This document shows, piece after piece, positions 1-64,000 of a stretch of DNA of 64,000 bases (positions within the stretch are counted from its first letter, which is position 1; every line of letters begins with the position of its first letter). This DNA is from a bacterium. Lineage in GTDB: Bacteria > Sysuimicrobiota > Sysuimicrobiia > Sysuimicrobiales > Segetimicrobiaceae. Below the pieces are notes generated by a model. That model saw nothing but the letters and a program-made list of their open reading frames with translations. It made no database searches and was not told the origin of the DNA. The DNA lies in NCBI GenBank assembly GCA_035308905.1, contig DATGFS010000033.1, forward strand, positions 1 through 64,000, read 5' to 3'. A program made the translations under genes and the position numbers.

Positions 1-77
1 GCCGGATTCATATCGGATCTCGCGATCGTAGACTTGTTGTTCAACGAGGGGCCGGGGAGCCTCGCGGCGCTCAAGCG

Positions 78-2192
78 ATGCCGAGCCGAAAGTCGGGCGG
101 TGACCGCGTGATGCGGCGAATGCGGAATGCAGTGGCGCGGCGCGCGGCGCTCGCCGCGGCTGCCGTGATCGGGATCGCATGGACGGGCTCGGTTGTGCGG
201 GGCGCTCCCTCCGCGGGTCCGGGCGAGCCGAAGCTGCAGTTCGTGAAGACCGTGCTGACGTGGCACGGCAACGCGGCGCATCTGGTCTGGAGCGACGACG
301 GCAAGACGCTGTTCCTAGCCAATGAAGAGGGCCGGATGTCCGCCGTGAAAATCGACACGTCGAATCCGATGAAGCCGCGCATCGCGGCCACGAACGACGC
401 CGGCAATTTCCTGTGGGCCGCCGATCAGCGGAATGGTGTGCTGGTCTTTCACTCGTCGGTAAACGAAGGGACCCTCCGGCTCGACCCCCGCACGTTCGCG
501 TCGCTATGGAACATCAAGTTGGGCCACAGCCACGCGATCGCAACCGACGGAACCCGCATCTTCCAGCCGCTGGAGGGTAACCTCGGCGCGCTCGTGGTGC
601 TGGGGACCGACGGGAAGGAACTCAGCCGCGTGGCCGCCCCGAACGCCTGGCCCGGCGTGTACGGCGCAGTGTACGACGCCGCCACGAAGCGGCTGTACAT
701 CTCGGTCACGCGGGATCCGAAGGACGATACCGCCTCCACCGCGGGCATCTACATCTACGAGGTGGGCGGCGCCGCGCCCGCGTTCCGGGGCCGCATTCCG
801 GGAACGGCCGGAGAGGTTGCCGTGCACGGGCCTCGGGTATGGATCTCCCGCGGCGATGTGCTGGAAGTCTGGAACGTCGCCAACGCGCAGCATCCGCAGC
901 AGGTGGGGTCCTGGGAAGCGCAGGTCGACCGCGGCCCCGGCGGCGCGCCCATCCTGATGGTGCCCGGCGCGGTGGCGGTGAACGCCACAGGGACCCGGTT
1001 GTACGCGGCCTACACCTCGGTGTCCGCGAGGGTGGGGCGCGGCGCGCCAGGGTCCGGCGCCCAAGTGTTTCCCGATGCGCCCGCGGGCTTTCTGATCTTC
1101 GACGTCAGCGGGAGCACGCCCGCGCTGATCACCAGCGAGGCGTGGCAGTATGATGGTCCCTATTACATGATGCCGCTGGCCGTGGCGTTGTCCCCGGGCG
1201 GAAGCACGCTCGCGGTCTCGTACTGGCGGTACGGCGTGCGGCTGTTCGGGGTGGCGCGGGATTCGATCGTCTCGCTTGGGAGGCAGGCGACGACCGGTGA
1301 GGCGCACGATGTGTACGTCGATTCACGGGGCATCATGTACGTCTTCGCCAACGACGACGTTCAGATCATCGACCCGCAGTCGGGCGAGCATCTCGACGAC
1401 GTCCCACTCAGGGGCGGCGGGGACGGCCAGTGGCGTCCGTTCGGGGACGGCGTGGTCATTGTCCGCGGAGGACCGCCGCTCATTCTGACGCTGCGCGATG
1501 CCAAGGTCGCCGCGGTGGACGTCGTGCGGCGCGTGCCGACATACATCTGGGACAATGTGTTCGAGGACCCGTTTCTGTTTAGCGGCGGGGAGGACGGCAT
1601 GCTGATCGTCTCGCGCGTCACCTCGGCCGGGGACGGCCAGTACACCACGCGGGTGGTCGGCCGCGCGACCGTCCCGCGGGCCGATGGACAGCCGAGAGGG
1701 GCTTCACAGCTGCTTGCACTGGCCAAGGCCGGCGACGTCATCTGGGCGCTCGGGCCGACGATCGGGGTCGCGGCGTTCGACGTCAGCCGCCCGGAGTCGC
1801 CGCAGCGGGTGTTTCAGGATCCCTTCACGTTCAAGGAGAACGGCAATCACGTCGGGCTGGTCGTCGCACACGGCCGGGTCTACGCGGGGGCGGGCGACCA
1901 CGGCGTGCTGATCTACGATCCGCAGACCTTCAAGCGGACGGGGTCCATCGAGGGCATGAACGTCAACTTTCTCGACGTGATCCGCAACGACTACCTGGTC
2001 GTGGCCAACTACTGGTACCCGCAGCAGCCCGAGGGCGTCTACCTGTACGACCTCCGTGCAAACCCGGACCGTCCCGTTTTCGCGGACCGATTTCCTAAGC
2101 CACAGGGCAATGCAAACTTTCGCGCGCGCGTGTTCGGCGACCGGGTGTACCGGGTGCCGCTCTACGGCGTGGACATCCTGCAGGCCCCGTAG
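78..2192 (+). CDS. Secreted beta-propeller (LVIVD/YncE-like) protein, copy A
   Basis: 704 residues. An N-terminal signal-like segment (basic MRRMRNAVARR, then an Ala-rich hydrophobic stretch) is followed by repeated beta-propeller blades with 'WSDDGKTLFLANEEG', 'LIFDVSGSTP' and 'GVLIYDPQTF' type strands, so export and a binding or scaffold role are likely. No catalytic motif is visible. It is a clear paralogue of the minus-strand gene at 5365-7470: both carry 'HAIATDGT' and end in a YRxPLYGxD motif. The ATG at 111 is an alternative start that would put the signal peptide at the very N-terminus; neither start has a strong Shine-Dalgarno. The sulfatase-fold gene follows after 14 bp, so the two are probably one operon. 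The function is unknown; a role at the cell surface with the neighbouring polysaccharide genes is inference. Confidence 0.8.
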   Translation: MPSRKSGGDRVMRRMRNAVARRAALAAAAVIGIAWTGSVVRGAPSAGPGEPKLQFVKTVLTWHGNAAHLVWSDDGKTLFLANEEGRMSAVKIDTSNPMKPRIAATNDAGNFLWAADQRNGVLVFHSSVNEGTLRLDPRTFASLWNIKLGHSHAIATDGTRIFQPLEGNLGALVVLGTDGKELSRVAAPNAWPGVYGAVYDAATKRLYISVTRDPKDDTASTAGIYIYEVGGAAPAFRGRIPGTAGEVAVHGPRVWISRGDVLEVWNVANAQHPQQVGSWEAQVDRGPGGAPILMVPGAVAVNATGTRLYAAYTSVSARVGRGAPGSGAQVFPDAPAGFLIFDVSGSTPALITSEAWQYDGPYYMMPLAVALSPGGSTLAVSYWRYGVRLFGVARDSIVSLGRQATTGEAHDVYVDSRGIMYVFANDDVQIIDPQSGEHLDDVPLRGGGDGQWRPFGDGVVIVRGGPPLILTLRDAKVAAVDVVRRVPTYIWDNVFEDPFLFSGGEDGMLIVSRVTSAGDGQYTTRVVGRATVPRADGQPRGASQLLALAKAGDVIWALGPTIGVAAFDVSRPESPQRVFQDPFTFKENGNHVGLVVAHGRVYAGAGDHGVLIYDPQTFKRTGSIEGMNVNFLDVIRNDYLVVANYWYPQQPEGVYLYDLRANPDRPVFADRFPKPQGNANFRARVFGDRVYRVPLYGVDILQAP

Positions 2193-2206
2193 ACGAGGGT
2201 TACGCG

Positions 2207-4381
2207 GTGATCAAACACATCATTCTGATATCGATCGACTCGCTTCGCTTCGATGCCATCGGGTGCGAAGATGACGTCCGCTATTTGCGGCGTTACGGCG
2301 TCGAACAGATGCGCAATACGCCGGTCCTTGACGCCTTGGCCGCAGAGGGGGTGCGGTTCCGGCAGGCCGTTTCCGCGGCGCCGTACACAACCGCCTCCCA
2401 CGCCAGCGTTTTCACGGGGTGCTACCCGCCGCGTCACGGCGTGCGTGCGTTTCTGCGAGATTCATTGTCTCCGTCGGTCCGCACGGTCGCGAAGACCCTG
2501 CGCGGGGTCGGCTATCGCACGATCGCCGCGATCGATTTCCACGAACTCTTCCGGTTCACCGGGCTCACGCGCGGGTTCGAACAGGTAATCGCCTCCGACG
2601 ATCAGGCCTTGCTCGAACTCATGCGAACCCGCCGCGATCAGCATCTCTTTGTCTTCGTGCATTTCGGCGACGTTCACTTCCCGTACAATTACTCCGCGTG
2701 CCCCGTACAGCCCGGTGACAACGAAGACGCGTACGATGAGGAACTGCGGTGCGCGGAAGCGCTCGGGTTCTCGCCGGTGGTCCATGACAGGCACAGCCGG
2801 GCGGAGCTGACCGATCTTGCTCAGCTGGTCAGGAAATCGTGCGAAGAGCGCGGCGTTGCCGATGCGGTGATGTTCCCGAGATATATGAGGGGCGTCGCGA
2901 GATTCGACCAGGGCAGGTTTCGAGCGTTCCTGGGGCGGCTGCGGGGTCTCGATCTGCTCGACGAGGCTCTGCTGATCGTGATGGCCGATCACGGAGAGGC
3001 GCCGCTCCCTTCGGCCAAACGGGCGAACCGCCGCCCGCCCATGCGGTTTGAGCATGGAGAGGCGGTGATCGAGGAGCTTATTCGCGTCCCCCTAATTGTC
3101 CGCTGCCCCGGCCGCGTTCCGTCGGGACGGGTCGTCAATGCCCAAGTGAGTCTCGTGGATCTCATGCCGACGATCTTCAACTATGCCGGGATGCGCGCGT
3201 GGGGTCCCTGTGACGGGGTGAGTCTACGGGATCTCCTCGAAGGGCGCGCGCAAGAGGCGCGGGCGGAGGCGTACAGCGAGGTCTGGTACCATGACTGGAA
3301 CGCCCTCGACGTGCACTGGTGGCAGAACACCAGCGCGGGGCAGGCTCTCAGGAACGGCGACGATTTTCTCTTTCAGGCCTGCGTGAGGACGCCACGCTAC
3401 AAGTACACGGAAACGGGGAGTGATCTCACCGACGATGAGATGATTCTCCCGGAGGGTGAATTCGCCCGGGTGGCGGTTCGCAAGTTGCTGGGGCACGTCG
3501 AAGACCCGACCGAGATGAGGGCGGTGTTGGCCACCCTTGCGAATGGGGTCGGCCGGGAGGCCCTGGTCCGGGAGTTGCGACACATGCATTTCCAACGCCG
3601 GGCGCTCTTCGACTTGAGCTCCGATCCCTTCGAACAGGTCAATGTGCTGGGGCGTGACATCGCGGCTCGGGCACTCGGACAGGAGGCTTCGCCCAACGAC
3701 GTCGCACGCGACCTCGAGCGGCGTCTTGACGAGATCCAAGGTCGCCCTCAGCCTCGTATTGTGGCGCAAGCCCTGGATCACGACGCGGCCGCCTTCATAC
3801 CGCCGCGCTTCACCGTCGAATATGACGCCGCCATGCGCGCCAACGTGGATGGAGTATCCGTGACGGGCAACGAGGAAGCGCGGGCGCGCGGATCGTTGCA
3901 GGTAGCTCGGGACTTGGCCGCCGCCGGCGACTATAGGCAAATGCGCGCGTGCCTTCGTGATGCGGTTGGCACGTACCCCTGGATCATACGACACGCCTGG
4001 GCCCGCATGCTGCTTGTGAGCATGGGCATGATCCTGGCGAGGTCTTCGAGATCGCCGGTCGCCGGTATTCGAGGGTTCTTGCAGGAGATCCGTGCCGCCT
4101 TGGGGCGGCTCGACCGACACGACCGCGTGTGGACAAAGCAGTTTGGATCGGATCTGTGGGCGGCAGTGGCACCGTCCTTGTCGTTGGGCTGGGAGTTCGA
4201 GCCGGACCATCGCGCGGGAGGCTACGCGGCGGCGGCGGCGATCGTGCTGGACCCCGCGAAGCTGCGCCGAAAAGTGCTCGTCTGGCTCGTCGCGCGCGGT
4301 GTTGTTGGCCCCTTTGTGGCGGACACGCTCAGGGGCGTGGTGGAACGCGTCATGCGGCGCGCCGGCGCGCGCGCCGCATAG
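2207..4381 (+). CDS. Sulfatase-fold (alkaline phosphatase superfamily) hydrolase with Thr at the nucleophile site
   Basis: 724 residues with a GTG start preceded by GAGGG at 2194-2198. The N-terminus 'HIILISIDSLRFDAIG' supplies the first metal Asp, 'PYTTASHASVFTGCYP' is the nucleophile region, and 'VMADHGEAPLPS' supplies the later Asp-His metal ligands. True sulfatases have C/S-x-P-x-R there, converted to formylglycine; here the site reads T-T-A-S-H. A phosphodiesterase or phosphotransferase activity is therefore as likely as sulfatase. About 250 residues follow the core domain, helical in appearance and not recognised. The gene sits between propeller copy A and a glycosyltransferase in the same direction, which suggests modification of a surface glycan. 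Fold assignment is firm, substrate unknown. Confidence 0.85.
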   Translation: MIKHIILISIDSLRFDAIGCEDDVRYLRRYGVEQMRNTPVLDALAAEGVRFRQAVSAAPYTTASHASVFTGCYPPRHGVRAFLRDSLSPSVRTVAKTLRGVGYRTIAAIDFHELFRFTGLTRGFEQVIASDDQALLELMRTRRDQHLFVFVHFGDVHFPYNYSACPVQPGDNEDAYDEELRCAEALGFSPVVHDRHSRAELTDLAQLVRKSCEERGVADAVMFPRYMRGVARFDQGRFRAFLGRLRGLDLLDEALLIVMADHGEAPLPSAKRANRRPPMRFEHGEAVIEELIRVPLIVRCPGRVPSGRVVNAQVSLVDLMPTIFNYAGMRAWGPCDGVSLRDLLEGRAQEARAEAYSEVWYHDWNALDVHWWQNTSAGQALRNGDDFLFQACVRTPRYKYTETGSDLTDDEMILPEGEFARVAVRKLLGHVEDPTEMRAVLATLANGVGREALVRELRHMHFQRRALFDLSSDPFEQVNVLGRDIAARALGQEASPNDVARDLERRLDEIQGRPQPRIVAQALDHDAAAFIPPRFTVEYDAAMRANVDGVSVTGNEEARARGSLQVARDLAAAGDYRQMRACLRDAVGTYPWIIRHAWARMLLVSMGMILARSSRSPVAGIRGFLQEIRAALGRLDRHDRVWTKQFGSDLWAAVAPSLSLGWEFEPDHRAGGYAAAAAIVLDPAKLRRKVLVWLVARGVVGPFVADTLRGVVERVMRRAGARAA

Positions 4382-4400
4382 AGGCTCGCCGAGGAGTCAA

Positions 4401-5351
4401 GTGGTGTATACAATCGTGGTCCCGACGTACAATCGTGCGCGGGAGCTTCGGACGGCGGTGGAAACCCTGGTGGCGCAGGTTGCGACCGTGCCGTTCGAGA
4501 TCGTTGTCGTCGATAACCGCTCCTCCGACGACACCCGGGCGGTAGTGGAAGGGTTGAGCGGTGACTCCCGCGGCGTGGTCCGTTATGTGTTCGAGGGCCG
4601 GCAGGGTCTCTCGGCGGCGAGAAACGCCGGGATCGCGGCCGCGCGCGGCGACGTCATCGCCTTCGTCGACGACGACGTTCTTGCCGACTCGTGCTGGCTG
4701 CAGCGACTTGTCGACGCCTACGAAGCGCACCCGGACGCCTGGTGTATCGGTGGCCGGGTGCGCTTGCAGTTCCCGGGGCCGCACCCCGCGTGGTTTGACG
4801 AAACCTCGTCGCTTCTCGCAGCGTACCTGAGTCGCCTTGATCTCGGAGAAGAGACAGTCAGGCTCGATGTTCCCACAATTATCGGCGCAAATCTCTCCGT
4901 ACGCCGCGAAGCGTTCTCAGTACTCGGTCCCTTCGACACGCGGCTGGGACGATGCGGAGCGTCACTGTACGGCGACGAGGACGTGGAATTTGTCGCCCGT
5001 GTGCTGCACTCGGGGCGCGGCGTCTACTATTGCGGGCAGGCCGTCATCTTCCATATCGTGCCGCGCGCCCGTATGACCAAGAGGTGGTTCCGGAATCGGG
5101 CATACGCCGAGGGCGCGACTGCGGGATTCCGTGCGGTTCAAAGCGGCCGGCAGTTCGCCGCGCCTCGATTCCTGCACGAAGGGTCGATTCTCGGCAAGGA
5201 TTGTATCAAGACGCTGGCATTCTGCGCCGCGGGCGATGCCCGCCGGGCGTTTCTCCATGAGCTCGCCGTGCGGAAGCGGTTCGGGCATCTCGAGCGCATC
5301 CTGCGCCCCGCCCCGGTTCGTGGTCCGGCGGCAGGATTGGCCGGTCTCTAA
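4401..5351 (+). CDS. Family 2 glycosyltransferase
   Basis: 316 residues. 'YTIVVPTYNRARELRTAVE' is the classic GT2 nucleotide-binding start, 'FVDDDVLAD' carries the DxD metal motif, and 'LYGDEDVEFVARVL' carries the acidic ED motif near the catalytic base. GAGGAG at 4391-4396 serves a GTG at either 4401 or 4404; the second gives the better 7-nt spacing. It follows the sulfatase-fold gene by 19 bp and ends 13 bp from the convergent propeller gene copy B. It probably adds a sugar to a lipid-linked or surface glycan on the cytoplasmic face of the membrane. No transmembrane segments stand out. Donor and acceptor cannot be told from the sequence. Confidence 0.88.
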   Translation: MVYTIVVPTYNRARELRTAVETLVAQVATVPFEIVVVDNRSSDDTRAVVEGLSGDSRGVVRYVFEGRQGLSAARNAGIAAARGDVIAFVDDDVLADSCWLQRLVDAYEAHPDAWCIGGRVRLQFPGPHPAWFDETSSLLAAYLSRLDLGEETVRLDVPTIIGANLSVRREAFSVLGPFDTRLGRCGASLYGDEDVEFVARVLHSGRGVYYCGQAVIFHIVPRARMTKRWFRNRAYAEGATAGFRAVQSGRQFAAPRFLHEGSILGKDCIKTLAFCAAGDARRAFLHELAVRKRFGHLERILRPAPVRGPAAGLAGL

Positions 5352-5364
5352 TATGCCTGAATAG

Positions 5365-7470
5365 TTAGGGTGGTGCCAGGACATCTATTCCATACAACGG
5401 TGCTCGGTAAATCGCCCCAGAAATGCTTCTCGCACGGAAGTTGGCGCCTCCCTGCGGTTGTGGGAACCACGCCGTGAGGACCGGTACGTCGGGATTGCCG
5501 GTGATATCATAGACGTAGGTTCCGTCAGGTGACTTCGCGTACCAGTAGTTTGAGACGACGAGATATACTTTAGGGTTGATGCTCTGCTGATTGAGGATGT
5601 CCAGAAAATTCACGTTCAGTCCCGCAAGACTTCCGGTCCGTACCAGCTTCGCCGGATCATAAATGAGGAGGCCGGATGCGCCCACGCCGGCGTAGATCCG
5701 ATTCTGGGCGACGACGAGCCCGTCGTGGGTTCCGTTGGTGTTGAACGTGAACGCGTCGCGGTAGAGCAGTCTCGGCGCGGTAGGCGTACTGACATCGACG
5801 GCGACGACGCCAACGTTTTGGCCGAGCGCCCAGACCGCCGTGCCCCGGAGCGCGAGGGCGTTGAGCGGCGCGCTGCCGTAGGTACCGTCGGCCCGCGGCA
5901 CACGGACCGAGCCGACGACCGTCGCCGTGTACGTCCCCGCCGTTGTCACTCCGATCTTGCTGACTGTAATGGTGCCGGTGTCGCCGCCGGAGTACAGGTA
6001 GGTGCCATCGAAGACATCGTCCCATGTGATGCCGATGCTGGGCAGCGGCTGCCAGAAGCTAATGGTCCCTTTTTGGAAGCCGGCAACCACGGGATGCGCC
6101 CCCGGCAGCACGACGCGACCATCGCGAAAGGGCTTCCACCCGCCGTCTACTTGCGTCGCAAAGGGCGTGGAGCTCATGAACGTTCGAGTCGCCGGATTGA
6201 ACGCCTGGATGACGTCATTATCGAAATCGTACACGACGCCGCCGGAATCGACGTAGACGTCGTGCGATTCTCCCGCCGTCGCGACGCGCCCAAGCGCGGT
6301 CGTCGCGTCGCTGGCGACGTTGTACAAGGCAACGCCGAATTCCCAATACGCGACGGCCAGCGTCCGGCCGTCCGGGGACAGGGCAAGCGCGGACGGCGAT
6401 TCCCAATACGGCCGCATGTCGCCGTTGAACGCCTGCACGCTCAATCCTTGGTTCGTCAGTGCCACCGGAGTGCTCTTGCTCACGTCGAAGATCATGAACC
6501 CCGCGCCGCCCAGCGGGTTGACGCGACGGGTCACGGCGTCCACAGACTGATAGTCCACGTACAATCGCGTGCCCGCTGCGTTTACGGCCACGCCGCCGAG
6601 TTGCGGTATCACGGTGACGCCCCTCTGGTTGACGAGGCTTACGGGGAGCGTGACCGGGGCGCCCGTCCAGGACCCGATCAATGTCGGCGAGCCCGGGGCG
6701 CCGACGTTCCAGGCCTGAAGCGTGGCGCCAACCGCGGTCCAGAGGCGCGCCCCGGATGCGGCAATGTTCCAGGCTGGTTGGGCGATGCGTCCGAGGTACG
6801 CCGGTCCTCCCCCTTGCGCGACGTAGATGTAGATCCCACCCGGAATGCCTTTCGATGCGTCCGCGGCGCTCCCGACGTACAGATGCCGTGTGGCCGGGTC
6901 GTATGTCATCGCATAAACTCGGCTCAAGCCATCGGGCACGGAGACGCGGTCCATCACCGTCCCTGTTGACGAGAGCATGACCAGCGAACCGGGTTTGCCC
7001 TCGACGGGGACAAACACGTGGGTCCCGTCCGTGGCGATCGCGTGGCTTGCGCCCACGTTGGTCCCCCAACGGATCGCGAATGTGGCGGGATCGAGGGCCA
7101 CCGTGGCGCTTCCCAGCGACGGTTGGAACACCAGGAGGCCGTTGCGTTGCGCGTCGGCGTACAAGAAGTTCTCGGGTTTTGCCGTCGCGACGATGCTCGG
7201 CGCGGACGGATTGGTGGCGTCGATCTTCACCGCCGGCATGACGCCCTCCTCATTGGCGAGAAACAGCGTCGTGCCGTCGTCGCTCCACGCGACATGCCCC
7301 GCGTTGCCCTGGGCCGTTCGGTAGGATGTCTGTAGCGTCAGTGCGGGGAGGGTCGCGGGCGAGACGGCGGCGCCGCCGCCACCGAGCACGACCGCCATGC
7401 CCGCGGCCGCGGCGATCGCTGCGACGCGGCCCATGCGGCCGCGTTTGTGTAGCGTCTTGGTAGATTCCAT
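5365..7470 (-). CDS. Secreted beta-propeller (LVIVD/YncE-like) protein, copy B
   Basis: 701 residues, paralogous to the gene at 78-2192 along its whole length, with blade strands such as 'WSDDGTTLFLANEEG', 'ASHAIATDGTHVF' and 'MIFDVSKSTP'. The N-terminus (MESTKTLHKRGRMGR, then an Ala/Gly-rich hydrophobic stretch) looks like a signal peptide, so the product is probably exported. No enzyme motif is seen. GAGGGTGG lies just upstream of the ATG on the minus strand. It converges on the glycosyltransferase with a 13-bp gap. With copy A it brackets the sulfatase-fold and glycosyltransferase genes in inverted orientation, consistent with an inverted duplication followed by divergence. The role is unknown. 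Confidence 0.8.
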   Translation of the reverse strand: MESTKTLHKRGRMGRVAAIAAAAGMAVVLGGGGAAVSPATLPALTLQTSYRTAQGNAGHVAWSDDGTTLFLANEEGVMPAVKIDATNPSAPSIVATAKPENFLYADAQRNGLLVFQPSLGSATVALDPATFAIRWGTNVGASHAIATDGTHVFVPVEGKPGSLVMLSSTGTVMDRVSVPDGLSRVYAMTYDPATRHLYVGSAADASKGIPGGIYIYVAQGGGPAYLGRIAQPAWNIAASGARLWTAVGATLQAWNVGAPGSPTLIGSWTGAPVTLPVSLVNQRGVTVIPQLGGVAVNAAGTRLYVDYQSVDAVTRRVNPLGGAGFMIFDVSKSTPVALTNQGLSVQAFNGDMRPYWESPSALALSPDGRTLAVAYWEFGVALYNVASDATTALGRVATAGESHDVYVDSGGVVYDFDNDVIQAFNPATRTFMSSTPFATQVDGGWKPFRDGRVVLPGAHPVVAGFQKGTISFWQPLPSIGITWDDVFDGTYLYSGGDTGTITVSKIGVTTAGTYTATVVGSVRVPRADGTYGSAPLNALALRGTAVWALGQNVGVVAVDVSTPTAPRLLYRDAFTFNTNGTHDGLVVAQNRIYAGVGASGLLIYDPAKLVRTGSLAGLNVNFLDILNQQSINPKVYLVVSNYWYAKSPDGTYVYDITGNPDVPVLTAWFPQPQGGANFRARSISGAIYRAPLYGIDVLAPP

Positions 7471-7644
7471 CGTTCCACCCTCAAGCGACCCGCGTCGCCG
7501 GCTTCCGCCGGCTTGGCGCGCCGGTCGCCACGGTAGTTGTGCGCGCGTGATCTTGTGCCCAACTTGAGCAGGTACAAGACATCGCGATGGGGGTGCGAGG
7601 TTGTGCGGGATTTCTAGGCGCGGGAAGGCGGGGGGCGCCGCGCG

Positions 7645-8190
7645 TCAGGAGAAGGCGAGGGCCTCCCGCGGGACAAACTCTCTCTCCGCGGCAGCGTCGA
7701 GGATGCGGGTCGCCGCCTCTTCGGGCGATATTTGGTCTGTGTCGACGATCAGGTCAGGCGCCTCCGGCGCCTCATACGTGTCCTGCAAACCCGTGAGGTC
7801 CGTGATTTCTCCGGCGAGCGCCTTTCGGTACAGGCCTTTCGGGTCGCGCCGGATCGCCTCGCTCAGGCTGCACCGCACCCACACCTCGACGAATGCGGGA
7901 ATCTCACGGCGCGCTTCGGCGCGGACCGCGCGATACGGCGAGATGAGAGGAATGATCGTGACCACCCCGTTGCGCGCGAGAAGTTTCGCCACGAAGATCA
8001 CTCGCCGGTTGTGCTCCTCCCGGTCTGCCTTGGAGAAACCCAGGTCTCTGCTCAGTCCCTTGCGGATCTCGTCTCCGTCGAGGATCTCAACGCGCGCCCC
8101 GGCACGTCTGAGACGCTCGGCGAGCAACCCGGCCAGCGTCGTCTTGCCCGACGCTGGAATCCCGGTCAGCCAGATCGCGCATCCGTTCAT
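7645..8190 (-). CDS. cysC: Adenylylsulfate (APS) kinase
   Basis: 181 residues. The enzyme phosphorylates APS with ATP to make PAPS, the activated sulfate donor. Visible motifs are the P-loop 'GIPASGKTT' (residues about 10-18), 'ILDGDEIRKGLS' with the APS-binding DGD, 'FSKADREEHNRR', and 'RRDPKGLYRKALAGE' of the lid. The length is close to the family norm. The start ATG overlaps the TAA of the upstream phosphodiesterase gene (TAATG), so translation is coupled. Another APS kinase is fused to ATP sulfurylase at 21624-23486, so the region encodes this step twice. No PAPS reductase or obvious sulfotransferase is in view; use of PAPS for polymer sulfation is inference. Confidence 0.93.
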   Translation of the reverse strand: MNGCAIWLTGIPASGKTTLAGLLAERLRRAGARVEILDGDEIRKGLSRDLGFSKADREEHNRRVIFVAKLLARNGVVTIIPLISPYRAVRAEARREIPAFVEVWVRCSLSEAIRRDPKGLYRKALAGEITDLTGLQDTYEAPEAPDLIVDTDQISPEEAATRILDAAAEREFVPREALAFS

Positions 8191-9563
8191 TACCCGACCA
8201 CCTCCGAGGGGCGTCCCTGCATCGCCGGAGGGACCGGTTCGTCCATCAGCGTCAGCACCGTCGGCGCGACGTCCAGGATGTCCAGGCGCCCGTGGCCGCC
8301 GGACGCCCGGCGGGGGTCGTGCAGGATGAAGATCCCGTCGTAGTCGTGCACGGCATCGTCCGGGCCGGTGTCGTTTTCGCTCAAGTACATATCCGGATGA
8401 CCGACGGTGCCGGCCGACCGCCACGACAGATCGTCGAAATACACGAGGAGATCCGGCGGATCGCCACGCCGCACGGGGTACAACCGCTCGGGCTTGAACA
8501 CCCGGGTGTCCATCACACGCCCCGATGGGTCGCAAACGGCGGCGAGAGAGGCGGCCAGGCGATCGCGCTCGCGCTCATAGTCCTCGGAGGCGATCACTCC
8601 CGACGGCTCGCGACCGCGGACGTTGAGAAAGATCCGCGCGTAGTATCCGCCCCACCCCCACGCGCGGGTGCGGGACCAGTCGATCGGCGCCTGCTCGAGA
8701 GGTATCGGAGTGCTCGGCTCCTCGTGAAACGCCAGATGCCCTTCACGGGCGAGCCACTGGTTGACGCAGAAGGCGCCGCGCATCGCTTTGGCGCCGTGGT
8801 CGGAGATCACCAGCACAGCCGTTTGGTCGTTCAGCAGGGACAAGATTTCGCCGATGCGAGAATCTAGCAGTCGATAGTATTCGAGCCCCACGCGCTCGTA
8901 CTTATTGCCGGGCACATAGCCCGGATGGGTGGGGTCGAAGAATTTCCAGAACGCGTGGTGAATGCGATCCAGCCCGATCTCGACGAACCACGCGAGGTCC
9001 CACGGCTTGGTCTTGAGAAGCTGCTTGAGGATTGCAAAGTGCTGCTCGGTCATGTCCACGGTCTCCGCCAGCACCCGATCGCGGTCGTCCTTGCGGAACA
9101 ACACGTCCGCTTTGTAGCGACCCACCAACCCGCGGAGCTCCTCGCCGAGCGAGGCCGGGTACGTCCACGGCCGGCCGTCGGGCGTCATGAAACACGACAC
9201 GAGGCAACCCCGGACCGGCCGCGGCGGATATGACGGCGGCACGCCGACCACGATGACATTCTTTCCCCGCTGTCCAAGGTAGTCCCAGATCCGCGGGACC
9301 GTGATCGAGGTGGACGAGACCGTGTATCCTTCGGTGTAAGTGGATGGCTTCCGATGGCGGAACCCGTAGATGCCCAGCCGCCCGGGATCCTGGCTCGATG
9401 CCATGACCGTCCAAGCCGGCACGGTGATCGGCGGATCGCAGCTCTGCATGGCGCCCCATGCGCCCCGGCGGCGGAGCGCCGAGAGCACCGGCAAGTCGTC
9501 CGCATAGCGGTCGAACAATAGGGCGGGGGCGGCGCAATCGAGACCCAGCACGAGTGCTTTCAT
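8190..9563 (-). CDS. Alkaline-phosphatase-superfamily phosphodiesterase (type I phosphodiesterase/nucleotide pyrophosphatase family)
   Basis: 457 residues starting 'MKALVLGLDCAAP', which holds the first metal Asp. The site around 'PITVPAWTVMASSQDPG' places Thr at the nucleophile position. 'GLDRIHHAFWKFFDP' and 'VISDHGAKAM' give the further Asp/His ligands typical of AlkP-type phosphodiesterases. No signal peptide is apparent, so it is probably cytoplasmic. It is the middle gene of a tight operon: 7 bp after the ribbon-helix-helix gene and overlapping the cysC start codon. The pairing with cysC suggests a role in phosphate or sulfate ester metabolism, perhaps hydrolysis of a nucleotide or glycan phosphoester. 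The substrate is not predictable. Confidence 0.85.
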   Translation of the reverse strand: MKALVLGLDCAAPALLFDRYADDLPVLSALRRRGAWGAMQSCDPPITVPAWTVMASSQDPGRLGIYGFRHRKPSTYTEGYTVSSTSITVPRIWDYLGQRGKNVIVVGVPPSYPPRPVRGCLVSCFMTPDGRPWTYPASLGEELRGLVGRYKADVLFRKDDRDRVLAETVDMTEQHFAILKQLLKTKPWDLAWFVEIGLDRIHHAFWKFFDPTHPGYVPGNKYERVGLEYYRLLDSRIGEILSLLNDQTAVLVISDHGAKAMRGAFCVNQWLAREGHLAFHEEPSTPIPLEQAPIDWSRTRAWGWGGYYARIFLNVRGREPSGVIASEDYERERDRLAASLAAVCDPSGRVMDTRVFKPERLYPVRRGDPPDLLVYFDDLSWRSAGTVGHPDMYLSENDTGPDDAVHDYDGIFILHDPRRASGGHGRLDILDVAPTVLTLMDEPVPPAMQGRPSEVVG

Positions 9564-9570
9564 CGTGGGA

Positions 9571-9801
9571 TCAGCCCAGGTATCCGAGGGCGCGGAGCTT
9601 CTCTTTGAGCGCCTCCTCGTCTTCGGGGCTAAACCCGTCGCCGGGGTTGGGATCGTCCGAGAGCACTTCCCCCAACACATACTCAACGTACGCGGCCGGC
9701 GACGCAAACCCGGTCCCTCGAATGCGGGCCTCGATCCGCTCTACGAGGGGCCGGGGTAAGGAGACGGTAATGTACCCTTGACCGTCCGGCTGGTTCATCA
9801 T
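9571..9801 (-). CDS. Small ribbon-helix-helix-like protein
   Basis: 76 residues. The first half, 'ITVSLPRPLVERIEARI' followed by 'SPAAYVEYVLGEVL', matches a ribbon-helix-helix DNA-binding fold (a beta strand then two helices), as in antitoxins and small regulators. The tail 'EALKEKLRALGYLG' resembles the C-terminal tail seen on many sulfatase and AlkP-fold proteins. It leads the operon with the phosphodiesterase (7 bp downstream) and cysC. No toxin gene lies beside it, so a toxin-antitoxin role is not supported. Either of two adjacent ATG codons (9801 or 9798) may start it. It may autoregulate the operon; this is inference. Confidence 0.7.
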   Translation of the reverse strand: MMNQPDGQGYITVSLPRPLVERIEARIRGTGFASPAAYVEYVLGEVLSDDPNPGDGFSPEDEEALKEKLRALGYLG

Positions 9802-9851
9802 GAGCCTCCTCGGGATTGTGTCGCGTTCGCGCGTGGGGATGCCCGGCAGTC

Positions 9852-12056
9852 TTATCCTCCGCTCTGGTCCGCTGATGCTTTGAGCAGGTGGCGCGCGTCG
9901 TCGGCTCCGGGGAAGCTTCCCCCAATCCCGAGCGCCGTGCGCAACTCCCGCCTGGCCTGCGCAAGATTGCCGGTACGATAGTACGCCGCGCCCAGATGGT
10001 AGTGGACGAGCGCGCTATCCGGCCTGCTCCGTACGCCGGCCTGCAGAAGCGGGAGGGCTTGGCCCATCATCCCTTTCTTGTAGTAGACCCAGCCGAGAGT
10101 GTCGGTGATTTCCGGAGAATCCGGCACTGCCGAATGTGCCGCGAGCGCCAGTCGCAGCGCCTTGTCGAGGTCGGCGCCGTCCTGCGCGTAGGACCAAGCC
10201 AGGTTATTCTGCGCCGGCGCCAGCTGCGGGTTGATTCGGAGCGCCTCCTCATAGTCGGTGCGGGCCTTGGCGGTATCGCCCTGCCGGTCGGCGATCATGC
10301 CGAGCATCATGTATCCGGGCGCGTACTGCGGATTCACCCGGACCGCTTCCCGGAACTTGGCGGTCGCCATCGAGTAGGACTTGTCCTGCGCGTACATGGT
10401 CCCGAGCATCACATAGGCCGACAGCGTGTTGGGATCGACCGCGATCGCCTGAAAGTACGCGTCTTCGGCGCGCGTCCGGTCTCCCGCGGCCTGATAGATG
10501 GATCCGAGCAGCGCGTAGAACGCGCCGGTCTTGGGGGTGCGCGCGATCTGTGCCTGCACGCGCTGGAGCGCGAGGCTTCCCCGCTTGGTGTCGATGTAGG
10601 TTTGCGCTTCGGCGGTGAGCGCCGGAACCGAGTCGGGCTGCTGGGCAAGCGCGGTCTCGAACTCGCGAATCGCGTCCTCCGGACGCCCGGCCAGCCGGTA
10701 CGCGGCGCCCAGCCGGAGCAGCATCGGGATATCGTGCGGCACGGCGGTGACCACCCGGCGGTATTGATCAATCGCCTCTGCGTAGTGCCGCTGGCTCACT
10801 AGAAAGTCGCCGATCGTCGCGTGAACCACCGGGCTGTTCGGCGCCACCGATTCCATCGCGCGCAGTTCCGCGGCTGCAGCTTCGGGGTGGCCCTCCTGGA
10901 CGTCGAGTTGCGCCAACGCGAGGCGTGGAGGCAGGGCCGCGGGGTCCAGTTCAGTCGCGCGGACGAACTGCTCCCGCGCCTGCTTACCGTCGTGCTCGGC
11001 AAGGTAGGCGCGACCGAGAAGCAGCCGCGGCACGGCTAATCCGGGTTGGACCGACAACACGAACTGGAACTCCTTGACGGCGGCTGTCGGATCTCCGTCG
11101 GTCAAGAACTGTTGTCCGGCGAGCAGGTGGGCCGTCGGGTCCTGAGGATCGCGCGCCAGAAGTTGCGCCACCTCAGCCTTGGCCTCGGTCCATCGAGCCT
11201 GTCCCATCAGGAGCGTCGCGATCTTCACGCCGGCGGCATCTCCGCCGAACTTGAGAGCCTCTGCCTTGCGGTAGGCTGCGAGCGCGTCGTCGGGTTTCGC
11301 TCGGGCGGCGTTGAGATCCCCAAGCGCGATCAGGAGCGCCGCCTGCTTGGGCATGGTCGCGGACGCGCTAAGGAGTGTCCGTTCCGCGTCGCTCCAGTGA
11401 CCGTGACGGGCCTGGAACTTGGCGAGCGCAATGCTCGCGTCTGGACTTGTCGGAGTCGCCGCAACACCTTGACGGAAGGCCTGTTCTGCCCCGTCGAGGT
11501 CTCCCATGCTCTCCCTGAGCGCTCCCAGAACCGCATAGGCCCCGGCGGGTCGTGGAGTCGCGGCGACGGCCTCCTCGGTTTCGCGAAGTCCGTCGGCGAG
11601 GCGCCCCTCCGCGGCGAAGCTTTGGGCCAGGAGTAGGTGGGCGGCACCGTCATCCGCGTTCTTGGTCAAGACCGCGCGGGCCTGGGTCTCCGCGTCTTGC
11701 GGCCGCTCCAACGCGAGAAGTGCGGTTCCCAGTTGAACATGCGCGTCGAGATTGCTCGGGTCGATTTGCAGGCTCTTGGCGAGCGCGAGCGCGGCCGATC
11801 CGGCGTCGCCGGTCTTCAGGTACGCGACGCCGAGCCTGTAAAAACCGGCGGCGGATCGTGGTCGAAGCAGGATGAGACCGCGCAGCTCCAGGATCGCCTC
11901 CCGGTACTGCTCAGCGGCAAGGGCACGGGTACCCCTGGCCAGGAACCGCGAGGCCCGCGCGTCCGGGCTCTCCCACTGACGCAATCCAAACGCCGCCGCG
12001 ACGACAAGCGCGCCGACGAGCACGAGCGCGATTCGCCTACGCATGAGGCGTGACAC
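9852..12056 (-). CDS. TPR-repeat protein of the exosortase/PEP-CTERM region (PrsT-like)
   Basis: 734 residues. An N-terminal signal or anchor (basic MSRLMRRR, then a hydrophobic segment at about residues 9-24) precedes tandem tetratricopeptide repeats that fill the protein, with recurrent 'AxxxLGxxYxxxGDxxxA' and 'DPxNLxAY' patterns and roughly 18 repeats by eye. Long TPR proteins of this form accompany PEP-CTERM/exosortase loci and may organise polymer export or cell-envelope assembly. A hydrophobic anchor at one end suggests a periplasmic or extracytoplasmic location. It lies directly downstream of a PEP-CTERM gene but behind a strong terminator, so it needs its own promoter. A near-perfect 19-nt palindrome and one copy of the shared 20-nt motif are upstream. 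Confidence 0.85.
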   Translation of the reverse strand: MSRLMRRRIALVLVGALVVAAAFGLRQWESPDARASRFLARGTRALAAEQYREAILELRGLILLRPRSAAGFYRLGVAYLKTGDAGSAALALAKSLQIDPSNLDAHVQLGTALLALERPQDAETQARAVLTKNADDGAAHLLLAQSFAAEGRLADGLRETEEAVAATPRPAGAYAVLGALRESMGDLDGAEQAFRQGVAATPTSPDASIALAKFQARHGHWSDAERTLLSASATMPKQAALLIALGDLNAARAKPDDALAAYRKAEALKFGGDAAGVKIATLLMGQARWTEAKAEVAQLLARDPQDPTAHLLAGQQFLTDGDPTAAVKEFQFVLSVQPGLAVPRLLLGRAYLAEHDGKQAREQFVRATELDPAALPPRLALAQLDVQEGHPEAAAAELRAMESVAPNSPVVHATIGDFLVSQRHYAEAIDQYRRVVTAVPHDIPMLLRLGAAYRLAGRPEDAIREFETALAQQPDSVPALTAEAQTYIDTKRGSLALQRVQAQIARTPKTGAFYALLGSIYQAAGDRTRAEDAYFQAIAVDPNTLSAYVMLGTMYAQDKSYSMATAKFREAVRVNPQYAPGYMMLGMIADRQGDTAKARTDYEEALRINPQLAPAQNNLAWSYAQDGADLDKALRLALAAHSAVPDSPEITDTLGWVYYKKGMMGQALPLLQAGVRSRPDSALVHYHLGAAYYRTGNLAQARRELRTALGIGGSFPGADDARHLLKASADQSGG

Positions 12057-12082
12057 GGTCTGTCATCCCCTCCGAACGAGAA

Positions 12083-12101
12083 TTTGGGAACCGTTTCCAA
12101 A
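12083..12101. promoter_or_regulatory. Operator-like 19-nt palindrome upstream of the TPR gene
   Basis: The sequence TTTGGGAACCGTTTCCAAA pairs at 8 of 9 symmetric positions around a central C. It lies 26-45 nt upstream of the TPR gene start on the minus strand. Read on the minus strand, the core GGAAACGGTTCC resembles the operators of LacI-family regulators (CcpA-type cre sites). The site is seen directly; the class of regulator is inference, and no LacI-family gene is in the window. Confidence 0.45.
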
Positions 12102-12131
12102 ACTAACAGTAGCGCCCCCGGTCTATGACAA

Positions 12132-12151
12132 GCATCCATCGTCTGGTTGAA
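12132..12151 (-). promoter_or_regulatory. Shared 20-nt upstream motif, copy 1
   Basis: Read on the plus strand the copy is GCATCCATCGTCTGGTTGAA; in the direction of transcription it is TTCAACCAGACGATGGATGC. It lies 75 nt upstream of the TPR gene. Two further copies lie at 12972-12991 and 20513-20532, each upstream of a minus-strand gene of the exosortase region. Conserved cores are TTCAA at one end and TGGATG at the other, 8 nt apart. It could be a promoter recognised by an alternative sigma factor or an activator site. Confidence 0.5.
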
Positions 12152-12184
12152 CCGCCCGCATGACTCGGGCAGTTCTTCCCCCAC

Positions 12185-12224
12185 AAAAAGACCCGACCCT
12201 CGCCGCTTCCGGCGAGGGTCGGGT
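12185..12224 (-). terminator. Rho-independent terminator of the first PEP-CTERM gene
   Basis: A perfect 15-bp stem (12191-12205 with 12210-12224) closes a 4-nt loop. On the minus strand it is followed by a CTTTTTG run (12185-12190). It sits 23 bp after the stop codon of the PEP-CTERM gene at 12247 and separates that gene from the TPR gene. Confidence 0.9.
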
Positions 12225-12246
12225 GTCTTCTCGACTGAGCCCTACG

Positions 12247-12882
12247 CTAGGCCGCGTGCCACCGGCGCCGCTGCACGACAAGGCCCAACAGGCCTAGGGC
12301 CCCGGGTCCGAATAGCACCAAGGCACTGGGTTCCGGAGTGACCGCGAGCCCCACATCCACGCTGTTGGCTACGCTGGTGCCGACCAGTACCTTGATCGTC
12401 GGGAAACCGACCGATCCGGTGTCGATGGCCTGCCCGCCGTTAAACTTTGTTGCCGCAAGTGGCGATAGCACCCACGTGCTGTTCGCCATCACGATGGTCG
12501 TTTCAGTCGAGCTGGTGATAATGTTGAGACTGCCGAACGATGTCGCGGTGAAGTTATAACCGGCCCAGGCGCCCGTACCGGTTATCGTGGCCGTGGTGCC
12601 GGCCGCAGTCCCGTTCGTACTGAACGTGAAGTCGAACGGCGACGCGAGGCTGAACTGGGCACCGTTCCAGACGGCGATCCCGCTCGAGCTGTAAGTGGTG
12701 GTTCCGCTCTTGCTCACGACGCCCGTGATCGCTCCGCTGACGCAGGGGGTAGTCGCACTCCCGCTGCTGCAGGAGAAGTCGACGAACGCGCCCGCGTTTG
12801 CGGGAGGGGCCTTCACGCCCAGGAGAATCCCCAGCCCGAGTAGCGCCGCTCCTGCGACAACACCGAACGACAGCAGTTTCAT
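12247..12882 (-). CDS. PEP-CTERM sorting-domain protein 1
   Basis: 211 residues. An N-terminal signal peptide (MKLLSFGVVAGAALLGLGIL, cleavage probably after PPANA) is followed by a Ser/Thr/Gly-rich beta-type domain without recognised catalytic motifs. The C-terminus is a textbook PEP-CTERM signal: 'TPEPSALVLFG', then a Gly/Leu-rich transmembrane stretch, then basic 'VQRRRWHAA'. The exosortase encoded at 13702-14727 should recognise and cleave it. It lies just downstream of epsI and the exosortase on the same strand but after a 145-bp gap holding motif copy 2, so it is probably transcribed separately. It is likely a secreted or surface structural protein tied to the exopolysaccharide. The ligand is unknown. 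Confidence 0.9.
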   Translation of the reverse strand: MKLLSFGVVAGAALLGLGILLGVKAPPANAGAFVDFSCSSGSATTPCVSGAITGVVSKSGTTTYSSSGIAVWNGAQFSLASPFDFTFSTNGTAAGTTATITGTGAWAGYNFTATSFGSLNIITSSTETTIVMANSTWVLSPLAATKFNGGQAIDTGSVGFPTIKVLVGTSVANSVDVGLAVTPEPSALVLFGPGALGLLGLVVQRRRWHAA

Positions 12883-12971
12883 GAATCCTCTCCCGACCGT
12901 TCGGATACTTGCCAGTCCGATTGCACCCGAAATCCCTTTGTAAAGAAGTGTAGCCTAAGTAGATAAAAACA

Positions 12972-12991
12972 CCATCCATCACTGGATTGAA
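12972..12991 (-). promoter_or_regulatory. Shared 20-nt upstream motif, copy 2
   Basis: CCATCCATCACTGGATTGAA on the plus strand, that is TTCAATCCAGTGATGGATGG in the direction of the PEP-CTERM gene, whose start is 89 nt downstream. It keeps the TTCAA and TGGATG cores at the same spacing as copies 1 and 3 but differs in the middle. An AT-rich stretch (GTGTTTTTATCTAC) follows on the minus strand and could be the -10 side of a promoter. Confidence 0.45.
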
Positions 12992-13027
12992 TTTCGCTTG
13001 ACCCGGTAGCGGGCGATGGATTACGGT

Positions 13028-13705
13028 TCATCCCCCGTTCGCGGCCGGGCCGGGGAGTAGCCGACGCAGGGTCGGGAACATCGCTCGCACGAACGCGACC
13101 TCACGCTCGCTTGTCGCCTCGAGCGAACCGCCAATCGGCGCGTTAATCCGGACCAGCGCCTCATCTGTAGCGTGGCGGGTGAAGGCCGTCCAGGCCAGCA
13201 GGCCAATCGCCCGCATCTCGCGCGCGGCGACCTGCCCGTGAATCTGATACCAGTACAGGACTAATTGTTTCTCGTCGCCTTTCTGAATCAGTATTCGGTT
13301 CACCACGATCGCGCCCGGCGCCGCCGCCGGTCCGGACACCGGATCCGCCACAGCGATCGGGATCAGGTCCGAATGCATGATCACCCAACCGGCGCCGGGC
13401 AGGCACACCGCCGGGGAATGGACGCGGGTATCCACGGGCTGGGCGCCATAGTAGGCCACGTAGAACCACAGGCTATCCCGGGCCGCATTCCAGTACTCCC
13501 GCAATAGGTAGTCGTTCACATGCAGGCCGGCAACGACCGCGGGATCGAAGAATTCATCAGATCCCTGCCAGCCGGCGATGCGTATGGGGAATTGCCCGAG
13601 CGGCGCGTTGAGGGCCATCTCGGGCGTCTCGGCGACGGCGCGGACGGCGGCCGCCGTCACGAGCAGTGTGACGATTGCCACGAGCGCCGCCGTGGACCGC
13701 GTCAC
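13028..13705 (-). CDS. epsI: EpsI-type exosortase-associated protein
   Basis: 225 residues, GTG start overlapping the exosortase stop by 4 nt (GTGA), so the two are translationally coupled. One N-terminal membrane segment ('AALVAIVTLLVTAAAVRAVA') precedes an extracytoplasmic domain with the EpsI hallmarks 'LGQFPIRIAGWQGSD', 'YLLREYWN', 'WFYVAYYGAQ', 'HSPAVCLPGAGWVI' and 'VLYWYQIHG'. In many genomes this domain is fused to the C-terminus of the exosortase; here it is a separate gene. EpsI is needed in some methanolan-type exopolysaccharide systems, and its biochemical role is unsettled. An in-frame extension to 13930 is open but lies inside the exosortase gene and is rejected. Confidence 0.9.
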   Translation of the reverse strand: MTRSTAALVAIVTLLVTAAAVRAVAETPEMALNAPLGQFPIRIAGWQGSDEFFDPAVVAGLHVNDYLLREYWNAARDSLWFYVAYYGAQPVDTRVHSPAVCLPGAGWVIMHSDLIPIAVADPVSGPAAAPGAIVVNRILIQKGDEKQLVLYWYQIHGQVAAREMRAIGLLAWTAFTRHATDEALVRINAPIGGSLEATSEREVAFVRAMFPTLRRLLPGPAANGG

Positions 13706-14727
13706 GAGAGCGCTCCGCCCGGTCGCATCCGCGGCAGCAAGCACTCGGTTCCGGCCAGCAATCCGAATGCTACGAGGAAGATGACCCAGCCCGAAAACAT
13801 GTGATAGAAGCCGCGACCGGCCTGCGCACCGAAGAGTTGAACCAAGACCCCCGTGGTCGCGATCCTGGCCGCGTTCGCGATAATCGCGATAGGAATGGCT
13901 GCGAGCGTGAGGGCGAGGCGTTCCTGCCATGTCTTCCGCTTGAGGTAGGCGAAGAAGGCGGCGAGGGCGAGCAGCGCCACGAGCGAGCGGATACCGCTGC
14001 AGGCCTCCGTGACCTCGAGTCGTATTGTCGGCAAATCGATGATGTTGCCGTCGCGCAGCACCGGTACGTTCATGAGATCCAGGGCGGTCGTGGCCGTTCG
14101 AGCCGCCAGCAGTTGGAGCGGAAAGGCGACGATATTGAGGAGCGGCACGGGCAGTGGAATCATGAACAGCAGGTAGGCGAGGGGAAACGCCGCCAACCGG
14201 AACACCTGGGGGCCGTAGAGGAAAGCGACCAGTCCTGCGAGCGAAATGACAAGCGACAGGCGCGACGGGTATCCGAATGTGGCTGCTTGCCCGAGGATGA
14301 ACACGACTGTCCCGGTCAGGAGCAAGACGAAGGCGGCGGGGGCCACGCGCGCGGTGGCTCGCCGGAGCTGGTCGCGTCTCTCCCAGATAAGATACGCTGA
14401 GAGAAACGGGATCAGGAACCCGTGGGACGCGTTATCGTCCGAGCGCCATTGCAGCACGAGGTCCCAAATAGTTCGGGCGTACAGAATAGCCAGCGCGCCG
14501 GCCACACCCGCAACCCACGCGGCAGCCACAGCCTGGCGTCCCCGCGCCGCAGCGGCTCCCGCCCTGAGCGCCGCGAGCTCTCCTCGCACGATGATGCCGA
14601 TACCGGCGCCTCCCCTTCGGCGACCGCCCGGATGCTCGTACCAATACACTGTAGCCAAAACAGCCGCTGCGTTTCCTCCATCATGCGATGGGTTCCGGGG
14701 CGTCTGAGCAGTCACGGCGCCCCCCAT
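13702..14727 (-). CDS. Exosortase (XrtA-like transmembrane cysteine protease)
   Basis: Up to 341 residues, with about eight membrane segments. All three catalytic elements are present: the Cys of 'EACSGIRSL' (about residue 243), the Arg of 'NAARIATTG' and the His of 'GRGFYHMFSGW'. The enzyme sorts PEP-CTERM proteins at the outer face of the inner membrane by cleaving at or near the PEP motif. The first 50 or so residues are low-complexity and lack homology-like character, so the real start may be a GTG near residue 48 ('VRGELAAL'). epsI follows with a 4-nt overlap. Two PEP-CTERM substrates (12247-12882 and 17789-18421) are nearby. The divergent PIG-L gene starts 70 bp away. Confidence 0.94.
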   Translation of the reverse strand: MGGAVTAQTPRNPSHDGGNAAAVLATVYWYEHPGGRRRGGAGIGIIVRGELAALRAGAAAARGRQAVAAAWVAGVAGALAILYARTIWDLVLQWRSDDNASHGFLIPFLSAYLIWERRDQLRRATARVAPAAFVLLLTGTVVFILGQAATFGYPSRLSLVISLAGLVAFLYGPQVFRLAAFPLAYLLFMIPLPVPLLNIVAFPLQLLAARTATTALDLMNVPVLRDGNIIDLPTIRLEVTEACSGIRSLVALLALAAFFAYLKRKTWQERLALTLAAIPIAIIANAARIATTGVLVQLFGAQAGRGFYHMFSGWVIFLVAFGLLAGTECLLPRMRPGGALS

Positions 14728-14797
14728 CTCATTCGATGAATTCCGTCGCTTGATGGAGGGTCGTGCGGCGATCCGAGGCTTATAGTCGGCTTAAATC

Positions 14798-15628
14798 ATG
14801 GCCAAGAGCCCTTCTTTCTTGAACGGCAACGGCCATCGCAGGATGGGCGTGGCCGAGCCACACTCGCCCGCTTCCCGTAACGGGTTTAGCCGGCCGCAGC
14901 CCGAGGCGCGAGTCGCGCGCGAATTCTGGGGGCGGCAGCGGTTGCTCGTGATCGCGCCCCACGCGGACGACGAAGCCTACGGCTGCGCCGGAACGATTGC
15001 CAAGATAAAGGCCTGCGGTGGCCAAGCGTACGTGATCGTCGCGTCGGTCGGCGATTTACAACATTACAACGGAAACGGCAACCGCCGCAGCGTGTCGGCG
15101 AAGACGCGGGCGGCGGAACTCGAGGCGTCGATGCGGCTCCTCGGTGTCGACGGGTATGAGATCCTGTTTACCGACAGCCAATCGCACCTGCGGTTGGATG
15201 CCGTTCCCCAGCGGGATCTCATCGGCAGTCTGGAGCGAGATGCGACCTACGCCCTCGACAAGGTGCGCCCGACGATGGTCATCCTGCCGGCACCCTCATT
15301 CAATCAGGACCACGTCGCCCTATTCACAGCGGGACTGGCCGCCTGCCGGCCGCGCTTGCGCGCACACAAACCGTTCGCGGACCTCGTCCTCGTGAGCGAC
15401 GCCCCCCAGCTGGGGTGGCGCCCCGAGCCGTTCCGGCCCGATTTTTACGTCGACATCAGCGAGTACCTAGGGTTCAAACTCGACGCCCTGGGCTGTCACG
15501 CATCCCAGGTGCGGCACTTTCCGGACCTCGGCAGCCTCCCAGCGCTCGAATCCCTCGCGCGCCTGCGGGGCGCGGAAATCGGCGTGCAGGCGGCCGAGGC
15601 CTATGAGTGTCACCGCATCGTGCTGTGA
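14798..15628 (+). CDS. PIG-L/LmbE-family deacetylase
   Basis: 276 residues. 'LLVIAPHADDEAYGCAGT' holds the zinc-binding PHxDDE motif, with later 'SFNQDHVALF' giving the third metal-ligand region. Members remove N-acetyl groups from amino sugars such as GlcNAc conjugates. About 45 residues of polar sequence precede the domain. The gene overlaps the following DegT aminotransferase by a GTGA junction. The pair suggests synthesis or trimming of an amino sugar for the exopolysaccharide. It diverges from the exosortase gene. The family is firm, the substrate inferred. Confidence 0.88.
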   Translation: MAKSPSFLNGNGHRRMGVAEPHSPASRNGFSRPQPEARVAREFWGRQRLLVIAPHADDEAYGCAGTIAKIKACGGQAYVIVASVGDLQHYNGNGNRRSVSAKTRAAELEASMRLLGVDGYEILFTDSQSHLRLDAVPQRDLIGSLERDATYALDKVRPTMVILPAPSFNQDHVALFTAGLAACRPRLRAHKPFADLVLVSDAPQLGWRPEPFRPDFYVDISEYLGFKLDALGCHASQVRHFPDLGSLPALESLARLRGAEIGVQAAEAYECHRIVL

Positions 15629-16734
15629 TCCCGCATTCGCGCCCGACGATTGAGCAGGCCGACATCGAGGCGGTAACCGATGTGCTTCGTTCTGGTCGGT
15701 TGGTTCAGGGTGAGCAGGTGGCCCGATTCGAGGCCGCCGTCGCCGCGGCGCTGGGCCGGCGCGGCGGCGTGGCGACGAGCTCGGGGACCAGTGCCCTCCA
15801 CTTGGCCCTTCTGGCGCTCGGGGTCGGTCGCGGCGACGAGGTGATCATGCCGTCGTACACATGTGTAGCCGTGTTGCAGGCGGCCCACTACGTCGGCGCG
15901 ACCCCGCGGCTGGCGGAGATCGACCCCGATACCTACAGTCTCGAGCCCGAGGATGTGCGGCGCCGCCTCAGCCGCCGGACACGTGCGATCATCGCGCCGC
16001 ATATGTTCGGGCTGCCGGCCGATGTCACGGCGTTGCGCACGTTCGGCGTTCCGGTAATCGAGGATTGCGCACAGGCGTTTGGGGCGAGCGTGGATGGGCG
16101 GCCGGCGGGAAGCATGGGGACCGTCGCCGTCTGCTCTTTCTATGCGACGAAGGTGCTGGCGACAGGAGAAGGCGGGATGGTGGTCGCCGACTCCGAGGTG
16201 CTGCTCAACAGAATCCGCGATCTCCGTGACTACGACGGGCGCTACGCGCTCGCTGTGCACTACAATTACAAGATGACCGATTTCGCGGCCGCGTTGGGTC
16301 TGAGCCAGCTCCGGCGCCTTCCGGCGTTTCTCGCGAGGCGGCGCGCCCTCGCCGCCCGCTACGATGCGTGTCTGGAGGGTCTGCCGCTTCGGCTCCCGAT
16401 CGCTCCGCCGGGGCGCGGGCACATCTTTCTCCGCTACGTCATTGGAGTCGATCACCCGTCTCGCCTCGCCCGGCGATTGGGTTCGCGAGGAATCGAGAGC
16501 AAACTGCCCGTGTTTCGGCCGCTCCACCACTACTTACGGAGACGAGGCTTTCCCACGACGGATGCGGCCATGCAATCCGCGCTCTCGCTTCCGATCTATC
16601 CGTCCCTGCCCGACGGGGACGTGGACGTGATCGCCGGTGCGGTGCGGGCGGAACTCGCATTGTTGGACGGAGACGCCAGGCAGTCCCTACCGCATGGCAG
16701 CGGTCGCGGCGTGGAAGCGGTTGTCGGTGCGTAG
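15625..16734 (+). CDS. DegT/DnrJ/EryC1 sugar aminotransferase
   Basis: 369 residues from the GTG at 15625, which gives the family-typical start 'IPHSRPTIEQADIEAV' and a GTGA overlap with the PIG-L gene; a GTG at 15607 is in frame and possible. The PLP fold is clear: 'SSGTSALHLALLALGVG', 'MPSYTCVA', 'VIEDCAQAFGA', and the PLP lysine in 'SFYATKVLATGEGG'. Such enzymes transfer an amino group from glutamate to a nucleotide-linked keto-sugar. Together with the deacetylase it points to an amino sugar in the surface polymer. It ends 52 bp from the convergent response regulator gene. Confidence 0.92.
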   Translation: MIPHSRPTIEQADIEAVTDVLRSGRLVQGEQVARFEAAVAAALGRRGGVATSSGTSALHLALLALGVGRGDEVIMPSYTCVAVLQAAHYVGATPRLAEIDPDTYSLEPEDVRRRLSRRTRAIIAPHMFGLPADVTALRTFGVPVIEDCAQAFGASVDGRPAGSMGTVAVCSFYATKVLATGEGGMVVADSEVLLNRIRDLRDYDGRYALAVHYNYKMTDFAAALGLSQLRRLPAFLARRRALAARYDACLEGLPLRLPIAPPGRGHIFLRYVIGVDHPSRLARRLGSRGIESKLPVFRPLHHYLRRRGFPTTDAAMQSALSLPIYPSLPDGDVDVIAGAVRAELALLDGDARQSLPHGSGRGVEAVVGA

Positions 16735-16786
16735 GCGGCCGGGGTCAATTGACCTCGGTGACTCGGCCGACGGCGACAATCCGCGA

Positions 16787-17449
16787 TTATGGCGCGATCT
16801 CGAGGAGTTTTTGCTCGACGGTGACGGCCACCGCCTGGGCCCGGTTGCTCGTGCGGAGCCGGCGGTAGATCGAGCGCAGATGGGTTTTCACCGTGGACTC
16901 CGACAGGAACAGCCGCCGGCCGATCAGCTTGTCGCTGAGGCCGTCCACAAGAGCGGCGAGCACGTCGACCTCTCGCTGTGTCAACCCAAAGACGCGCGCG
17001 GCGTTGCAGATGTCGGCGGCCGGCTTCGCTGTCGAGAAGTACTGCAAGATCTGTTTGGAAATCGTCGGGCTGATCATCGCGCTGCCCGCGTGAATCGCCC
17101 GTATGGCGGCGACGAGGTCGTGAGGGGTGATATCCTTGAGGATGTAACCCGACGCCCCAGCCTCGGCCGCTCTGCGGAACAGTTTTTGGTCGGCGTGGGC
17201 GGTGAGTACGAGCACTGCGGTCTGCGGAAAGCGCTCTCGGATGATTTTCGTGACCGTGGCGCCGTCTTCGCCGTTCATCATCATATCCATGAGCACAAGA
17301 TCCGGCCGCAGCGCCGCGACTCTTTCGACCGCCTGGTGACCGTTGACTGCTTCGCCGACCACTTGGATATCCGGTTCCGGCTTCAGGATGGCCTTGAGCC
17401 CCGACAAGATGATGGTCTGATCATCGGTGATCACCACACGGATCGCCAT
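16787..17449 (-). CDS. NarL/LuxR-type response regulator
   Basis: 220 residues. The receiver domain has acidic residues 9-10 ('TDDQ'), the phospho-acceptor Asp in 'LVLMDMMMNG' (about residue 55), and 'VLTAHA' and 'GYILKD' of the switch region. The C-terminal helix-turn-helix is of the LuxR type, with 'LTQREVDVLAALVDGLSDKLIGRRL' and 'SESTVKTHLRSIYRRL'. It is the only response regulator in the exosortase region. A possible partner is the degenerate NarL-type kinase at 20553-21458, four genes away. Classical PEP-CTERM loci often use a sigma-54-type PrsR regulator instead; that type is absent here. Confidence 0.93.
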   Translation of the reverse strand: MAIRVVITDDQTIILSGLKAILKPEPDIQVVGEAVNGHQAVERVAALRPDLVLMDMMMNGEDGATVTKIIRERFPQTAVLVLTAHADQKLFRRAAEAGASGYILKDITPHDLVAAIRAIHAGSAMISPTISKQILQYFSTAKPAADICNAARVFGLTQREVDVLAALVDGLSDKLIGRRLFLSESTVKTHLRSIYRRLRTSNRAQAVAVTVEQKLLEIAP

Positions 17450-17788
17450 GTCCGTTCACTCGCTCCTAGTTCGTGGTGAAGCGCCGAGCCCGTCGATCGG
17501 TGTGCGTCGACATGCGGCAGTTGTTGCGAGTTGTCGCCCGTGACAGGGGTCAGCTTGTGACTCCACCGCGCGGGTGGAGGCCATATTTATGACACCATCA
17601 TCAGATTTACCTGCCGGTCCTCGAACGGCCAAAATCTCCTAGTATTTTGTTTAACTGTTCGCGTTGTCCGCAGATGCGATCGTATGTTCGGTAGACGCTA
17701 AAATCCATACGAAAGATTGACGACATTTGACGGCTGGGTTTGCTAATTTTGGGTTGTTTGGCTAACGCCAAAGCGCAGGAGTGCGACC
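17450..17788. other. 339-bp divergent intergenic region with two small hairpins
   Basis: This AT-richer gap lies between the response regulator (minus) and the second PEP-CTERM gene (plus). It holds a 7-bp hairpin (17561-17567 with 17573-17579), and a 6-bp hairpin TTTGGC-TAAC-GCCAAA (17757-17772) that ends 4 nt before the AGGAG ribosome-binding site at 17777-17781. The latter could hinder ribosome access to the PEP-CTERM message. No open frame with coding character and no convincing -35/-10 pair were seen. Confidence 0.5.
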
Positions 17789-18421
17789 ATGAACAGGCCT
17801 CAGAAGCGATCGAGGGTCGGTCTGGTGGGTAGATTTCTGGTGGTTCTTGTGCCACTGTTGGTAATCGTAGGCTCGGCGTCAGCCTCGACAATCGACCTGA
17901 CGTACACAAACTTGATGGGCCTGCCGCAGGGCACGATTACCTTCGGTACGGTCGACGTTACTAGCGGCAGCCTTTTGTGGACGGCCGACAGTTTTTCGTT
18001 TGGTGGTATTACCTATACGCCAGTCGGCACGAATGTGCAGTGCTGGGATACGACGACGACTGGAAGAACGGCGTGCACCGCCGACGGTTTCGGCAAGACA
18101 CTAAACACCTTCAGCCTCAGCAACGGTTCATGCACGCCAAATTCCGTCAACGGCAATGGAAAGTTTTGTAACCCTTGGACCGATTTGACGGCCGATACAA
18201 CCGGCGGCTACGTTATGCACGCTAAGTACACCTCATCAAACGGCGGTTCCTGCACGGGATGGTTTGGAAGCTTTGCGCCCAGCGGTCAAACCGGAACCAA
18301 CGGCTGCAACCTCAGCGCCGTTCCGGAGCCGGGAACAGCGTTGCTTGTCGTAACGGCTCTCCCGGGTTTCGTCGGGCTCATCGTGGCGCGTCGTCGGCAG
18401 TTCTTCCGTCCGCACGCTTGA
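17789..18421 (+). CDS. PEP-CTERM sorting-domain protein 2
   Basis: 210 residues with AGGAG 7 nt before the ATG. An N-terminal signal peptide ('LVGRFLVVLVPLLVIVGSASAS') precedes a Gly/Thr/Ser/Asn-rich beta domain that contains six cysteines ('VQCWD', 'RTACTADG', 'GSCTPNS', 'KFCNPW', 'GGSCTGW', 'NGCNLS'), probably disulphide-bonded outside the cell. The tail has the sorting signal 'VPEPGTALLVV', a hydrophobic stretch and 'ARRRQFFRPHA'. It should be processed by the exosortase at 13702-14727. It differs in sequence from PEP-CTERM protein 1 apart from the sorting signal. Confidence 0.9.
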   Translation: MNRPQKRSRVGLVGRFLVVLVPLLVIVGSASASTIDLTYTNLMGLPQGTITFGTVDVTSGSLLWTADSFSFGGITYTPVGTNVQCWDTTTTGRTACTADGFGKTLNTFSLSNGSCTPNSVNGNGKFCNPWTDLTADTTGGYVMHAKYTSSNGGSCTGWFGSFAPSGQTGTNGCNLSAVPEPGTALLVVTALPGFVGLIVARRRQFFRPHA

Positions 18422-18501
18422 ATTTTGAGGAACTCGTCGGATCGGTGCGACAGCGGTCAGGTGGAGGGACAAGACAGCGCCCGGTAGGCTAGAAGGCGGC
18501 G

Positions 18502-19002
18502 ATGAGAGAGAAGGGTCCGTTGATGCCGATCCGGGGGGAGAGCATCGAGGCCGCGCCGCAGGATATCACCGATCTTCTCGTTACGCTAATAGCGATAGAG
18601 ACCCGACTGCTTCGGCTCGTGCGGGCGGGTGATCGAGAAGTCCCGGTTGACGACGTCACGACCGAACTCACGGTGCTGTCTCGTGATCTCAAGCGGTGCT
18701 ACCGGAGGATCGGAGATCTCGCGGAACGCCGGGACCTCGGCTTCACGACGCAGAGGAAAGTGGGCCGCCTGCGGGATCAGTGTATCTGGCTGTACCGAAA
18801 GGCGGTGAGCGAGCGGGCCTTTTTTAGAAAGCTCGTCCTGGAAGCAGGGCTGCGGCGCCTCATTTCCGAGGAAGCGTTCGGCATCTATCAGGAGATACTC
18901 TGGGTAGAAGACGAAGAACGCCGGCTGGGCAAGGATGACGCCTCCGTCGTCGCACTGCTCTCCGCCGAGTCGGAGGTGCCGTCGGTCCCACCGTCCGCCT
19001 GA
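18502..19002 (+). CDS. Conserved-looking helical protein of unknown function
   Basis: 166 residues, mainly helical and charged, with a long central stretch of heptad-like pattern ('DLLVTLIAIETRLLRLVRAG', 'LTVLSRDLKRCYRRIGDLAE'). There is no signal peptide, no membrane segment and no motif I recognise. It lies 80 bp after PEP-CTERM gene 2 on the same strand and converges on the CBS-GGDEF gene, with a shared hairpin between them. A start at the second ATG (residue 8) is also possible. Coding character is good; the function is not known. Confidence 0.65.
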   Translation: MREKGPLMPIRGESIEAAPQDITDLLVTLIAIETRLLRLVRAGDREVPVDDVTTELTVLSRDLKRCYRRIGDLAERRDLGFTTQRKVGRLRDQCIWLYRKAVSERAFFRKLVLEAGLRRLISEEAFGIYQEILWVEDEERRLGKDDASVVALLSAESEVPSVPPSA

Positions 19003-19019
19003 CCGGTGGGCCGGTCAGG
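18998..19019. terminator. Hairpin between convergent genes (probable bidirectional terminator)
   Basis: CCTGACCGG and CCGGTCAGG pair perfectly (9 bp, loop TGGG) between the convergent genes at 18502-19002 and 19025-20341. The left arm includes the stop codon of the upstream gene. No T-run follows on either strand, so efficiency is uncertain. Confidence 0.5.
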
Positions 19020-19024
19020 GGGCG

Positions 19025-20341
19025 TCATTCGGGGACGTGTTTCGCTAGGGTCCGTGCCATTGGCCGATTGAGCGCCGCCAGGATTGCTTTGGTCACCGCG
19101 TGTTCGAGGTCCGGCGCGCGCGCGCTGCCGATTAAGGTGCGCGGTTCGTTTGCGGACCTCGATAACACCGTGACGACCAACCTCTCCATAGACGTGGGAA
19201 CCTCTGTCAATTCCTCCAGTACGTAATTGCCCGCGTCTCCAACCGTCTGCCGGATCGCGTCGAGTGTTGCCTCGGCCACGAGGAACAGCGTGCCTTGGCC
19301 GTGGACGTGGCCGGCGGCGCGTCCTACGCTCTCGCGCTCTCCCAATCTCAGCGCAACCGTGGCCGCACTTCCCCTGTCCTCGGTCTGTAACGTTACGTCC
19401 ATGAGTTGTAGACGCGGCTCCCGTCGCCCGGCCGTCGTGACCGGCTGATCAGCGGGGAGTGCGGCCTTCGTCCCTTCATTCCGTCTGGACGCAGGCTCGG
19501 CAGCCCGCCTGGCCTCCTTTTCGGTTGTGGACGCCAGGCTGGCGAGCGTCAGCAGGTCCTCGACGGTCGTCGCGATGTGTCCCCGCGTCCGCACCTCGGC
19601 GCGACGTCCGCCGGCCACTCCGACACTAGCCGTGACGCGGGGGGGCCCTCCGGCCATGTCACCGGAGATCGCCACCACATCCCGAATCCGCTGTGCCAGT
19701 TCGCGCGCGTCGCCCTCGGGCCGTGTCGTGGCTATGGCAAACTCGTCGCCGCCATATCGGCAAAGCAGGTCGATCCTCTCGTCCACGAGGCTGCCGAGCA
19801 AACTCGCCACGGAGCACAGCATCTCGTCACCGATGACGTGGCCGAGGATCTTGTTCACCGCGCCGAAGCTGTCAAGGTCGATGAACAGCACCATAATCTC
19901 ATGCCCGCGCTCCAACGCCGCCATTGCCCATGCCCGCAGGGCTGTCGACGTCGGCAGACCGGTCAAGGGGTCACTCTGCTGGCTCTGCCTGCGGAGGATC
20001 GCCGTCGCGGAAATTTGGCCGACGATCTTTCCGTCTTCGGCCACCGGCAACACGTCAACCCGATGGCGGGACATGAGGGCGTATGCTTGTAGCAGCGGGA
20101 GTCCTGGCGTCACCGCGACGGCGCCCGGGGTCATGACCTCGGCAACCGGTCGGTACGGCGGCGCGGCGAGCAGTTGTAGCGGGGTGACGATGCCCAGGAT
20201 GCGGTCTGCTTCAACGACCGGCGCCGCCGCCAGGCGCTGTTCTTTGATCAACTTCGCCGCCGCTGCGACGGTGTCGCGGCCGGTCAGTGAAACGGCAGTC
20301 GGCACCATGACGTCCGCGACGATGAAGAAGACGTCGTTCAT
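19025..20341 (-). CDS. CBS-pair plus GGDEF diguanylate cyclase with unusual C-terminal repeats
   Basis: 438 residues. Two N-terminal CBS domains (about residues 8-115; 'VADVMVPTAVSLTGRD' and 'VAEVMTPGAVAVTPGL') are followed by a GGDEF domain with intact 'RYGGDEFAIA' and metal site 'VLFIDLDSFGAVNK', so c-di-GMP synthesis is expected. The residues upstream do not form the RxxD inhibitory site. After a charged linker, two repeats (about residues 320-435) share a beta-strand then 'EATLDAIRQ' or 'KAILAALNR' helix pattern, loosely like the LeuA regulatory domain. CBS domains usually sense adenine nucleotides. It may link c-di-GMP to exopolysaccharide production; the C-terminal assignment is only a suggestion. 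Confidence 0.9.
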   Translation of the reverse strand: MNDVFFIVADVMVPTAVSLTGRDTVAAAAKLIKEQRLAAAPVVEADRILGIVTPLQLLAAPPYRPVAEVMTPGAVAVTPGLPLLQAYALMSRHRVDVLPVAEDGKIVGQISATAILRRQSQQSDPLTGLPTSTALRAWAMAALERGHEIMVLFIDLDSFGAVNKILGHVIGDEMLCSVASLLGSLVDERIDLLCRYGGDEFAIATTRPEGDARELAQRIRDVVAISGDMAGGPPRVTASVGVAGGRRAEVRTRGHIATTVEDLLTLASLASTTEKEARRAAEPASRRNEGTKAALPADQPVTTAGRREPRLQLMDVTLQTEDRGSAATVALRLGERESVGRAAGHVHGQGTLFLVAEATLDAIRQTVGDAGNYVLEELTEVPTSMERLVVTVLSRSANEPRTLIGSARAPDLEHAVTKAILAALNRPMARTLAKHVPE

Positions 20342-20520
20342 CGCGTCACTATCGGTGACGGCCGAGGCGCGGGCGGCGGAAGCACATGAATAGCCGGAAA
20401 CGCGCCAAGCCGACGGAGATGAGCCGGCATCTCAGCACAGGCTCCGCAGTCAGGCACCGTGATCGTCAAACCTTGCCCCACGCCTAAATTTACGCTCGCT
20501 GGTATGATGAAGGCATCCAC
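20338..20520 (-). CDS. Possible 60-residue protein coupled to the GGDEF gene
   Basis: The frame starts at a GTG inside motif copy 3 and its TGA overlaps the GGDEF start codon (ATGA), an arrangement typical of coupled genes here. The product has a CGAC motif ('VPDCGACAEMPAHLRR') and a Pro-rich tail. No Shine-Dalgarno precedes it. If motif copy 3 is a promoter element, this frame would not be translated from that GTG. It is listed as a possibility. Confidence 0.3.
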   Translation of the reverse strand: MDAFIIPASVNLGVGQGLTITVPDCGACAEMPAHLRRLGAFPAIHVLPPPAPRPSPIVTR

Positions 20521-20532
20521 CGTCCGGTTGAA
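20513..20532 (-). promoter_or_regulatory. Shared 20-nt upstream motif, copy 3
   Basis: GCATCCACCGTCCGGTTGAA on the plus strand, nearly identical to copy 1 (17 of 20 positions). In the direction of transcription it reads TTCAACCGGACGGTGGATGC and lies 171 nt upstream of the CBS-GGDEF gene, between that gene and the sensor-kinase-like gene. Downstream of it comes TTCATCATACC. Confidence 0.5.
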
Positions 20533-20552
20533 TTAAGCGCCCATGCTGGCGA

Positions 20553-21458
20553 CTACCGGCCTATCCTCCGGCCACCGTGTGCGGTTCTGGCGCGGTGCCG
20601 ACGGTGGTCGAGCGCGACTGGAAGGGCGGCCTTGACGCAAGCTCCCCGCTCGGGATCGTTTGAGGTCTCCAGAGTTCCGCCGAGCGCCTCAGCCAAGTTT
20701 CTCGCCCAGCCTAACTCAGCACTGTTCGAGAGCGTCGCCGGACGACGCCGACACGCGATCCCGTCGCTCACGATCTGCAACGTCGCGAGGCCTCTGCGCT
20801 GCGAGACGACGACCATGACCCGGCGGGTGTTCGATTGTATGACCGCATTCACCAGACGGTCATAGGCGATCGCACCGAGCGCCCACGCGACGGCCAACGG
20901 AAGGTTAGCAAGTACTTTCGCGCTGCGGATCCTCAAGTGAAATCTAACGGGCGTGGTCCGACGAAAATCGGCGATCATGTGTTGGAGCATCGCGGCGAGA
21001 TCAGGGTCTTCCGTCATCACGGAGTGCAGCAGGTAAATGATCGCCCGGACAGACTTCAAGGCGGAACGCGCCGCGACCATCGCCTTCCGCAACGCCGCCC
21101 TGTCGACGAGGCGCCGCCGGCCCCGGCGGACTTCGCAAGACTCCAAGAGCCAGACGGCGGCGGTAAGGCGCTGCGCCGGACCTTGATGCAGGCTATCGGC
21201 AATGACCGACAGTACGTCCTGAGTGCCGGACGAGCGGTTTCGCGCGACACCGGGACGTTCCGCGTGTTTCGAGCGCCGAGGCACAGGGGCTCCTCCCTTG
21301 ATTGGCCGGAGACGCGGCAGCATCGAGACGGTTCCCTTCGCGGCTGTATCCGATCGACCGGCACGTTCGACTGTCGTGAAAATCGCGCCGTGGAGCTCCC
21401 CTCCGTGCCGCACGTGGCCTTTCTCGCTCAGGAGCCGAGGCAGCATTTGGTGCCGCAT
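20553..21458 (-). CDS. Degenerate NarL-type sensor histidine kinase-like protein
   Basis: 301 residues. 'VIADSLHQGPAQRLTAAVWLLE' matches the HisKA_3 dimerisation helix, keeping the His (about residue 91) but with Gln in place of the usual Asp after it. The ATPase half is eroded: 'YDRLVNAVIQSN' keeps the N-box Asn, yet 'IVSDGIACRRRP' lacks a normal DDGxG, and 'RNLAEALGGTLETSNDPERGACVKAALP' resembles the C-terminal part of the fold. No membrane segment or sensor domain is seen. It may be a weak or regulatory kinase for the response regulator at 16787-17449. An internal ATG at residue 46 is an alternative start. Confidence 0.6.
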   Translation of the reverse strand: MRHQMLPRLLSEKGHVRHGGELHGAIFTTVERAGRSDTAAKGTVSMLPRLRPIKGGAPVPRRSKHAERPGVARNRSSGTQDVLSVIADSLHQGPAQRLTAAVWLLESCEVRRGRRRLVDRAALRKAMVAARSALKSVRAIIYLLHSVMTEDPDLAAMLQHMIADFRRTTPVRFHLRIRSAKVLANLPLAVAWALGAIAYDRLVNAVIQSNTRRVMVVVSQRRGLATLQIVSDGIACRRRPATLSNSAELGWARNLAEALGGTLETSNDPERGACVKAALPVALDHRRHRARTAHGGRRIGR

Positions 21459-21623
21459 ATGACCTCGAAACAGCCGTTCGTATGCTGTGCGATGAGCAGG
21501 GGTACACTTAGACTTCCTACCCAGAATCCACCTCTCAGATTTGTATTGCCGATTCGGACTCGATGGGGCGTGCCTCCCCTTGGAGGGTCATGACAGGTCA
21601 GCCGGCCATGTCGGACGAATGAT

Positions 21624-23486
21624 ATGAACTGGTCCATGGTATTCATGCGGAAGTTGAAGGCACCAGACGCCGGCAGTGGGAAGGCGGGCAGCGCGGCCCA
21701 CGAGGGGGAGACTTTGGACACACACGCCGACACCGGGTTGGTTGCACCGTACGGCGGCGGCCTCGTTGATCTCATTGCTCCAGAGGAGGAACGCCGCGCA
21801 TTCATTGAGCGCGCGATCGGCCTTCGATCGTTGCAGTTGTCGCTCCGGTCGCTCTGCGACATCGAGTTGCTGGCAACCGGAGCGTTCTCGCCTCTCGACC
21901 GGTTTATGGGGCGCGCCGCGTACGAGGCCGTCGTCCGCGACATGCGCCTGCCCGATGGAACACTATGGCCGGTACCCATCGCACTCCCCGTTGCGGATGT
22001 GGCCCTGGTGCGCGAAGGTGAGGACGTGGCGCTTCGCAGCCCCCAAAACGATGTGATCGCGATCATGCGGGTCGAGGAGATCTACCGCCGAGACCCTGCG
22101 TTCGAGGCACGAGGCGTGTTCGGGACGGACGACGCGCGGCACCCGCTTGTCGCGGAGATGAACACTTGGGGGCCGTGGTACGCGTCGGGACCGCTCCGCG
22201 TTGTGAATCTACCGCGACATTACGATTTCACGGAGCTGCGCAGAACGCCCGCCGAGGTGCGCCGACTTCTCGCCGAGCGCGGAACGACGAATGTAGTCGC
22301 GTTCCAGACGCGAAACCCGATGCACCGGGCCCACGAGGAACTCACCAAGCGTGCCGCGGAGCGCGTTCGTGGAACGTTGTTGATTCACCCCGTCGTCGGG
22401 ATGACGAAACCGGGGGATGTCGACCACTACACGAGGGTCCGGTGCTACAAGGCGCTCGTGGGTCGCTATTATGATCCGCAGAAGACCATCCTCAGCCTTC
22501 TTCCGTTGGCGATGCGCATGGCCGGACCGCGGGAAGCCGTGTGGCACGCAATCATCCGCAGGAACTTCGGTGCCAACCATTTCATCGTGGGTCGGGACCA
22601 CGCTGGCCCCGGCATGGACTCCGCCGGCAAGCCATTCTACGGACCGTATGAGGCCCGCGCGCTTGCCGAGTCCGTCCAGGCCGAGATCGGCGTCACGATT
22701 CTGCCGTTCGACGAGTTGGTGCACGTGCCCGATGAGGGGCGCTACGCGGAAGCGCACACCGTGCGCCAAGGCACTCGGGTCCTTTCGTTATCCGGCACGC
22801 AGGTTCGCCGTGATTTTCTAGCCAACGGCCGACCGCTCCCGGCGTGGTTCACGCGTCCGGAGGTCGCGGAAATCCTCGCCAACGCGTACCCGTCCCGGGA
22901 ACAACAGGGTGTTTGCGTATGGTTCACCGGCCTGAGCGCGGCCGGCAAGAGTTCGATCGCGGAGGTGCTTGCGCTCCGACTTATGGAGTGGGGTAGGCAC
23001 GTTACGGTACTGGACGGTGACGTCGTTCGAACGAACCTCTCCGACGGACTGGGATTCGGCCGAGACGATCGGGACACGAATGTCCGGCGCATCGGCTACG
23101 TTGCGGCGGAGATCGTCCGCCACCGCGGCACCGTGATCTGTGCCGCGGTCAGCCCATACCGCGCGACGCGGGCGGAATGTCGGGCGATGATCGGGACTGA
23201 ACACTTCGTAGAGGTGTGGGTTGATACTCCGCTTGACGTGTGCGAGCGACGCGATCCAAAGGGCCTGTACGCGCGCGCGCGCCGAGGAGAGATCAAGGGC
23301 GTCACAGGGATCGACGATCCTTATGAAATGCCGGACGGCGCCGAACTGACGCTCAAGACGACGGATTGCACGCCTGCGGCGAACGTCGACAAGATCCTGC
23401 AATATCTGATCGAGCGGGGATACCTTGGCGGCGCCACAGCGGCTCCGCTATCAGAACGTCGCGCGGGTTCCGACGCGGAGAGATGA
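21624..23486 (+). CDS. Bifunctional ATP sulfurylase / APS kinase
   Basis: 620 residues. The N-terminal ATP sulfurylase part has 'QTRNPMHRAHEEL' (about residue 229) and 'VGRDHAGPGMDSAGKPFYG'; it joins sulfate and ATP to APS. The C-terminal APS kinase part (from about residue 430) has the P-loop 'GLSAAGKSS', 'LDGDVVRTNLSDGLGF' and 'ERRDPKGLYARARRGE', making PAPS. Both halves look intact. About 45 variable residues precede the sulfurylase domain, and the start among several ATGs (21624, 21636, 21645) is uncertain, with no clear Shine-Dalgarno. The epimerase gene overlaps it by 4 nt. With cysC at 7645-8190 the region has two sources of PAPS, which fits sulfated polymer synthesis. Confidence 0.93.
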   Translation: MNWSMVFMRKLKAPDAGSGKAGSAAHEGETLDTHADTGLVAPYGGGLVDLIAPEEERRAFIERAIGLRSLQLSLRSLCDIELLATGAFSPLDRFMGRAAYEAVVRDMRLPDGTLWPVPIALPVADVALVREGEDVALRSPQNDVIAIMRVEEIYRRDPAFEARGVFGTDDARHPLVAEMNTWGPWYASGPLRVVNLPRHYDFTELRRTPAEVRRLLAERGTTNVVAFQTRNPMHRAHEELTKRAAERVRGTLLIHPVVGMTKPGDVDHYTRVRCYKALVGRYYDPQKTILSLLPLAMRMAGPREAVWHAIIRRNFGANHFIVGRDHAGPGMDSAGKPFYGPYEARALAESVQAEIGVTILPFDELVHVPDEGRYAEAHTVRQGTRVLSLSGTQVRRDFLANGRPLPAWFTRPEVAEILANAYPSREQQGVCVWFTGLSAAGKSSIAEVLALRLMEWGRHVTVLDGDVVRTNLSDGLGFGRDDRDTNVRRIGYVAAEIVRHRGTVICAAVSPYRATRAECRAMIGTEHFVEVWVDTPLDVCERRDPKGLYARARRGEIKGVTGIDDPYEMPDGAELTLKTTDCTPAANVDKILQYLIERGYLGGATAAPLSERRAGSDAER

Positions 23487-24565
23487 AACCCACATCTCGA
23501 TTACTCATCACAGGTGGAGCCGGATTCATCGGCTCGCACCTTGCCGAAGCCTTACTCGACACCGGTGCGGCTGTGACCGTTCTGGACGACCTGTCGACCG
23601 GGCGGCGCGAGAACATCGCGGGGTTGCTGCGGCATCCGCGGTTCAGGCTGGTGGAGGGGTCAATATTGGACGAGGTGTTGATGGACGCCGAGATCCGGGA
23701 TTGCGACGAAATCTATCACCTTGCCGCGGCGGTCGGAGTCAAGCTGATCTTCGAGCGCCCGGTTCGCGCGATCAAGATCAACGCCGGAGGTACTGAAAAC
23801 GTTCTGGAAGCAGCCTGTCGGTGGAAGCGCAAAGTCTTTCTCGCCTCGACCTCCGAAGTGTACGGGAAGGATGCGCGTAATGAATCGCCGGGTTTCCGCG
23901 AGACCGATGACATCCGCTTTGGCGTTTCAATGCGGTGGTGCTACGCATCAGCGAAGATCCTCGACGAGTATCAGGCACGCGCCCGCTACCAGGAAAACGG
24001 ACTGCCCGTGGTGATCGGGCGCTATTTTAACACCGTCGGTCCCCGACAAGTCGGCGCGTACGGCATGGTGATGCCCCGGCTGGTTCAACAAGCCTTGGAG
24101 GGCAGACCGTTGACCGTGTACGGCGACGGGACGCAGGTCAGGAGTTTCACCTGGGTAGGTGATGCGGTGAAAGCGACGGTGGCGCTGATGGCGCATCCGG
24201 GTGCGGTGGGAGAAATCTACAACATCGGCAGCGACGAAGCCGTCTCGGTGATCGAATTGGCCGAACGGATCAAGCGGGCGACGGGCACTGCCTCGAAGAT
24301 CGAGTTCGTACCTTACAAAGAGGCCTACGGTGAAGGGTTTGAAGATGCACACCACCGAGTGCCCGACATCTCCAAACTCCGCACGGCGATTGGATACCGC
24401 CCGACCCGGACGCTCGACGAGATCTTGTCTGGTGTGATCGCCGCCTTTCGGGCGCAAGACGGTGAGGATCCTGCTGCGCCCGGAGGGACTGCCGACAGCG
24501 GTGAGTCGGGCGGTGCGGGAGGCAGGCCGGCACGCACTGCTCAGGCGGCAGAGGGCGCGTCATAA
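23483..24565 (+). CDS. NAD-dependent nucleotide-sugar epimerase/dehydratase (extended SDR)
   Basis: 360 residues, starting at the ATG whose ATGA overlaps the stop of the sulfurylase gene. The Rossmann motif is 'ITGGAGFIGSHLAEAL'. 'LASTSEVYG' supplies the catalytic Ser/Thr and 'YASAKILDEY' the YxxxK pair. 'RYFNTVGPRQ' and 'FTWVGDAVKATVALM' are typical of UDP-glucose 4-epimerase and UDP-glucuronate decarboxylase relatives. The last 35 residues are low-complexity. It probably makes a nucleotide sugar for the exopolysaccharide; the exact reaction is not decided by sequence. Confidence 0.9.
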   Translation: MKPTSRLLITGGAGFIGSHLAEALLDTGAAVTVLDDLSTGRRENIAGLLRHPRFRLVEGSILDEVLMDAEIRDCDEIYHLAAAVGVKLIFERPVRAIKINAGGTENVLEAACRWKRKVFLASTSEVYGKDARNESPGFRETDDIRFGVSMRWCYASAKILDEYQARARYQENGLPVVIGRYFNTVGPRQVGAYGMVMPRLVQQALEGRPLTVYGDGTQVRSFTWVGDAVKATVALMAHPGAVGEIYNIGSDEAVSVIELAERIKRATGTASKIEFVPYKEAYGEGFEDAHHRVPDISKLRTAIGYRPTRTLDEILSGVIAAFRAQDGEDPAAPGGTADSGESGGAGGRPARTAQAAEGAS

Positions 24566-24697
24566 TCTCTTCGGCCTTGTCGGCTCCGACCTCGATCGGC
24601 TTTGATATCGGTGCGCTGGGCACAACCGTAAGCGGCGAACGATTTCGCCCCGGTGCCGCAGGATAGGAGTTTTGGTTCCGAGAAACCCGGAGGCACC

Positions 24698-25732
24698 ATG
24701 GCTTTGGCGGGCATTGGCGAACGCCTTCGCAACGCGCGCACGGCCCGCGGCCTGACGCTTGAGGACATCGAAGCAGCGACGCGCATCAAGCGCCGCTACT
24801 TGGACGCCCTCGAACGTGAAGCGTGGGACGAACTGCCCGGCACCACATACGGCCGCGGGTTCCTCGCATCCTACGCGCGGCAGCTCGGCATCTCCGCCGA
24901 TGAGATCCTGGGTCTCTACCCGTCTCAATCTGCCGGTGGTCCGGCGGCCGCGGTTCCGAGGCCGGTTGAGGTCCGGATCACGCCGGCGAATCCGCAGTCG
25001 CGTCTCCGGCGGATTATCACCGCGATCGCGGTCGTCTTCGTCGCGGGCGCGGTCGTGCTCGCCTACATTCTCGTGGGACAGCTGCGGCAGTTTGCCGCGA
25101 CCCGTCCGCGGCCGGAGGCGGCCGCGCCGGGCGGTGCCGGCGGACCCGCCGGGTCTCCGCCCGGCGCGACCCAACCGGCGGGTGCGCCCGCGGTGACGCC
25201 GACGTCTGGGGGACAGGCGGCGGGTGCGCCGCCGGCCACACCCGGCGCCCCGGGGCAAACCGTCACTCCCACCGGCGGACAGAATGTCGTGGTCAGCGCG
25301 CTGGCGACAGATCGGTCCTGGGTGCGGGTGGTCTCCGATGGCTCCGTGGTGTTCGAGGGATTCGTGAGCGCCGGCGATCACCAGGTGTGGGAGGGAAAGC
25401 ATCAGGTCAGCCTGCGGGTGGGCAACGCCAGCGCCTTGGATCTGTCGGTGAACGGTCAGAACGTCGGCCGGCTCGGCAACCCGGGCGACGTCGTGGAGCG
25501 GACGTTTACGTCCGGCGCCCCCGGCGGGACCGCGCCGGCGGCGCCCACGGCTCCGCCCGCCACGACCCCGGCGGCCGCTCCGCCCGCCACGCCCCCGGCC
25601 CGGCCGGCGGCCCCGGCTCCCGCGCCCGTCGCCCCGGCGCCGGCCACACCACGCCCCGCGCCGGCCCCGCCCGCTCCGCCGAACGCGCCGGCGGTGACCC
25701 CGACGAATCCGGCCCCGACCCAGCACCAATGA
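24698..25732 (+). CDS. RodZ-like helix-turn-helix membrane protein
   Basis: 344 residues from the ATG with GGAGG at 24689-24693. An N-terminal Xre-type helix-turn-helix (residues about 5-70, 'IGERLRNARTARGLTLEDIE', 'LPGTTYGRGFLASYARQLGI') precedes a membrane segment (about 106-127), a Pro/Gly/Ala linker, a DUF4115-type beta domain (about 200-270, 'DRSWVRVVSDGSVVFEG'), and a long Pro/Ala-rich tail. RodZ links MreB to cell-wall synthesis. It is the first gene of the GC-rich segment and precedes cinA by 34 bp. An open frame upstream to 24653 lacks a ribosome-binding site. Confidence 0.85.
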   Translation: MALAGIGERLRNARTARGLTLEDIEAATRIKRRYLDALEREAWDELPGTTYGRGFLASYARQLGISADEILGLYPSQSAGGPAAAVPRPVEVRITPANPQSRLRRIITAIAVVFVAGAVVLAYILVGQLRQFAATRPRPEAAAPGGAGGPAGSPPGATQPAGAPAVTPTSGGQAAGAPPATPGAPGQTVTPTGGQNVVVSALATDRSWVRVVSDGSVVFEGFVSAGDHQVWEGKHQVSLRVGNASALDLSVNGQNVGRLGNPGDVVERTFTSGAPGGTAPAAPTAPPATTPAAAPPATPPARPAAPAPAPVAPAPATPRPAPAPPAPPNAPAVTPTNPAPTQHQ

Positions 25733-25766
25733 CGGCGACTGTTCGATGGCACGGGGGGTGCGCGCG

Positions 25767-27032
25767 ATGACCCGCGCGGAGATCATTTCTGTCGGAACAG
25801 AGCATCTTCTCGGCCAGATCACCGACACCAACGCCGTCTGGCTCTGCAACGTGCTGGCCGGCGCCGGGATCGCCGTGTACTACCGGTCGACGGTGGGCGA
25901 CAACGTGGGGCGAGTCCAGGAGGTGTTCCGCGAGGCGCTCAGTCGCGTCGACCTGGTCATCGCGACCGGCGGGCTCGGCCCGACCGACGACGACCTCACG
26001 GTCGCCGCGGTGGCCGAGGCGCTGGGCCTGCCGATAGAGCGGAACGAAGAGGCGTGGACCCACGTGCAGGCATTCTTCCGGCGGCGCAACCGTCCGCTCA
26101 CGAGCCAGCAGCAGAAGCAGGCGATGATGCCCCGCGGGGCGCACATGATCCCCAACACGCGGGGCAGCGCCCCGGGCGTCGTCGTGGAGCACGAGGGGAA
26201 GACGCTCGTCTTTACGCCCGGCGTGCCGCGCGAGATGAAGGGGATGATCGAGGATCACGTCATTCCGTATCTCCGCGCGCGCGGCCTGGCTGGGACCGAC
26301 GTCATCCGCTCCCGCATTCTCCGGGTCGCCCTCGGTGAGTCGATCGTCGAAGACCGCGTCCGCGACTTGATGCGCGCCGGCACGAACCCCACGATCGCGC
26401 CCTACGCGCACACCGGCGAATGCCATCTGCGCATCACCGCGCGCGGGGAGGAGGCCGGCGTCGACGGCCTGCTCGACGAGACCGAACTGGCGGTCCGCGA
26501 ACGTCTGGGGCGCGCGATCTACGCGGTCGGCGAGCAAACGCTGGAAGAGACCGTCGCGAGGCAGCTGGCCGACGCCGGCCTCACGATCGCCGTCGCCGAG
26601 TCGTGCACGGGAGGGCTGATCGCGCACCGCCTCACGCGGACCCCCGGGGCGTCGATGTACCTGGACGGCGGCGTGATCGCCTACAGCAACGCGGCCAAGA
26701 ACCGTTGGCTCTCGGTGCCGCAGAATCTGATCGCGCGCCACGGCGCGGTGAGTCCGGAGGTGGCGCGGGCCATGGCCGAAGGCGCGCGCGCACACGCGGA
26801 AACGGACCTCGCGGTCTCGACGACGGGCATTGCCGGTCCGTCGGGAGGCACCCCCGAGAGACCGGTGGGCTTGGTGTTCATCGCGCTCGCTCATGCCGGC
26901 GGCACGGACGTCCGCGAGATGCGCTACGGCACAGAGCCCGGCCGCGCGGGCGTCCAGTATCTCGCGTCCCAGACCTCGCTCGACATGATCCGGCTGTATC
27001 TGCTTGACTTGGGAGAGCGCGCCCCGCGGTGA
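25767..27032 (+). CDS. cinA: CinA family protein (competence/damage-inducible; nucleotide pyrophosphatase and NMN deamidase domains)
   Basis: 421 residues from the ATG at 25767, giving the standard start 'MTRAEIISVGTEHLLGQITDTN'. The N-terminal MoCF-like domain has 'VIATGGLGPTDDDLT' and 'TPGVPREMKGM'. The C-terminal CinA domain has 'VAESCTGGLIAHRLT' with the nucleophilic Ser/Cys region and 'STTGIAGPSGGTPERPVG'. Family members hydrolyse ADP-ribose and deamidate NMN. The length is normal. It is followed by thpR with a GTGA overlap and then recA, the cinA-recA order common in Gram-positive bacteria. An upstream in-frame ATG at 25746 has no ribosome-binding site. Confidence 0.93.
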   Translation: MTRAEIISVGTEHLLGQITDTNAVWLCNVLAGAGIAVYYRSTVGDNVGRVQEVFREALSRVDLVIATGGLGPTDDDLTVAAVAEALGLPIERNEEAWTHVQAFFRRRNRPLTSQQQKQAMMPRGAHMIPNTRGSAPGVVVEHEGKTLVFTPGVPREMKGMIEDHVIPYLRARGLAGTDVIRSRILRVALGESIVEDRVRDLMRAGTNPTIAPYAHTGECHLRITARGEEAGVDGLLDETELAVRERLGRAIYAVGEQTLEETVARQLADAGLTIAVAESCTGGLIAHRLTRTPGASMYLDGGVIAYSNAAKNRWLSVPQNLIARHGAVSPEVARAMAEGARAHAETDLAVSTTGIAGPSGGTPERPVGLVFIALAHAGGTDVREMRYGTEPGRAGVQYLASQTSLDMIRLYLLDLGERAPR

Positions 27033-27679
27033 CTCCCGCTCCGCGCGGCGGGGCGGGCGCGCCCGGTCCCGACGCGGCGCGCCCCGGCCAGGCGGATCGT
27101 CATCGCACCTTCATCGCGGTTCCGCTCGCGCCGGACGTTCGCGACGCCGCGGCGAGGGCGCGCGCCCCGCTCGCGGCGTACGCCGACCGGTTCCGCTGGG
27201 TTTCGCCCTCGCATCTGCATCTGACGCTGCAGTTTCTCGGGGACATTCCGACGGCAGAGGTGGCCGAGGCCGTCGAGGCGGCCCGCGCCGCCGCCGGTGC
27301 GACCGCACCGTTTGCGATCAGCTTCGCGGGGGTTGGGGCCTTCCCGTCCACGGCCGCGCCGCGCGTGGTGTGGGTGGGCGTGACGCGCGGCGCCGAGCGC
27401 CTCGTCGCGCTCGCCGGCTCGCTCGCCCGCGCGCTTCGCGATCGGCGCTTCGCGCTCGACCCCAGGCCGTTTGCGCCGCACCTGACGCTCGCACGGGCGC
27501 GCGGGACCGGCCGGCCGCCGGACTTGAGACACGAGGCCGAGGCGCTCGATCGTGTGGTATTGGGCGACCAGTCCGTGACCGAACTGGTGGTGGTGAAGAG
27601 CGTGCTCGGCGCGTCCGAGCCCGTGCACACGATCGTCGCGACGGCAGCCCTCGGCGTCACCTCCCGGGGGTCCGATTGA
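27029..27679 (+). CDS. thpR: RNA 2',3'-cyclic phosphodiesterase
   Basis: 216 residues. The two HxTx motifs that define the 2H phosphoesterase fold are present: 'HLHLTLQFLGDIP' (about residue 62) and 'FAPHLTLARARG' (about residue 150). The enzyme opens RNA 2',3'-cyclic phosphates to 2'-phosphates; older annotation calls it 2'-5' RNA ligase. The GTG start overlaps the cinA stop. An extra 25 Gly/Pro/Ala-rich residues precede the usual 'RTFIAVPL' start. The gene ends 154 bp before recA, and the recA promoter lies in that gap. Confidence 0.92.
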   Translation: MTPAPRGGAGAPGPDAARPGQADRHRTFIAVPLAPDVRDAAARARAPLAAYADRFRWVSPSHLHLTLQFLGDIPTAEVAEAVEAARAAAGATAPFAISFAGVGAFPSTAAPRVVWVGVTRGAERLVALAGSLARALRDRRFALDPRPFAPHLTLARARGTGRPPDLRHEAEALDRVVLGDQSVTELVVVKSVLGASEPVHTIVATAALGVTSRGSD

Positions 27680-27738
27680 ATGGATGGCGAATTCTTCGAA
27701 GTGAAAACTCAGTGGTCAACGAAAGTTCACGCCGTGGC

Positions 27739-27767
27739 TTGACATACGAACAACTGTTTGGTATGTT
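27739..27767 (+). promoter_or_regulatory. recA promoter (sigma-70 type)
   Basis: A perfect -35 TTGACA (27739-27744), 17-nt spacer and -10 TATGTT (27762-27767). Transcription would start near 27774, leaving a leader of about 60 nt that ends in a GGAGGGA ribosome-binding site at 27817-27823. It is the strongest promoter seen in the window. Confidence 0.85.
27747..27760. promoter_or_regulatory. LexA (SOS) box inside the recA promoter
   Basis: CGAACAACTGTTTG lies within the -35/-10 spacer. It matches the Gram-positive LexA/DinR consensus CGAAC-N4-GTTCG at 9 of 10 fixed positions; the second half-site has T for C. LexA bound here would block RNA polymerase, so the recA operon should be induced by DNA damage. 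No lexA gene is in the window. Confidence 0.8.
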
Positions 27768-27833
27768 GGGGCCAACTTAATACGCGAAAAAGTCGCATCA
27801 GCGACCGTCGACGCGGCGGAGGGAACGGTCCCC

Positions 27834-29045
27834 ATGAACGAACGGCAGCGCGCCCTGGACCTCGCCTTGACCCAGATCGAGAAGCAGTTCGGCAAGGGTT
27901 CGATCATGAAGCTCGGCGAGCACCAGGCCAAGCTGAACGTCGACGTGATCCCCACGGGTATTCTGGCCCTCGACGCCGCGCTGGGCGTCGGCGGCGTGCC
28001 CCGCGGCCGGATCGTCGAGATCTACGGCCCCGAATCGTCCGGCAAGACGACGCTCGGCTATCACGTCGTCGCCGAGGCGCAGCGTGAAGGCGGGGTCGCG
28101 GCGTTCATCGACGCGGAGCATGCTCTCAATACCGAGTACGCCCGCAACGTCGGGGTCGACATCGACAACCTCCTGATCTCCCAGCCGGACTCCGGCGAGC
28201 AGGCGCTCGAGATCGGCGAGATGCTCGTTCGGTCCGGCGCGATCGACGTGATCGTGGTGGACTCGGTGGCGGCGCTCGTGCCGCGGGCGGAGTTGGACGG
28301 TGAGATGGGGGACGCGCACGTCGGTCTGCAGGCGCGGCTCATGTCCCAGGCGATGCGGAAGCTCGTCGGCGCCATCAGCAAGTCCCGCACCACGATGATT
28401 TTCATCAACCAGCTGCGCGAGAAGGTCGGCGTCATGTTCGGCAACCCCGAGGTCACCAGCGGGGGCCGCGCGTTGAAGTTCTACGCCTCGGTGCGCATGG
28501 AGATCCGCCGGATCGAAACGCTGAAGTCGGGCGATCAGGCCATCGGCCAGCGCGTGCGGATCAAAGTTGTCAAGAACAAGCTCGCCGCGCCGTTCCGGGA
28601 CTGCGAAGCCGACATCATCTTCCCGCGGGGAATCAGCAAGTCCGCCAGCCTGCTGGATGTGGCCGCGCTCCACGGGATCGTCTCGCGGTCTGGGACGTGG
28701 TTCGCCTACAAGGACATGAAGATCGGCCAGGGCCGCGACAACGCCCGCGAGTTCCTCGAGAACAATCCGGAGCTGGCGCGCGAGATCGACGCCAAGACCC
28801 GCGAGAAGCTCGGGATCGTGCGCGTGCCGGCCTCCGCCGCGGCCGCGCCGGACGCCGCGCCCGACGGCAGCGCATCTCGCCGCCTAGTCCCCGAAGGGGG
28901 GAACGGCAACGGCGCCGCTCCCGAAGCAAAAAGCCCGGCGCCGAGGCCGGCCGTTCCCACCTCCGTGCCATCTGAAGACGAGCTCAGGAAAGTCGCCGGC
29001 GCAGCCGTGGTTGCGAAGGGAGTCGCGCCTCGGGCTCAGCGGTGA
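27834..29045 (+). CDS. recA: Recombinase RecA
   Basis: 403 residues. The protein forms filaments on single-stranded DNA, pairs homologous strands and activates LexA cleavage. Motifs: Walker A 'GPESSGKTT' (residues 65-73), Walker B '[11 protein letters not shown]', L1 '[16 protein letters not shown]', L2 '[22 protein letters not shown]'. The C-terminal tail is about 50 residues longer than in E. coli and rich in Ala, Pro and Gly. GGAGGGA precedes the ATG by 10 nt. recX overlaps its stop, and the operon runs on to 36363. Confidence 0.98.
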
Positions 29046-29878
29046 ATCGCGCAGGGCGCGTCCCTGCGGCCCGGTACCGGTCTCGCGGCCGACACCGCTC
29101 AGGCGGCGTCGGCCGTGATGCGTCCGCGGAGCAATCGAGCTCCGGGGCCTCCGGAGGCGCTGCCCCGGGGCCTGCCCGCATCGCCGTGATTCGGGCGTCC
29201 GGCGGGCCCGCGTCCGGTGCCGGCGAGTTGCGCCTGATTGTGCTGGAGGACGGACGGCGGTTCCGGGTGGACGCCGAGGAGGTCGCACGTCTCGGTCTGG
29301 AGCCCGGCGTTGTGCTCGCCCCGCCGGCGCTCCTGCTGCTCGAGAGCCGCGACGCCTACCGGCGCGCGCGGGAGACCGCGCTCCGTCTGCTTGGGGCGCG
29401 GCCGCGCAGCACCGCCGAGCTTCGGGCGCGCCTCCGGCGCGCCGGGGCGCCGTTGGAATCGGTGGTGTCGGTCATCACCGACCTCACGAACGACGGCTAT
29501 CTCAACGATTTGGAGTTCGCGCGGGCGTGGGTGCAGAATCGTCTCGCGGTCCGGCCGTGCGGTGCGCTGCGGCTTCGCTCGGAATTGCGCGAAAAAGGCG
29601 TCGCCAGTTCGCTGATCGAGCAGGCGATCCGCGAGGTGTGCGGCGAAGAAGAAGCGGCGGCCGCGAATGCGGCCGGAGGTCCTGCGGAGACAGGGGAAGA
29701 ACGGCGCGCGCGCGATCTCGTCGAGCGTCGCCTCCGCGCCTACGCGCGCCTCGCGTGGGATGCCAGGATCCGGCGGCTGGCCGGCCTGCTCCAGCGCCGG
29801 GGATTCGCCGCACCAACAATCGCACGCGTTCTTCGGACGGTGCAACGGAGCGACCGCGGTGGGATCTCGGATGCGTAA
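29042..29878 (+). CDS. recX: RecA regulatory protein RecX
   Basis: 278 residues with a GTG start overlapping the recA stop. The RecX three-helix repeats begin near residue 110: '[29 protein letters not shown]', '[21 protein letters not shown]' and '[21 protein letters not shown]'. RecX binds the RecA filament and limits its extension. The first 100 residues are longer than usual; part of this may be a non-translated in-frame lead if an internal start is used. The end overlaps the helicase start by 8 nt. Confidence 0.93.
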
Positions 29879-32800
29879 CGGGCGCGAGGCGCGGCCCGCC
29901 GGCCGACCAGCGGCCGGCAACCATGAAATCAAAGCCGTACCTCTGAAGGGCAGACGGCCCGGCGGCGCGGACACGGATCAACTCGCCCTCGGGCTGGCTT
30001 CAACCGACGTCGATGACCTCGCGCCGCTCCAGGACACCGGCATCGGTTTTCTCGACGGCGCTCACTCGCTCGACGTCCAATCACCCGAGGTCGCCGCCGC
30101 GGCCGCGACGGCGACCACGCGCGCCGATGAGATCCTCGCCGGGCTCACCGACGAGCAGCGGGATGCCGTGACGCACGCCGCCGGCCCGCTCCTGATCGTC
30201 GCCGGCGCCGGCACCGGAAAGACCGCCGTCATCACCCGCCGCATCGCGCACCTCATCGCGACCAAGGAAGCCCGACCGAGCGAGATCCTGGCGCTCACCT
30301 TCACCGACCGCGCCGCGGCCGAGATGGAGGAACGGGTCGACCGGTTCGTGCCCTACGGCTACACCGATACCTGGATCAGCACGTTTCACGCGTTCGGGGA
30401 CCGCGTGCTCCGCGAGAACGCCCTCCACCTCGGTCTCTCGCCGGACTTCCGGGTACTGAGCCGTCCCGAGCAGGTCATCTTCATGCGCGAGCGGCTGTTC
30501 CAGCTGCCCCTCGATTATTTCCGCCCGCTTGGCGACCCGACCCGGTACGTCGACGCCCTGATTACGCTGTGGAGCCGGGCCAAGGACGAGGCCGTCACGC
30601 CGGAGGACTACGCGGCCTACGCGGAGCGCCTCGCCGCGGAGGCCGCGTCCCAGCCGGACAACGCCGCGCTGGCCGAGCAGGCGCGCCAGCAGCGCGAGCT
30701 CGCGGCGACGTATCGCGCCTATCAGACGATGCTGGCCGAGGCGAGCTGCGTCGACTTCGGCGACCTGATCGTGCTGACGCTGCGCCTGCTGCGGGAGCAC
30801 CCGTCGGTCCGCGAGGCCTACCAGTCGCAGTTCCGCTACCTGCTCGTCGACGAATTCCAGGACACCAACTTCGCGCAGTTCGAGCTCGTAAAGCTGTTGG
30901 CCGGGGGCCGGCGCAACCTGACCGTCGTCGCCGACGACGACCAGGCGATCTACCGCTGGCGCGGCGCGTCGTACAGCAACATCTCCTATTTCACCGAGGC
31001 GTATCCGGACGCGCGGATGGTCGTGCTCACCCGCAACTTCCGCTCGACGCAGTTGATTCTCGATTCGGCGTACCGGCTGATCCGCCACAACGATCCCGAC
31101 CGCCTCGAGGTCCGGCACGGCATCGACAAGCGGCTGCGCTCGGCCACGGAGCCGGGGCAGCTGCCGCGCCACCACCAGTTCGAGACGCTCGCCGAGGAGG
31201 CGGACGACGTGGCCGGCCGGATCGAGGACGCCGTGCGGACCGGCCGCTGGCGGTACCGCGATGTCGCGATCCTGGTCCGCGCCAACCGGGACGCCGATCC
31301 GTTCATGCGGGCCCTCAACATGCGCGGCATTCCGTTCACCTTCACCGGGACCCGCGGCCTCTACGATCGCGAAGAGATCCGCTTCCTCACCGCGTTCCTG
31401 CGCGTGCTGGCGCACCCGAGCGACAGTATGTCCCTGTACCTGCTGAGCTCGTCGCCCTTCTACGACGTGCCCCCCGCGGACCTCGCGCTCTGCACCAGCT
31501 ACGGCCAGCGCCGCAACCGGTCGCTGAACCAGGTCTACCGGGCGCTGCCGCGGCTCAACGACCTCGAGGTCTCGGCGCCTGGGCGGGCGGTCATCGCGAA
31601 GATCGTCGAGGATCTCGACGCGATGGGCCGGCTGGCCGCGACGATGAAGACCGGCCGCGTGCTCTACGAATATGCGGTCACGCATACCGGTTACGTGCAC
31701 CGCCTCGCCGCGTCCGAGGAGCCGGCCGACGCGCACCGGGTCGCCAACATCGCGCGGTTTTTCGACCTCGTCGCGCGCTACGGGGAGAGCGCGAAGGTGG
31801 ACCGCGTGCCGGCGTTCGTCGAATACTTGGAATTGCTGATCGAGGCCGGCGACGATCCCGCGACGGCGGAGGCCGAGGCGGACACCGACGCCGTGCGCGT
31901 GCTCACGATCCACAAGGCGAAGGGCCTCGAGTTCCCGGTCGTGTTTCTGGTCAGCCTCGTCGCCGAGAAGTTTCCGTCGCGGGCGCGGCGGGAGCCGCTC
32001 GCCCTGCCGGACGCGCTGATGCGCGACATCCTGCCGAGCGGAGACTTCCACCTCCAAGAGGAGCGCCGGCTCTGCTACGTCGGCATGACCCGGGCGCGCC
32101 GGGAGCTCTACCTGACCGGCGCGTGGGACTACGGCGGCGTGCGGCGCCGCAAAGTGAGCCGGTTCGTCTTGGAGGCGCTCGACCTGCCCCGGATCGAGCC
32201 GGCCGCGGCCGCGGCGTCGCCCGCGCAGGCGGTGGAGCGGCACGCGCCGCCGGCCGCCCCGGCGGAGGGGCCGATCGTGCTGCTGCCGCCGTCCGACGAT
32301 CCGGTGCCGCTCTCGTTCCGGCAGGTCGACGACTACACGACCTGTCCGTACAAGTACCGGTACATCCACGTGCTGCGCGTCCCCATTCTGCGGGACCATC
32401 GGATCGCGTACGGCGCGGCGCTCCACGAGGCCGTCCAGGAATACAACCGCCGCCGCGCGCGGCGCCAGCCGGTCACCGCGGACGATCTCGTGGCGACGCT
32501 CGAGCGGGCGTGGATCAGCGAGGGGTTTCTCAGCCGCGAGCACGAGGACCGGCGCCTCGAAGAAGGCCGCGCGGTGCTGCGCCGCTTCTTCGCCTACCAG
32601 GAGGCCGGCGGGACGGTGCCCACGTTCGTCGAGCGGGAGTTCCGGTTCCGCTCCGGGGGGGCCTACGTGCGCGGCCGGTGGGACCGCGTCGACATCCGCG
32701 GGAACGACGTCGTGATCATCGACTTCAAGAGCACGGACGTGCGGACGCAGGAAGACGCCGACCGGCGCACCCGGGACAGCGAGCAGCTCGCGATCTACTC

Positions 32801-33041
32801 CCTCGCATATCAGGAGGTGCTCGGCCGGCTCCCGGACCGCGTCGAGCTGCACTTTCTCGGCCGCGAGATCATGGTCGGCCGGGCGCACAAGGACGCCGAG
32901 GACGTGACGGAGGCGCGGGAGATGATCGAGCGCGCGGCCGAGGGCATCCGGGCGCGCCAGTTCACCGCGACCCCGGATCCGTATCGCGCCTGCCCGTACT
33001 GCGCCTTCAAGCAAATTTGTCCGTTCACGGCGGCCGAATGA
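29871..33041 (+). CDS. UvrD-type helicase fused to a PD-(D/E)XK Fe-S nuclease
   Basis: 1056 residues. All superfamily 1A helicase motifs are present: 'AGAGTGKT' (111-118), 'LTFTDRAAAEM', 'VDEFQD', 'VADDDQAIYRWRGA', 'LTRNFRS', 'VLTIHKAKGLEFP' and 'CYVGMTRARRELYL'. The C-terminal nuclease has 'GRWDRVDI', 'VIIDFKSTDV' and the 'EQLAIYSLAY' helix. Cysteines in 'YTTCPYKY' and 'YRACPYCAFKQICPF' can hold a 4Fe-4S cluster, as in AddB and AdnAB. It is a single-chain helicase-nuclease likely to resect double-strand breaks for RecA. The ATG at 29871 overlaps the recX stop by 8 nt. The first 80 residues are variable. Confidence 0.93.
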   Translation: MRNGREARPAGRPAAGNHEIKAVPLKGRRPGGADTDQLALGLASTDVDDLAPLQDTGIGFLDGAHSLDVQSPEVAAAAATATTRADEILAGLTDEQRDAVTHAAGPLLIVAGAGTGKTAVITRRIAHLIATKEARPSEILALTFTDRAAAEMEERVDRFVPYGYTDTWISTFHAFGDRVLRENALHLGLSPDFRVLSRPEQVIFMRERLFQLPLDYFRPLGDPTRYVDALITLWSRAKDEAVTPEDYAAYAERLAAEAASQPDNAALAEQARQQRELAATYRAYQTMLAEASCVDFGDLIVLTLRLLREHPSVREAYQSQFRYLLVDEFQDTNFAQFELVKLLAGGRRNLTVVADDDQAIYRWRGASYSNISYFTEAYPDARMVVLTRNFRSTQLILDSAYRLIRHNDPDRLEVRHGIDKRLRSATEPGQLPRHHQFETLAEEADDVAGRIEDAVRTGRWRYRDVAILVRANRDADPFMRALNMRGIPFTFTGTRGLYDREEIRFLTAFLRVLAHPSDSMSLYLLSSSPFYDVPPADLALCTSYGQRRNRSLNQVYRALPRLNDLEVSAPGRAVIAKIVEDLDAMGRLAATMKTGRVLYEYAVTHTGYVHRLAASEEPADAHRVANIARFFDLVARYGESAKVDRVPAFVEYLELLIEAGDDPATAEAEADTDAVRVLTIHKAKGLEFPVVFLVSLVAEKFPSRARREPLALPDALMRDILPSGDFHLQEERRLCYVGMTRARRELYLTGAWDYGGVRRRKVSRFVLEALDLPRIEPAAAAASPAQAVERHAPPAAPAEGPIVLLPPSDDPVPLSFRQVDDYTTCPYKYRYIHVLRVPILRDHRIAYGAALHEAVQEYNRRRARRQPVTADDLVATLERAWISEGFLSREHEDRRLEEGRAVLRRFFAYQEAGGTVPTFVEREFRFRSGGAYVRGRWDRVDIRGNDVVIIDFKSTDVRTQEDADRRTRDSEQLAIYSLAYQEVLGRLPDRVELHFLGREIMVGRAHKDAEDVTEAREMIERAAEGIRARQFTATPDPYRACPYCAFKQICPFTAAE

Positions 33042-34168
33042 GCCTGCGCCTCCTGCACACCTCCGACGTGCACCTCGGGGCGACGTTCAAGGTGCTGGGC
33101 GACCGGGGGCCGGAGCACCGCAAGCAACTGCGGGAGACGCTGACCCGCCTGATCGATCTCGCCCTCGCGGAGCGCGTCGACGCGGTGCTGATCGCGGGCG
33201 ACCTCTTCGATTCGGTGGCGGCGGCCCGCGTGCACGCGCCGTTCGCCGCCGAACAGCTGAGCCGGCTCGGACAGGCGGGCATTCCCGTCTGCGCGATCGC
33301 CGGCAACCACGACCCCCTCGGCGAAGGCAGCGCCGGCGTGTGGACGGACCTCGAGCGCCGCTGTCCGGGGCTGACCGTGTTCGGGCAGCAGCTCGGCGAG
33401 CGCGTCATCGCCGAGTGCGATCTGACGGTCGTGGGACGGTCGGCGCCGCGGCGGCTGTCCGTCGAGAGCCCGCTCGCCGGACTGCCGGTTCGCCGCGCCA
33501 CGCGCTACCAGGTCGCCGTGGCCCACGGCAGCGTGCAGCGGCCCGACTTCGAGGCGCAGTTCACGATGATCACGCCGCGGGAGATCGCCGCGAGCGCGGT
33601 CGATTACCTTGCCCTCGGCGACTGGCATTCGGCGCAGGACGTCTCGGCCGGCGGGGTGGCTGCATGGTACAGCGGCGCGCCGGAGATGATCGATCTTGAC
33701 GAGGGTCAATCCGGGCACGTGCTGCTCGTCACGATTCCCGAGCCCGGCCGCGCCGAGGTCGAGCGGCGCCGCGTGGGCCGCCGCCGCAGCGGGCGGCTCG
33801 TCGTCGATCTGGCGACGGCGGGCGACGGCGAGGCGATCGCCCGCCGCATCCGCGAGCACGCCGATCCGAACCTGGCGCTGCGCGTTGTCCTGACGGGGCT
33901 CGGCGGCCTCGACACGCGGGTCCTGGCCGAGCGGCTGCGCGAGGACCTCGCGCCGTCGTTTTTCCGCCTCGATCTCCGCGACGAATCGCGCCTCCGGCCC
34001 GACGTGGCCGATCCCTCGCAATATCCCGATCACACCGTGATCGGCCGCTTTGTGCGCGAGATGCAGGAGCAGATCGCGATGCGCCAGGGAGACGACCGCG
34101 CGCTCGCCGAGGAGGCGCTCGCCTACGGCGTCGCGCTGCTGCAGGGGACCATGGAGCTCCCCGGATGA
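33038..34168 (+). CDS. SbcD/YhaO-like DNA repair phosphoesterase
   Basis: 376 residues. Calcineurin-type metallophosphoesterase motifs are intact: 'LLHTSDVHLGATF' (DxH), 'VLIAGDLFDS' (GDxxD), 'AIAGNHDPLG' (GNHD), 'VAVAHGSV' and 'LALGDWHSAQ' (GDxH-like). It corresponds to the Mre11/SbcD nuclease. The neighbour downstream has a central membrane hairpin, which makes B. subtilis YhaO the closer model than SbcD. ATGA overlaps join it to the helicase upstream and the ATPase downstream. It probably trims DNA ends or hairpins with its partner. Confidence 0.9.
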   Translation: MSLRLLHTSDVHLGATFKVLGDRGPEHRKQLRETLTRLIDLALAERVDAVLIAGDLFDSVAAARVHAPFAAEQLSRLGQAGIPVCAIAGNHDPLGEGSAGVWTDLERRCPGLTVFGQQLGERVIAECDLTVVGRSAPRRLSVESPLAGLPVRRATRYQVAVAHGSVQRPDFEAQFTMITPREIAASAVDYLALGDWHSAQDVSAGGVAAWYSGAPEMIDLDEGQSGHVLLVTIPEPGRAEVERRRVGRRRSGRLVVDLATAGDGEAIARRIREHADPNLALRVVLTGLGGLDTRVLAERLREDLAPSFFRLDLRDESRLRPDVADPSQYPDHTVIGRFVREMQEQIAMRQGDDRALAEEALAYGVALLQGTMELPG

Positions 34169-36363
34169 TCATCCGGCGCGTGCGGGTGCGGTGCTTCCGC
34201 GGGCTCGGCGATGAGGAGCTCGCGTTTGCGCCGGGCCTCAACGTCGTGCGCGGGCGCAACGACGCCGGCAAATCCACGCTGCACCTTGCCTTTTCCGCCG
34301 CGCTCTTCCCCGTACGTCCGTCCGAGGCGAAGTCGTACCGCCCGTGGGGCGAGGCGGACGGAGAGGTGATGCTGGAGTTCGAGGCCGATGGCCGCCGTTA
34401 TGAGCTGCAAAAAGACTTCGCCTCGCAGAAGACCCTGCTGCGCGTGGACGGCGGCGAGTGGGAGACGTCGAAAGACGTGGCCGCGCGTGTCGGCGCGCTG
34501 CTCGGGTTCGGGAGTCTCGCCCTGTTTCGGGCGACGGCGCACATCGGGCAATGGCAGCTGGCCCCGTCCGAGGGCGAGGCGCGCGAGATCGGCGCGCATC
34601 TGTCGAGGATCATGACGGGCGGGGACGGGGACGCCGTCCGCGTGCTCAAGGCGATCGCCGACTGGGTCCGACGGCAGGAGATCGGCCTGCGCGGCCGGCC
34701 GGCGACGGCGCCCGGGCCGCTCAAGCGCGGTCAGGACCGGCTCAAAGCCCTCGCCGACGAACGCCAGCGGCTCGCCGCCGAGGTTAAGGAGATCGAAGGG
34801 GCCGCCTCCGAGCGCGAGGTGCGCGCGGCGCGGATCAGCCAGCTGGAGAGCGCGGTCGCCGAGGACGAGGCGCTGCTTGGCGCCAACCGCCGGCTGCTCG
34901 AGCTGGACCGGCGATGGGACGAGGCCGGCCGGCGCGGCGGCGATCTGTCGGCGCGCTTGGAGCGCATCGACGCCGCGGCGCGGGCCCTCGCCGCGGCCGA
35001 ACGGGACCCGGCGCTTCAGGCGCCGGAGATTCCCGACGACGCGTGGCGCGGGCTTCAGCAGGCCGACGCGCGCGCGGATGTGCTTCGGCAGCAGCTGGAA
35101 GCCGCGGAGACGCCGCCGGCTCAAACCCCGTTGAGCGCCCGGCCGGAGGCGGGGGGAACCATACCGGCTGGTGCCGGGAGGCCGCGGCCCGGCGCCGCCG
35201 CGCCGCTCCTCGCGACGTTGGCCGCTGCCGGCGGGCTCGCCGGTCTCACGCTCGTCGCCGCGCACCACCCGGCGGCGGGGGCCGTCGCGCTGGCGGTCGC
35301 GGCCGTCGCGGGTGGAGCGCTGGCGGTCGTACACACGCGTGCGCGCGCGGACGCCCGCCGGATGGCGCTCCAGGAACGCGAGCGCGCCGAACAGGCCGGC
35401 CGGGCGCTGACTCTGCTGCGCGAACAGGCCGGAGCGGCGGCGGAGGCGGTCCGTCGGGATCTCGCGGCGCTCGGCGTCGCGTCGATCGAGGCGGCCGCGG
35501 CGCAGGCCGCCGCGGCGCGCACCGCGCGCGACCGGCGGCAGGCCGCTTCACAGCTGCTCGAAGGGCTTCTCGGCGGACAGTCGAGGGACGCGATCGCCGA
35601 ATCACACCGCCAGGTGCGGACCGAACTCGGCGCGGTGCAGGCGCAGCGCGAAGATCCCGATCTCGGACTTCGGCGGCTGGACGCCGCGGCGTTCCAGCGG
35701 CGCCAACTCGACGCCCAGCACCGCCGGCAGGCGCTCGACCAGGAGAAGGCGGCCGTGCAGCGGCTCGAAGGGCGCCTCGCCGGACGATCGCCCCACGAGG
35801 CGCTCGCGCGGGTGGAAGAGGAGCTTGCCGACACGGAAGCCCGCCTGGCGCGGCAGCAGCGGCAGGTCGAGGCGCTCCGTCTCACGCACGACGTGCTGGA
35901 CCGCGCGCACCGCGCGACCATCGTACCCGGACGGGCCCGCCTCGAAGAACTGGCGAGCGGCTATCTGCGCCGGCTCTCGAACGGCGCCTACGATCGGATC
36001 GCGGTGGACGAGCAGACGCTGGCGCCGAGGGTGTGGGTGGGGGCGCCGAAGGAGTGGGCGGAGGTCTCGGCGCGCGAGATCGGCAGCGGCGGCGTGGACC
36101 AGTGTTATCTCGCGCTGCGGCTGGGTCTGGCCGATGTCCTGGCCGATGGCCGGCGGCCGCCGCTCTTTCTCGACGATCCGTTTCTCGCGTACGACGACGA
36201 CCGTCAGGCCTCGGCGATGACCTTTCTGCGAGGTCTCGCGGGGGACCGGCAGATCTTTCTGTTCACGTGCCGCACGATGTACGACGGCTACGCCGACCAC
36301 GTGGTGGTGCTCGGCGAGCGCGCACCGTTGCCCGCCCCGGCACGGTCACCCAGCCCGACCTGA
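34165..36363 (+). CDS. Rad50/SbcC-like ATPase with central membrane hairpin (YhaN-like)
   Basis: 732 residues. Walker A 'VRGRNDAGKSTLHLAF' is near residue 35. Signature-like 'SAREIGSGGVDQCYLALRLGLAD' and Walker B 'PLFLDDPFLAYDDDR' are near the end. Two long coiled-coil arms flank a hydrophobic Ala/Gly/Val/Leu region of about 45 residues (about 345-392) that can form two membrane helices in place of the zinc hook of SbcC. This is the YhaN arrangement of Gram-positive bacteria. It should work with the phosphoesterase upstream, tethered at the membrane. It ends 2 bp from the convergent SCO1 gene. Confidence 0.88.
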   Translation: MIIRRVRVRCFRGLGDEELAFAPGLNVVRGRNDAGKSTLHLAFSAALFPVRPSEAKSYRPWGEADGEVMLEFEADGRRYELQKDFASQKTLLRVDGGEWETSKDVAARVGALLGFGSLALFRATAHIGQWQLAPSEGEAREIGAHLSRIMTGGDGDAVRVLKAIADWVRRQEIGLRGRPATAPGPLKRGQDRLKALADERQRLAAEVKEIEGAASEREVRAARISQLESAVAEDEALLGANRRLLELDRRWDEAGRRGGDLSARLERIDAAARALAAAERDPALQAPEIPDDAWRGLQQADARADVLRQQLEAAETPPAQTPLSARPEAGGTIPAGAGRPRPGAAAPLLATLAAAGGLAGLTLVAAHHPAAGAVALAVAAVAGGALAVVHTRARADARRMALQERERAEQAGRALTLLREQAGAAAEAVRRDLAALGVASIEAAAAQAAAARTARDRRQAASQLLEGLLGGQSRDAIAESHRQVRTELGAVQAQREDPDLGLRRLDAAAFQRRQLDAQHRRQALDQEKAAVQRLEGRLAGRSPHEALARVEEELADTEARLARQQRQVEALRLTHDVLDRAHRATIVPGRARLEELASGYLRRLSNGAYDRIAVDEQTLAPRVWVGAPKEWAEVSAREIGSGGVDQCYLALRLGLADVLADGRRPPLFLDDPFLAYDDDRQASAMTFLRGLAGDRQIFLFTCRTMYDGYADHVVVLGERAPLPAPARSPSPT

Positions 36364-36365
36364 TC

Positions 36366-37010
36366 CTAGCGCGCGCTCCGGGCCAGGATCCGCACGTCCG
36401 TGAGCAGATCCTTGGGATCGAAGTTGGCGGGAAGGAAGACCCGCACCTGGCCCTGGGGATCGATGAGGTAGACGATCGTGGTGTGGCCGATACCGTGGGC
36501 CGCCGCGTCGCTGGCCGAGGCGCCTTCTTTGGCGTCGCTTGCGACGAAGTAGTGCGCCCAGACCGGCCGCAGCTGCGCCGATGTGCCGCGGACGTAGGTG
36601 AGCACCCCCGTCACCTGGTGCGCGTCCAGAAACTGGCGCACGGCGTCGGGGGTGTCGCCCGCCGGATCGACGCTGACGGCGACAAATGCCACCCGGCCGG
36701 CGAGGGGCCCGAGCTGCGCGTGGACCTTGTTGATTTGGTCGGCGACCAGCGGACAGTAATCCGGACAGTGCGCATACAGGAATGTGAGCGCGACGACCTT
36801 CCCGCGCATCGACGCCAGCGAGACCATCCGGCCGTCGGGGTCGGGCAGCTCGAAGTCGTAGGCCCGCACGGGCGGGGTGAGCACCGCGCCTTCGAGAGGC
36901 GGGGGGGCCAGCCGGCTCCGCACCCACAGGCCCGCTCCGGCAGCCAGAATGATCAGGAGCGCCGCCGCGATCCACCACGACCGCGGACCGGTGCGCCGTG
37001 CTTGTGTCAT
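36366..37010 (-). CDS. SCO1/SenC family copper-binding thioredoxin-fold protein
   Basis: 214 residues from the ATG with GGAG 6 nt upstream; the longer frame to 37040 lacks that. A single N-terminal membrane anchor (about residues 11-30) precedes the thioredoxin fold. The copper ligands are the two Cys of 'HCPDYC' (82 and 86) and the His of 'GIGHTTIVY'. The protein helps load the CuA centre of cytochrome c oxidase or acts as a thiol redox carrier outside the membrane. No oxidase gene is in the window. It converges on the YhaN-like gene. Confidence 0.92.
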   Translation of the reverse strand: MTQARRTGPRSWWIAAALLIILAAGAGLWVRSRLAPPPLEGAVLTPPVRAYDFELPDPDGRMVSLASMRGKVVALTFLYAHCPDYCPLVADQINKVHAQLGPLAGRVAFVAVSVDPAGDTPDAVRQFLDAHQVTGVLTYVRGTSAQLRPVWAHYFVASDAKEGASASDAAAHGIGHTTIVYLIDPQGQVRVFLPANFDPKDLLTDVRILARSAR

Positions 37011-37145
37011 TGCGTCTCCTTCACGATCGTTCTCCTCCACTATAGTCCCATATTCTTATACACCGGCGGCGCGGCGGCAGATCGCCCGGCGCAGCGGCCG
37101 TCCCGGGCCGGCGACCGAGCCGCGGACCCCCCGGCCCGGCCGGGG

Positions 37146-37175
37146 TTGACCCCCCGGCCGGGCGCGGGCTACAAT
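37146..37175 (+). promoter_or_regulatory. rny promoter and long leader
   Basis: TTGACC (37146-37151), 18-nt spacer and TACAAT (37170-37175) make a good sigma-70 promoter. The leader of about 150 nt to the GTG at 37333 has a 7-bp hairpin (37264-37270 with 37274-37280, loop AGC), then a short frame ATG 37283 to TGA 37336 whose stop overlaps the rny start (GTGA). No other gene lies between 37011 and 37332. Confidence 0.7.
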
Positions 37176-37332
37176 AGATTGAAATTATAGCGTACGGATG
37201 TCCGGTTAACGTGTCTTTTTTGACGGTCCATCGTTAGGCGATCGCACCGGCGCACGAGATCATCGGTCCTAGCAGGACCGGGATGGAGGTCTCACAGGCC
37301 AGCAGCGACGCACGACGCAACACCAAGAGGGG

Positions 37333-38892
37333 GTGACCACCACGAGCACGGTCCAGTACGCTGTGACCGGCGTGATCGGGTTGGCGCTCTTCCTCCTTGG
37401 GTACCTTCTGCGGAAGTACGCCGGCGAGGCGAAGATCGGCAGCGCTGAAGAAGCCGCCCGGCGGATTCTCGACGAGGCCAAGACAGCCGCGCAACGGGAG
37501 GCGGACAGCAGACAGCGAGAAGCGCTCCTGGAGGCCAAGGACGAGGCGTTCCGCATCAAGCGGGACGCCGAACGGGAGATTCGGGAGCAGCGCGCCGAAC
37601 TGCAGCGTCTTGAGCGGCGTGTGGTCCAGCGTGAGGAAACGCTGGATCGAAAGTTGGAGGCGCTCGAGAAGCGCGATCAGGCCCTCGCACAGCGCGAGCA
37701 GGAGGTTTCCAGGGTCCGGGAAGACGTTCAGGCACTGCACGACGCCCAGCGGCGGGAGCTCGAACGGGTCGGCGCGCTCACGCTGGAAGAGGCCAAGCAG
37801 GAACTGCTGCAGCGGGCGGAAGGCGAGATCCGGCACGAAGTCGCGCAGACCGCGCGAAAGATCGAATCGGAGGCCCGCGAGGGCGCGGAGCGGCGGGCGC
37901 GGGAGGTTGTGGCGCTCGCCATCCAGCGCTGCGCCGCGGACCACACCGCGGAGGTCACCGTGTCGGTGATCCCGCTGCCGAACGAAGAGATGAAGGGGCG
38001 GATCATCGGCCGCGAAGGCCGCAATATCCGCGCCCTGGAGAGCCTGACGGGCGTCGACTTCATCATCGACGACACGCCCGAGTCGGTGACGTTGTCGTCG
38101 TTCGATCCGATCCGCCGCGAGATCGCCAAAGTCACGCTGGAAAAGCTCCTCGCCGACGGCCGCATCCACCCGGCGCGCATCGAAGAGATGGTCGAGAAGG
38201 CCCAGCGCGATCTCGAGACGCGCATCAAGGAAGCCGGCGAACGCGCCGTCTTCGAGGCCGGCGTCCACGGCCTGCATCCCGAGGAGATCAAGCTGCTCGG
38301 CCGGCTCAACTTCCGGTTCAGCTACGGGCAGAATCTGCTGCAGCACTCGATCGAGGTCGCGCTCCTTGCGGGCCTCATGGCGAGCCAGCTCGACGCGGAT
38401 CCCGAATTGGCGCGCCGGGCCGGCATGCTGCACGACATCGGCAAGGCGCTGACGCACGAGATCGAAGGCACGCACAGCGACATCGGTATGGACGTGGCGC
38501 GCCGGTACCACGAGTCGCCGGAGGTGCTCAACGCGATCGCCTACCATCACGGCGACGCCGAAGCGACCTGCGTCGAAGCGGTCCTGGTGGCCGCGGCCGA
38601 CGCGATCTCCGCGTCGCGGCCGGGCGCGCGCAAGGAAACCGTCGAGATGTACGTCAAGCGCCTCGAGAACCTCGAGCGCATCGCGACGTCCTTTACGGGC
38701 GTCGACCGCGCCTACGCCATCCAGGCCGGCCGGGAGATCCGGGTGCTGGTCCGGCCGCAGGAGATCGACGACCCCGCCGCCGCGCTGCTCGCGCGTGAGA
38801 TGGCGAAGAAGATCGAGGAGGAGCTGGAGTACCCGGGGCAGATCAAGGTGACGGTCCTGCGCGAGACGCGCGCCGTCGAGTACGCGAAGTAG
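37333..38892 (+). CDS. rny: Ribonuclease Y
   Basis: 519 residues, the usual length. Domains in order: N-terminal membrane helix (about residues 10-27), long coiled coil (about 35-200), KH domain ('[26 protein letters not shown]'), and HD domain with '[14 protein letters not shown]' and '[11 protein letters not shown]'. The enzyme is the membrane-bound endonuclease that starts mRNA decay in Gram-positive bacteria. The GTG start directly abuts AAGAGGGG, and the stop of a short upstream frame overlaps it. ymdB follows after 42 bp, the order known from Bacillus. Confidence 0.97.
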
Positions 38893-38934
38893 ACGGCGCG
38901 GCCGCCGGGTCGGCGAACGGAGCCGGAACCGCGC

Positions 38935-39735
38935 ATGAATCTGCTGTTCATCGGGGACGTCGTGGGACGTCCGGGGCGCCGGGCGGTCGCGCAGTGGCTG
39001 CCCGCGCTCCGGCGCGAGCTCCGGGCCGATTTTGTGATCGCCAACGGCGAGAACTCCGCGGGCGGCTTCGGGGTCACGCCGGAGACGTTCAACGATCTGA
39101 CCGCGGCCGGGGCGGACGTCGTCACCGGGGGCAACCACATCTGGCATACCCGCGAAGCGCCGGCGCTGCTCGACGGAGAGCCGCGGCTCCTCCGGCCGGC
39201 GAACTATCCCACGGGCGCGCCGGGGCGGGGGGCGGGCGTCTTCGCCGCCGCCGGCGGGACGCGCGTCGGTGTGCTCAACCTCGAAGGCCGCGCGTTCATG
39301 CAGCCGCTGCTCTCGCCGTTCGACTGCGCCCGCGAGGAGATCGAACGGCTCCGCACGGAGACGCGCGTGATCTTCGTCGACATGCACGCCGAGGCCACGT
39401 CGGAAAAGGCGGCGCTGGCCTGGTATCTCGACGGCCGCGTCTCCGCGGTGGTCGGCACGCATACCCACGTCCAGACCGCGGACGAGCGCGTGCTGCCGGG
39501 CGGGACGGCGTTCATCACCGACGCCGGGATGACGGGGCCGCGCGACTCGATCATCGGGATGAGCCGCGAAACCGTGCTGCCGCGGTTCCTCACGCTGCTG
39601 CCCGCGCGGTTTGAGGTCGCGTCGGGCCCGGTGCAGTTGAACGGCGTCTTCATCGAGATCGACGCCGAGACCGGGCACGCGACGGCGATCCGCCGCGTGA
39701 GCCGCGTCGAAGAGTCGCACGGCGCTAAGTCGTAA
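38935..39735 (+). CDS. ymdB: YmdB-type metallophosphoesterase (2',3'-cyclic nucleotide 2'-phosphodiesterase)
   Basis: 266 residues. 'LFIGDVVGRPGR', 'VIANGENSAGGFG', 'VVTGGNHIWH', 'VDMHAEATSEK', 'VVGTHTHVQTADE' and 'TDAGMTGPRDSIIG' are the TIGR00282-type metal-site signatures. In Bacillus it hydrolyses cyclic nucleotides and affects biofilm and RNA turnover through RNase Y. It lies between rny and spoVS in the same direction, a conserved cluster. No signal peptide, so cytoplasmic. Confidence 0.95.
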   Translation: MNLLFIGDVVGRPGRRAVAQWLPALRRELRADFVIANGENSAGGFGVTPETFNDLTAAGADVVTGGNHIWHTREAPALLDGEPRLLRPANYPTGAPGRGAGVFAAAGGTRVGVLNLEGRAFMQPLLSPFDCAREEIERLRTETRVIFVDMHAEATSEKAALAWYLDGRVSAVVGTHTHVQTADERVLPGGTAFITDAGMTGPRDSIIGMSRETVLPRFLTLLPARFEVASGPVQLNGVFIEIDAETGHATAIRRVSRVEESHGAKS

Positions 39736-39855
39736 GAGGCACGTACGTACGTTCGCCGTCGGGGAGGGATTGTGAACCGGACTCTCGAATCAGCAGGCTT
39801 CGCCAGCCACATCGCCGCGCCACAGTCGACGCACTCCCTCGAGGAGGCTCGAAGC

Positions 39856-40155
39856 ATGGACGTGCTCAAGGTCGTTGCGAAGCCTACGACTACCGCCGAC
39901 GTGCTCAAGGTCGCCGCTAAGTCGAATCCCACCGCCGTCGCGGGCGCCTTGGCCGGCGTCGTGCGCGAGCGCGGGACCGCGGAGCTGCAGGCGATCGGCG
40001 CGGCCGCCATCAACCAGGCGATCAAGGCCATCGCGATCGCGCGCGGCTACGTCGCGCCGAGCGGACTCGACCTCGTGTGCGTCCCGGCGTTCGCCGATGT
40101 GCAAATCGACGGGCAGGACCGCACCGCGATCAAGCTCATCGTATCGCCCAGGTAG
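39856..40155 (+). CDS. spoVS: Stage V sporulation protein S family (SpoVS)
   Basis: 99 residues from the ATG with a strong GAGGAGG at 39840-39846; the frame is open from 39772 but that lead lacks a ribosome-binding site. The Alba-like SpoVS core is clear: 'DVLKVAAKSNPTAVAGALAG', 'ELQAIGAAAINQAIKAIAIARGY', 'FADVQIDGQDRTAIKLIV'. The first 11 residues echo the next segment (DVLKVVAK then DVLKVAAK), making it slightly longer than the Bacillus protein. SpoVS occurs in many non-sporulating Terrabacteria, so it does not prove sporulation. Confidence 0.95.
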   Translation: MDVLKVVAKPTTTADVLKVAAKSNPTAVAGALAGVVRERGTAELQAIGAAAINQAIKAIAIARGYVAPSGLDLVCVPAFADVQIDGQDRTAIKLIVSPR

Positions 40156-41069
40156 GCGCCCTCGATCTGAAAGTCGATCTCCACACCCACAGCACCGCGT
40201 CCGACGGGCTGCTCGCGCCCGCGCGCCTCGTGGTCACGGCGCGCGAACACGGCGTGGGGACGCTGGCTCTCACCGACCACGATACGACGGCCGGGCTCGA
40301 CGAGGCGCTCGCGGAGGGCCGGCGCATCCACATCGACGTGATTCCCGGCGTCGAGATTAACACCGACGTCGGCGAATACGAGGTGCACATCCTCGGCTAC
40401 TTCGTCGATCACACACGCGCCGATTTCCAGACGTTTCTCGCGCGCATGCGGGCGGGGCGTGTGGAGCGCGCGCGGGCGATGGTGGACCGGCTGCACGCGC
40501 TTCAGGTGCCGGTCGAGTGGGACCGGGTGCAGGCGATCGCGGCGGGCGCGTCGATCGGACGGCCGCACATCGCGCGGGCGCTGCTCGAGGCGCGGCGGGT
40601 CGCCACCGTGCAGGAGGCATTCGAGCGGTTTCTTGGACGGCACGCCCCGGCGTACGTGCCGCGCCTTGCGGTCTCGCCGGAGGAAGCCGTGGAGGCCCTG
40701 AGGGCGGCCGGCGGCGTGCCGGTGCTGGCGCACCCCGGATGGGCGTCGAGCGGCCCCGCGATCGACCGCGTGCCCCAGTTGGTGGCGCACGGCCTCGCCG
40801 GGCTCGAGGTATACTACCCTGATCATACCGCGGAGATGACCGCGCGCTACCTCGAGGTCGCGCGGCGGCACGGACTCGTCGCCACCGGCGGGACGGACTT
40901 TCACGGCGGCGGGCTCGCGACCCGCGTGCCGCCCGGCAGCGTGCGCGTGCCCGCGGATGTCGTGCCGGCGCTGCGCGCGCGGTGGCAGGAGGCCCAGAAG
41001 GCGGCCGGAGGTCCTGCGCAGACGGAGCAGGAGGCCCAGGGGGCTGCCGCGCCGCGGACGGCGCAGTAG
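40077..41069 (+). CDS. PHP-domain phosphoesterase (nucleoside 3',5'-bisphosphate phosphatase-like)
   Basis: Clear PHP motifs: 'VDLHTHSTASDG' (HxH), 'LALTDHDTTAG', 'VIPGVEIN', 'RPHIARALLEA', 'PVLAHPGW' and 'ATGGTDFHG'. Relatives hydrolyse 3',5'-bisphosphates or short RNA 5' ends (RNase AM). The start is a problem. The domain begins at about 40170, but the only standard start in frame is the GTG at 40077, deep inside spoVS; a CTG at 40167 with AGGTAGG upstream would give a compact protein of about 300 residues. The last 25 residues are Gln/Ala-rich. It probably is cotranscribed with spoVS. Confidence 0.85.
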   Translation: MRPGVRRCANRRAGPHRDQAHRIAQVGALDLKVDLHTHSTASDGLLAPARLVVTAREHGVGTLALTDHDTTAGLDEALAEGRRIHIDVIPGVEINTDVGEYEVHILGYFVDHTRADFQTFLARMRAGRVERARAMVDRLHALQVPVEWDRVQAIAAGASIGRPHIARALLEARRVATVQEAFERFLGRHAPAYVPRLAVSPEEAVEALRAAGGVPVLAHPGWASSGPAIDRVPQLVAHGLAGLEVYYPDHTAEMTARYLEVARRHGLVATGGTDFHGGGLATRVPPGSVRVPADVVPALRARWQEAQKAAGGPAQTEQEAQGAAAPRTAQ

Positions 41070-41114
41070 AATTGATGATGGCGGCCGAGGGGCCGCGCGA
41101 CTTGGGAGGATTCG

Positions 41115-41339
41115 ATGATGCGCTGTCCCCGATGCGGGGTGGAAAATCCGGAAGGCAAGATTGTCTGCCGGGCGTGCGGCGCCCGGCTGCGTCCCGCCGC
41201 GGCGGCGGCCGGCGCGGGCGCGCCGCGTGAGACCGACGCCGACCTGCGCCGCCGGGTCTCCTACGATCTCATGCGGATTCTCTGGGTCGCCGGCGTGGTC
41301 ATCGCCGTCGGCCTGGGACTCGGCTTCCTGGTCAAGTAG
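41115..41339 (+). CDS. Small zinc-ribbon membrane protein
   Basis: 74 residues. 'RCPRCGVENPEGKIVCRACGARL' is a zinc ribbon with two CxxC pairs, followed by an Ala-rich linker and one C-terminal membrane helix ('LWVAGVVIAVGLGLGFLV'). GGAGG lies 6 nt before the ATG pair. It sits between the PHP gene and selA in the same direction. Such small proteins are common in Terrabacteria and have no assigned role. Confidence 0.8.
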   Translation: MMRCPRCGVENPEGKIVCRACGARLRPAAAAAGAGAPRETDADLRRRVSYDLMRILWVAGVVIAVGLGLGFLVK

Positions 41340-41357
41340 CGGACGCCGGGTGCCCGC

Positions 41358-42767
41358 ATGAATCACGCCTCGTTTCGCCGGCTGCCGTCGATTGAACGGC
41401 TGCTGCAGAGCCTGGAAGCGGCCGGAGACCTCGGGCGGCATCCGCGCCGGCTCGTTGTCGCCTGCGCACGGGAAGCCGTGGACCGCGCACGCCGCCGCCT
41501 CGCCGACGTTCCCGGCGCCGGCGCGGCCACCGTGGAGACGCTGGTCGTCGAGACGCGCGCTCTGCTCGCGGAACGCGCGGCGCCGTCGCTCGCCCGGGCG
41601 ATCAACGCCACCGGCGTGGTGCTGCACACGAATCTCGGGCGCGCTCCGCTCTCGGACGCGGCGCGACGCGCGGTCGCCGACGCCGCCGGCTACACGGTGC
41701 TCGAGATCGACGCGGCCACGGGCGTGCGCGGCTCCCGGCAGGCGCACGTCGCGGGTCTTCTACGCGAACTGACCGGCGCCGAGGAAGGGCTCGCCGTCAA
41801 CAACAACGCGGCCGCGGTGCTGCTTGCGCTCACCGCGCTCGCCCGCGGCCGCGACGTCATCGTCTCGCGCGGCGAGCTGGTCGAGATCGGCGGCAGCTTC
41901 AGGATGCCCGATATCATGGCCGCCGGGGGCTGCCGGCTCGTCGAGGTCGGGACGACCAACAAGACCTACCTGCAGGACTACGAGGCAGCGCTCACGCCGG
42001 ACACGGCGCTGCTCGTGAAGGTTCACCGGAGCAACTTTGCGATGCGGGGATTCGTGCACGACGTCGGCGCGGCTGAGCTCGTGGCCCTCGGCCGGCGCGC
42101 CGGCGTGCCGGTGTTGTTCGATATGGGGAGCGGCGCGCTCGTCGATCTCGGCGCGCGCGGGCTGCCGCCGGAGCCGACCATGACCGCGGCGGTCACGGCG
42201 GGCGTCGACGTCGTGACCGCGAGCGGCGACAAGCTGTTGGGCGGTCCGCAGGCCGGACTGATCGTCGGGCACCGCGAACCGCTGGCCCGCATCCGCGCCC
42301 ACCCGCTGGCCCGGGCCATGCGCATCGACAAGCTGGATCTCGCGGCCCTCGAGGCCACGCTGCGCTTGTATCGCGATCCCGAGCGGGCGTGGGACGAGGT
42401 GCCGGTGCTCCGCCTGCTGGCCCGCGAGCCTGCCTCGCTCGAAACCGCCGCCCGCGGCCTCGCCACGCGCGTTGCGGAGGCGCTTGGGAACGCGGCCGAG
42501 GTCGACGTCGTGAAGACCGTGTCCGAAGCCGGCGGCGGGGCGCTGCCCGGCGTCGAGCTCGTCTCCTGGGCGGTCGCGCTGCGCCCGTTGGCCGGCGGCC
42601 CCGAGGTGTGGGACCGCCGCCTGCGCCGTCATCGTCCGCCGGTGTTTGCGCGGATCGCCGACGAGCGCCTGCTGCTCGACGTCCGAACGCTCGAGGCCGC
42701 CGACGTCGATCCCTTGCTTGTGGCGCTGCGGGCCGCCGCGCAGTCTCCCGCGCCGCCGTCGGCCTGA
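41358..42767 (+). CDS. selA: L-seryl-tRNA(Sec) selenium transferase
   Basis: 469 residues, near the usual 463. SelA converts seryl-tRNA(Sec) to selenocysteinyl-tRNA with selenophosphate. Visible motifs: '[17 protein letters not shown]', '[13 protein letters not shown]', '[19 protein letters not shown]', 'EVGTTNKT', 'KVHRSNFAM' and the PLP lysine in '[17 protein letters not shown]'. It is followed by selB after 7 bp. tRNA-Sec lies 3.7 kb downstream. selD, which makes selenophosphate, is not in the window. Confidence 0.97.
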
Positions 42768-42774
42768 CCGGCCG

Positions 42775-44802
42775 ATGACCGGGGGCCCGACGGGCGCGCG
42801 CACGACCCGGACACCGCCGGACGGGACGCGCCGCCCGGCCTCCGCGGCGCTCGCCGCCCGGGCCCTCTCCGCCGCCTCGGGTCCCGCGCCGGACGGCGGT
42901 GTGATCGGGACGGCAGGGCATATCGACCACGGCAAGAGCGCCCTGGTCACGGCCCTCACCGGCATCGATCCCGACCGTCTCGAAGAGGAGAAGCGCCGCG
43001 GGATGACGATCGATCTCGGCTTCGCCCATCTCGACCTGCCGGGCGGACGCCGCGTCGGCGTGGTGGACGTCCCCGGCCACGAGCGGCTCGTCAAGAACAT
43101 GCTCGCCGGCGCGGCCGGCCTCGATCTCGTGCTCCTCGTGATTGCCGCGGACGAAGGCGTGATGCCGCAGACCCGCGAGCATCTCGACATCCTGCGGTTT
43201 CTCCATGTCCGCCGCGGCCTCGTGGTCCTCAACAAGATGGACCTGGCGACCGAGCCGGACTGGCTGGCGCTCGTGGAAGACGACGTCCGCGCGCTGTGCG
43301 CCGGGACGTTTCTCGAGGGCGCGCCGGTGCTTCGGGTCTCCGCGCGGACCGGCGCGGGACTCCCCGAACTCGTCACCGCGATCGGCCGCGCGCTGGAGGA
43401 GGCGCCGCGGCGCGATCTCGCCGCGCCGGCGCGGCTGCCGGTGGATCGCAGCTTCACGATGGAGGGGTTTGGAACGGTCGTCACCGGGACGTTGTGGAGC
43501 GGGCGCATCCGCGCCGGCGACGCGCTCGAACTGCTGCCCGGGCGGCGCGTGGTGCGCGTCCGCGGCGTGCAGAGCCACGGCGCCGCCGTCGCCGAGGCCG
43601 CCGCGGGGCAGCGGGTTGCCCTCAACCTCGCCGGCGTCGGCAAGGACGAGGTGGGACGAGGGGACGTGCTCGCCACGCCCGGCACGATCGCGCCGGCGCA
43701 TGTGATCGACGCCCGCCTCCGGCTGCTGGGGGACGCGCCGCCGCTGCGGGATCGCGGCCGGGTGCGGATGTATATCGCCGCCGATGAGGTCATCGGGCGC
43801 GTCCGGCTGCCCGACCGCGCGCACCTCGCGCCGGGCGAGTCCGCGGTCGCGCAGATTGTGCTCGAGCGGCCGGCGGTCGCACTACGCGGCGATCCGTTCG
43901 TGCTCCGGCGGTACTCGCCGATGACGACCATCGGCGGAGGGGAAGTGATCGCCGCGCCGGCCGCGCTGCGCCGCCGGGGCGCGGCGGCCGCCGCCGAGAT
44001 CGAAGCGCTCGAAACCTCCGGCCTCGACGTGCGGATCCTCGGGGCGATCCGGGCCGCGGGGGCGGCCGGCACGTCGCTCGACGCGCTCGCGCCGCTGCTG
44101 GGCGAGGGCCGGGAGCGCGTCGCGGCCGAGGCCGACGCGCTCACGTCCGGCGGCCGGGTGCTCGCGATGCGCGGCCGGCTGTTCGCGGCGGCCGTCGCCG
44201 CCGGCGTGCGGGACGCGATTCTGCGGACGCTGGCCGCCGGCCACGAGGAGGCCCCGTGGCGCGTCGGCGTGCCGCGGGAGGAGCTGAAGGCCCGCGCGTT
44301 CGCGGGAGGCGACGACCGCCTGTACGGCCACGTCTTCGACGCGCTGGCCGAGTCGGGTGAGGTCGAGCTCGCGGGCGGTCACGCCCGCGTGCGGGGCTTC
44401 GTCCCACGCCGGAGCGCGGCCGACGAGGCGGCGGCGCGCGCGATCGAGGACGCCTACCGAGAGGGCCGCTACGCGCCGCCGGACCGGGCCGACGCGCTGG
44501 CGCGGACGACGGACCGGGTCGCCGCGGAGCGGATGTTGGTGGCGCTGCTGGACGAAGGCGTGCTGGTGGACGCGGGCGCGGGCGTCGTGTTCCACCGCGA
44601 TGCGCTCGCCGACGTAGAAGCGCGCGTGCGTGCCCATCTCGAGCGCCACGGGGAGATCACCGTCGCGTCGCTGCGCGACCTGCTCGGCAACAGCCGGAAG
44701 TTTACGCTCGTCCTTCTCGAGTACTTCGACGCGCGCCACGTGACACGGCGCGTCGGCGACAAGCGTGTGCCGGCGCGGGTGACCCGGGGGGCCGGGACGT
44801 AA
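42775..44802 (+). CDS. selB: Selenocysteine-specific elongation factor SelB
   Basis: 675 residues from the ATG at 42775; the GTG at 42901 would give a start typical of the family ('[16 protein letters not shown]'), removing 42 low-complexity residues. The G domain has 'GHIDHGKS', '[14 protein letters not shown]', '[14 protein letters not shown]' and 'NKMDL'. EF-Tu-like beta domains follow, then C-terminal winged helices that bind the SECIS hairpin ('[27 protein letters not shown]'). The last is the well-known SelB tail. It brings selenocysteinyl-tRNA to UGA codons. A perfect 12-bp hairpin follows the stop. Confidence 0.97.
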
Positions 44803-44804
44803 GA

Positions 44805-44837
44805 CGAGGTAGGGAGGCGCGTTCGCTCCCTACCTCG
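44805..44837. terminator. Hairpin after selB
   Basis: CGAGGTAGGGAG (44805-44816) pairs perfectly with CTCCCTACCTCG (44826-44837) across a 9-nt loop, starting 2 nt after the selB stop. There is no T-run on either strand. It lies between convergent genes (selB and the proline-rich protein) and probably ends both transcripts. Confidence 0.6.
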
Positions 44838-44882
44838 ACCGTTGCGGCCGCGCGGTCGTGGGATCGCGCGGATGTGATGCGT

Positions 44883-45260
44883 CTAGAGTCTGTCGCGCGT
44901 CACCGTCGTGCTGCTGCTTGTACTGCCGCGGGTGATCGCGACGATCGCCACGATGATAATCAGCACGATGATCAGTCCGACGATCACCGCGGTCGTCGTG
45001 CTCATGCCGAGGATCGCGCCGCCGGGGGCCGAGGGCTGCGCGGGCTGGGACGGCTGCGCGGGCTGGGACGGCACCGCCGGTTGGGACGGCTGCGCCGGTT
45101 GGGACGGCTGCGCGGGCTGGGACGGCTGCGCCGGATACGAAGGCGGCGTCGGCGGGGGTGAGTACTGCGCCAGTGCCGCGGTGCTCGCGAGCGTCAACAG
45201 GACCATCACGGTCAACAGCACCCGGCCGGCCGCACGCGGAGACACAAAAATCCTGCTCAT
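44883..45260 (-). CDS. Exported proline/glutamine repeat protein with C-terminal membrane helix
   Basis: 125 residues with a strong AAAGGAGG 9 nt before the ATG. A signal peptide ('GRVLLTVMVLLTLASTAALA') is followed by a PSQPAQ hexapeptide repeated about six times, then a hydrophobic helix ('TAVIVGLIIVLIIIVAIVAI') and a short Ser/Thr tail. The product is probably an extracytoplasmic protein held by the C-terminal helix. No function is recognised. It lies between selB and the DUF3048 lipoprotein. Confidence 0.75.
   Translation of the reverse strand: MSRIFVSPRAAGRVLLTVMVLLTLASTAALAQYSPPPTPPSYPAQPSQPAQPSQPAQPSQPAVPSQPAQPSQPAQPSAPGGAILGMSTTTAVIVGLIIVLIIIVAIVAITRGSTSSSTTVTRDRL
45043..45132. repeat. 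Five tandem 18-nt repeats inside the proline-rich gene
   Basis: Five units of GGCTGGGACGGCTGCGCG, with a few substitutions, encode the PSQPAQ hexapeptides on the minus strand. The repeat number may vary between strains by slippage. Confidence 0.85.
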
Positions 45261-45349
45261 AAACGATAGCCTCCTTTAAGGGGACCTGCTCCGCCCGGGA
45301 ACCGGTCATTAGTTTTTTCCACAGGGGGGCGGAGCCGTAACCGGGGCGG

Positions 45350-46381
45350 CTACTCGAATCCGGGCGTCACCGTCGGGGGAACGATCTCGATCCATTGGGG
45401 GCCGCGGTTCATCGCGATCTCGGCGCCGGTCCGGTCGGTGAAGACGAGCCGCGCTCCGCGCGCCGCCTTGTGCCACGTCGCCGGCGTCACGGCGCCGTCT
45501 TCGACGATCCAGGCCGGGCCCGCGCCGACGTCATCATATGTCCATGTGTCTTCGTGAATGTGCGTGCGCCCCTCGACGCGCGGAACGACCATGATCGAGA
45601 TTGTCGACGCGCGCAGCACGGTCCCGCTGCCGGCGTCGATGTCGGGCGCGCCGGCCAGCTCGCGGACGTAGTCGTTGGTCGTGGCGCGATACAGCCACCG
45701 GACCAGAAACCGGGGGTCCGAAAAGTCGATCGTCACGATCTGCGAGGCGGGCCGTTGAGACGGCGGCGCGCCGTCCTTCCAGGCGGGATGGGCGACGGCC
45801 GCCCACTCGCCCCAACCGTGCTGGTCGGTCACGTCCCGCAGCGCCATGGTCGAGGTGAACATCGTGTGCTCGTACGCGATGCCCAGCCGCGGGATTCTCC
45901 GGTACGCGCTCGGGAACTTGAACTCATCGAGGTTGGTGACGTGCAGGGCCGGGATCAGGTCGAGCGCGTCTTCGTTGCCGCCGACGTGGGCCAGCGCCGC
46001 GCCGGTCTCCATGACGTAGTTGAGAAACTGGGTCCGGATCGAGCGCACCGGCCCGACCCGGTCGATGTCCTGGGTCGGCGCGAACATCGCGAGGTATCGC
46101 GTGATCGGGCCCTCGGTCAGCGACTCGTACACGCGGGCGGCCCGCGACAGCCCCCACTGCGGACGGGCTTCCGGATGGTTCTCCACGATAATGGCGATGG
46201 GCCGCTGTGTCGCCGTGGCGCGGGGGACGGGCTGCCCGTCCAGCGGGCTCTCCACGATCGCCGGGGAGGCGGTGGCGTAGGCGGGCGGCGCCTCGGACGA
46301 CGACCGCGGCGCACACCCGCTGAGGGCGAGGACGCCGGCCAGGGCCAGCGCCGCGACGATGGGTCGGGGACGGTCGTTCAT
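45350..46381 (-). CDS. DUF3048-domain lipoprotein (YerB-like)
   Basis: 343 residues from the ATG at 46381; the open frame extends further but through the tRNA-Sec gene, so the upstream part is not coding. A lipoprotein signal ends in the lipobox LSGC ('LALAGVLALSGCAP'). The DUF3048 core is recognisable: 'PIAIIVENHPEARPQWGLSRAARVYESL', 'GPVRSIRTQFLNYVMETGAALAHVGGNEDAL', and C-terminal 'GAVTPATWHKAARGARLVFTD'. YerB-type proteins are outer-face lipoproteins of unknown enzymology. It diverges from tRNA-Sec. Confidence 0.9.
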   Translation of the reverse strand: MNDRPRPIVAALALAGVLALSGCAPRSSSEAPPAYATASPAIVESPLDGQPVPRATATQRPIAIIVENHPEARPQWGLSRAARVYESLTEGPITRYLAMFAPTQDIDRVGPVRSIRTQFLNYVMETGAALAHVGGNEDALDLIPALHVTNLDEFKFPSAYRRIPRLGIAYEHTMFTSTMALRDVTDQHGWGEWAAVAHPAWKDGAPPSQRPASQIVTIDFSDPRFLVRWLYRATTNDYVRELAGAPDIDAGSGTVLRASTISIMVVPRVEGRTHIHEDTWTYDDVGAGPAWIVEDGAVTPATWHKAARGARLVFTDRTGAEIAMNRGPQWIEIVPPTVTPGFE

Positions 46382-46505
46382 CGCGAACCTGTTCGCTGTA
46401 CGCTCACGGTCGGAGCGAGAATGCGCGGGAAAGTCCTTCGCCGCCGCCAGAGCATAACATGACGGAGGGGGGCGGACAAGGCCGGATCGAAAGGTACGCG
46501 GTCGT

Positions 46506-46600
46506 GGAGGGGCATGGATCCTGGTGGGTCTCCTGGTCTTCAAAATCAGCGGCGGGCCCTTCGGGTTCGCGGTGGGTTCGATTCCCACACCCCTCCGCCA
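46506..46600 (+). tRNA. selC: tRNA-Sec (anticodon UCA)
   Basis: 95 nt with encoded CCA. Acceptor GGAGGGG (46506-46512) pairs with CCCCTCC (46590-46596); the eighth position is a C-A mismatch (46513/46589). The D arm is the selenocysteine type: 6-bp stem 46516-46521 with 46526-46531 and a 4-nt loop. Anticodon stem 46533-46537/46545-46549 encloses CTTCAAA with anticodon TCA (46540-46542). The long variable arm has a 7-bp stem (46552-46558/46564-46570). T arm GTGGG-TTCGATT-CCCAC and discriminator G73 fit. selA and selB are upstream, so UGA decoding as selenocysteine is complete apart from selD. Confidence 0.97.
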
Positions 46601-46640
46601 CTCTCATCCGCGCGGAGCCAATGTTGGGGCGACGACTCAG

Positions 46641-46676
46641 CCCCGGCCGAGCCCACTAGGTGGGCTCTAGCCGGGG
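46641..46676. terminator. Long hairpin after tRNA-Sec
   Basis: Two stacked stems: CCCCGGC/GCCGGGG (46641-46647 with 46670-46676) and GAGCCCAC/GTGGGCTC (46649-46656 with 46660-46667), loop TAG. It starts 40 nt after the tRNA and ends 21 nt from the stop of the convergent gene at 46698. No T-run is present, so it is a terminator by position and stability only. Confidence 0.55.
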
Positions 46677-46697
46677 CCGGTCGCCGAATCCCGGGTC

Positions 46698-47306
46698 TTA
46701 CGGCTGCTGGTTATTGTTGGGGCAGGGCGGTTCCTGCGGATGCCCGCACCGCTGCTGTTGCCGCTGATACGTCGGGTTCGGCCGCTGGGACGCCGGCGCG
46801 AGAATTCTCCTGTCACTGTCCCAGCGCTGATCTCCCTGCCGCACCGGAGCATACTGGTACGCACTCGTATAGGGCCGATACGCCGGCCGATAGTAGACCT
46901 GCCGGTACGGACCGTAGTAAGGATAGCGATACTCATGCCCGTCGGCGTCACGCGTCAGGATGTATTGGAGATGGTTGACGACGATGACCCCAAGGACGAC
47001 CCCGGCAATCGGCGGTGCGACCGTGATGATCGGGGCGGACGCGAGATAGTAGCCGTTGTATGGTCGATAGTAGGGACGGTAATAGTGCCCGTAGTATTGG
47101 CCGTAATAAGGATACCGATAGTAGCCGCCGTCCGGACCGTGCACGAGCAAGTAGAGGAGTCCGGCGACGATAATTGTCCCGAGCACGATCCCCCAGATTG
47201 GAACCGGCGAGACCTGCAGGGGCTGGGCCTGGGCGTAACCGACTCCGACCAGCCCCAAGGCCGGGAGCAGAACGACGCTCAGGACCAACGCCATTGGAAT
47301 TCGCAT
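46698..47306 (-). CDS. Tyrosine-rich exported membrane protein of unknown function
   Basis: 202 residues from the ATG with GGAGGGA upstream. A signal-like N-terminus ('MALVLSVVLLPALGLVGVGYAQA') is followed by a hydrophobic helix ('IWGIVLGTIIVAGLLYLLV'), a Tyr-rich stretch ('YYRYPYYGQYYGHYYRPYYR'), a second helix ('VAPPIAGVVLGVIVVNHL'), another Tyr-rich stretch and a Gln/Pro/Asn-rich tail with two Cys. Repeated YxxPYY units suggest a structural or surface-exposed segment. No known family was recognised. Confidence 0.7.
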   Translation of the reverse strand: MRIPMALVLSVVLLPALGLVGVGYAQAQPLQVSPVPIWGIVLGTIIVAGLLYLLVHGPDGGYYRYPYYGQYYGHYYRPYYRPYNGYYLASAPIITVAPPIAGVVLGVIVVNHLQYILTRDADGHEYRYPYYGPYRQVYYRPAYRPYTSAYQYAPVRQGDQRWDSDRRILAPASQRPNPTYQRQQQRCGHPQEPPCPNNNQQP

Positions 47307-47431
47307 GTTGTCTGTCCCTCCTGGACGCCGTGCCCACAACTTACCGCCGGGCACGACTATCTATCCCATCTATCCACCCGAGAGACGATATGGTTCCCAT
47401 GATTGTGAAGAGCAGGCCATTCACGAGATTT

Positions 47432-47770
47432 TTACGAGCCTGTTCGTCTCCGGCTGGCCTCAATACTCGCCAGATATTCCTGGTTGCGCCGCCGGGTCGC
47501 GTCCGCGTCGGGCGCCGCGGTCATTGCATCGACCCACGCGATCCCGGCCGCGTCGTCGTGATACGTCAGGTCTACCCGCTCGCCGCGGCGCCGCTTCGGC
47601 GTCGTCGGCAGCATCTTCAGCCGGAACTCCTTCCCGGACCCTTCTTCGAGGTGGAACACCATGTACTTCACGCCGTCGTGCGTGGCCAGCTGCGGCTCGT
47701 CCGCGATGCGGCCGATGAGCTGGACCGGCCGGTGACCGGATCGCGCGCGCAGCATATCGAACAATCCCAT
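47432..47770 (-). CDS. Small protein of unknown function
   Basis: 112 residues from the ATG with GGAGG 10 nt upstream ('MGLFDMLRARSGHRPVQLIG'). Mixed alpha/beta character with regular strands ('PQLATHDGVKYMVFHLEE', 'EFRLKMLPTTP', 'RVDLTYHDD') suggests a small single-domain, cytoplasmic beta fold, perhaps OB-like. No motif or membrane segment is seen. It stands alone on the minus strand. Confidence 0.65.
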   Translation of the reverse strand: MGLFDMLRARSGHRPVQLIGRIADEPQLATHDGVKYMVFHLEEGSGKEFRLKMLPTTPKRRRGERVDLTYHDDAAGIAWVDAMTAAPDADATRRRNQEYLASIEASRRRTGS

Positions 47771-47845
47771 GACGGGTTTCCCTCCTCTGAGTCGCGGAGC
47801 GGCCGCCTGCGGCGGCACCGCCCGCGGCGTTGTGTGCGGATTGTG

Positions 47846-48202
47846 TTAGGGGGTGCCGGGCGCCGGCGGAGGGAGAGAGATGCGCGTAATGTGGGACCGG
47901 AACAGCGCGCCGCGCGGAGCCGTCGTGGGGCCGCCCGTCCCGCGCCACCGTGAGGCCGGACGGGCGAGCGGGCGGCGCGGCGGCGTGACCGGCGCGTTCA
48001 GTACGGCCGCGTCCGTCCGCGGAAGGTCGTCCGTGAGCCAGTTGAGGATGGGCGCGCGGTGCGACGGCGCGCGGGGGATCGAGGTGCCGGCCACGCCGAA
48101 TGCGGAGCCGGCAAGCGCGCATAGAACGACCGCGGCGAGCGTGCCCGCCACGACCGGCCGAGGCCTTACGATCACGCGATTCATGTTGAGGACGTTCATC
48201 AA
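47846..48202 (-). CDS. Possible small exported protein
   Basis: 118 residues with a signal-like segment ('PVVAGTLAAVVLCALAGSAFG') and a Pro/Arg-rich remainder. There is no ribosome-binding site and the opposite strand is also open, as is common in DNA this rich in GC. Alternative starts at 48199 and 48184 exist. It is kept only because the signal segment is plausible. Confidence 0.35.
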   Translation of the reverse strand: MMNVLNMNRVIVRPRPVVAGTLAAVVLCALAGSAFGVAGTSIPRAPSHRAPILNWLTDDLPRTDAAVLNAPVTPPRRPLARPASRWRGTGGPTTAPRGALFRSHITRISLPPPAPGTP

Positions 48203-48291
48203 CTAATACGGACGCTGCGCGCCGCGCGTTCCGGCCGGCGCGGCATCGCGGCGCAAAGGGAGTCGCACGCCGCCAGACAAAAGAGTGCCGC

Positions 48292-49533
48292 ATGGAGAAA
48301 TCCGCCAATATCGGACCGCTCGCCGGCGTGCGTGTCGTCGACGCGTCGCGTATTCTGGCCGGGCCGTTCTGTGGCATGCTGCTCGGCGATCTCGGCGCGG
48401 ACGTGATCAAAGTCGAACGGCCGGGCGCGGGCGACGAGACGCGCTCCTGGGGACCGCCGTTTGTGGAACAGACCGGCGGGGCGTCTGCGGGCACGGGGCC
48501 GCCCGCGCGCGACGCCACGTATTACCTCTCCATCAACCGTAACAAGCGGAGCCTGACCCTGAACCTCGGCATGGAAGCGGGTCGCGCGGTGCTCGCGCGG
48601 CTCGTGCGCGGCGCCGACGTCTTCGTGGAGAATTTCCGGCCGGGCACGCAGGCCGCGCTCGGCGCCGATTGGGACGCGCTGTCGCGGCTCAACCCGCGGC
48701 TCGTCTACTGTTCGATCTCGGGCTTCGGTCCCGTCGGGCCGGACGCGAAGAAGCTCGGCTACGACCTGCTGATGCAGGGGGCCACGGGGCTGATGTCCAC
48801 GACCGGCGAGGCCGGCGGGGAGCCGGTGCGCGTCGGTGTGGCCGTCGTCGACCTGGCCACCGGATCCACCGCGGCGGGCGCCGTGCTCGCGGCGCTGTAC
48901 GCGCGCGAGCGCACGGGACGCGGACAGCGGGTCGATGCCTCGCTGCTCGGCACCGGCGTGGCGTGGATGACCTACGCGGCGCAGAGCTTTTTTGCCACAG
49001 GCCGTCAGCCGCGGCCGTCGGGCTCCGGCCATCCGAACCTCGTGCCGTACCAAGCGTTTCAGGGATCCGACGGACGGTGGTTTCTCGTCGCGGTCGGGAC
49101 CGACGAGCAGTGGAAGCGGTTCTGCCGGGCGCTCGACCTGCCCCACGCGGCCGACGCGCGGCTCGCGACCAACGCGGGCCGCGTCGAGCACCGGCAGGAG
49201 TTGATCGCCGACCTCACGCGGCGGTTCGCGGAGGCGCCCGCCGCGGCATGGATCGAGCGCCTCGAGCCGGCCGGCGTGCCAGCGGGTCCGGTGCGCGGTT
49301 TAGCCGAGGTCTTCGCGGATCCCCAGGTCGGCGCGCTCGGCCTCGACGTGATGCTGCCGCATCCCGCCTACGGGCCGCTCCGCACCGTGGGCACGGCGTT
49401 CCGGTTTTCGGAAACGCCGGCCTCGCTGCGGCTCGCGCCGCCGCTCGTCGGCCAGCACACCGACGAGGTGCTGGCGGAAATCGGCTACGACGCCGGGGAG
49501 ATCGCGCGCCTGCGCGCCGCGGGCGCGGTGTAG
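48292..49533 (+). CDS. CaiB/BaiF family CoA-transferase (class III)
   Basis: 413 residues. 'LAGVRVVDASRILAGPFCGMLLGDLGADVIKVERPGAGDETRSWGPP' is shown here only through its key parts: 'VVDASRILAGP', 'LGADVIKVE' and 'GDETR'. 'NRNKRSLTLNL', 'VENFRPG' and 'SISGFG' follow; the catalytic Asp is in 'KLGYDLLMQGATGLMS'. Such enzymes move CoA between carboxylic acids such as succinate, formate or carnitine. No acyl-CoA gene is adjacent, so the substrate cannot be inferred. It stands alone on the plus strand. Confidence 0.93.
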   Translation: MEKSANIGPLAGVRVVDASRILAGPFCGMLLGDLGADVIKVERPGAGDETRSWGPPFVEQTGGASAGTGPPARDATYYLSINRNKRSLTLNLGMEAGRAVLARLVRGADVFVENFRPGTQAALGADWDALSRLNPRLVYCSISGFGPVGPDAKKLGYDLLMQGATGLMSTTGEAGGEPVRVGVAVVDLATGSTAAGAVLAALYARERTGRGQRVDASLLGTGVAWMTYAAQSFFATGRQPRPSGSGHPNLVPYQAFQGSDGRWFLVAVGTDEQWKRFCRALDLPHAADARLATNAGRVEHRQELIADLTRRFAEAPAAAWIERLEPAGVPAGPVRGLAEVFADPQVGALGLDVMLPHPAYGPLRTVGTAFRFSETPASLRLAPPLVGQHTDEVLAEIGYDAGEIARLRAAGAV

Positions 49534-49576
49534 CCCCGTCTGACGCAGGACCTCCGGCCGCTTCGCGGCCTCCTGG

Positions 49577-49978
49577 TTAGAATCCCTGTGTGGTGATCTT
49601 GGTCGGCGTGACGCGGATCGTGACGCGCTTCTCGGGCGCGTCGCCGCCGGGATAGGGATACGGCCTGCCGTTGTACCGTTGTGAGAGGCGGTCGATGTCG
49701 CGCGCGCCGCTCTTCGCGTCAAAGGCCGTGACCGTGCCCCGGACCTGCACGTACTGATAGGGATTGTCGCGATCGACGACGGCCAGCGCCACCTCCGGAT
49801 GCTTGTGCATGTTGCGCAGCTTTGCGCGGCCCTCTGAGCTGTTGAGGACGATCTGACCGTCCTCGTACAAAAACCACATCGGGGTAGCCTGGAGCGCGCC
49901 GTTCGCGCGGGTCGCCAGCACCGCGAAGTTGGGCTTCTCGAAGAACTTGCGAACCGGCTCCGGGATCTGGGTTGCCAC
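49577..49978 (-). CDS. PPOX-class (pyridoxamine 5'-phosphate oxidase-like) F420- or flavin-dependent protein
   Basis: 133 residues. The split-barrel pattern is clear: 'FAVLATRANGALQATPMWFLYEDGQIVLNS', given in parts as 'FAVLATRANG', 'ATPMWFLYEDG' and 'GRAKLRNMHKHPEVALAVVD', then 'YVQVRGTVTAF' and 'RVTIRVTPTKITTQG'. Members bind FMN or F420 and reduce or oxidise varied substrates; this length fits the F420-type TIGR03618 group. It converges on the CoA-transferase with a 43-bp gap. Confidence 0.88.
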   Translation of the reverse strand: MATQIPEPVRKFFEKPNFAVLATRANGALQATPMWFLYEDGQIVLNSSEGRAKLRNMHKHPEVALAVVDRDNPYQYVQVRGTVTAFDAKSGARDIDRLSQRYNGRPYPYPGGDAPEKRVTIRVTPTKITTQGF

Positions 49979-50199
49979 CGTGCATCACCTCTGATTTCCT
50001 GTCTTCCCCAGAAGCGTCCGGCCGCCTCGCCGCCTCCTGCGGTCGTGGGTGAACTTCCTCGACGGTCTTCTGCGGAACCTACATCCGGTGTTCATGAGTT
50101 CGTGACCCGCGCCCGATATTTTTGTGACGGCGGATCGGGGGTCCGCCGATCGCCCCGCTCAACGTGGTCGGGCCAAGACCTAACGTGAACGGCAGGGGG

Positions 50200-50229
50200 T
50201 TGACACGCACGTCAGGTCCCTTCTACAAT
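50200..50229 (+). promoter_or_regulatory. Promoter of the MerR-efflux operon, nearly leaderless
   Basis: TTGACA (50200-50205), 18-nt spacer, TACAAT (50224-50229). The merR ATG is at 50238, only 9 nt after the -10 box, so the message probably begins at or next to the start codon and lacks a Shine-Dalgarno. A dyad TGAC-N6-GTCA (50201-50214) overlaps the -35 box and could be the MerR operator. Confidence 0.75.
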
Positions 50230-50237
50230 GGCGCCGC

Positions 50238-50723
50238 ATGGGAAACTTCTATCAAATCGGCGAGGTATGTCACGTCACCGGCCTGACGCCCCGTACGCTT
50301 CATTATTATGACGAGATCGGACTGCTCGTCCCCAGCGAACGGCTGGCGGGCGGCCAGCGGCTGTATACCGCGGCGGACCTTGGGCGCATCGAAGAGATCA
50401 AAGAACTGAGGCGGCTGCTCGGCTTGTCGCTGAGCGAGGTCAAGCGGCTGCTGGACGCGGAGGACGCGCGCAAACGGCACCTCGTCGAGGCGAGCAAAGC
50501 GCCCGATGAGCCGGCGCGCCGCGCCGCGCTGGAGCAGGCGCTCGACGTGACCGAGGCCCAGGCGCGGTCCGTGCACGAGAAAATAGGCCAGTTGACGGCG
50601 TTCGGACAAAAACTGGAACGGCACGTTCGGGACCTGCGGCGGCTCTTGCGGTCGAACCGGGACGGCGCCGTGCCGAAGGTGAAGGCGGCGTCCGCGACAC
50701 AGGCGGCGGGAGGCGAGCAGTGA
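50238..50723 (+). CDS. MerR-family transcriptional regulator
   Basis: 161 residues. The winged helix 'YQIGEVCHVTGLTPRTLHYYDEIGLL' (in parts: 'IGEVCHVTGLTPRTLHYYDE') and 'GQRLYTAADLGRIEEIKELR' is typical, followed by the dimerisation coiled coil. There are no conserved metal-binding Cys in the tail, so it more likely senses an organic compound than a metal. It is the first gene of the efflux operon (GTGA overlap with the adaptor) and is expected to control it and itself. Confidence 0.92.
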   Translation: MGNFYQIGEVCHVTGLTPRTLHYYDEIGLLVPSERLAGGQRLYTAADLGRIEEIKELRRLLGLSLSEVKRLLDAEDARKRHLVEASKAPDEPARRAALEQALDVTEAQARSVHEKIGQLTAFGQKLERHVRDLRRLLRSNRDGAVPKVKAASATQAAGGEQ

Positions 50724-52057
50724 AGCGAACGGTGTGGGTTTGGGTGATCGTCGCGGGCATCGTGCTGGCGGCGGGCCTGGTCGTCGGCCGCGGTGCGACG
50801 CCGCGGTCGAGCGCGCCGGCCTCCCAGACGGGGAACCGTCGCCCCGCGCCCATCGTGGTGGTCGGGCACGCGCAGCGCGTCTCGTTGGCGCGGACGCTCC
50901 AATTGACGGCGAGCATCACGTCCCTCACTCAGTCGGTGATCTTTCCGAAGACGTCCGGTTACCTCCTGGCCGTGACGGTGCGGCCGGGCGACGCCGTCCG
51001 GGCCGGACAGGTTCTGGCGCAGATCGACCACGCGCAGCTCGATGCGCAGGTGGCTCAGCAGCAGGCGACTTTGAGCGCCTCCGAGAGCGCCGTGCAGACC
51101 GCGCAGGCCCAACTCTCCGCGGTGCGGGCGCAACGCGTGAGCGCCGAAGCGGGCGTCGCGAACGCACGCGCGGCGGTGGTCAAGGCGCAGGCGGAACTGG
51201 CGGACATGCAGGCAACCTACAATCGCGCGGCCGAACTGGCCAAGCAGGGCGCGATCGCGCAGCAGAGCCTCGACGACGCGAAGGCGCAGGTCGTCTCGGC
51301 GCAGGCCACGCTGGACGCGACGCGCGCGCAGGTCGGGCAGGCCATGGCGCAGGCCGACGCGGCCCGCCAGCAGGAAGCCGCGTCGGCGTCGCAGGTGAAA
51401 ACGGCGCAGGCCCAGGCCGCGACGCAGACCGCCGCGCTCGAGAACGCGCGCGTCCAGTTGCAGTACGCTACGATCACCGCGCCGTTTGCCGGCGTGGTCG
51501 TCAGCCGGCAGCTCGACCCCGGCGCCTACGTAGCCCCGGGCACGTCGACGTCGATTCTGACGATCGCCGATCTCGACCACCTCGACGTGGTCCTCAACGT
51601 CGGCTCGCCCGACCTGCCGATGATCCACAAGGGCGATCCGGTCAAGATCTTGATCGACGCGTATCCCGGCCGGGTGTTCACCGGCGCGGTCAACCGGATC
51701 GCGGGCGGCGTGGATCCGACGACGCGAACGCTCCAGGTGGAGGTCGATATCGCCAACCCGCAGCAGATGCTGCGGCCGGGCATGTACGCGACGGTGCAGC
51801 TGTCGGCCGGCACGCGGCAGGCGCTCGTCGTGCCGTTGTCCGCGGTGCAGACCCTCGGCGCACAGCACTATGTCTGGGTCGTTGAGGATGAGAAGGTCAG
51901 GCAACAGAACGTCGACGTGGGGCAGGCCACCGGTGAGAGCGTCGAGATCACTGGGGGACTCGCGCCCAGCGACACCGTCATCTTCCGCGGCGCCGATCTC
52001 GTCCGCCAGGGACAACAGGTCCGCACCTCGCCCGCCGCGTCGGCGGGGACCCCGTGA
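50720..52057 (+). CDS. RND efflux periplasmic adaptor (membrane fusion protein)
   Basis: 445 residues. An N-terminal membrane anchor (about residues 5-22) precedes the lipoyl half-motif 'TSGYLLAVTVRPGDAVRAGQVLAQID', seen in parts as 'GYLLAVTVRPGDAV' and 'GQVLAQID', a long coiled-coil hairpin rich in Ala and Gln (about residues 110-240), the second half 'ITAPFAGVVVSRQLDPGAYV' and the beta-barrel. It joins the inner-membrane pump to an outer-membrane channel, not found here. The hairpin is longer than in AcrA. Start GTG overlaps merR by 4 nt. Confidence 0.93.
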   Translation: MKRTVWVWVIVAGIVLAAGLVVGRGATPRSSAPASQTGNRRPAPIVVVGHAQRVSLARTLQLTASITSLTQSVIFPKTSGYLLAVTVRPGDAVRAGQVLAQIDHAQLDAQVAQQQATLSASESAVQTAQAQLSAVRAQRVSAEAGVANARAAVVKAQAELADMQATYNRAAELAKQGAIAQQSLDDAKAQVVSAQATLDATRAQVGQAMAQADAARQQEAASASQVKTAQAQAATQTAALENARVQLQYATITAPFAGVVVSRQLDPGAYVAPGTSTSILTIADLDHLDVVLNVGSPDLPMIHKGDPVKILIDAYPGRVFTGAVNRIAGGVDPTTRTLQVEVDIANPQQMLRPGMYATVQLSAGTRQALVVPLSAVQTLGAQHYVWVVEDEKVRQQNVDVGQATGESVEITGGLAPSDTVIFRGADLVRQGQQVRTSPAASAGTP

Positions 52058-52085
52058 CGGCGGCTGAGGAGACCGGAGGAGCGCG

Positions 52086-55000
52086 ATGTTCCTGACCCGC
52101 GGCGCCACGAAGAACCCGATCGCGGTCTTCATGGCCTGCATCGCGGTGGTGGTGCTGAGCGTGATCGCTCTCCAGCGCCTGCCGCGCGACCTGTTCCCCA
52201 AGATCACCGTTCCGGTCATTGTGGTCTCCGCGCAGTACAGCGGGGCGAACCCGGAGACGATGGAGCGGACCGTCACGTACCCGCTCGAGCAGGCGGTGAC
52301 GCGCGTCGCGGGGGTCCAGCAGATCCTCTCCACGACGCGCACCGGCACCGCGAGCATCCAGGTCTGGTTCAACTGGGGCACGGACCTTAACATCGCCGAG
52401 GTCGAGGTCATCCAGAACGTGCAGCGGGTGATGCGCAGCCTGCCGACCGGCGTGACCCAGCCGTTCGTGCTCAAGTTCGACATCTCCAACATTCCGGTGG
52501 CCCAGGTCGTCGTGGGTGGGGGCGGCCTCGACGCCCGCCAGTTGTACGACCTCGGCTACAATACGATCGAGCCGCAGCTGGAGCGCATTCCCGGGGTATC
52601 GCAGGCGTTCGTGAACGGCGGTCTCGTCCGGCAGTTCAATGTGAACGTCGATCCGAACCGGCTGGTGGCGAAGGGGCTGACGCTGCAGAACGTGATCAGC
52701 GGGATCACCAGGTACAACGCCCTGATCCCCTCCGGCGACCTCAGGAACAACCGGATCGACTATCAGCTCAACGTCCCGAGCCTGCTGCAGAGCGTCCCGG
52801 CGATCCAGAACGTCGTCCTGACCACACACAACGGCGTCCCGATCCACATCGCCGACATCGCGCAAGTCCAGGACGCGGCGGCCGACCAGACGCAGATCGT
52901 GCGGATCAACGGCAAGCCGGGCGTGCTCATGTTCGTGGCGCGCGAACCCGATGCCAACGCCATCCAGGTCGTGGATGCCCTGCGGCAGGCCCTGCCGCGT
53001 CTGTCCGGCATTCCGAAGGGCGTGACGCTCCAGATCGGCTTCGACCAGTCGCAGTATATTCGGGCGGCAATCGCCACGCTCCAGCGCGAGGCGGTCATCG
53101 GCGCCGTGCTCATCTTCCTCGTCGTCCTGGTGTTCCTGCGCAGTCTCTGGAGCCTGGTGATCATCGGCCTGGGTGTGCCGTTGTCGGTCTCGACCGCGCT
53201 GCTTCTCCTGTACTTTACAGGCCAGAGCCTCAACATCTTCACGCTCGGCGGGCTGACGCTGGCGATGGGACGACTGGTCGACGACGCCATCGTCGTCCGA
53301 GAAAACATCACCCGGCATCTCTCCGTGCCGGGGACGCCGGTGCTCCAGGCCGTCCTGGAGGCGACCCAGGAAGTCGGCCTCCCGGTGCTGGCGTCCACGG
53401 CCTCGACGATCGCGGTCTTCTTCCCGGTCGTCTTCCTGAGCGGCATCTCGCAGCGTCTGTTCCTGCCGATGGCGCTCACGATCATCTTTGCGCTCGGGGC
53501 CTCGTACGTGGTGTCGATGACGATCGACCCGGTGCTCAGCCTCAGGCTCCTCCGTGCTCGCCGTGGGACCGAGGTCGAACGGCACGGCTTTGTCGCGCGC
53601 TTCGTCCGTTGGAGCGAGCGCCTCATGGAGAGCCTGGACGAGCGCTATGAGCGGGCGCTCGGATGGACGCTCCGGCACGCCTCAATCGTGGTGGCCGGAA
53701 TCGCGCTGGTCTTCCTGATCTCGGTCTTCGCCGCCCGAGGGATCGGCACCGAGTTCTTCCCGGATACTGACGAGAGCCAGTTCTCCGTCGCGGTGCAGGT
53801 GCCGCAGGGCACGGCGGTCCAGCAGGCCTCGGACGTGGTGGAGCAGGTGGCCAACGTCGTCCGTAAGGTGATCCCGGTCAAAGACGTCCTGGCTGTGTAC
53901 ACCAACACCGGCGTCAACAGCGGCGGTTTTGGGTCGAACTCCGGCCCCAACTACGGCGAGGTCGAGGTTCGTCTCGTGCCGCCGACGATGCGGCGCCGCT
54001 CGTCGACCGACTGGTCCAACGCGGTCCGGGCGGCGCTCAACGGCAAATTCCCGGGCGTGTTGATGTTCGTCAACGTCGGCGGACTCGAGCACCGGATCGT
54101 CAACGTGGGCGCGGCGGCGCCGATCGACATCCAGATCATCGGCTACAACCAGCAGGTCGGCGCGCAGTTCGCCCAGCAGGTGGCCGCGATGGTCGCGGGC
54201 ACCCCCGGCACCGCCGACGTCCAGATCACCCCGCGGGGACAGTACCCGAACTTCAATGTCCAGGTGGACCAGGAAAAGGCCGCGCAGCTCGGCATCTCGC
54301 CGACGGACGTCGCCAACGCCGTCAACACCGCGATGGCCGGCAACGTGGCGACGGCGAGCCAGTTCATCGACCCGGTCACCGGCAACGAGTACAATATCGT
54401 GGTGAAGCTGCAGGACGCGTATCGCACGCATCCGGAGGATCTCGGCAGCGTGCCACTCAACGTGCTCACCGACCCGCCGGCCGGCGCCTCCACGCCGGCG
54501 GGGACGGTGGCGCCGGTCGTGCCGGTCCTCCTCCGCGACGTCGCGCGCATTACGCTCGGCAGCCAGCCGCTCCAGATTGGCCGGAAGAACGAACAGCGGG
54601 TGATCGACGTGACGGCCAACGTCATCAACCGTCCGTTGGGCGCGGTGTCGCAGGACGTCGCGAAAGCGCTGGACCGGACGTCCTTCCCCGAAGGCTTCAC
54701 CTACCACATGGCGGGGCAGACCGAGCAGCAGCAGGGGGCGTTCTCGAGCCTCGGGTTCGCGCTGGTGCTGGCGCTCATGCTCGTGTACATGATCATGGCC
54801 AGCCAGTTCAAGTCGCTTGTCGACCCGTTCGTCATCATGTTCGCGGTCCCGATGGGGTTCATCGGCGTGATCTGGATGCTGCTGCTGACGCACACCACCC
54901 TTTCGATCATCTCGTTCATGGGCGTCATCACGATGATCGGGGTCGTGGTCAGCAACGGCATCCTGTTGGTGGACTACTCCAACAAGATGCAGGAGCGGGG

Positions 55001-55256
55001 GCTGTCCGCGTACGACGCGGTATTGCAGGCGGGCCGGATCCGGCTTCGCCCGATCTTGATGACCGCGATCGCGACGATCCTCGCGATGATTCCGATGGCG
55101 ACCGGCCTCGGCGAAGGCAGCGAGACCAACATGCCGCTGGCCCGTGCGGTGATCGGCGGGTTGACGGTCAGCACGGGCCTCACGCTGCTCTTGATTCCGG
55201 TCCTGTACGTGTTCTTCGAGCGCCTGCTCCCGCGGCGCCGCCGCAGCGAAGCGTAG
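52086..55256 (+). CDS. RND efflux transporter (AcrB/MdtB-like)
   Basis: 1056 residues with GGAGGAGCG before the ATG. The usual 12-helix, two-large-loop layout is visible: 'PIAVFMACIAVVVLSVIALQRLP' (in part 'AVFMACIAVVVLSVIALQ') at the N-terminus, central helix with 'GRLVDDAIVVREN' carrying the proton-relay Asp pair, and the second-half 'GVVVSNGILLVDYSN'. The pair GR replaces the more common GI or GL before VDD. It exports drugs, lipids or other hydrophobic compounds using the proton gradient. 28 bp separate it from the adaptor. Confidence 0.95.
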   Translation: MFLTRGATKNPIAVFMACIAVVVLSVIALQRLPRDLFPKITVPVIVVSAQYSGANPETMERTVTYPLEQAVTRVAGVQQILSTTRTGTASIQVWFNWGTDLNIAEVEVIQNVQRVMRSLPTGVTQPFVLKFDISNIPVAQVVVGGGGLDARQLYDLGYNTIEPQLERIPGVSQAFVNGGLVRQFNVNVDPNRLVAKGLTLQNVISGITRYNALIPSGDLRNNRIDYQLNVPSLLQSVPAIQNVVLTTHNGVPIHIADIAQVQDAAADQTQIVRINGKPGVLMFVAREPDANAIQVVDALRQALPRLSGIPKGVTLQIGFDQSQYIRAAIATLQREAVIGAVLIFLVVLVFLRSLWSLVIIGLGVPLSVSTALLLLYFTGQSLNIFTLGGLTLAMGRLVDDAIVVRENITRHLSVPGTPVLQAVLEATQEVGLPVLASTASTIAVFFPVVFLSGISQRLFLPMALTIIFALGASYVVSMTIDPVLSLRLLRARRGTEVERHGFVARFVRWSERLMESLDERYERALGWTLRHASIVVAGIALVFLISVFAARGIGTEFFPDTDESQFSVAVQVPQGTAVQQASDVVEQVANVVRKVIPVKDVLAVYTNTGVNSGGFGSNSGPNYGEVEVRLVPPTMRRRSSTDWSNAVRAALNGKFPGVLMFVNVGGLEHRIVNVGAAAPIDIQIIGYNQQVGAQFAQQVAAMVAGTPGTADVQITPRGQYPNFNVQVDQEKAAQLGISPTDVANAVNTAMAGNVATASQFIDPVTGNEYNIVVKLQDAYRTHPEDLGSVPLNVLTDPPAGASTPAGTVAPVVPVLLRDVARITLGSQPLQIGRKNEQRVIDVTANVINRPLGAVSQDVAKALDRTSFPEGFTYHMAGQTEQQQGAFSSLGFALVLALMLVYMIMASQFKSLVDPFVIMFAVPMGFIGVIWMLLLTHTTLSIISFMGVITMIGVVVSNGILLVDYSNKMQERGLSAYDAVLQAGRIRLRPILMTAIATILAMIPMATGLGEGSETNMPLARAVIGGLTVSTGLTLLLIPVLYVFFERLLPRRRRSEA

Positions 55257-55272
55257 CGGCGGCCCGGCTGCG

Positions 55273-56133
55273 GTGTCCGCGAACGCCGTACCGGAGGCAG
55301 ATGCCGAGCGATCCGCTTCGGCGCGCGGCGAGCTGCGGATCGAGGGGCTGAGCGTCAGCTTAGAGCGGGCGGCACCGTCCGGGCAGGGACGGACGCCGGG
55401 GCTGCTGCCCGTGCTCGAGGACGTGTCGCTTCTCGTCCCGGCCGGCCGCACGGCCGCGCTCGTTGGAGCCTCCGGGGCCGGCAAGTCCATGACCGCCTAC
55501 GCGGTACTGCGCCTGTTCCCGGTGCCGGCCCGCGTGACCGCGGGACGCATCCTCCTCGACGGCGCGGATCTGACCGCGATGTCGGAGCGGGAGCTGACGA
55601 GGGTGCGCGGCCGCCGGGTCGCGATGATCTTTCAGGAGCCCGGGGCCGCCCTCGATCCCCTGATGACCGCCGGCGACCAGGTCATGGAAGGGATCGTCGC
55701 CCACCTGGGCCGGCGCGGGGCCCGCGACCGGGCCGTCGAGGCGCTGACCCGGGTCGGGTTGGACGGGACGTTTTTCCGCCGCTATCCCCACGAGCTGTCG
55801 GGCGGCCAGCGCCAGCGGGTGCTGATCGCCGGCGCGATTGCCCCCGGCCCGGATCTCCTGATCGCGGATGAGCCGACCGCGGCGCTCGACGTCACCGTGC
55901 AGGCCCAGATTCTCGACCTGCTCGGCCGTCTGCAGCGGGACCTCGGGATGGCCCTGCTCCTCATTACCCACGATCTCGGCGTCGTGGCGCAAACCGCCGA
56001 CTTGGTTCACGTCATGCGCGGGGGCCGCATCGTCGAGTCGGCGGAGACCCATGCGCTGTTTGCCTCCCCCCAGCACCCCTACACCCAGGCGATCGTCACC
56101 CAGGCCCGCCGTCTCGGCCACTGGGCCGAGTGA
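55273..56133 (+). CDS. Orphan OppD/DppD-type ABC transporter ATPase
   Basis: 286 residues. Walker A '[10 protein letters not shown]', Q-loop '[15 protein letters not shown]' (the peptide-transporter signature), ABC signature '[10 protein letters not shown]', Walker B '[12 protein letters not shown]', H-loop '[10 protein letters not shown]', and a 'HPYTQAI' C-terminus typical of OppD. No peptide permease or binding protein is adjacent. It lies 16 bp after the RND gene in the same direction, so it may ride on the efflux transcript. It also lies 209 bp upstream of the sugar-type importer, which lacks an ATPase, but the family does not match that importer. Confidence 0.9.
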
Positions 56134-56341
56134 GGCCCGCGCCCCGTCGTTGGATCTTCGGGGAAGGGCAGGAGTCCCGCGGGGTGGGGGCGAACCGGGC
56201 CGAACCAACCACGCAGCCAGTTTCGAGAACCCAATCCTGTACGCCATCGTAAGGCGTTGACAGATGGCGTGCCCGGGTGAGTCGCCCGGGTTTCCGCACG
56301 CGATCGGTCGGACCGTTAAAGTGCGCACGGGAGGTGTGGGA

Positions 56342-57691
56342 ATGGCAAAACGCGCAGTGAAGCAGTCCGCTCGGACCCTGACCCGCCGGGGGCTCCTGAC
56401 GGCGGCCGGCGCGGGAATTGCCGGAGCGGCCGCATCGCAACTGGTGACGCCGTGGAAGGCGGGCGCTGCGCCGGCCCAGATCCGTGGGTCGTCGCTTCGC
56501 ATCTTGGTGTGGAGCCACTTCATTCCGGCGTACGACACGGCGTTCGACAAGTACGCCAACGACTGGGGCGTCGAAAACGCCGTCACCGTCCGCGTGGACC
56601 ACATCCCGATCGACCAGCTGCCCGCCCGGCTCGCCTCCGAACTGGCCGCGGGCGCCGGGCACGATGTCGTCCAGCATCATACACGGATTCTTGTCTCTCA
56701 GTACCATCAGCAGCTGGTGGAGTTGAGCGACCTCGCGGACAAGATCGGCAAGGCCAACGGCGGCTGGATCCCGATGGCCGACCAGATCGCGCGGGTCAAC
56801 GGGACCTGGTACCTGCTGCCGGAATTCTACATCGCGCAGCCGATGCTGTGGCGAACCGATCTGTTCAAAGAGTACGGCCTCAAGGAGCCGAGCACGTGGG
56901 ATCTTGCCCGCGTCGCGGGGCGCGTGGGCAAGAGCAAGACCCCGAAGCACGACACCGGCGTTCAGATCTCGCACTGCAACGATTCCGACCACGACTGGCG
57001 CGCGATCTTCTACGCCTTCGGCGTCAAGGAAACTGATCCCTCAGGCAAGGAGATCGCCTGGGATTCCAAAGAACTGCGCGCAGCGATGCGTTTCGGCAAG
57101 GCGCTCTACGACGAGTGCATGACCCCGCAAGTGCTGTCGTGGGACAACGTTTCCGACAACCGGTATCTCGGGTCAGGTGTGGCGATCTGGATCCACGACG
57201 CGATCTCGGCATTCCGGTCGATCGAAAAAGTCAATCCGGACCTCTACAAGAAGATCCAGGTGGCCGGGCCGTGGATCGAGCCGAAAGGCAGCGTCGACCG
57301 GCCGATGCCGGTCGTCGACCCGGTCGCGATGGGCATCTGGAAGTTCTCGAAGAACCAGGCCGCGGCCAAGGCGTTCCTCGAAAAGTACATCGCGGACGTC
57401 AAGTTCAGCGCGACCGAGAGCAAGGGCTACAACATGCCGATGCTCAACAAGTGGTACACGAAGCCGATGGTCGTGTTGGGCAGCGACCCGACGGTCACGC
57501 ACCTGCAAGACATGGGCAAATACGCGCTCATCGGTGGTTATCCCGGGCCGTACACCGCGGCCGTGGCCGAAGTGTTTGCGACGTTTGTCGTGCCCGACAT
57601 GATGACCCGCTACGTCCAGAGCAACGATTTGGAAGGGTCGATCAAGTGGGGTATGGGTCAGATCAAGAGCATCTACGCGAAGTACAAGTAG
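56342..57691 (+). CDS. Carbohydrate-type ABC transporter substrate-binding protein with Tat signal
   Basis: 449 residues from the ATG with GGGAGG upstream. The N-terminus has twin arginines at 15-16 ('TLTRRGLLTAAGAGIAGAAA'), suggesting export in folded form by the Tat system. The mature part resembles UgpB/MalE-type proteins ('LRILVWSHFIPAYDTAFD', 'NGTWYLLPEFYIAQPMLWRTD', 'YGLKEPSTWD'). It should bind a sugar or related polyol outside the membrane. The two permease genes follow after 79 bp. The frame is open from 56264 but without a ribosome-binding site. Confidence 0.9.
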   Translation: MAKRAVKQSARTLTRRGLLTAAGAGIAGAAASQLVTPWKAGAAPAQIRGSSLRILVWSHFIPAYDTAFDKYANDWGVENAVTVRVDHIPIDQLPARLASELAAGAGHDVVQHHTRILVSQYHQQLVELSDLADKIGKANGGWIPMADQIARVNGTWYLLPEFYIAQPMLWRTDLFKEYGLKEPSTWDLARVAGRVGKSKTPKHDTGVQISHCNDSDHDWRAIFYAFGVKETDPSGKEIAWDSKELRAAMRFGKALYDECMTPQVLSWDNVSDNRYLGSGVAIWIHDAISAFRSIEKVNPDLYKKIQVAGPWIEPKGSVDRPMPVVDPVAMGIWKFSKNQAAAKAFLEKYIADVKFSATESKGYNMPMLNKWYTKPMVVLGSDPTVTHLQDMGKYALIGGYPGPYTAAVAEVFATFVVPDMMTRYVQSNDLEGSIKWGMGQIKSIYAKYK

Positions 57692-57705
57692 CCTGGCACC
57701 GGTTG

Positions 57706-57736
57706 CCGGGAGGGCGGGTTCGCGCCGCCCTCCCGG
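57706..57736. promoter_or_regulatory. Intercistronic hairpin between binding-protein and permease genes
   Basis: CCGGGAGGGCGG (57706-57717) pairs perfectly with CCGCCCTCCCGG (57725-57736), loop of 7 nt, no T-run. Hairpins in this position protect the 3' end of the binding-protein mRNA, so that it exceeds the permease message, in systems such as malE-malF. The role here is inferred from position. Confidence 0.55.
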
Positions 57737-57770
57737 TGCGGCCGACCTGCCGCCGGGATAGGTAGAGACA

Positions 57771-58700
57771 ATGCCGGATGCCGAAGCGATTATCACCCGC
57801 CCGGCCGTGGTGCGCCGGCGCGCCTTTACCGCCGAACGGCTGCGGTTCGGGTACTCGCTGCTCGCCCCGGCCGTCATCTATATGGCGGTGCTGGTCGGCG
57901 TCCCGTTCTTCTTCTCTCTGTACCTGGCGTTGAGCGATGCGACGGTCGGCGGCACGTCCGCCAACTACGTCGGCCTCGCGAACTTCGTCGCGGTGTTGTC
58001 GGACTCGACGATCCGGCAGGCGCTGCGCAACACCATTGTCTTCACCGTGGTCGCCGGTATCTTCAAGGGTATCCTGGGAACGCTGCTCGCGTTTCTGCTC
58101 ATCCAAGAGGTGAGGGGAAAGAGACTCATCCGGTCGCTCGTCGTGATCCCGTGGACGCTGCCGGTGGCGATCAGCGCGCTCGCCTGGAAGTGGATGTACG
58201 ATTCGCAGTTCAGCGCGATCAACTATGTCGGCACCCGGCTGCACCTGATCCAGGGATGGCCGAACTGGCTGGGTGACAACTTCCTCGCCGCCGTCGCGGT
58301 CATCTCGGTCAACGTCTGGCGCGGATTTCCGTTCGCGGCGATCGTGCTGATGGCCGGGATGTCGGCGGTGCCGCTCGAACTGCTGGACGCCGGCAAGGTC
58401 GACGGCGCCAACTTCTTTCTGCGCTATCGGTACATCGTCATTCCGGTGATCGCGCCGATTCTGCTCGTGGGGCTCCTCTTCGATACGGTGTTTACGCTCT
58501 CCGACATCAGCATCGTGTACCTGCTCACGCTCGGCGGTCCGATGGGCGCGACGGAGATCCTGCCGACGAAGGCGCTCGAGGTCGGCATTCAGGCCGGGGC
58601 GCTCGGCCGCGGAGCCGCGATCGCGCTCATGCTGTTCCCGATCCTGCTGCCTGTCGTGTACTTCCTGCTGCGGAGTCTTCGGAGGCGCGAGACGCTGTGA
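57771..58700 (+). CDS. ABC sugar transporter permease (MalF/UgpA-type)
   Basis: 309 residues, six membrane segments. The EAA loop that contacts the ATPase reads 'LELLDAGKVDGANFFLRYRYIVIP', given here as 'LDAGKVDGANFFLRYRYI'. The first 35 residues are polar. It pairs with the next permease (GTGA overlap) and the binding protein upstream. No ATPase gene is in the operon, so a shared MsmX-type ATPase elsewhere is likely. Confidence 0.92.
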   Translation: MPDAEAIITRPAVVRRRAFTAERLRFGYSLLAPAVIYMAVLVGVPFFFSLYLALSDATVGGTSANYVGLANFVAVLSDSTIRQALRNTIVFTVVAGIFKGILGTLLAFLLIQEVRGKRLIRSLVVIPWTLPVAISALAWKWMYDSQFSAINYVGTRLHLIQGWPNWLGDNFLAAVAVISVNVWRGFPFAAIVLMAGMSAVPLELLDAGKVDGANFFLRYRYIVIPVIAPILLVGLLFDTVFTLSDISIVYLLTLGGPMGATEILPTKALEVGIQAGALGRGAAIALMLFPILLPVVYFLLRSLRRRETL

Positions 58701-59605
58701 CCGCCGTGCAGGGGCACGCCCTTCCACTCGACCAGGTCCAGCTGGTCGCGGCCGGCGCACGCCGCGGGAAGCAGCGCGCGCTGCGGCGCCATCTCCTCGT
58801 GTATCTCGGGCTCCTGCCGTTCATCGTCATCACGGTCTTTCCGGTGGTCTGGATGGGGATCACGGCGTTCAAAACGGACGCCGATCTCGTGAACCCAAAC
58901 GTCTTTCCGTTTTGGTTCCACCAGCACCCGACGTGGGAGCACTTCACGTACCTGTTCCAGCACACGTACTACAAAGACTGGATCAGCAACACGATGGTGA
59001 TCGCGGCGTGCGTGTCGCTGATCACGCTGGCGGTCGGCGTCCCGGCCGGCTACGCCCTGGCGCGGGTCGGCCTGCCGGGCGCCGAGAACATGGGCATCGG
59101 CATCTTCCTCGGATACCTCATCCCGCCGATCCTGTTGTTCATCCCGCTGTCGCGGGTCGTCGCGCTGACGCACATCATCGACACGAAGTGGGCCCTCGTG
59201 CTGATCTATCCAACGTTCACCATCCCGTTCTGTACGTGGCTGCTGAGCGGCTTCTTCAAGACCGTGCCGCCGGAGATCGAAGAGGCCGCGCAGGTCGACG
59301 GATGCGGGCGGATGGGCGCGCTGATCCGGACCGTGCTGCCGGTGAGCCTCGCCGGTATCCTCACCGCGGTGATCTTCGCGTTCACGCTGACGATGCAGGA
59401 CTTCCTCTACTCGCTCGTCTACGTGTCGGTCTCCGATCAGAAGCCCGTGCCCCTCGGCGTGGCCACGGACCTGATTCGCGGCGACGTGTACTACTGGGGC
59501 TCGCTCATGGCGGGAGCGCTGCTCGTCGGCGTGCCCGTCGCGATTCTCTACGTCTTCTTCCTCGACCAGTTCATCTCGGGAATCACGAGCGCGGCCGTCA
59601 AATAA
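58697..59605 (+). CDS. ABC sugar transporter permease (MalG/UgpE-type)
   Basis: 302 residues, six membrane segments. EAA loop 'EIEEAAQVDGCGRMGALIRT'. 'FPVVWMGITAFKTDADL' at the N-terminus is typical of the MalG side. The GTG start overlaps the previous permease. The amidohydrolase gene starts 4 bp after its stop, so uptake and breakdown genes share a transcript. Confidence 0.93.
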   Translation: MTAVQGHALPLDQVQLVAAGARRGKQRALRRHLLVYLGLLPFIVITVFPVVWMGITAFKTDADLVNPNVFPFWFHQHPTWEHFTYLFQHTYYKDWISNTMVIAACVSLITLAVGVPAGYALARVGLPGAENMGIGIFLGYLIPPILLFIPLSRVVALTHIIDTKWALVLIYPTFTIPFCTWLLSGFFKTVPPEIEEAAQVDGCGRMGALIRTVLPVSLAGILTAVIFAFTLTMQDFLYSLVYVSVSDQKPVPLGVATDLIRGDVYYWGSLMAGALLVGVPVAILYVFFLDQFISGITSAAVK

Positions 59606-59609
59606 GGGG

Positions 59610-60824
59610 ATGCTCCTGCTCGACGCCGACCGGCTGATCGACGGGGTCGCCGACCGCGCGTCGGCGCCCGGCGGTCTTGTGATCGACGGTGACCGCATTG
59701 CCGCCGTGGGACGGTTCCCGCCCGCTTCGGGCGGCGCGGACGCCGGGGCGGCGCCTGAGGGGCTGCACGTCGCACTCCCCGGCTGCACGCTGCTGCCCGG
59801 GTTGGTCGATTTTCATACCCATGCCGGGATCGACACCCGCCGCGGCGGCCTGTCCGCACAGGCGCACGAGTCCCCGCCGGTCTCGGCCGGCAACGCCCTC
59901 GGCCGCCTCCAGGACGATCTGCGCGGCGGCGTCACCACCGCACGGCTCTGCGGCGATCTCGGCGGCCTCGATCTGCGGCTTCGCGCGGAGATCGACGCGG
60001 AGCGCGTCCTCGGGCCGCGGCTGGTCGTCGCGGGCCGGGCGATCAAATCGCCGCGCGGCGGCGGGGGCGCAATCGTCTCGGTCACGACGGACGACGCTCG
60101 GGAGATCAACGGTACCGTCGAGGCGAACCTCGCCGACGGCGTCGACTTTATCAAGTTGTTTGTCTCCGACGGTGTCGGCGACCCGGCCCGTGAGCCGACG
60201 GCCTGCTACTACGGCGAGGCCCACGTGGCGGCCGCCGTGCGTCCCGCGCACGCCGCGGGCCGGCGGGTGGCCGCGCACCTCCTCGGCGGGCCCGGGGTGG
60301 CGGAGGCGATCGGCGGCGGCCTCGACGTGATCGAACACGGCTGGTTTCTCACCGACGCCGACCTGGACTTGGCGGCGCGGCATGAGACGCTCATCACCCT
60401 CACGCTCGGCGTGCTGTGCGGCCCGTACGGCCACGCCTTCGGCGACATACCGGCCGAATCCGAGCGTTTGGCGCGGCTGGGGACGGCCGCGCAGCAGACG
60501 GCCCGCAAGGTGATCGCCCGCGGACTCCGGTACGTCGTCGGCACCGACGCCGTGCACGGCCATCTGGCCGACGAGGTCGCGTGGCTCGTCGCGCTCGGTG
60601 AGACCCCGGTCCGGGCGATCCAGGCGGCCAGTGCGCGGGCCGCGGCCGAGCTCGGAATGGCGGGGCGGCTCGGCACGCTCGAGCCGGGCCGGCTCGCCGA
60701 TGTCGTCGCGGTCGAGGGGGATCCGCTGGCCGACATCTCGGCGCTCCGGCGGGTCCGGCTCGTGGTCAAGGGAGGACGCATCGTGTACCACGCGGGATCC
60801 CGGGAGAGGGGTGACGGCGCGTGA
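59610..60824 (+). CDS. Amidohydrolase-superfamily enzyme (imidazolonepropionase/prolidase-like)
   Basis: 404 residues. Metal-site motifs: 'LPGLVDFHTHAGIDT' (HxH), 'FIKLFVSD' (the bridging Lys), 'VAAHLLGG' and 'VIEHGW' (His ligands), and 'VGTDAVHGHLADE' (Asp). C-terminal 'GMAGRLGTLEPGRLADVVAV' closes the fold. Such enzymes cut C-N bonds in cyclic amides or dipeptides. Placed in the importer operon, it probably acts on the imported compound, so the ligand may be a nitrogen-containing molecule rather than a plain sugar. That is inference. Confidence 0.88.
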   Translation: MLLLDADRLIDGVADRASAPGGLVIDGDRIAAVGRFPPASGGADAGAAPEGLHVALPGCTLLPGLVDFHTHAGIDTRRGGLSAQAHESPPVSAGNALGRLQDDLRGGVTTARLCGDLGGLDLRLRAEIDAERVLGPRLVVAGRAIKSPRGGGGAIVSVTTDDAREINGTVEANLADGVDFIKLFVSDGVGDPAREPTACYYGEAHVAAAVRPAHAAGRRVAAHLLGGPGVAEAIGGGLDVIEHGWFLTDADLDLAARHETLITLTLGVLCGPYGHAFGDIPAESERLARLGTAAQQTARKVIARGLRYVVGTDAVHGHLADEVAWLVALGETPVRAIQAASARAAAELGMAGRLGTLEPGRLADVVAVEGDPLADISALRRVRLVVKGGRIVYHAGSRERGDGA

Positions 60825-61678
60825 CGGCGGCGGGCCTGACGGTCGGCGTGGTCGGTCTCGGCGAGATGGGGCTTCCGATGGCGCTGCGGGTGCGCGCCGC
60901 CGGGCTCCGGGTGCTCGGCTACGACGTGCGGGATGAGGCCGGGCGCGGCTTCGAGGCGGCCGGGGGCGAGGTCGCGGCGTCGGCGGGAGACGTCGCCGCC
61001 CGGTCGGACGTCACGATCGTGATGGTGCGCACGCCCGCGCAGGCGGAGGCGGTGGTGCTCGGCGCGGGCGGAGTGCTTGAGCACGCCCGGTGCGGCAGCC
61101 TCCTGATCGTCATGAGCACGGTGGGCGTGCCGTGCATGCGGCGGCTCGCGGATTCGGCGCGGCGGGCCGGCCTGCGTTTTCTCGACGCGCCGGTGAGCGG
61201 CGGGCGGGCGAGGGCGGAGGACGGGACGCTCACCATCATCGTCGGCGGGGCCGCGGTGGACGTGGAAGCCGCGCGCCCGGTGCTGGCGGCGATGGGGACG
61301 CAGATCGAGCACATCGGCGACGCCGGCGCCGGCACGACCGTGAAGATGGCGAACCAGGTGCTGCTGACGGTCAGCCTGATCGCCGCCCGCGAGATGGCCG
61401 CGCTGACCGGCGCCGCCGGACTTCAGACCGAAAAGGTCTGGGATGTGCTTCGGACCTGCACCGGCACCACGTGGGTCGTGGAGCACTGGCCGGTCGCGCG
61501 CGAGTGGGTCGAGACCTACCGGCCCGGGACGTCGCTCGACATTCTGGTCAAAGACACCGGCCTGGCCCTCGAGACGGCGCGCGAGGCCGGCGTGCCCGCG
61601 CCGATGCTGGGACTGGCCTCACAGCTTATTGTAGGACTGACGCGGGAGTTGACCGCGGCGGCAGGTCGCGGCAGGTAG
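60821..61678 (+). CDS. NAD(P)-dependent beta-hydroxyacid dehydrogenase (3-hydroxyisobutyrate/tartronate semialdehyde type)
   Basis: 285 residues, GTG start overlapping the amidohydrolase stop. Cofactor motif 'VVGLGEMGLPMALRV', substrate motif 'FLDAPVSGGRARAEDGTL', catalytic Lys in 'GAGTTVKMANQVLLT' and 'LVKDTGLALETARE' near the C-terminus. It oxidises a beta-hydroxyacid or reduces the semialdehyde. As last gene of the operon it probably handles a product of the amidohydrolase. The convergent gene's stop is 45 bp away. Confidence 0.92.
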   Translation: MTAAGLTVGVVGLGEMGLPMALRVRAAGLRVLGYDVRDEAGRGFEAAGGEVAASAGDVAARSDVTIVMVRTPAQAEAVVLGAGGVLEHARCGSLLIVMSTVGVPCMRRLADSARRAGLRFLDAPVSGGRARAEDGTLTIIVGGAAVDVEAARPVLAAMGTQIEHIGDAGAGTTVKMANQVLLTVSLIAAREMAALTGAAGLQTEKVWDVLRTCTGTTWVVEHWPVAREWVETYRPGTSLDILVKDTGLALETAREAGVPAPMLGLASQLIVGLTRELTAAAGRGR

Positions 61679-61723
61679 GGCGGAGTCGGGGGGGAACACG
61701 GCGGGCCACGGCCCGGCGCCCCT

Positions 61724-62452
61724 CTAGGCGCCGGCGGCGAGTAGACGCCCGAATCCCGGGACCGGAGTCCGGACGCCGGCGAGACGCAGCGTTCGCCAGG
61801 CCGTCGCCGCGAGTGAATCGACCACGGGCCGGCCGGTCTCGCGCTCGACCTCGTCGATGACCGCCGCCGCGGCAAGGTTCGTGCAGACCGACACCAGGGC
61901 GCCGGCATCGGGCACCGCGACCTCGCGCAGGAGCGCGGCGATGCGCGCCGGCGGGATGTCGGCGAACTCCCGGTTGACGGTTACTCCGAGGTGTGCGGAC
62001 GCCGCGATCCGGAGGCCCGCGGCCGTGTAGGTGCGGGCGATCGCCTCGTGGATCTCCGCGAGGTAGGGCGTCGCGAGCCCGCACGCCGTGACGCCGAGGG
62101 CCCGGCAGGCTTCGAGCACGTCGAGCGTCGAGGTGGTGACCGGGACGCCGGTCTCGGCCTGCAGCCGGGTCACCAGCGCATGGTCGGCGGCGAGCCCTTT
62201 CCACGATCCGGACGTGCCGTTCCAGGCGATCACGTCCATTCCGGCGTCGGCGAGCAGGCGCGCCGCGTCGACCATCGGCGTGTCGTCGAACTGCTCCAGC
62301 GATTCGTCGTCGAGGGCGATCCGCGTGACCCGGATGCGGGTGAAGTGCAGGGAGACCGCGTCGCCGAGGGGCGCGACGATGCGGGCGGTCAGCGGCTCAA
62401 CCACCGTGTTCGAGGACGGCGTGATCATGCCGATCCGTCGCGGCCGGCTCAC
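61724..62452 (-). CDS. Asp/Glu racemase superfamily protein, arylmalonate-decarboxylase-like
   Basis: 242 residues, GTG start overlapping the permease stop by 4 nt. 'RIGMITPSSNTVVEPLT' is the family start. The first active-site loop reads 'VIAWNGTSGSWKG', with Gly where racemases and maleate isomerases have Cys. The second keeps Cys ('LVSVCTNLAAAAVIDE'). One Cys plus the GTS oxyanion loop is the pattern of arylmalonate decarboxylase. It could decarboxylate a malonate-type acid or act as an incomplete isomerase. It belongs to the minus-strand permease operon. Confidence 0.85.
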   Translation of the reverse strand: MSRPRRIGMITPSSNTVVEPLTARIVAPLGDAVSLHFTRIRVTRIALDDESLEQFDDTPMVDAARLLADAGMDVIAWNGTSGSWKGLAADHALVTRLQAETGVPVTTSTLDVLEACRALGVTACGLATPYLAEIHEAIARTYTAAGLRIAASAHLGVTVNREFADIPPARIAALLREVAVPDAGALVSVCTNLAAAAVIDEVERETGRPVVDSLAATAWRTLRLAGVRTPVPGFGRLLAAGA

Positions 62453-63315
62453 GCTCCTTCGAGCATCGCGGCGGTGAGGCCCCGCGTATAGGTCCGCGCG
62501 AGCAGCGCTGCGATCAGCATCAGCGGCAGGCTGGCGGCATTGACGCCGGCCACCACGCTCAAATCCTCCATGCTGACGTCCATCGTGGATAGTCCGGCGG
62601 CGATCGTTTGATGCCATTGGTTCGGCAGAAACACGCCGGCCAGCATGAAGTCGCTGCTCATCACGCCGAGCGCGAAGAGGCCGACCGCCACCAGTACCGG
62701 CCAGGTCATCGGCAGCACGATCCGCGTGAACGCGGTCCACCGGCCGGCGCCCTCGATGTACGCCGATTCCTCGACCTCGGGCGCGAGTTTCTGGAAATAC
62801 GCCGACAGCAGCCACACGCAGAACGGGATCGCCAGCATCGGGTACGTCAAAATGAGCGACCCGAGATGATCGTCGAGATGAAGGTGAAACACCACCTGGA
62901 AGAGGGGCAGGAAGAGGAGGGTCTGCGGCACGAGGAACGTCGCGAGCAGCGCCCGCCGCCACCACCGCCACCCCGGTGGCCGAAGACGCGCGAGCGCGTA
63001 TGCGGCCGCGAGGCTCGCGCCGAGGACGATGATCAGGCCGGCGGCAAACACGATCGCGGAGTTGGCCGCCCAGCGGAGATACGGCACGGTCGGGCGGGTT
63101 TGCCCTCCGCCGACGAACCATTCCTCTTCATCGAACAATCCGTCGTACCATTCGAAGTTCAGGTTCCGTACGTACAACGGGTTCCCGAACTCGTCCTCCT
63201 GCACGGTCTTCAGCGACTCCACGCTGATCATATAAATGGGAAAGATGCTGTACGCGATCAGAAGCGCGAGCAGCAGACCGTGGAGGCCCCGGTCGAGGAC
63301 GCGGCGTCCCCTCAC
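62449..63315 (-). CDS. ABC sugar transporter permease (MalG-type) of a second importer
   Basis: 288 residues, six membrane segments. EAA loop 'EVEESAYIEGAGRWTAFTRI' is canonical. A long extracytoplasmic segment (about residues 35-75, rich in acidic and aromatic residues, 'YDGLFDEEEWFVGGG') lies after the first helix. GTGA overlaps join it to the upstream permease and the downstream racemase-like gene. It is not closely similar to the permease at 58697-59605, so this is a separate importer. Confidence 0.92.
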   Translation of the reverse strand: MRGRRVLDRGLHGLLLALLIAYSIFPIYMISVESLKTVQEDEFGNPLYVRNLNFEWYDGLFDEEEWFVGGGQTRPTVPYLRWAANSAIVFAAGLIIVLGASLAAAYALARLRPPGWRWWRRALLATFLVPQTLLFLPLFQVVFHLHLDDHLGSLILTYPMLAIPFCVWLLSAYFQKLAPEVEESAYIEGAGRWTAFTRIVLPMTWPVLVAVGLFALGVMSSDFMLAGVFLPNQWHQTIAAGLSTMDVSMEDLSVVAGVNAASLPLMLIAALLARTYTRGLTAAMLEGA

Positions 63316-64000
63316 AGCGAATCTTCCTCGAGCGGCTCAAACAGCCGGTAGCAGACCAGGAGAATCACGACGAGCACCGGCAGCAGCGCGAGCGTCTCCG
63401 CCGACGCCCGGCCGAAGAGGCCGCCGTTGAGCGCCAGCTGAATGGCCTGCGTCCACACGATCGGATACGTGTCACGCAGACCGGACTGCATCCACAGGTT
63501 GCTGAGATCGCCGACGGCGCCGGTCAAGGTGAGAAACGCCGCCAGCGCCAGGAACGGCCGCAGCAGCGGCACGGTCACCGCCCAGAACATCTGCCACGCG
63601 CTGCGGGCTTCGAGCGCCGCGTATTCGAAGAGCTGGTCCGGGATGCCGTTGCGGGCCGCCAGGAGAAACACGCCGACGAACGAGCCGCCGCGCCAGACGT
63701 TCAGCAAGATCACGCTGACGAAGCCCCACGTGCCGAACCCGAGGGCGTTGTCGAACAGGATGCGCCAGTGAGCCATGAAGTTGGCGTACGAAGCCGGTAC
63801 CGGCGGCGTCAAGAACCAGAACCAGCCCACCTCGGCCGGGCCGGCCGGATAGGCCCAGGGGAGGAACGCGGCGATGAACGCGAGCGACCGGCCCGGAAAC
63901 GGGCGGGCGAGCCCCATCCCCATCGCGACGCCCACTACGAGTTTCATGAGGGTCGTGATCCCGACGTACACGAGGGTCACGGCGACCGCGCGCCAGAAGC
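63312..64000 (-). CDS. ABC sugar transporter permease (MalF-type), 5' end cut by the window
   Basis: At least 229 residues. The frame stays open to the window edge with 'FWRAVAVTLVYVG', a typical permease second-helix region, so the N-terminus lies outside and the GTG at 63980 is not the start. The EAA region reads 'FEYAALEARSAWQMFWAVTVP' and departs from consensus (Arg-Ser where Gly is usual). It overlaps the next permease by 4 nt. The binding protein of this importer is presumably beyond the edge. Confidence 0.88.
   Translation of the reverse strand, partial: FWRAVAVTLVYVGITTLMKLVVGVAMGMGLARPFPGRSLAFIAAFLPWAYPAGPAEVGWFWFLTPPVPASYANFMAHWRILFDNALGFGTWGFVSVILLNVWRGGSFVGVFLLAARNGIPDQLFEYAALEARSAWQMFWAVTVPLLRPFLALAAFLTLTGAVGDLSNLWMQSGLRDTYPIVWTQAIQLALNGGLFGRASAETLALLPVLVVILLVCYRLFEPLEEDSL

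Follow-up and report, generated by a model that had tools for sequence, protein, structure and literature searches.

The analysed window, a 64-kb stretch of one contig, harbors a gene cluster in which an EpsH-family exosortase, EpsI and PEP-CTERM proteins occur together (PF09721, TIGR02914 and TIGR02595). The annotated exosortase N-terminus is probably too long: homology begins at about residue 72, and the true start is probably the GTG at 14589. The CBS-GGDEF protein, which has orthologues in nearly all genomes of the family, is likely to be a diguanylate cyclase. The main candidate activator, encoded mid-cluster, is a NarL/LuxR-type response regulator (RR), for which the histidine-kinase-like protein is a candidate partner kinase. 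A paralogous partner response regulator (RR2) is encoded on a different contig (Table 1).

Table 1. Genes of the exosortase cluster and predicted dyad sites with their -10-like hexamers; ranks are those of the strict held-out scan of 127,884 window positions
Feature	Coordinates (strand)	Identification or sequence	-10-like hexamer	Rank
TPR protein, PrsT-like	9852..12056 (-)	TIGR02917, 288 bits (cut-off 312)		
PEP-CTERM-like protein 1	12247..12882 (-)	C-terminus TPEPSALVLFGPGALGLLGLVVQRRRW, motif by eye; no family match		
EpsI / DUF3485	13028..13930 (-)	TIGR02914		
Exosortase	13702..14727 (-)	PF09721, 258 bits; XrtA/XrtW-like		
PIG-L deacetylase	14798..15628 (+)	family match		
DegT-type aminotransferase	15607..16734 (+)	family by eye; adjoins PIG-L in relatives too		
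Response regulator RR, NarL/LuxR-type	16787..17449 (-)	receiver PF00072 and GerE PF00196		
PEP-CTERM protein 2	17789..18421 (+)	TIGR02595, above cut-off		
CBS-GGDEF protein	19025..20341 (-)	GGDEF motif intact		
Histidine-kinase-like protein	20553..21458 (-)	weak HisKA_3; MctS/MadS-like		
Response regulator RR2	C80:27963-28649	paralogous to RR		
Dyad site 1, TPR gene	12134..12151 (-)	TTCAACC-AGAC-GATGGAT	TACTGT, 12106-12111 (-), 32 nt from dyad centre	17
Dyad site 2, PEP-CTERM-like gene 1	12974..12991 (-)	TTCAATC-CAGT-GATGGAT	TACACT, 12947-12952 (-), 31 nt from dyad centre	14
Dyad site 3, CBS-GGDEF gene	20515..20532 (-)	TTCAACC-GGAC-GGTGGAT	TAAATT, 20487-20492	3
Dyad site 4 (new), exosortase gene	14676..14693 (-)	ACCCATC-GCAT-GATGGAG, 0 mismatches	TACAGT, 14648-14653	7
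Dyad site 5 (new), PIG-L/DegT genes	14741..14758 (+)	TTCCGTC-GCTT-GATGGAG	TATAGT, 14781-14786	1
Dyad site 6 (new, weaker), PEP-CTERM gene 2	17704..17721 (+)	TCCATAC-GAAA-GATTGAC	TAATTT, 17744-17749	10

A first-pass annotation had pointed to three copies of a 20-nt motif, at 12132-12151 (TTCAACCAGACGATGGATGC), 12972-12991 (TTCAATCCAGTGATGGATGG) and 20513-20532 (TTCAACCGGACGGTGGATGC). A check of the sequence confirmed their coordinates and strand, as well as their distances of 75, 89 and 171 nt to the start codons. Two details differ from the first description: TTCAA and TGGATG are always 8 nt apart (given as 8-9 nt), and the match between copies 1 and 3 extends to 18 of 20 positions, not 17. 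The copies belong to an 18-bp dyad, an imperfect inverted repeat of a half-site approximating WTCNNYC with a 4-bp spacer (7-4-7). In this genome the half-sites are uneven, GRTGGA being nearly invariant and the other half loose. A -10-like hexamer follows 31-32 bp downstream of the dyad centre, which places the centre at about -43.5, and in several genera a TAnnnT hexamer is found at a fixed distance, 22 bp downstream of the dyad. By eye, no TTGACA-like -35 element is recognisable at the six window promoters. The exosortase gene, the second PEP-CTERM gene and the PIG-L/DegT genes are each preceded by another site of this architecture, which brings the promoter set from three members to six. The regulon is thus small, as first suggested, but larger than claimed, and it includes the exosortase gene. 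Transcription starts are predicted near 12099, 12940, 14641, 14793, 17756 and 20480. The predicted leader of the PIG-L gene is just 5 nt long, unless the gene start lies downstream.

Not every candidate was retained. The weaker version reported upstream of the kinase gene (GGTGGATTC, near 21530) is absent from the matches of every model and was discarded. No good dyad site accompanies the RR gene of the window, and autoregulation of RR or of the kinase was rejected, the sites being weak and lacking a -10 at the right distance. The reported absence of sigma-54 sites holds: across the six upstream regions, even the closest match deviates at 3-4 of 11 positions, no better than background.

The sites emerge from motif discovery as well. 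Gibbs sampling for palindromes in 35 intergenic pieces from this genome and its relatives picked the three initial sites and reached a score of 197, against a mean of 70 for 20 shuffled sets (sd 5.8, maximum 86). The distance between dyad centre and -10-like hexamer peaks at 32 nt precisely, to a value reached in none of 5000 permutations; with the relatives taken alone, the peak persists (p = 0.0002). In a strict held-out scan, for which the dyad was learned from the relatives without this genome and combined with the -10 spacing, all six window sites rank between 1 and 17 (combined p ~1e-7), the related genomes not being independent samples. Site 6 came sixth in one model scan of the window.

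Within the 4.0-Mb genome, which was covered by pattern search, the dyad followed by N22 and TANNNT has four zero-mismatch matches, all in this cluster, and the reversed control has none. Outside the window, the initially described motif has no copy at 0-1 mismatches. Other zero-mismatch dyads (contigs C9, C22, C48 and C50) and one-mismatch two-block matches (C28 and C72) fall within long coding-like frames and are therefore taken as chance. The only other plausible intergenic match, at C80:27697-27714, is flanked by an acyl-CoA dehydrogenase gene and by RR2.

The same element is found before exosortase, TPR (PrsT-like ones included), PEP, PIG-L or CBS-GGDEF genes in eight relatives (G001, G002, G003, G005, G006, G008, G011 and G022). 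Orthologous CBS-GGDEF promoters with the site were found in relatives, and the stringent block from this promoter in genus g2, used as a probe for the regulon, found no second gene in those genomes. The CBS-GGDEF dyad of G001 and G002 lacks a -10 at offset 32, and sites at regulator promoters in relatives do not show the -10 spacing either. A position matrix from the three initial copies, as proposed in the first-pass annotation, gave matches in the clusters of G022 and G019 and no clear ones in those of other relatives, and motif discovery was used instead. An exact-pattern search of 61 relatives returned scattered single matches only and is uninformative, because the half-sites differ between genera. 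A scan of named genomes with a single exosortase sequence led to one distant Acidobacteriaceae locus, where no convincing site was seen.

The regulators also track the exosortase. Of the 8 exosortase-positive genomes 7 have an RR orthologue, as do 4 of the 35 negative ones (Fisher p 7e-5, not corrected for relatedness), and the recognition helix of RR, LSESTVKTHLRSIY, hardly varies from family to family. For RR2, which in relatives is the divergent neighbour of RR, these numbers are 7 of 8 and 7 of 35. The genomes of genus g3 contain the regulators and no exosortase, G003 has the regulators and no exosortase match, and G006, with both, has no convincing sites at its exosortase genes.

The existence of the sites, their symmetry, spacing, conservation and rarity in the genome are well supported. 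We infer activation (not repression), as well as the transcription starts, the identity of the binding protein and the signal. The motif would be the operator of a dimeric transcription activator, overlapping the -35 region about 43.5 bp upstream of the predicted start. Given this overlap without a recognisable TTGACA, the activator is expected to engage the RNA polymerase form with the housekeeping (sigma-70-type) factor, in a class-II manner; both the distance of the hexamers from the dyad centre and the poor -35 are features of this promoter class. We consider it probable that the element is a class-II activator site for RR, or else for its partner RR2, at sigma-70-type promoters, and that the six promoters, among them the one for exosortase-EpsI, are co-activated. 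The activator reading already offered in the first-pass annotation fits the dyad symmetry, the position relative to the conserved hexamer and the reappearance of the element before these genes in relatives, most of which carry orthologues of RR. RR or RR2 would be phosphorylated by the nearby kinase.

The same operator and regulon could also be served by another binder, be it RR2, some other NarL-type paralogue or a one-component regulator from another locus, which we regard as possible though unlikely. This genome (G000) has 58 first-look candidates for NarL-type paralogues, any of which might be the binder, and for RR2 in particular speak the intergenic match that borders its gene, its divergent position to RR in relatives and its own co-occurrence with the exosortase. 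Against this, RR is encoded inside the cluster and has the better phyletic match, and RR2 resides on another contig. It is also conceivable, with a rather low probability, that RR and the divergent RR2 bind the operator as a mixed pair, making it a two-signal switch for the exosortase regulon including the c-di-GMP synthase. This would explain the uneven half-sites and the retention of a two-regulator module in exosortase-bearing genomes.

The other initial proposal was a promoter of the ECF type; the motif would then contain the -35 element (and part of the -10) recognised by an ECF or other alternative sigma factor. In its favour, several genes with related functions have the motif at a distance typical of promoters, with TTCAA and TGGATG as its conserved blocks, but this reading is very improbable: the sites are recovered by a dyad model, no second conserved block is present at ECF spacing (16-17 bp), and the arrangement is one dyad with a far-downstream sigma-70-like -10 in several genera instead of an asymmetric -35/-10 pair. 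Similarity of the copies alone proves little, since by our own estimate 64 kb would yield hundreds of 17/20-matching pairs by chance, and the triple is by itself only modestly unusual (TTCAA-N7-10-TGGAT has 3 matches against 0.07 expected, equalled in 0 of 100 shuffles, for a pattern chosen post hoc); that three 20-mers were merely picked by eye is nevertheless scarcely credible, because held-out motif discovery and the fixed -10 spacing recover them, at the same genes in relatives and confined to the cluster within 4 Mb.

Two known systems invite comparison with this putative RR-controlled class-II regulon. The PrsK/PrsR regulon of PEP-CTERM genes, reported only in Proteobacteria, employs an NtrC-like PrsR and sigma-54 promoters (-24 GG / -12 GC) with an activator box about 63 nt further upstream, which is reported to be absent outside Proteobacteria (Haft et al. 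2006, PMC1569441); pepA is RpoN-dependent (PMC9850573). Both combine a two-component system, a candidate one here, with a cis-element that PEP-CTERM genes have in common. Near the exosortase and exopolysaccharide-type genes lies a TPR protein, PrsT-type in Proteobacteria and PrsT-like here, with a TIGR02917 score below the cut-off. In contrast, the cluster described here has a NarL/LuxR-type and no NtrC-like regulator, the dyad abuts a sigma-70-like promoter without a sigma-54 site, and the exosortase gene itself and the CBS-GGDEF gene carry the site. NarL-type regulators recognise inverted 7-base elements, and activation from a site centred at -44.5 is known for NarL at ogt (PMC7419079). The present sites resemble such 7-2-7 promoters (E. 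coli ogt, yeaR) in their inverted 7-base half-sites next to or overlapping the -35 and in the regulator family, and differ in the 4-bp spacer, the half-site sequence and the genes. The best reading of the sequences is that of a non-sigma-54 counterpart of the PrsK/PrsR regulon.

Control of exosortase and PEP-CTERM genes has been described for Proteobacteria, via sigma-54 and PrsK/PrsR (PMC1569441). The cluster presents a concrete candidate regulon in another lineage, with a different regulator class and promoter, for which the analysis yields exact predictions of six transcription starts, together with one candidate regulator. In it, the exosortase gene would share its control with the substrates, and the system would be tied to a probable diguanylate cyclase. 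With a common site at six promoters, the sorting enzyme, its substrates, the accessory protein, the glycan-type enzymes and the c-di-GMP synthase would switch on together.

The region holds an exosortase gene (PF09721), EpsI, two PEP-CTERM-type proteins, a PrsT-like TPR protein, PIG-L and DegT enzymes, a NarL-type response regulator (RR), a CBS-GGDEF protein and a weak HisKA_3 kinase. The first-pass annotation described three copies of a 20-nt motif on the minus strand, upstream of the TPR, PEP-CTERM 1 and CBS-GGDEF genes, and placed them correctly. The gap between TTCAA and TGGATG, given as 8-9 nt, is 8 nt in all three, and copies 1 and 3 match at 18 of 20 positions rather than 17. Exact matches to a pattern fitted to the copies are, in the whole 4.0-Mb genome, these three; there are no matches with one mismatch and 14 with two. 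Since this pattern derives from the very copies counted, and equally similar pairs are by our estimate common by chance in 64 kb, evidence independent of the copies was sought. The observation is sound, and its extent is larger than reported.

Upstream regions of the CBS-GGDEF orthologues in g2, a genus among the relatives, share a conserved block, AATCCATYCGTTCGRGGGGTGGC ... GATRAT, to which the corresponding regions of two relatives of the same genus as this bacterium (G001, G002) are related. Palindromic Gibbs sampling of 35 intergenic pieces yields an 18-bp dyad, consensus about WTCNNYC-N4-GRNNGAW, with a score of 197 (twenty shuffled sets: mean 70, sd 5.8, maximum 86), a score that is not proof by itself because kinship among the input sequences inflates it. 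The dyad selects the three copies as well as a new site lying between the genes for the exosortase and PIG-L. For the exosortase, the annotated frame (13702-14727) probably extends too far at the 5' end, with the true start at GTG 14589, because homologues align only from about residue 72; the exosortase gene's own dyad site (14676-14693) falls in this extra part.

Aligning the sites on the dyad centre, each read in the direction of its gene, shows a -10-like hexamer whose first base lies 32 nt downstream, or 31 nt at two sites. This offset is the best of 65 compared; its value was reached in 0 of 5000 permutations with all sites, and p = 0.0002 for the relatives with near-identical sites removed. 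The spacing was not seen at sites in regulator promoters. If the hexamer occupies -12 to -7, the dyad centre would lie at about -43.5 from the predicted starts, a class-II position.

Selected features (window positions unless another contig or locus is given)
Feature	Location	Sequence or setting
Exosortase dyad site	14676-14693	within annotated open frame
One-mismatch match to dyad + N22 + TANNNT	C80:27669-27713	TAAAGT; between acyl-CoA dehydrogenase and RR2 genes
-10-like hexamers, this genome		TACTGT, TACACT, TAAATT, TATAGT
-10-like hexamer, four g2 CBS-GGDEF promoters		GATRAT
-10-like hexamers, G005		TATACT, TATCCT
-10-like hexamers, G008		TATGAT, TATGGT
-10-like hexamer, G022		CATTAT
-10-like hexamer, G002		TAGCAT
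CRISPR-like ~28-nt repeat, G005	L059, about 5612-5765	GGTTGTCCCGCGCGTACGGCGTCGCAAC, three copies, third degenerate, ~61-nt spacing; directly upstream of PEP-CTERM gene
Repeat, G022	L060, 7217-7362	CTCAAACCGGCGGTCCATGG x3, 63-nt spacing; adjoins exosortase cluster
Exosortase match and second PEP gene, G019	L061, around 10400-11200, and G019:C7:80620-81531	in-frame TGA in exosortase match; second PEP gene looks truncated vs G022

A model of selected dyads from the relatives plus a -10 at offset 32 gives the five highest ranks in the window to the sites of CBS-GGDEF, PIG-L, PEP1, TPR and exosortase, and the sixth to that of PEP2. The relatives' sites had been chosen while this genome was still in the set, and the scan was therefore repeated with sites from a run without any of its sequence: the six rank 1, 3, 7, 10, 14 and 17 of 127,884 (combined p about 1e-7, taking upstream-region lengths into account). 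In 4.0 Mb, exact matches to the oriented pattern dyad + N22 + TANNNT number four, all within this cluster, and there are three with one mismatch, two of them inside coding frames; a reversed control has none in this genome.

The comparison covered relatives from the genus (G001, G002), family (G003-G011) and order of this bacterium, and exosortase matches with E below 1e-40 occur in 8 of 43. Scanned with the combined model, the best matches lie upstream of the TPR, exosortase and PIG-L genes in G008, PEP and exosortase in G005, two PEP genes and exosortase in G022, and at exosortase and the RR/RR2 region in G001.

Of the 8 exosortase-positive genomes 7 have an RR orthologue scoring at least 190 bits, versus 4 of the remaining 35. 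The one exception among the 8, G002, has no orthologue of RR or of its partner, the response regulator RR2, and its sites are mostly weak or missing (only one at the exosortase gene and a weak one at PIG-L), though it is a congener of this bacterium in which the exosortase cluster is conserved (L056); a natural loss of the regulon is possible. In relatives, RR2, a HisKA_3 kinase (detected in some but not all genomes) and RR form a divergent module, which adjoins exosortase in G005 and G006. Genus g3 (G004, G007, G009) retains the module, with no exosortase match found, and in this genome the RR2 orthologue (C80:27963-28649; L189/L190) lies on a contig separate from RR. The recognition helix of RR is nearly identical across families, consistent with a conserved operator. 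RR is thus the main candidate binder and RR2 its first rival; that RR itself binds, the single most likely option, seems slightly better than an even bet.

The box that PEP-CTERM genes of Proteobacteria have in common upstream, with a sigma-54 site, is paired with PrsK/PrsR/PrsT and was found by its authors in that phylum only (PMC1569441); for one such gene RpoN dependence was shown (PMC9850573). Here no sigma-54 site stands out, as the annotation had held, and the cluster's regulator belongs to a different class. The sites recognised by NarL consist of inverted 7-base elements separated by 2 bp, and NarL is able to activate from a site at -44.5 (PMC7419079); the dyad described here is related in design but 7-4-7, with a spacer of 4 bp instead. 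An exosortase regulon of this type was not found in an open-literature search, which is weak evidence of its novelty. A shared operator is well supported and very probable, and an activator of the NarL type likely.
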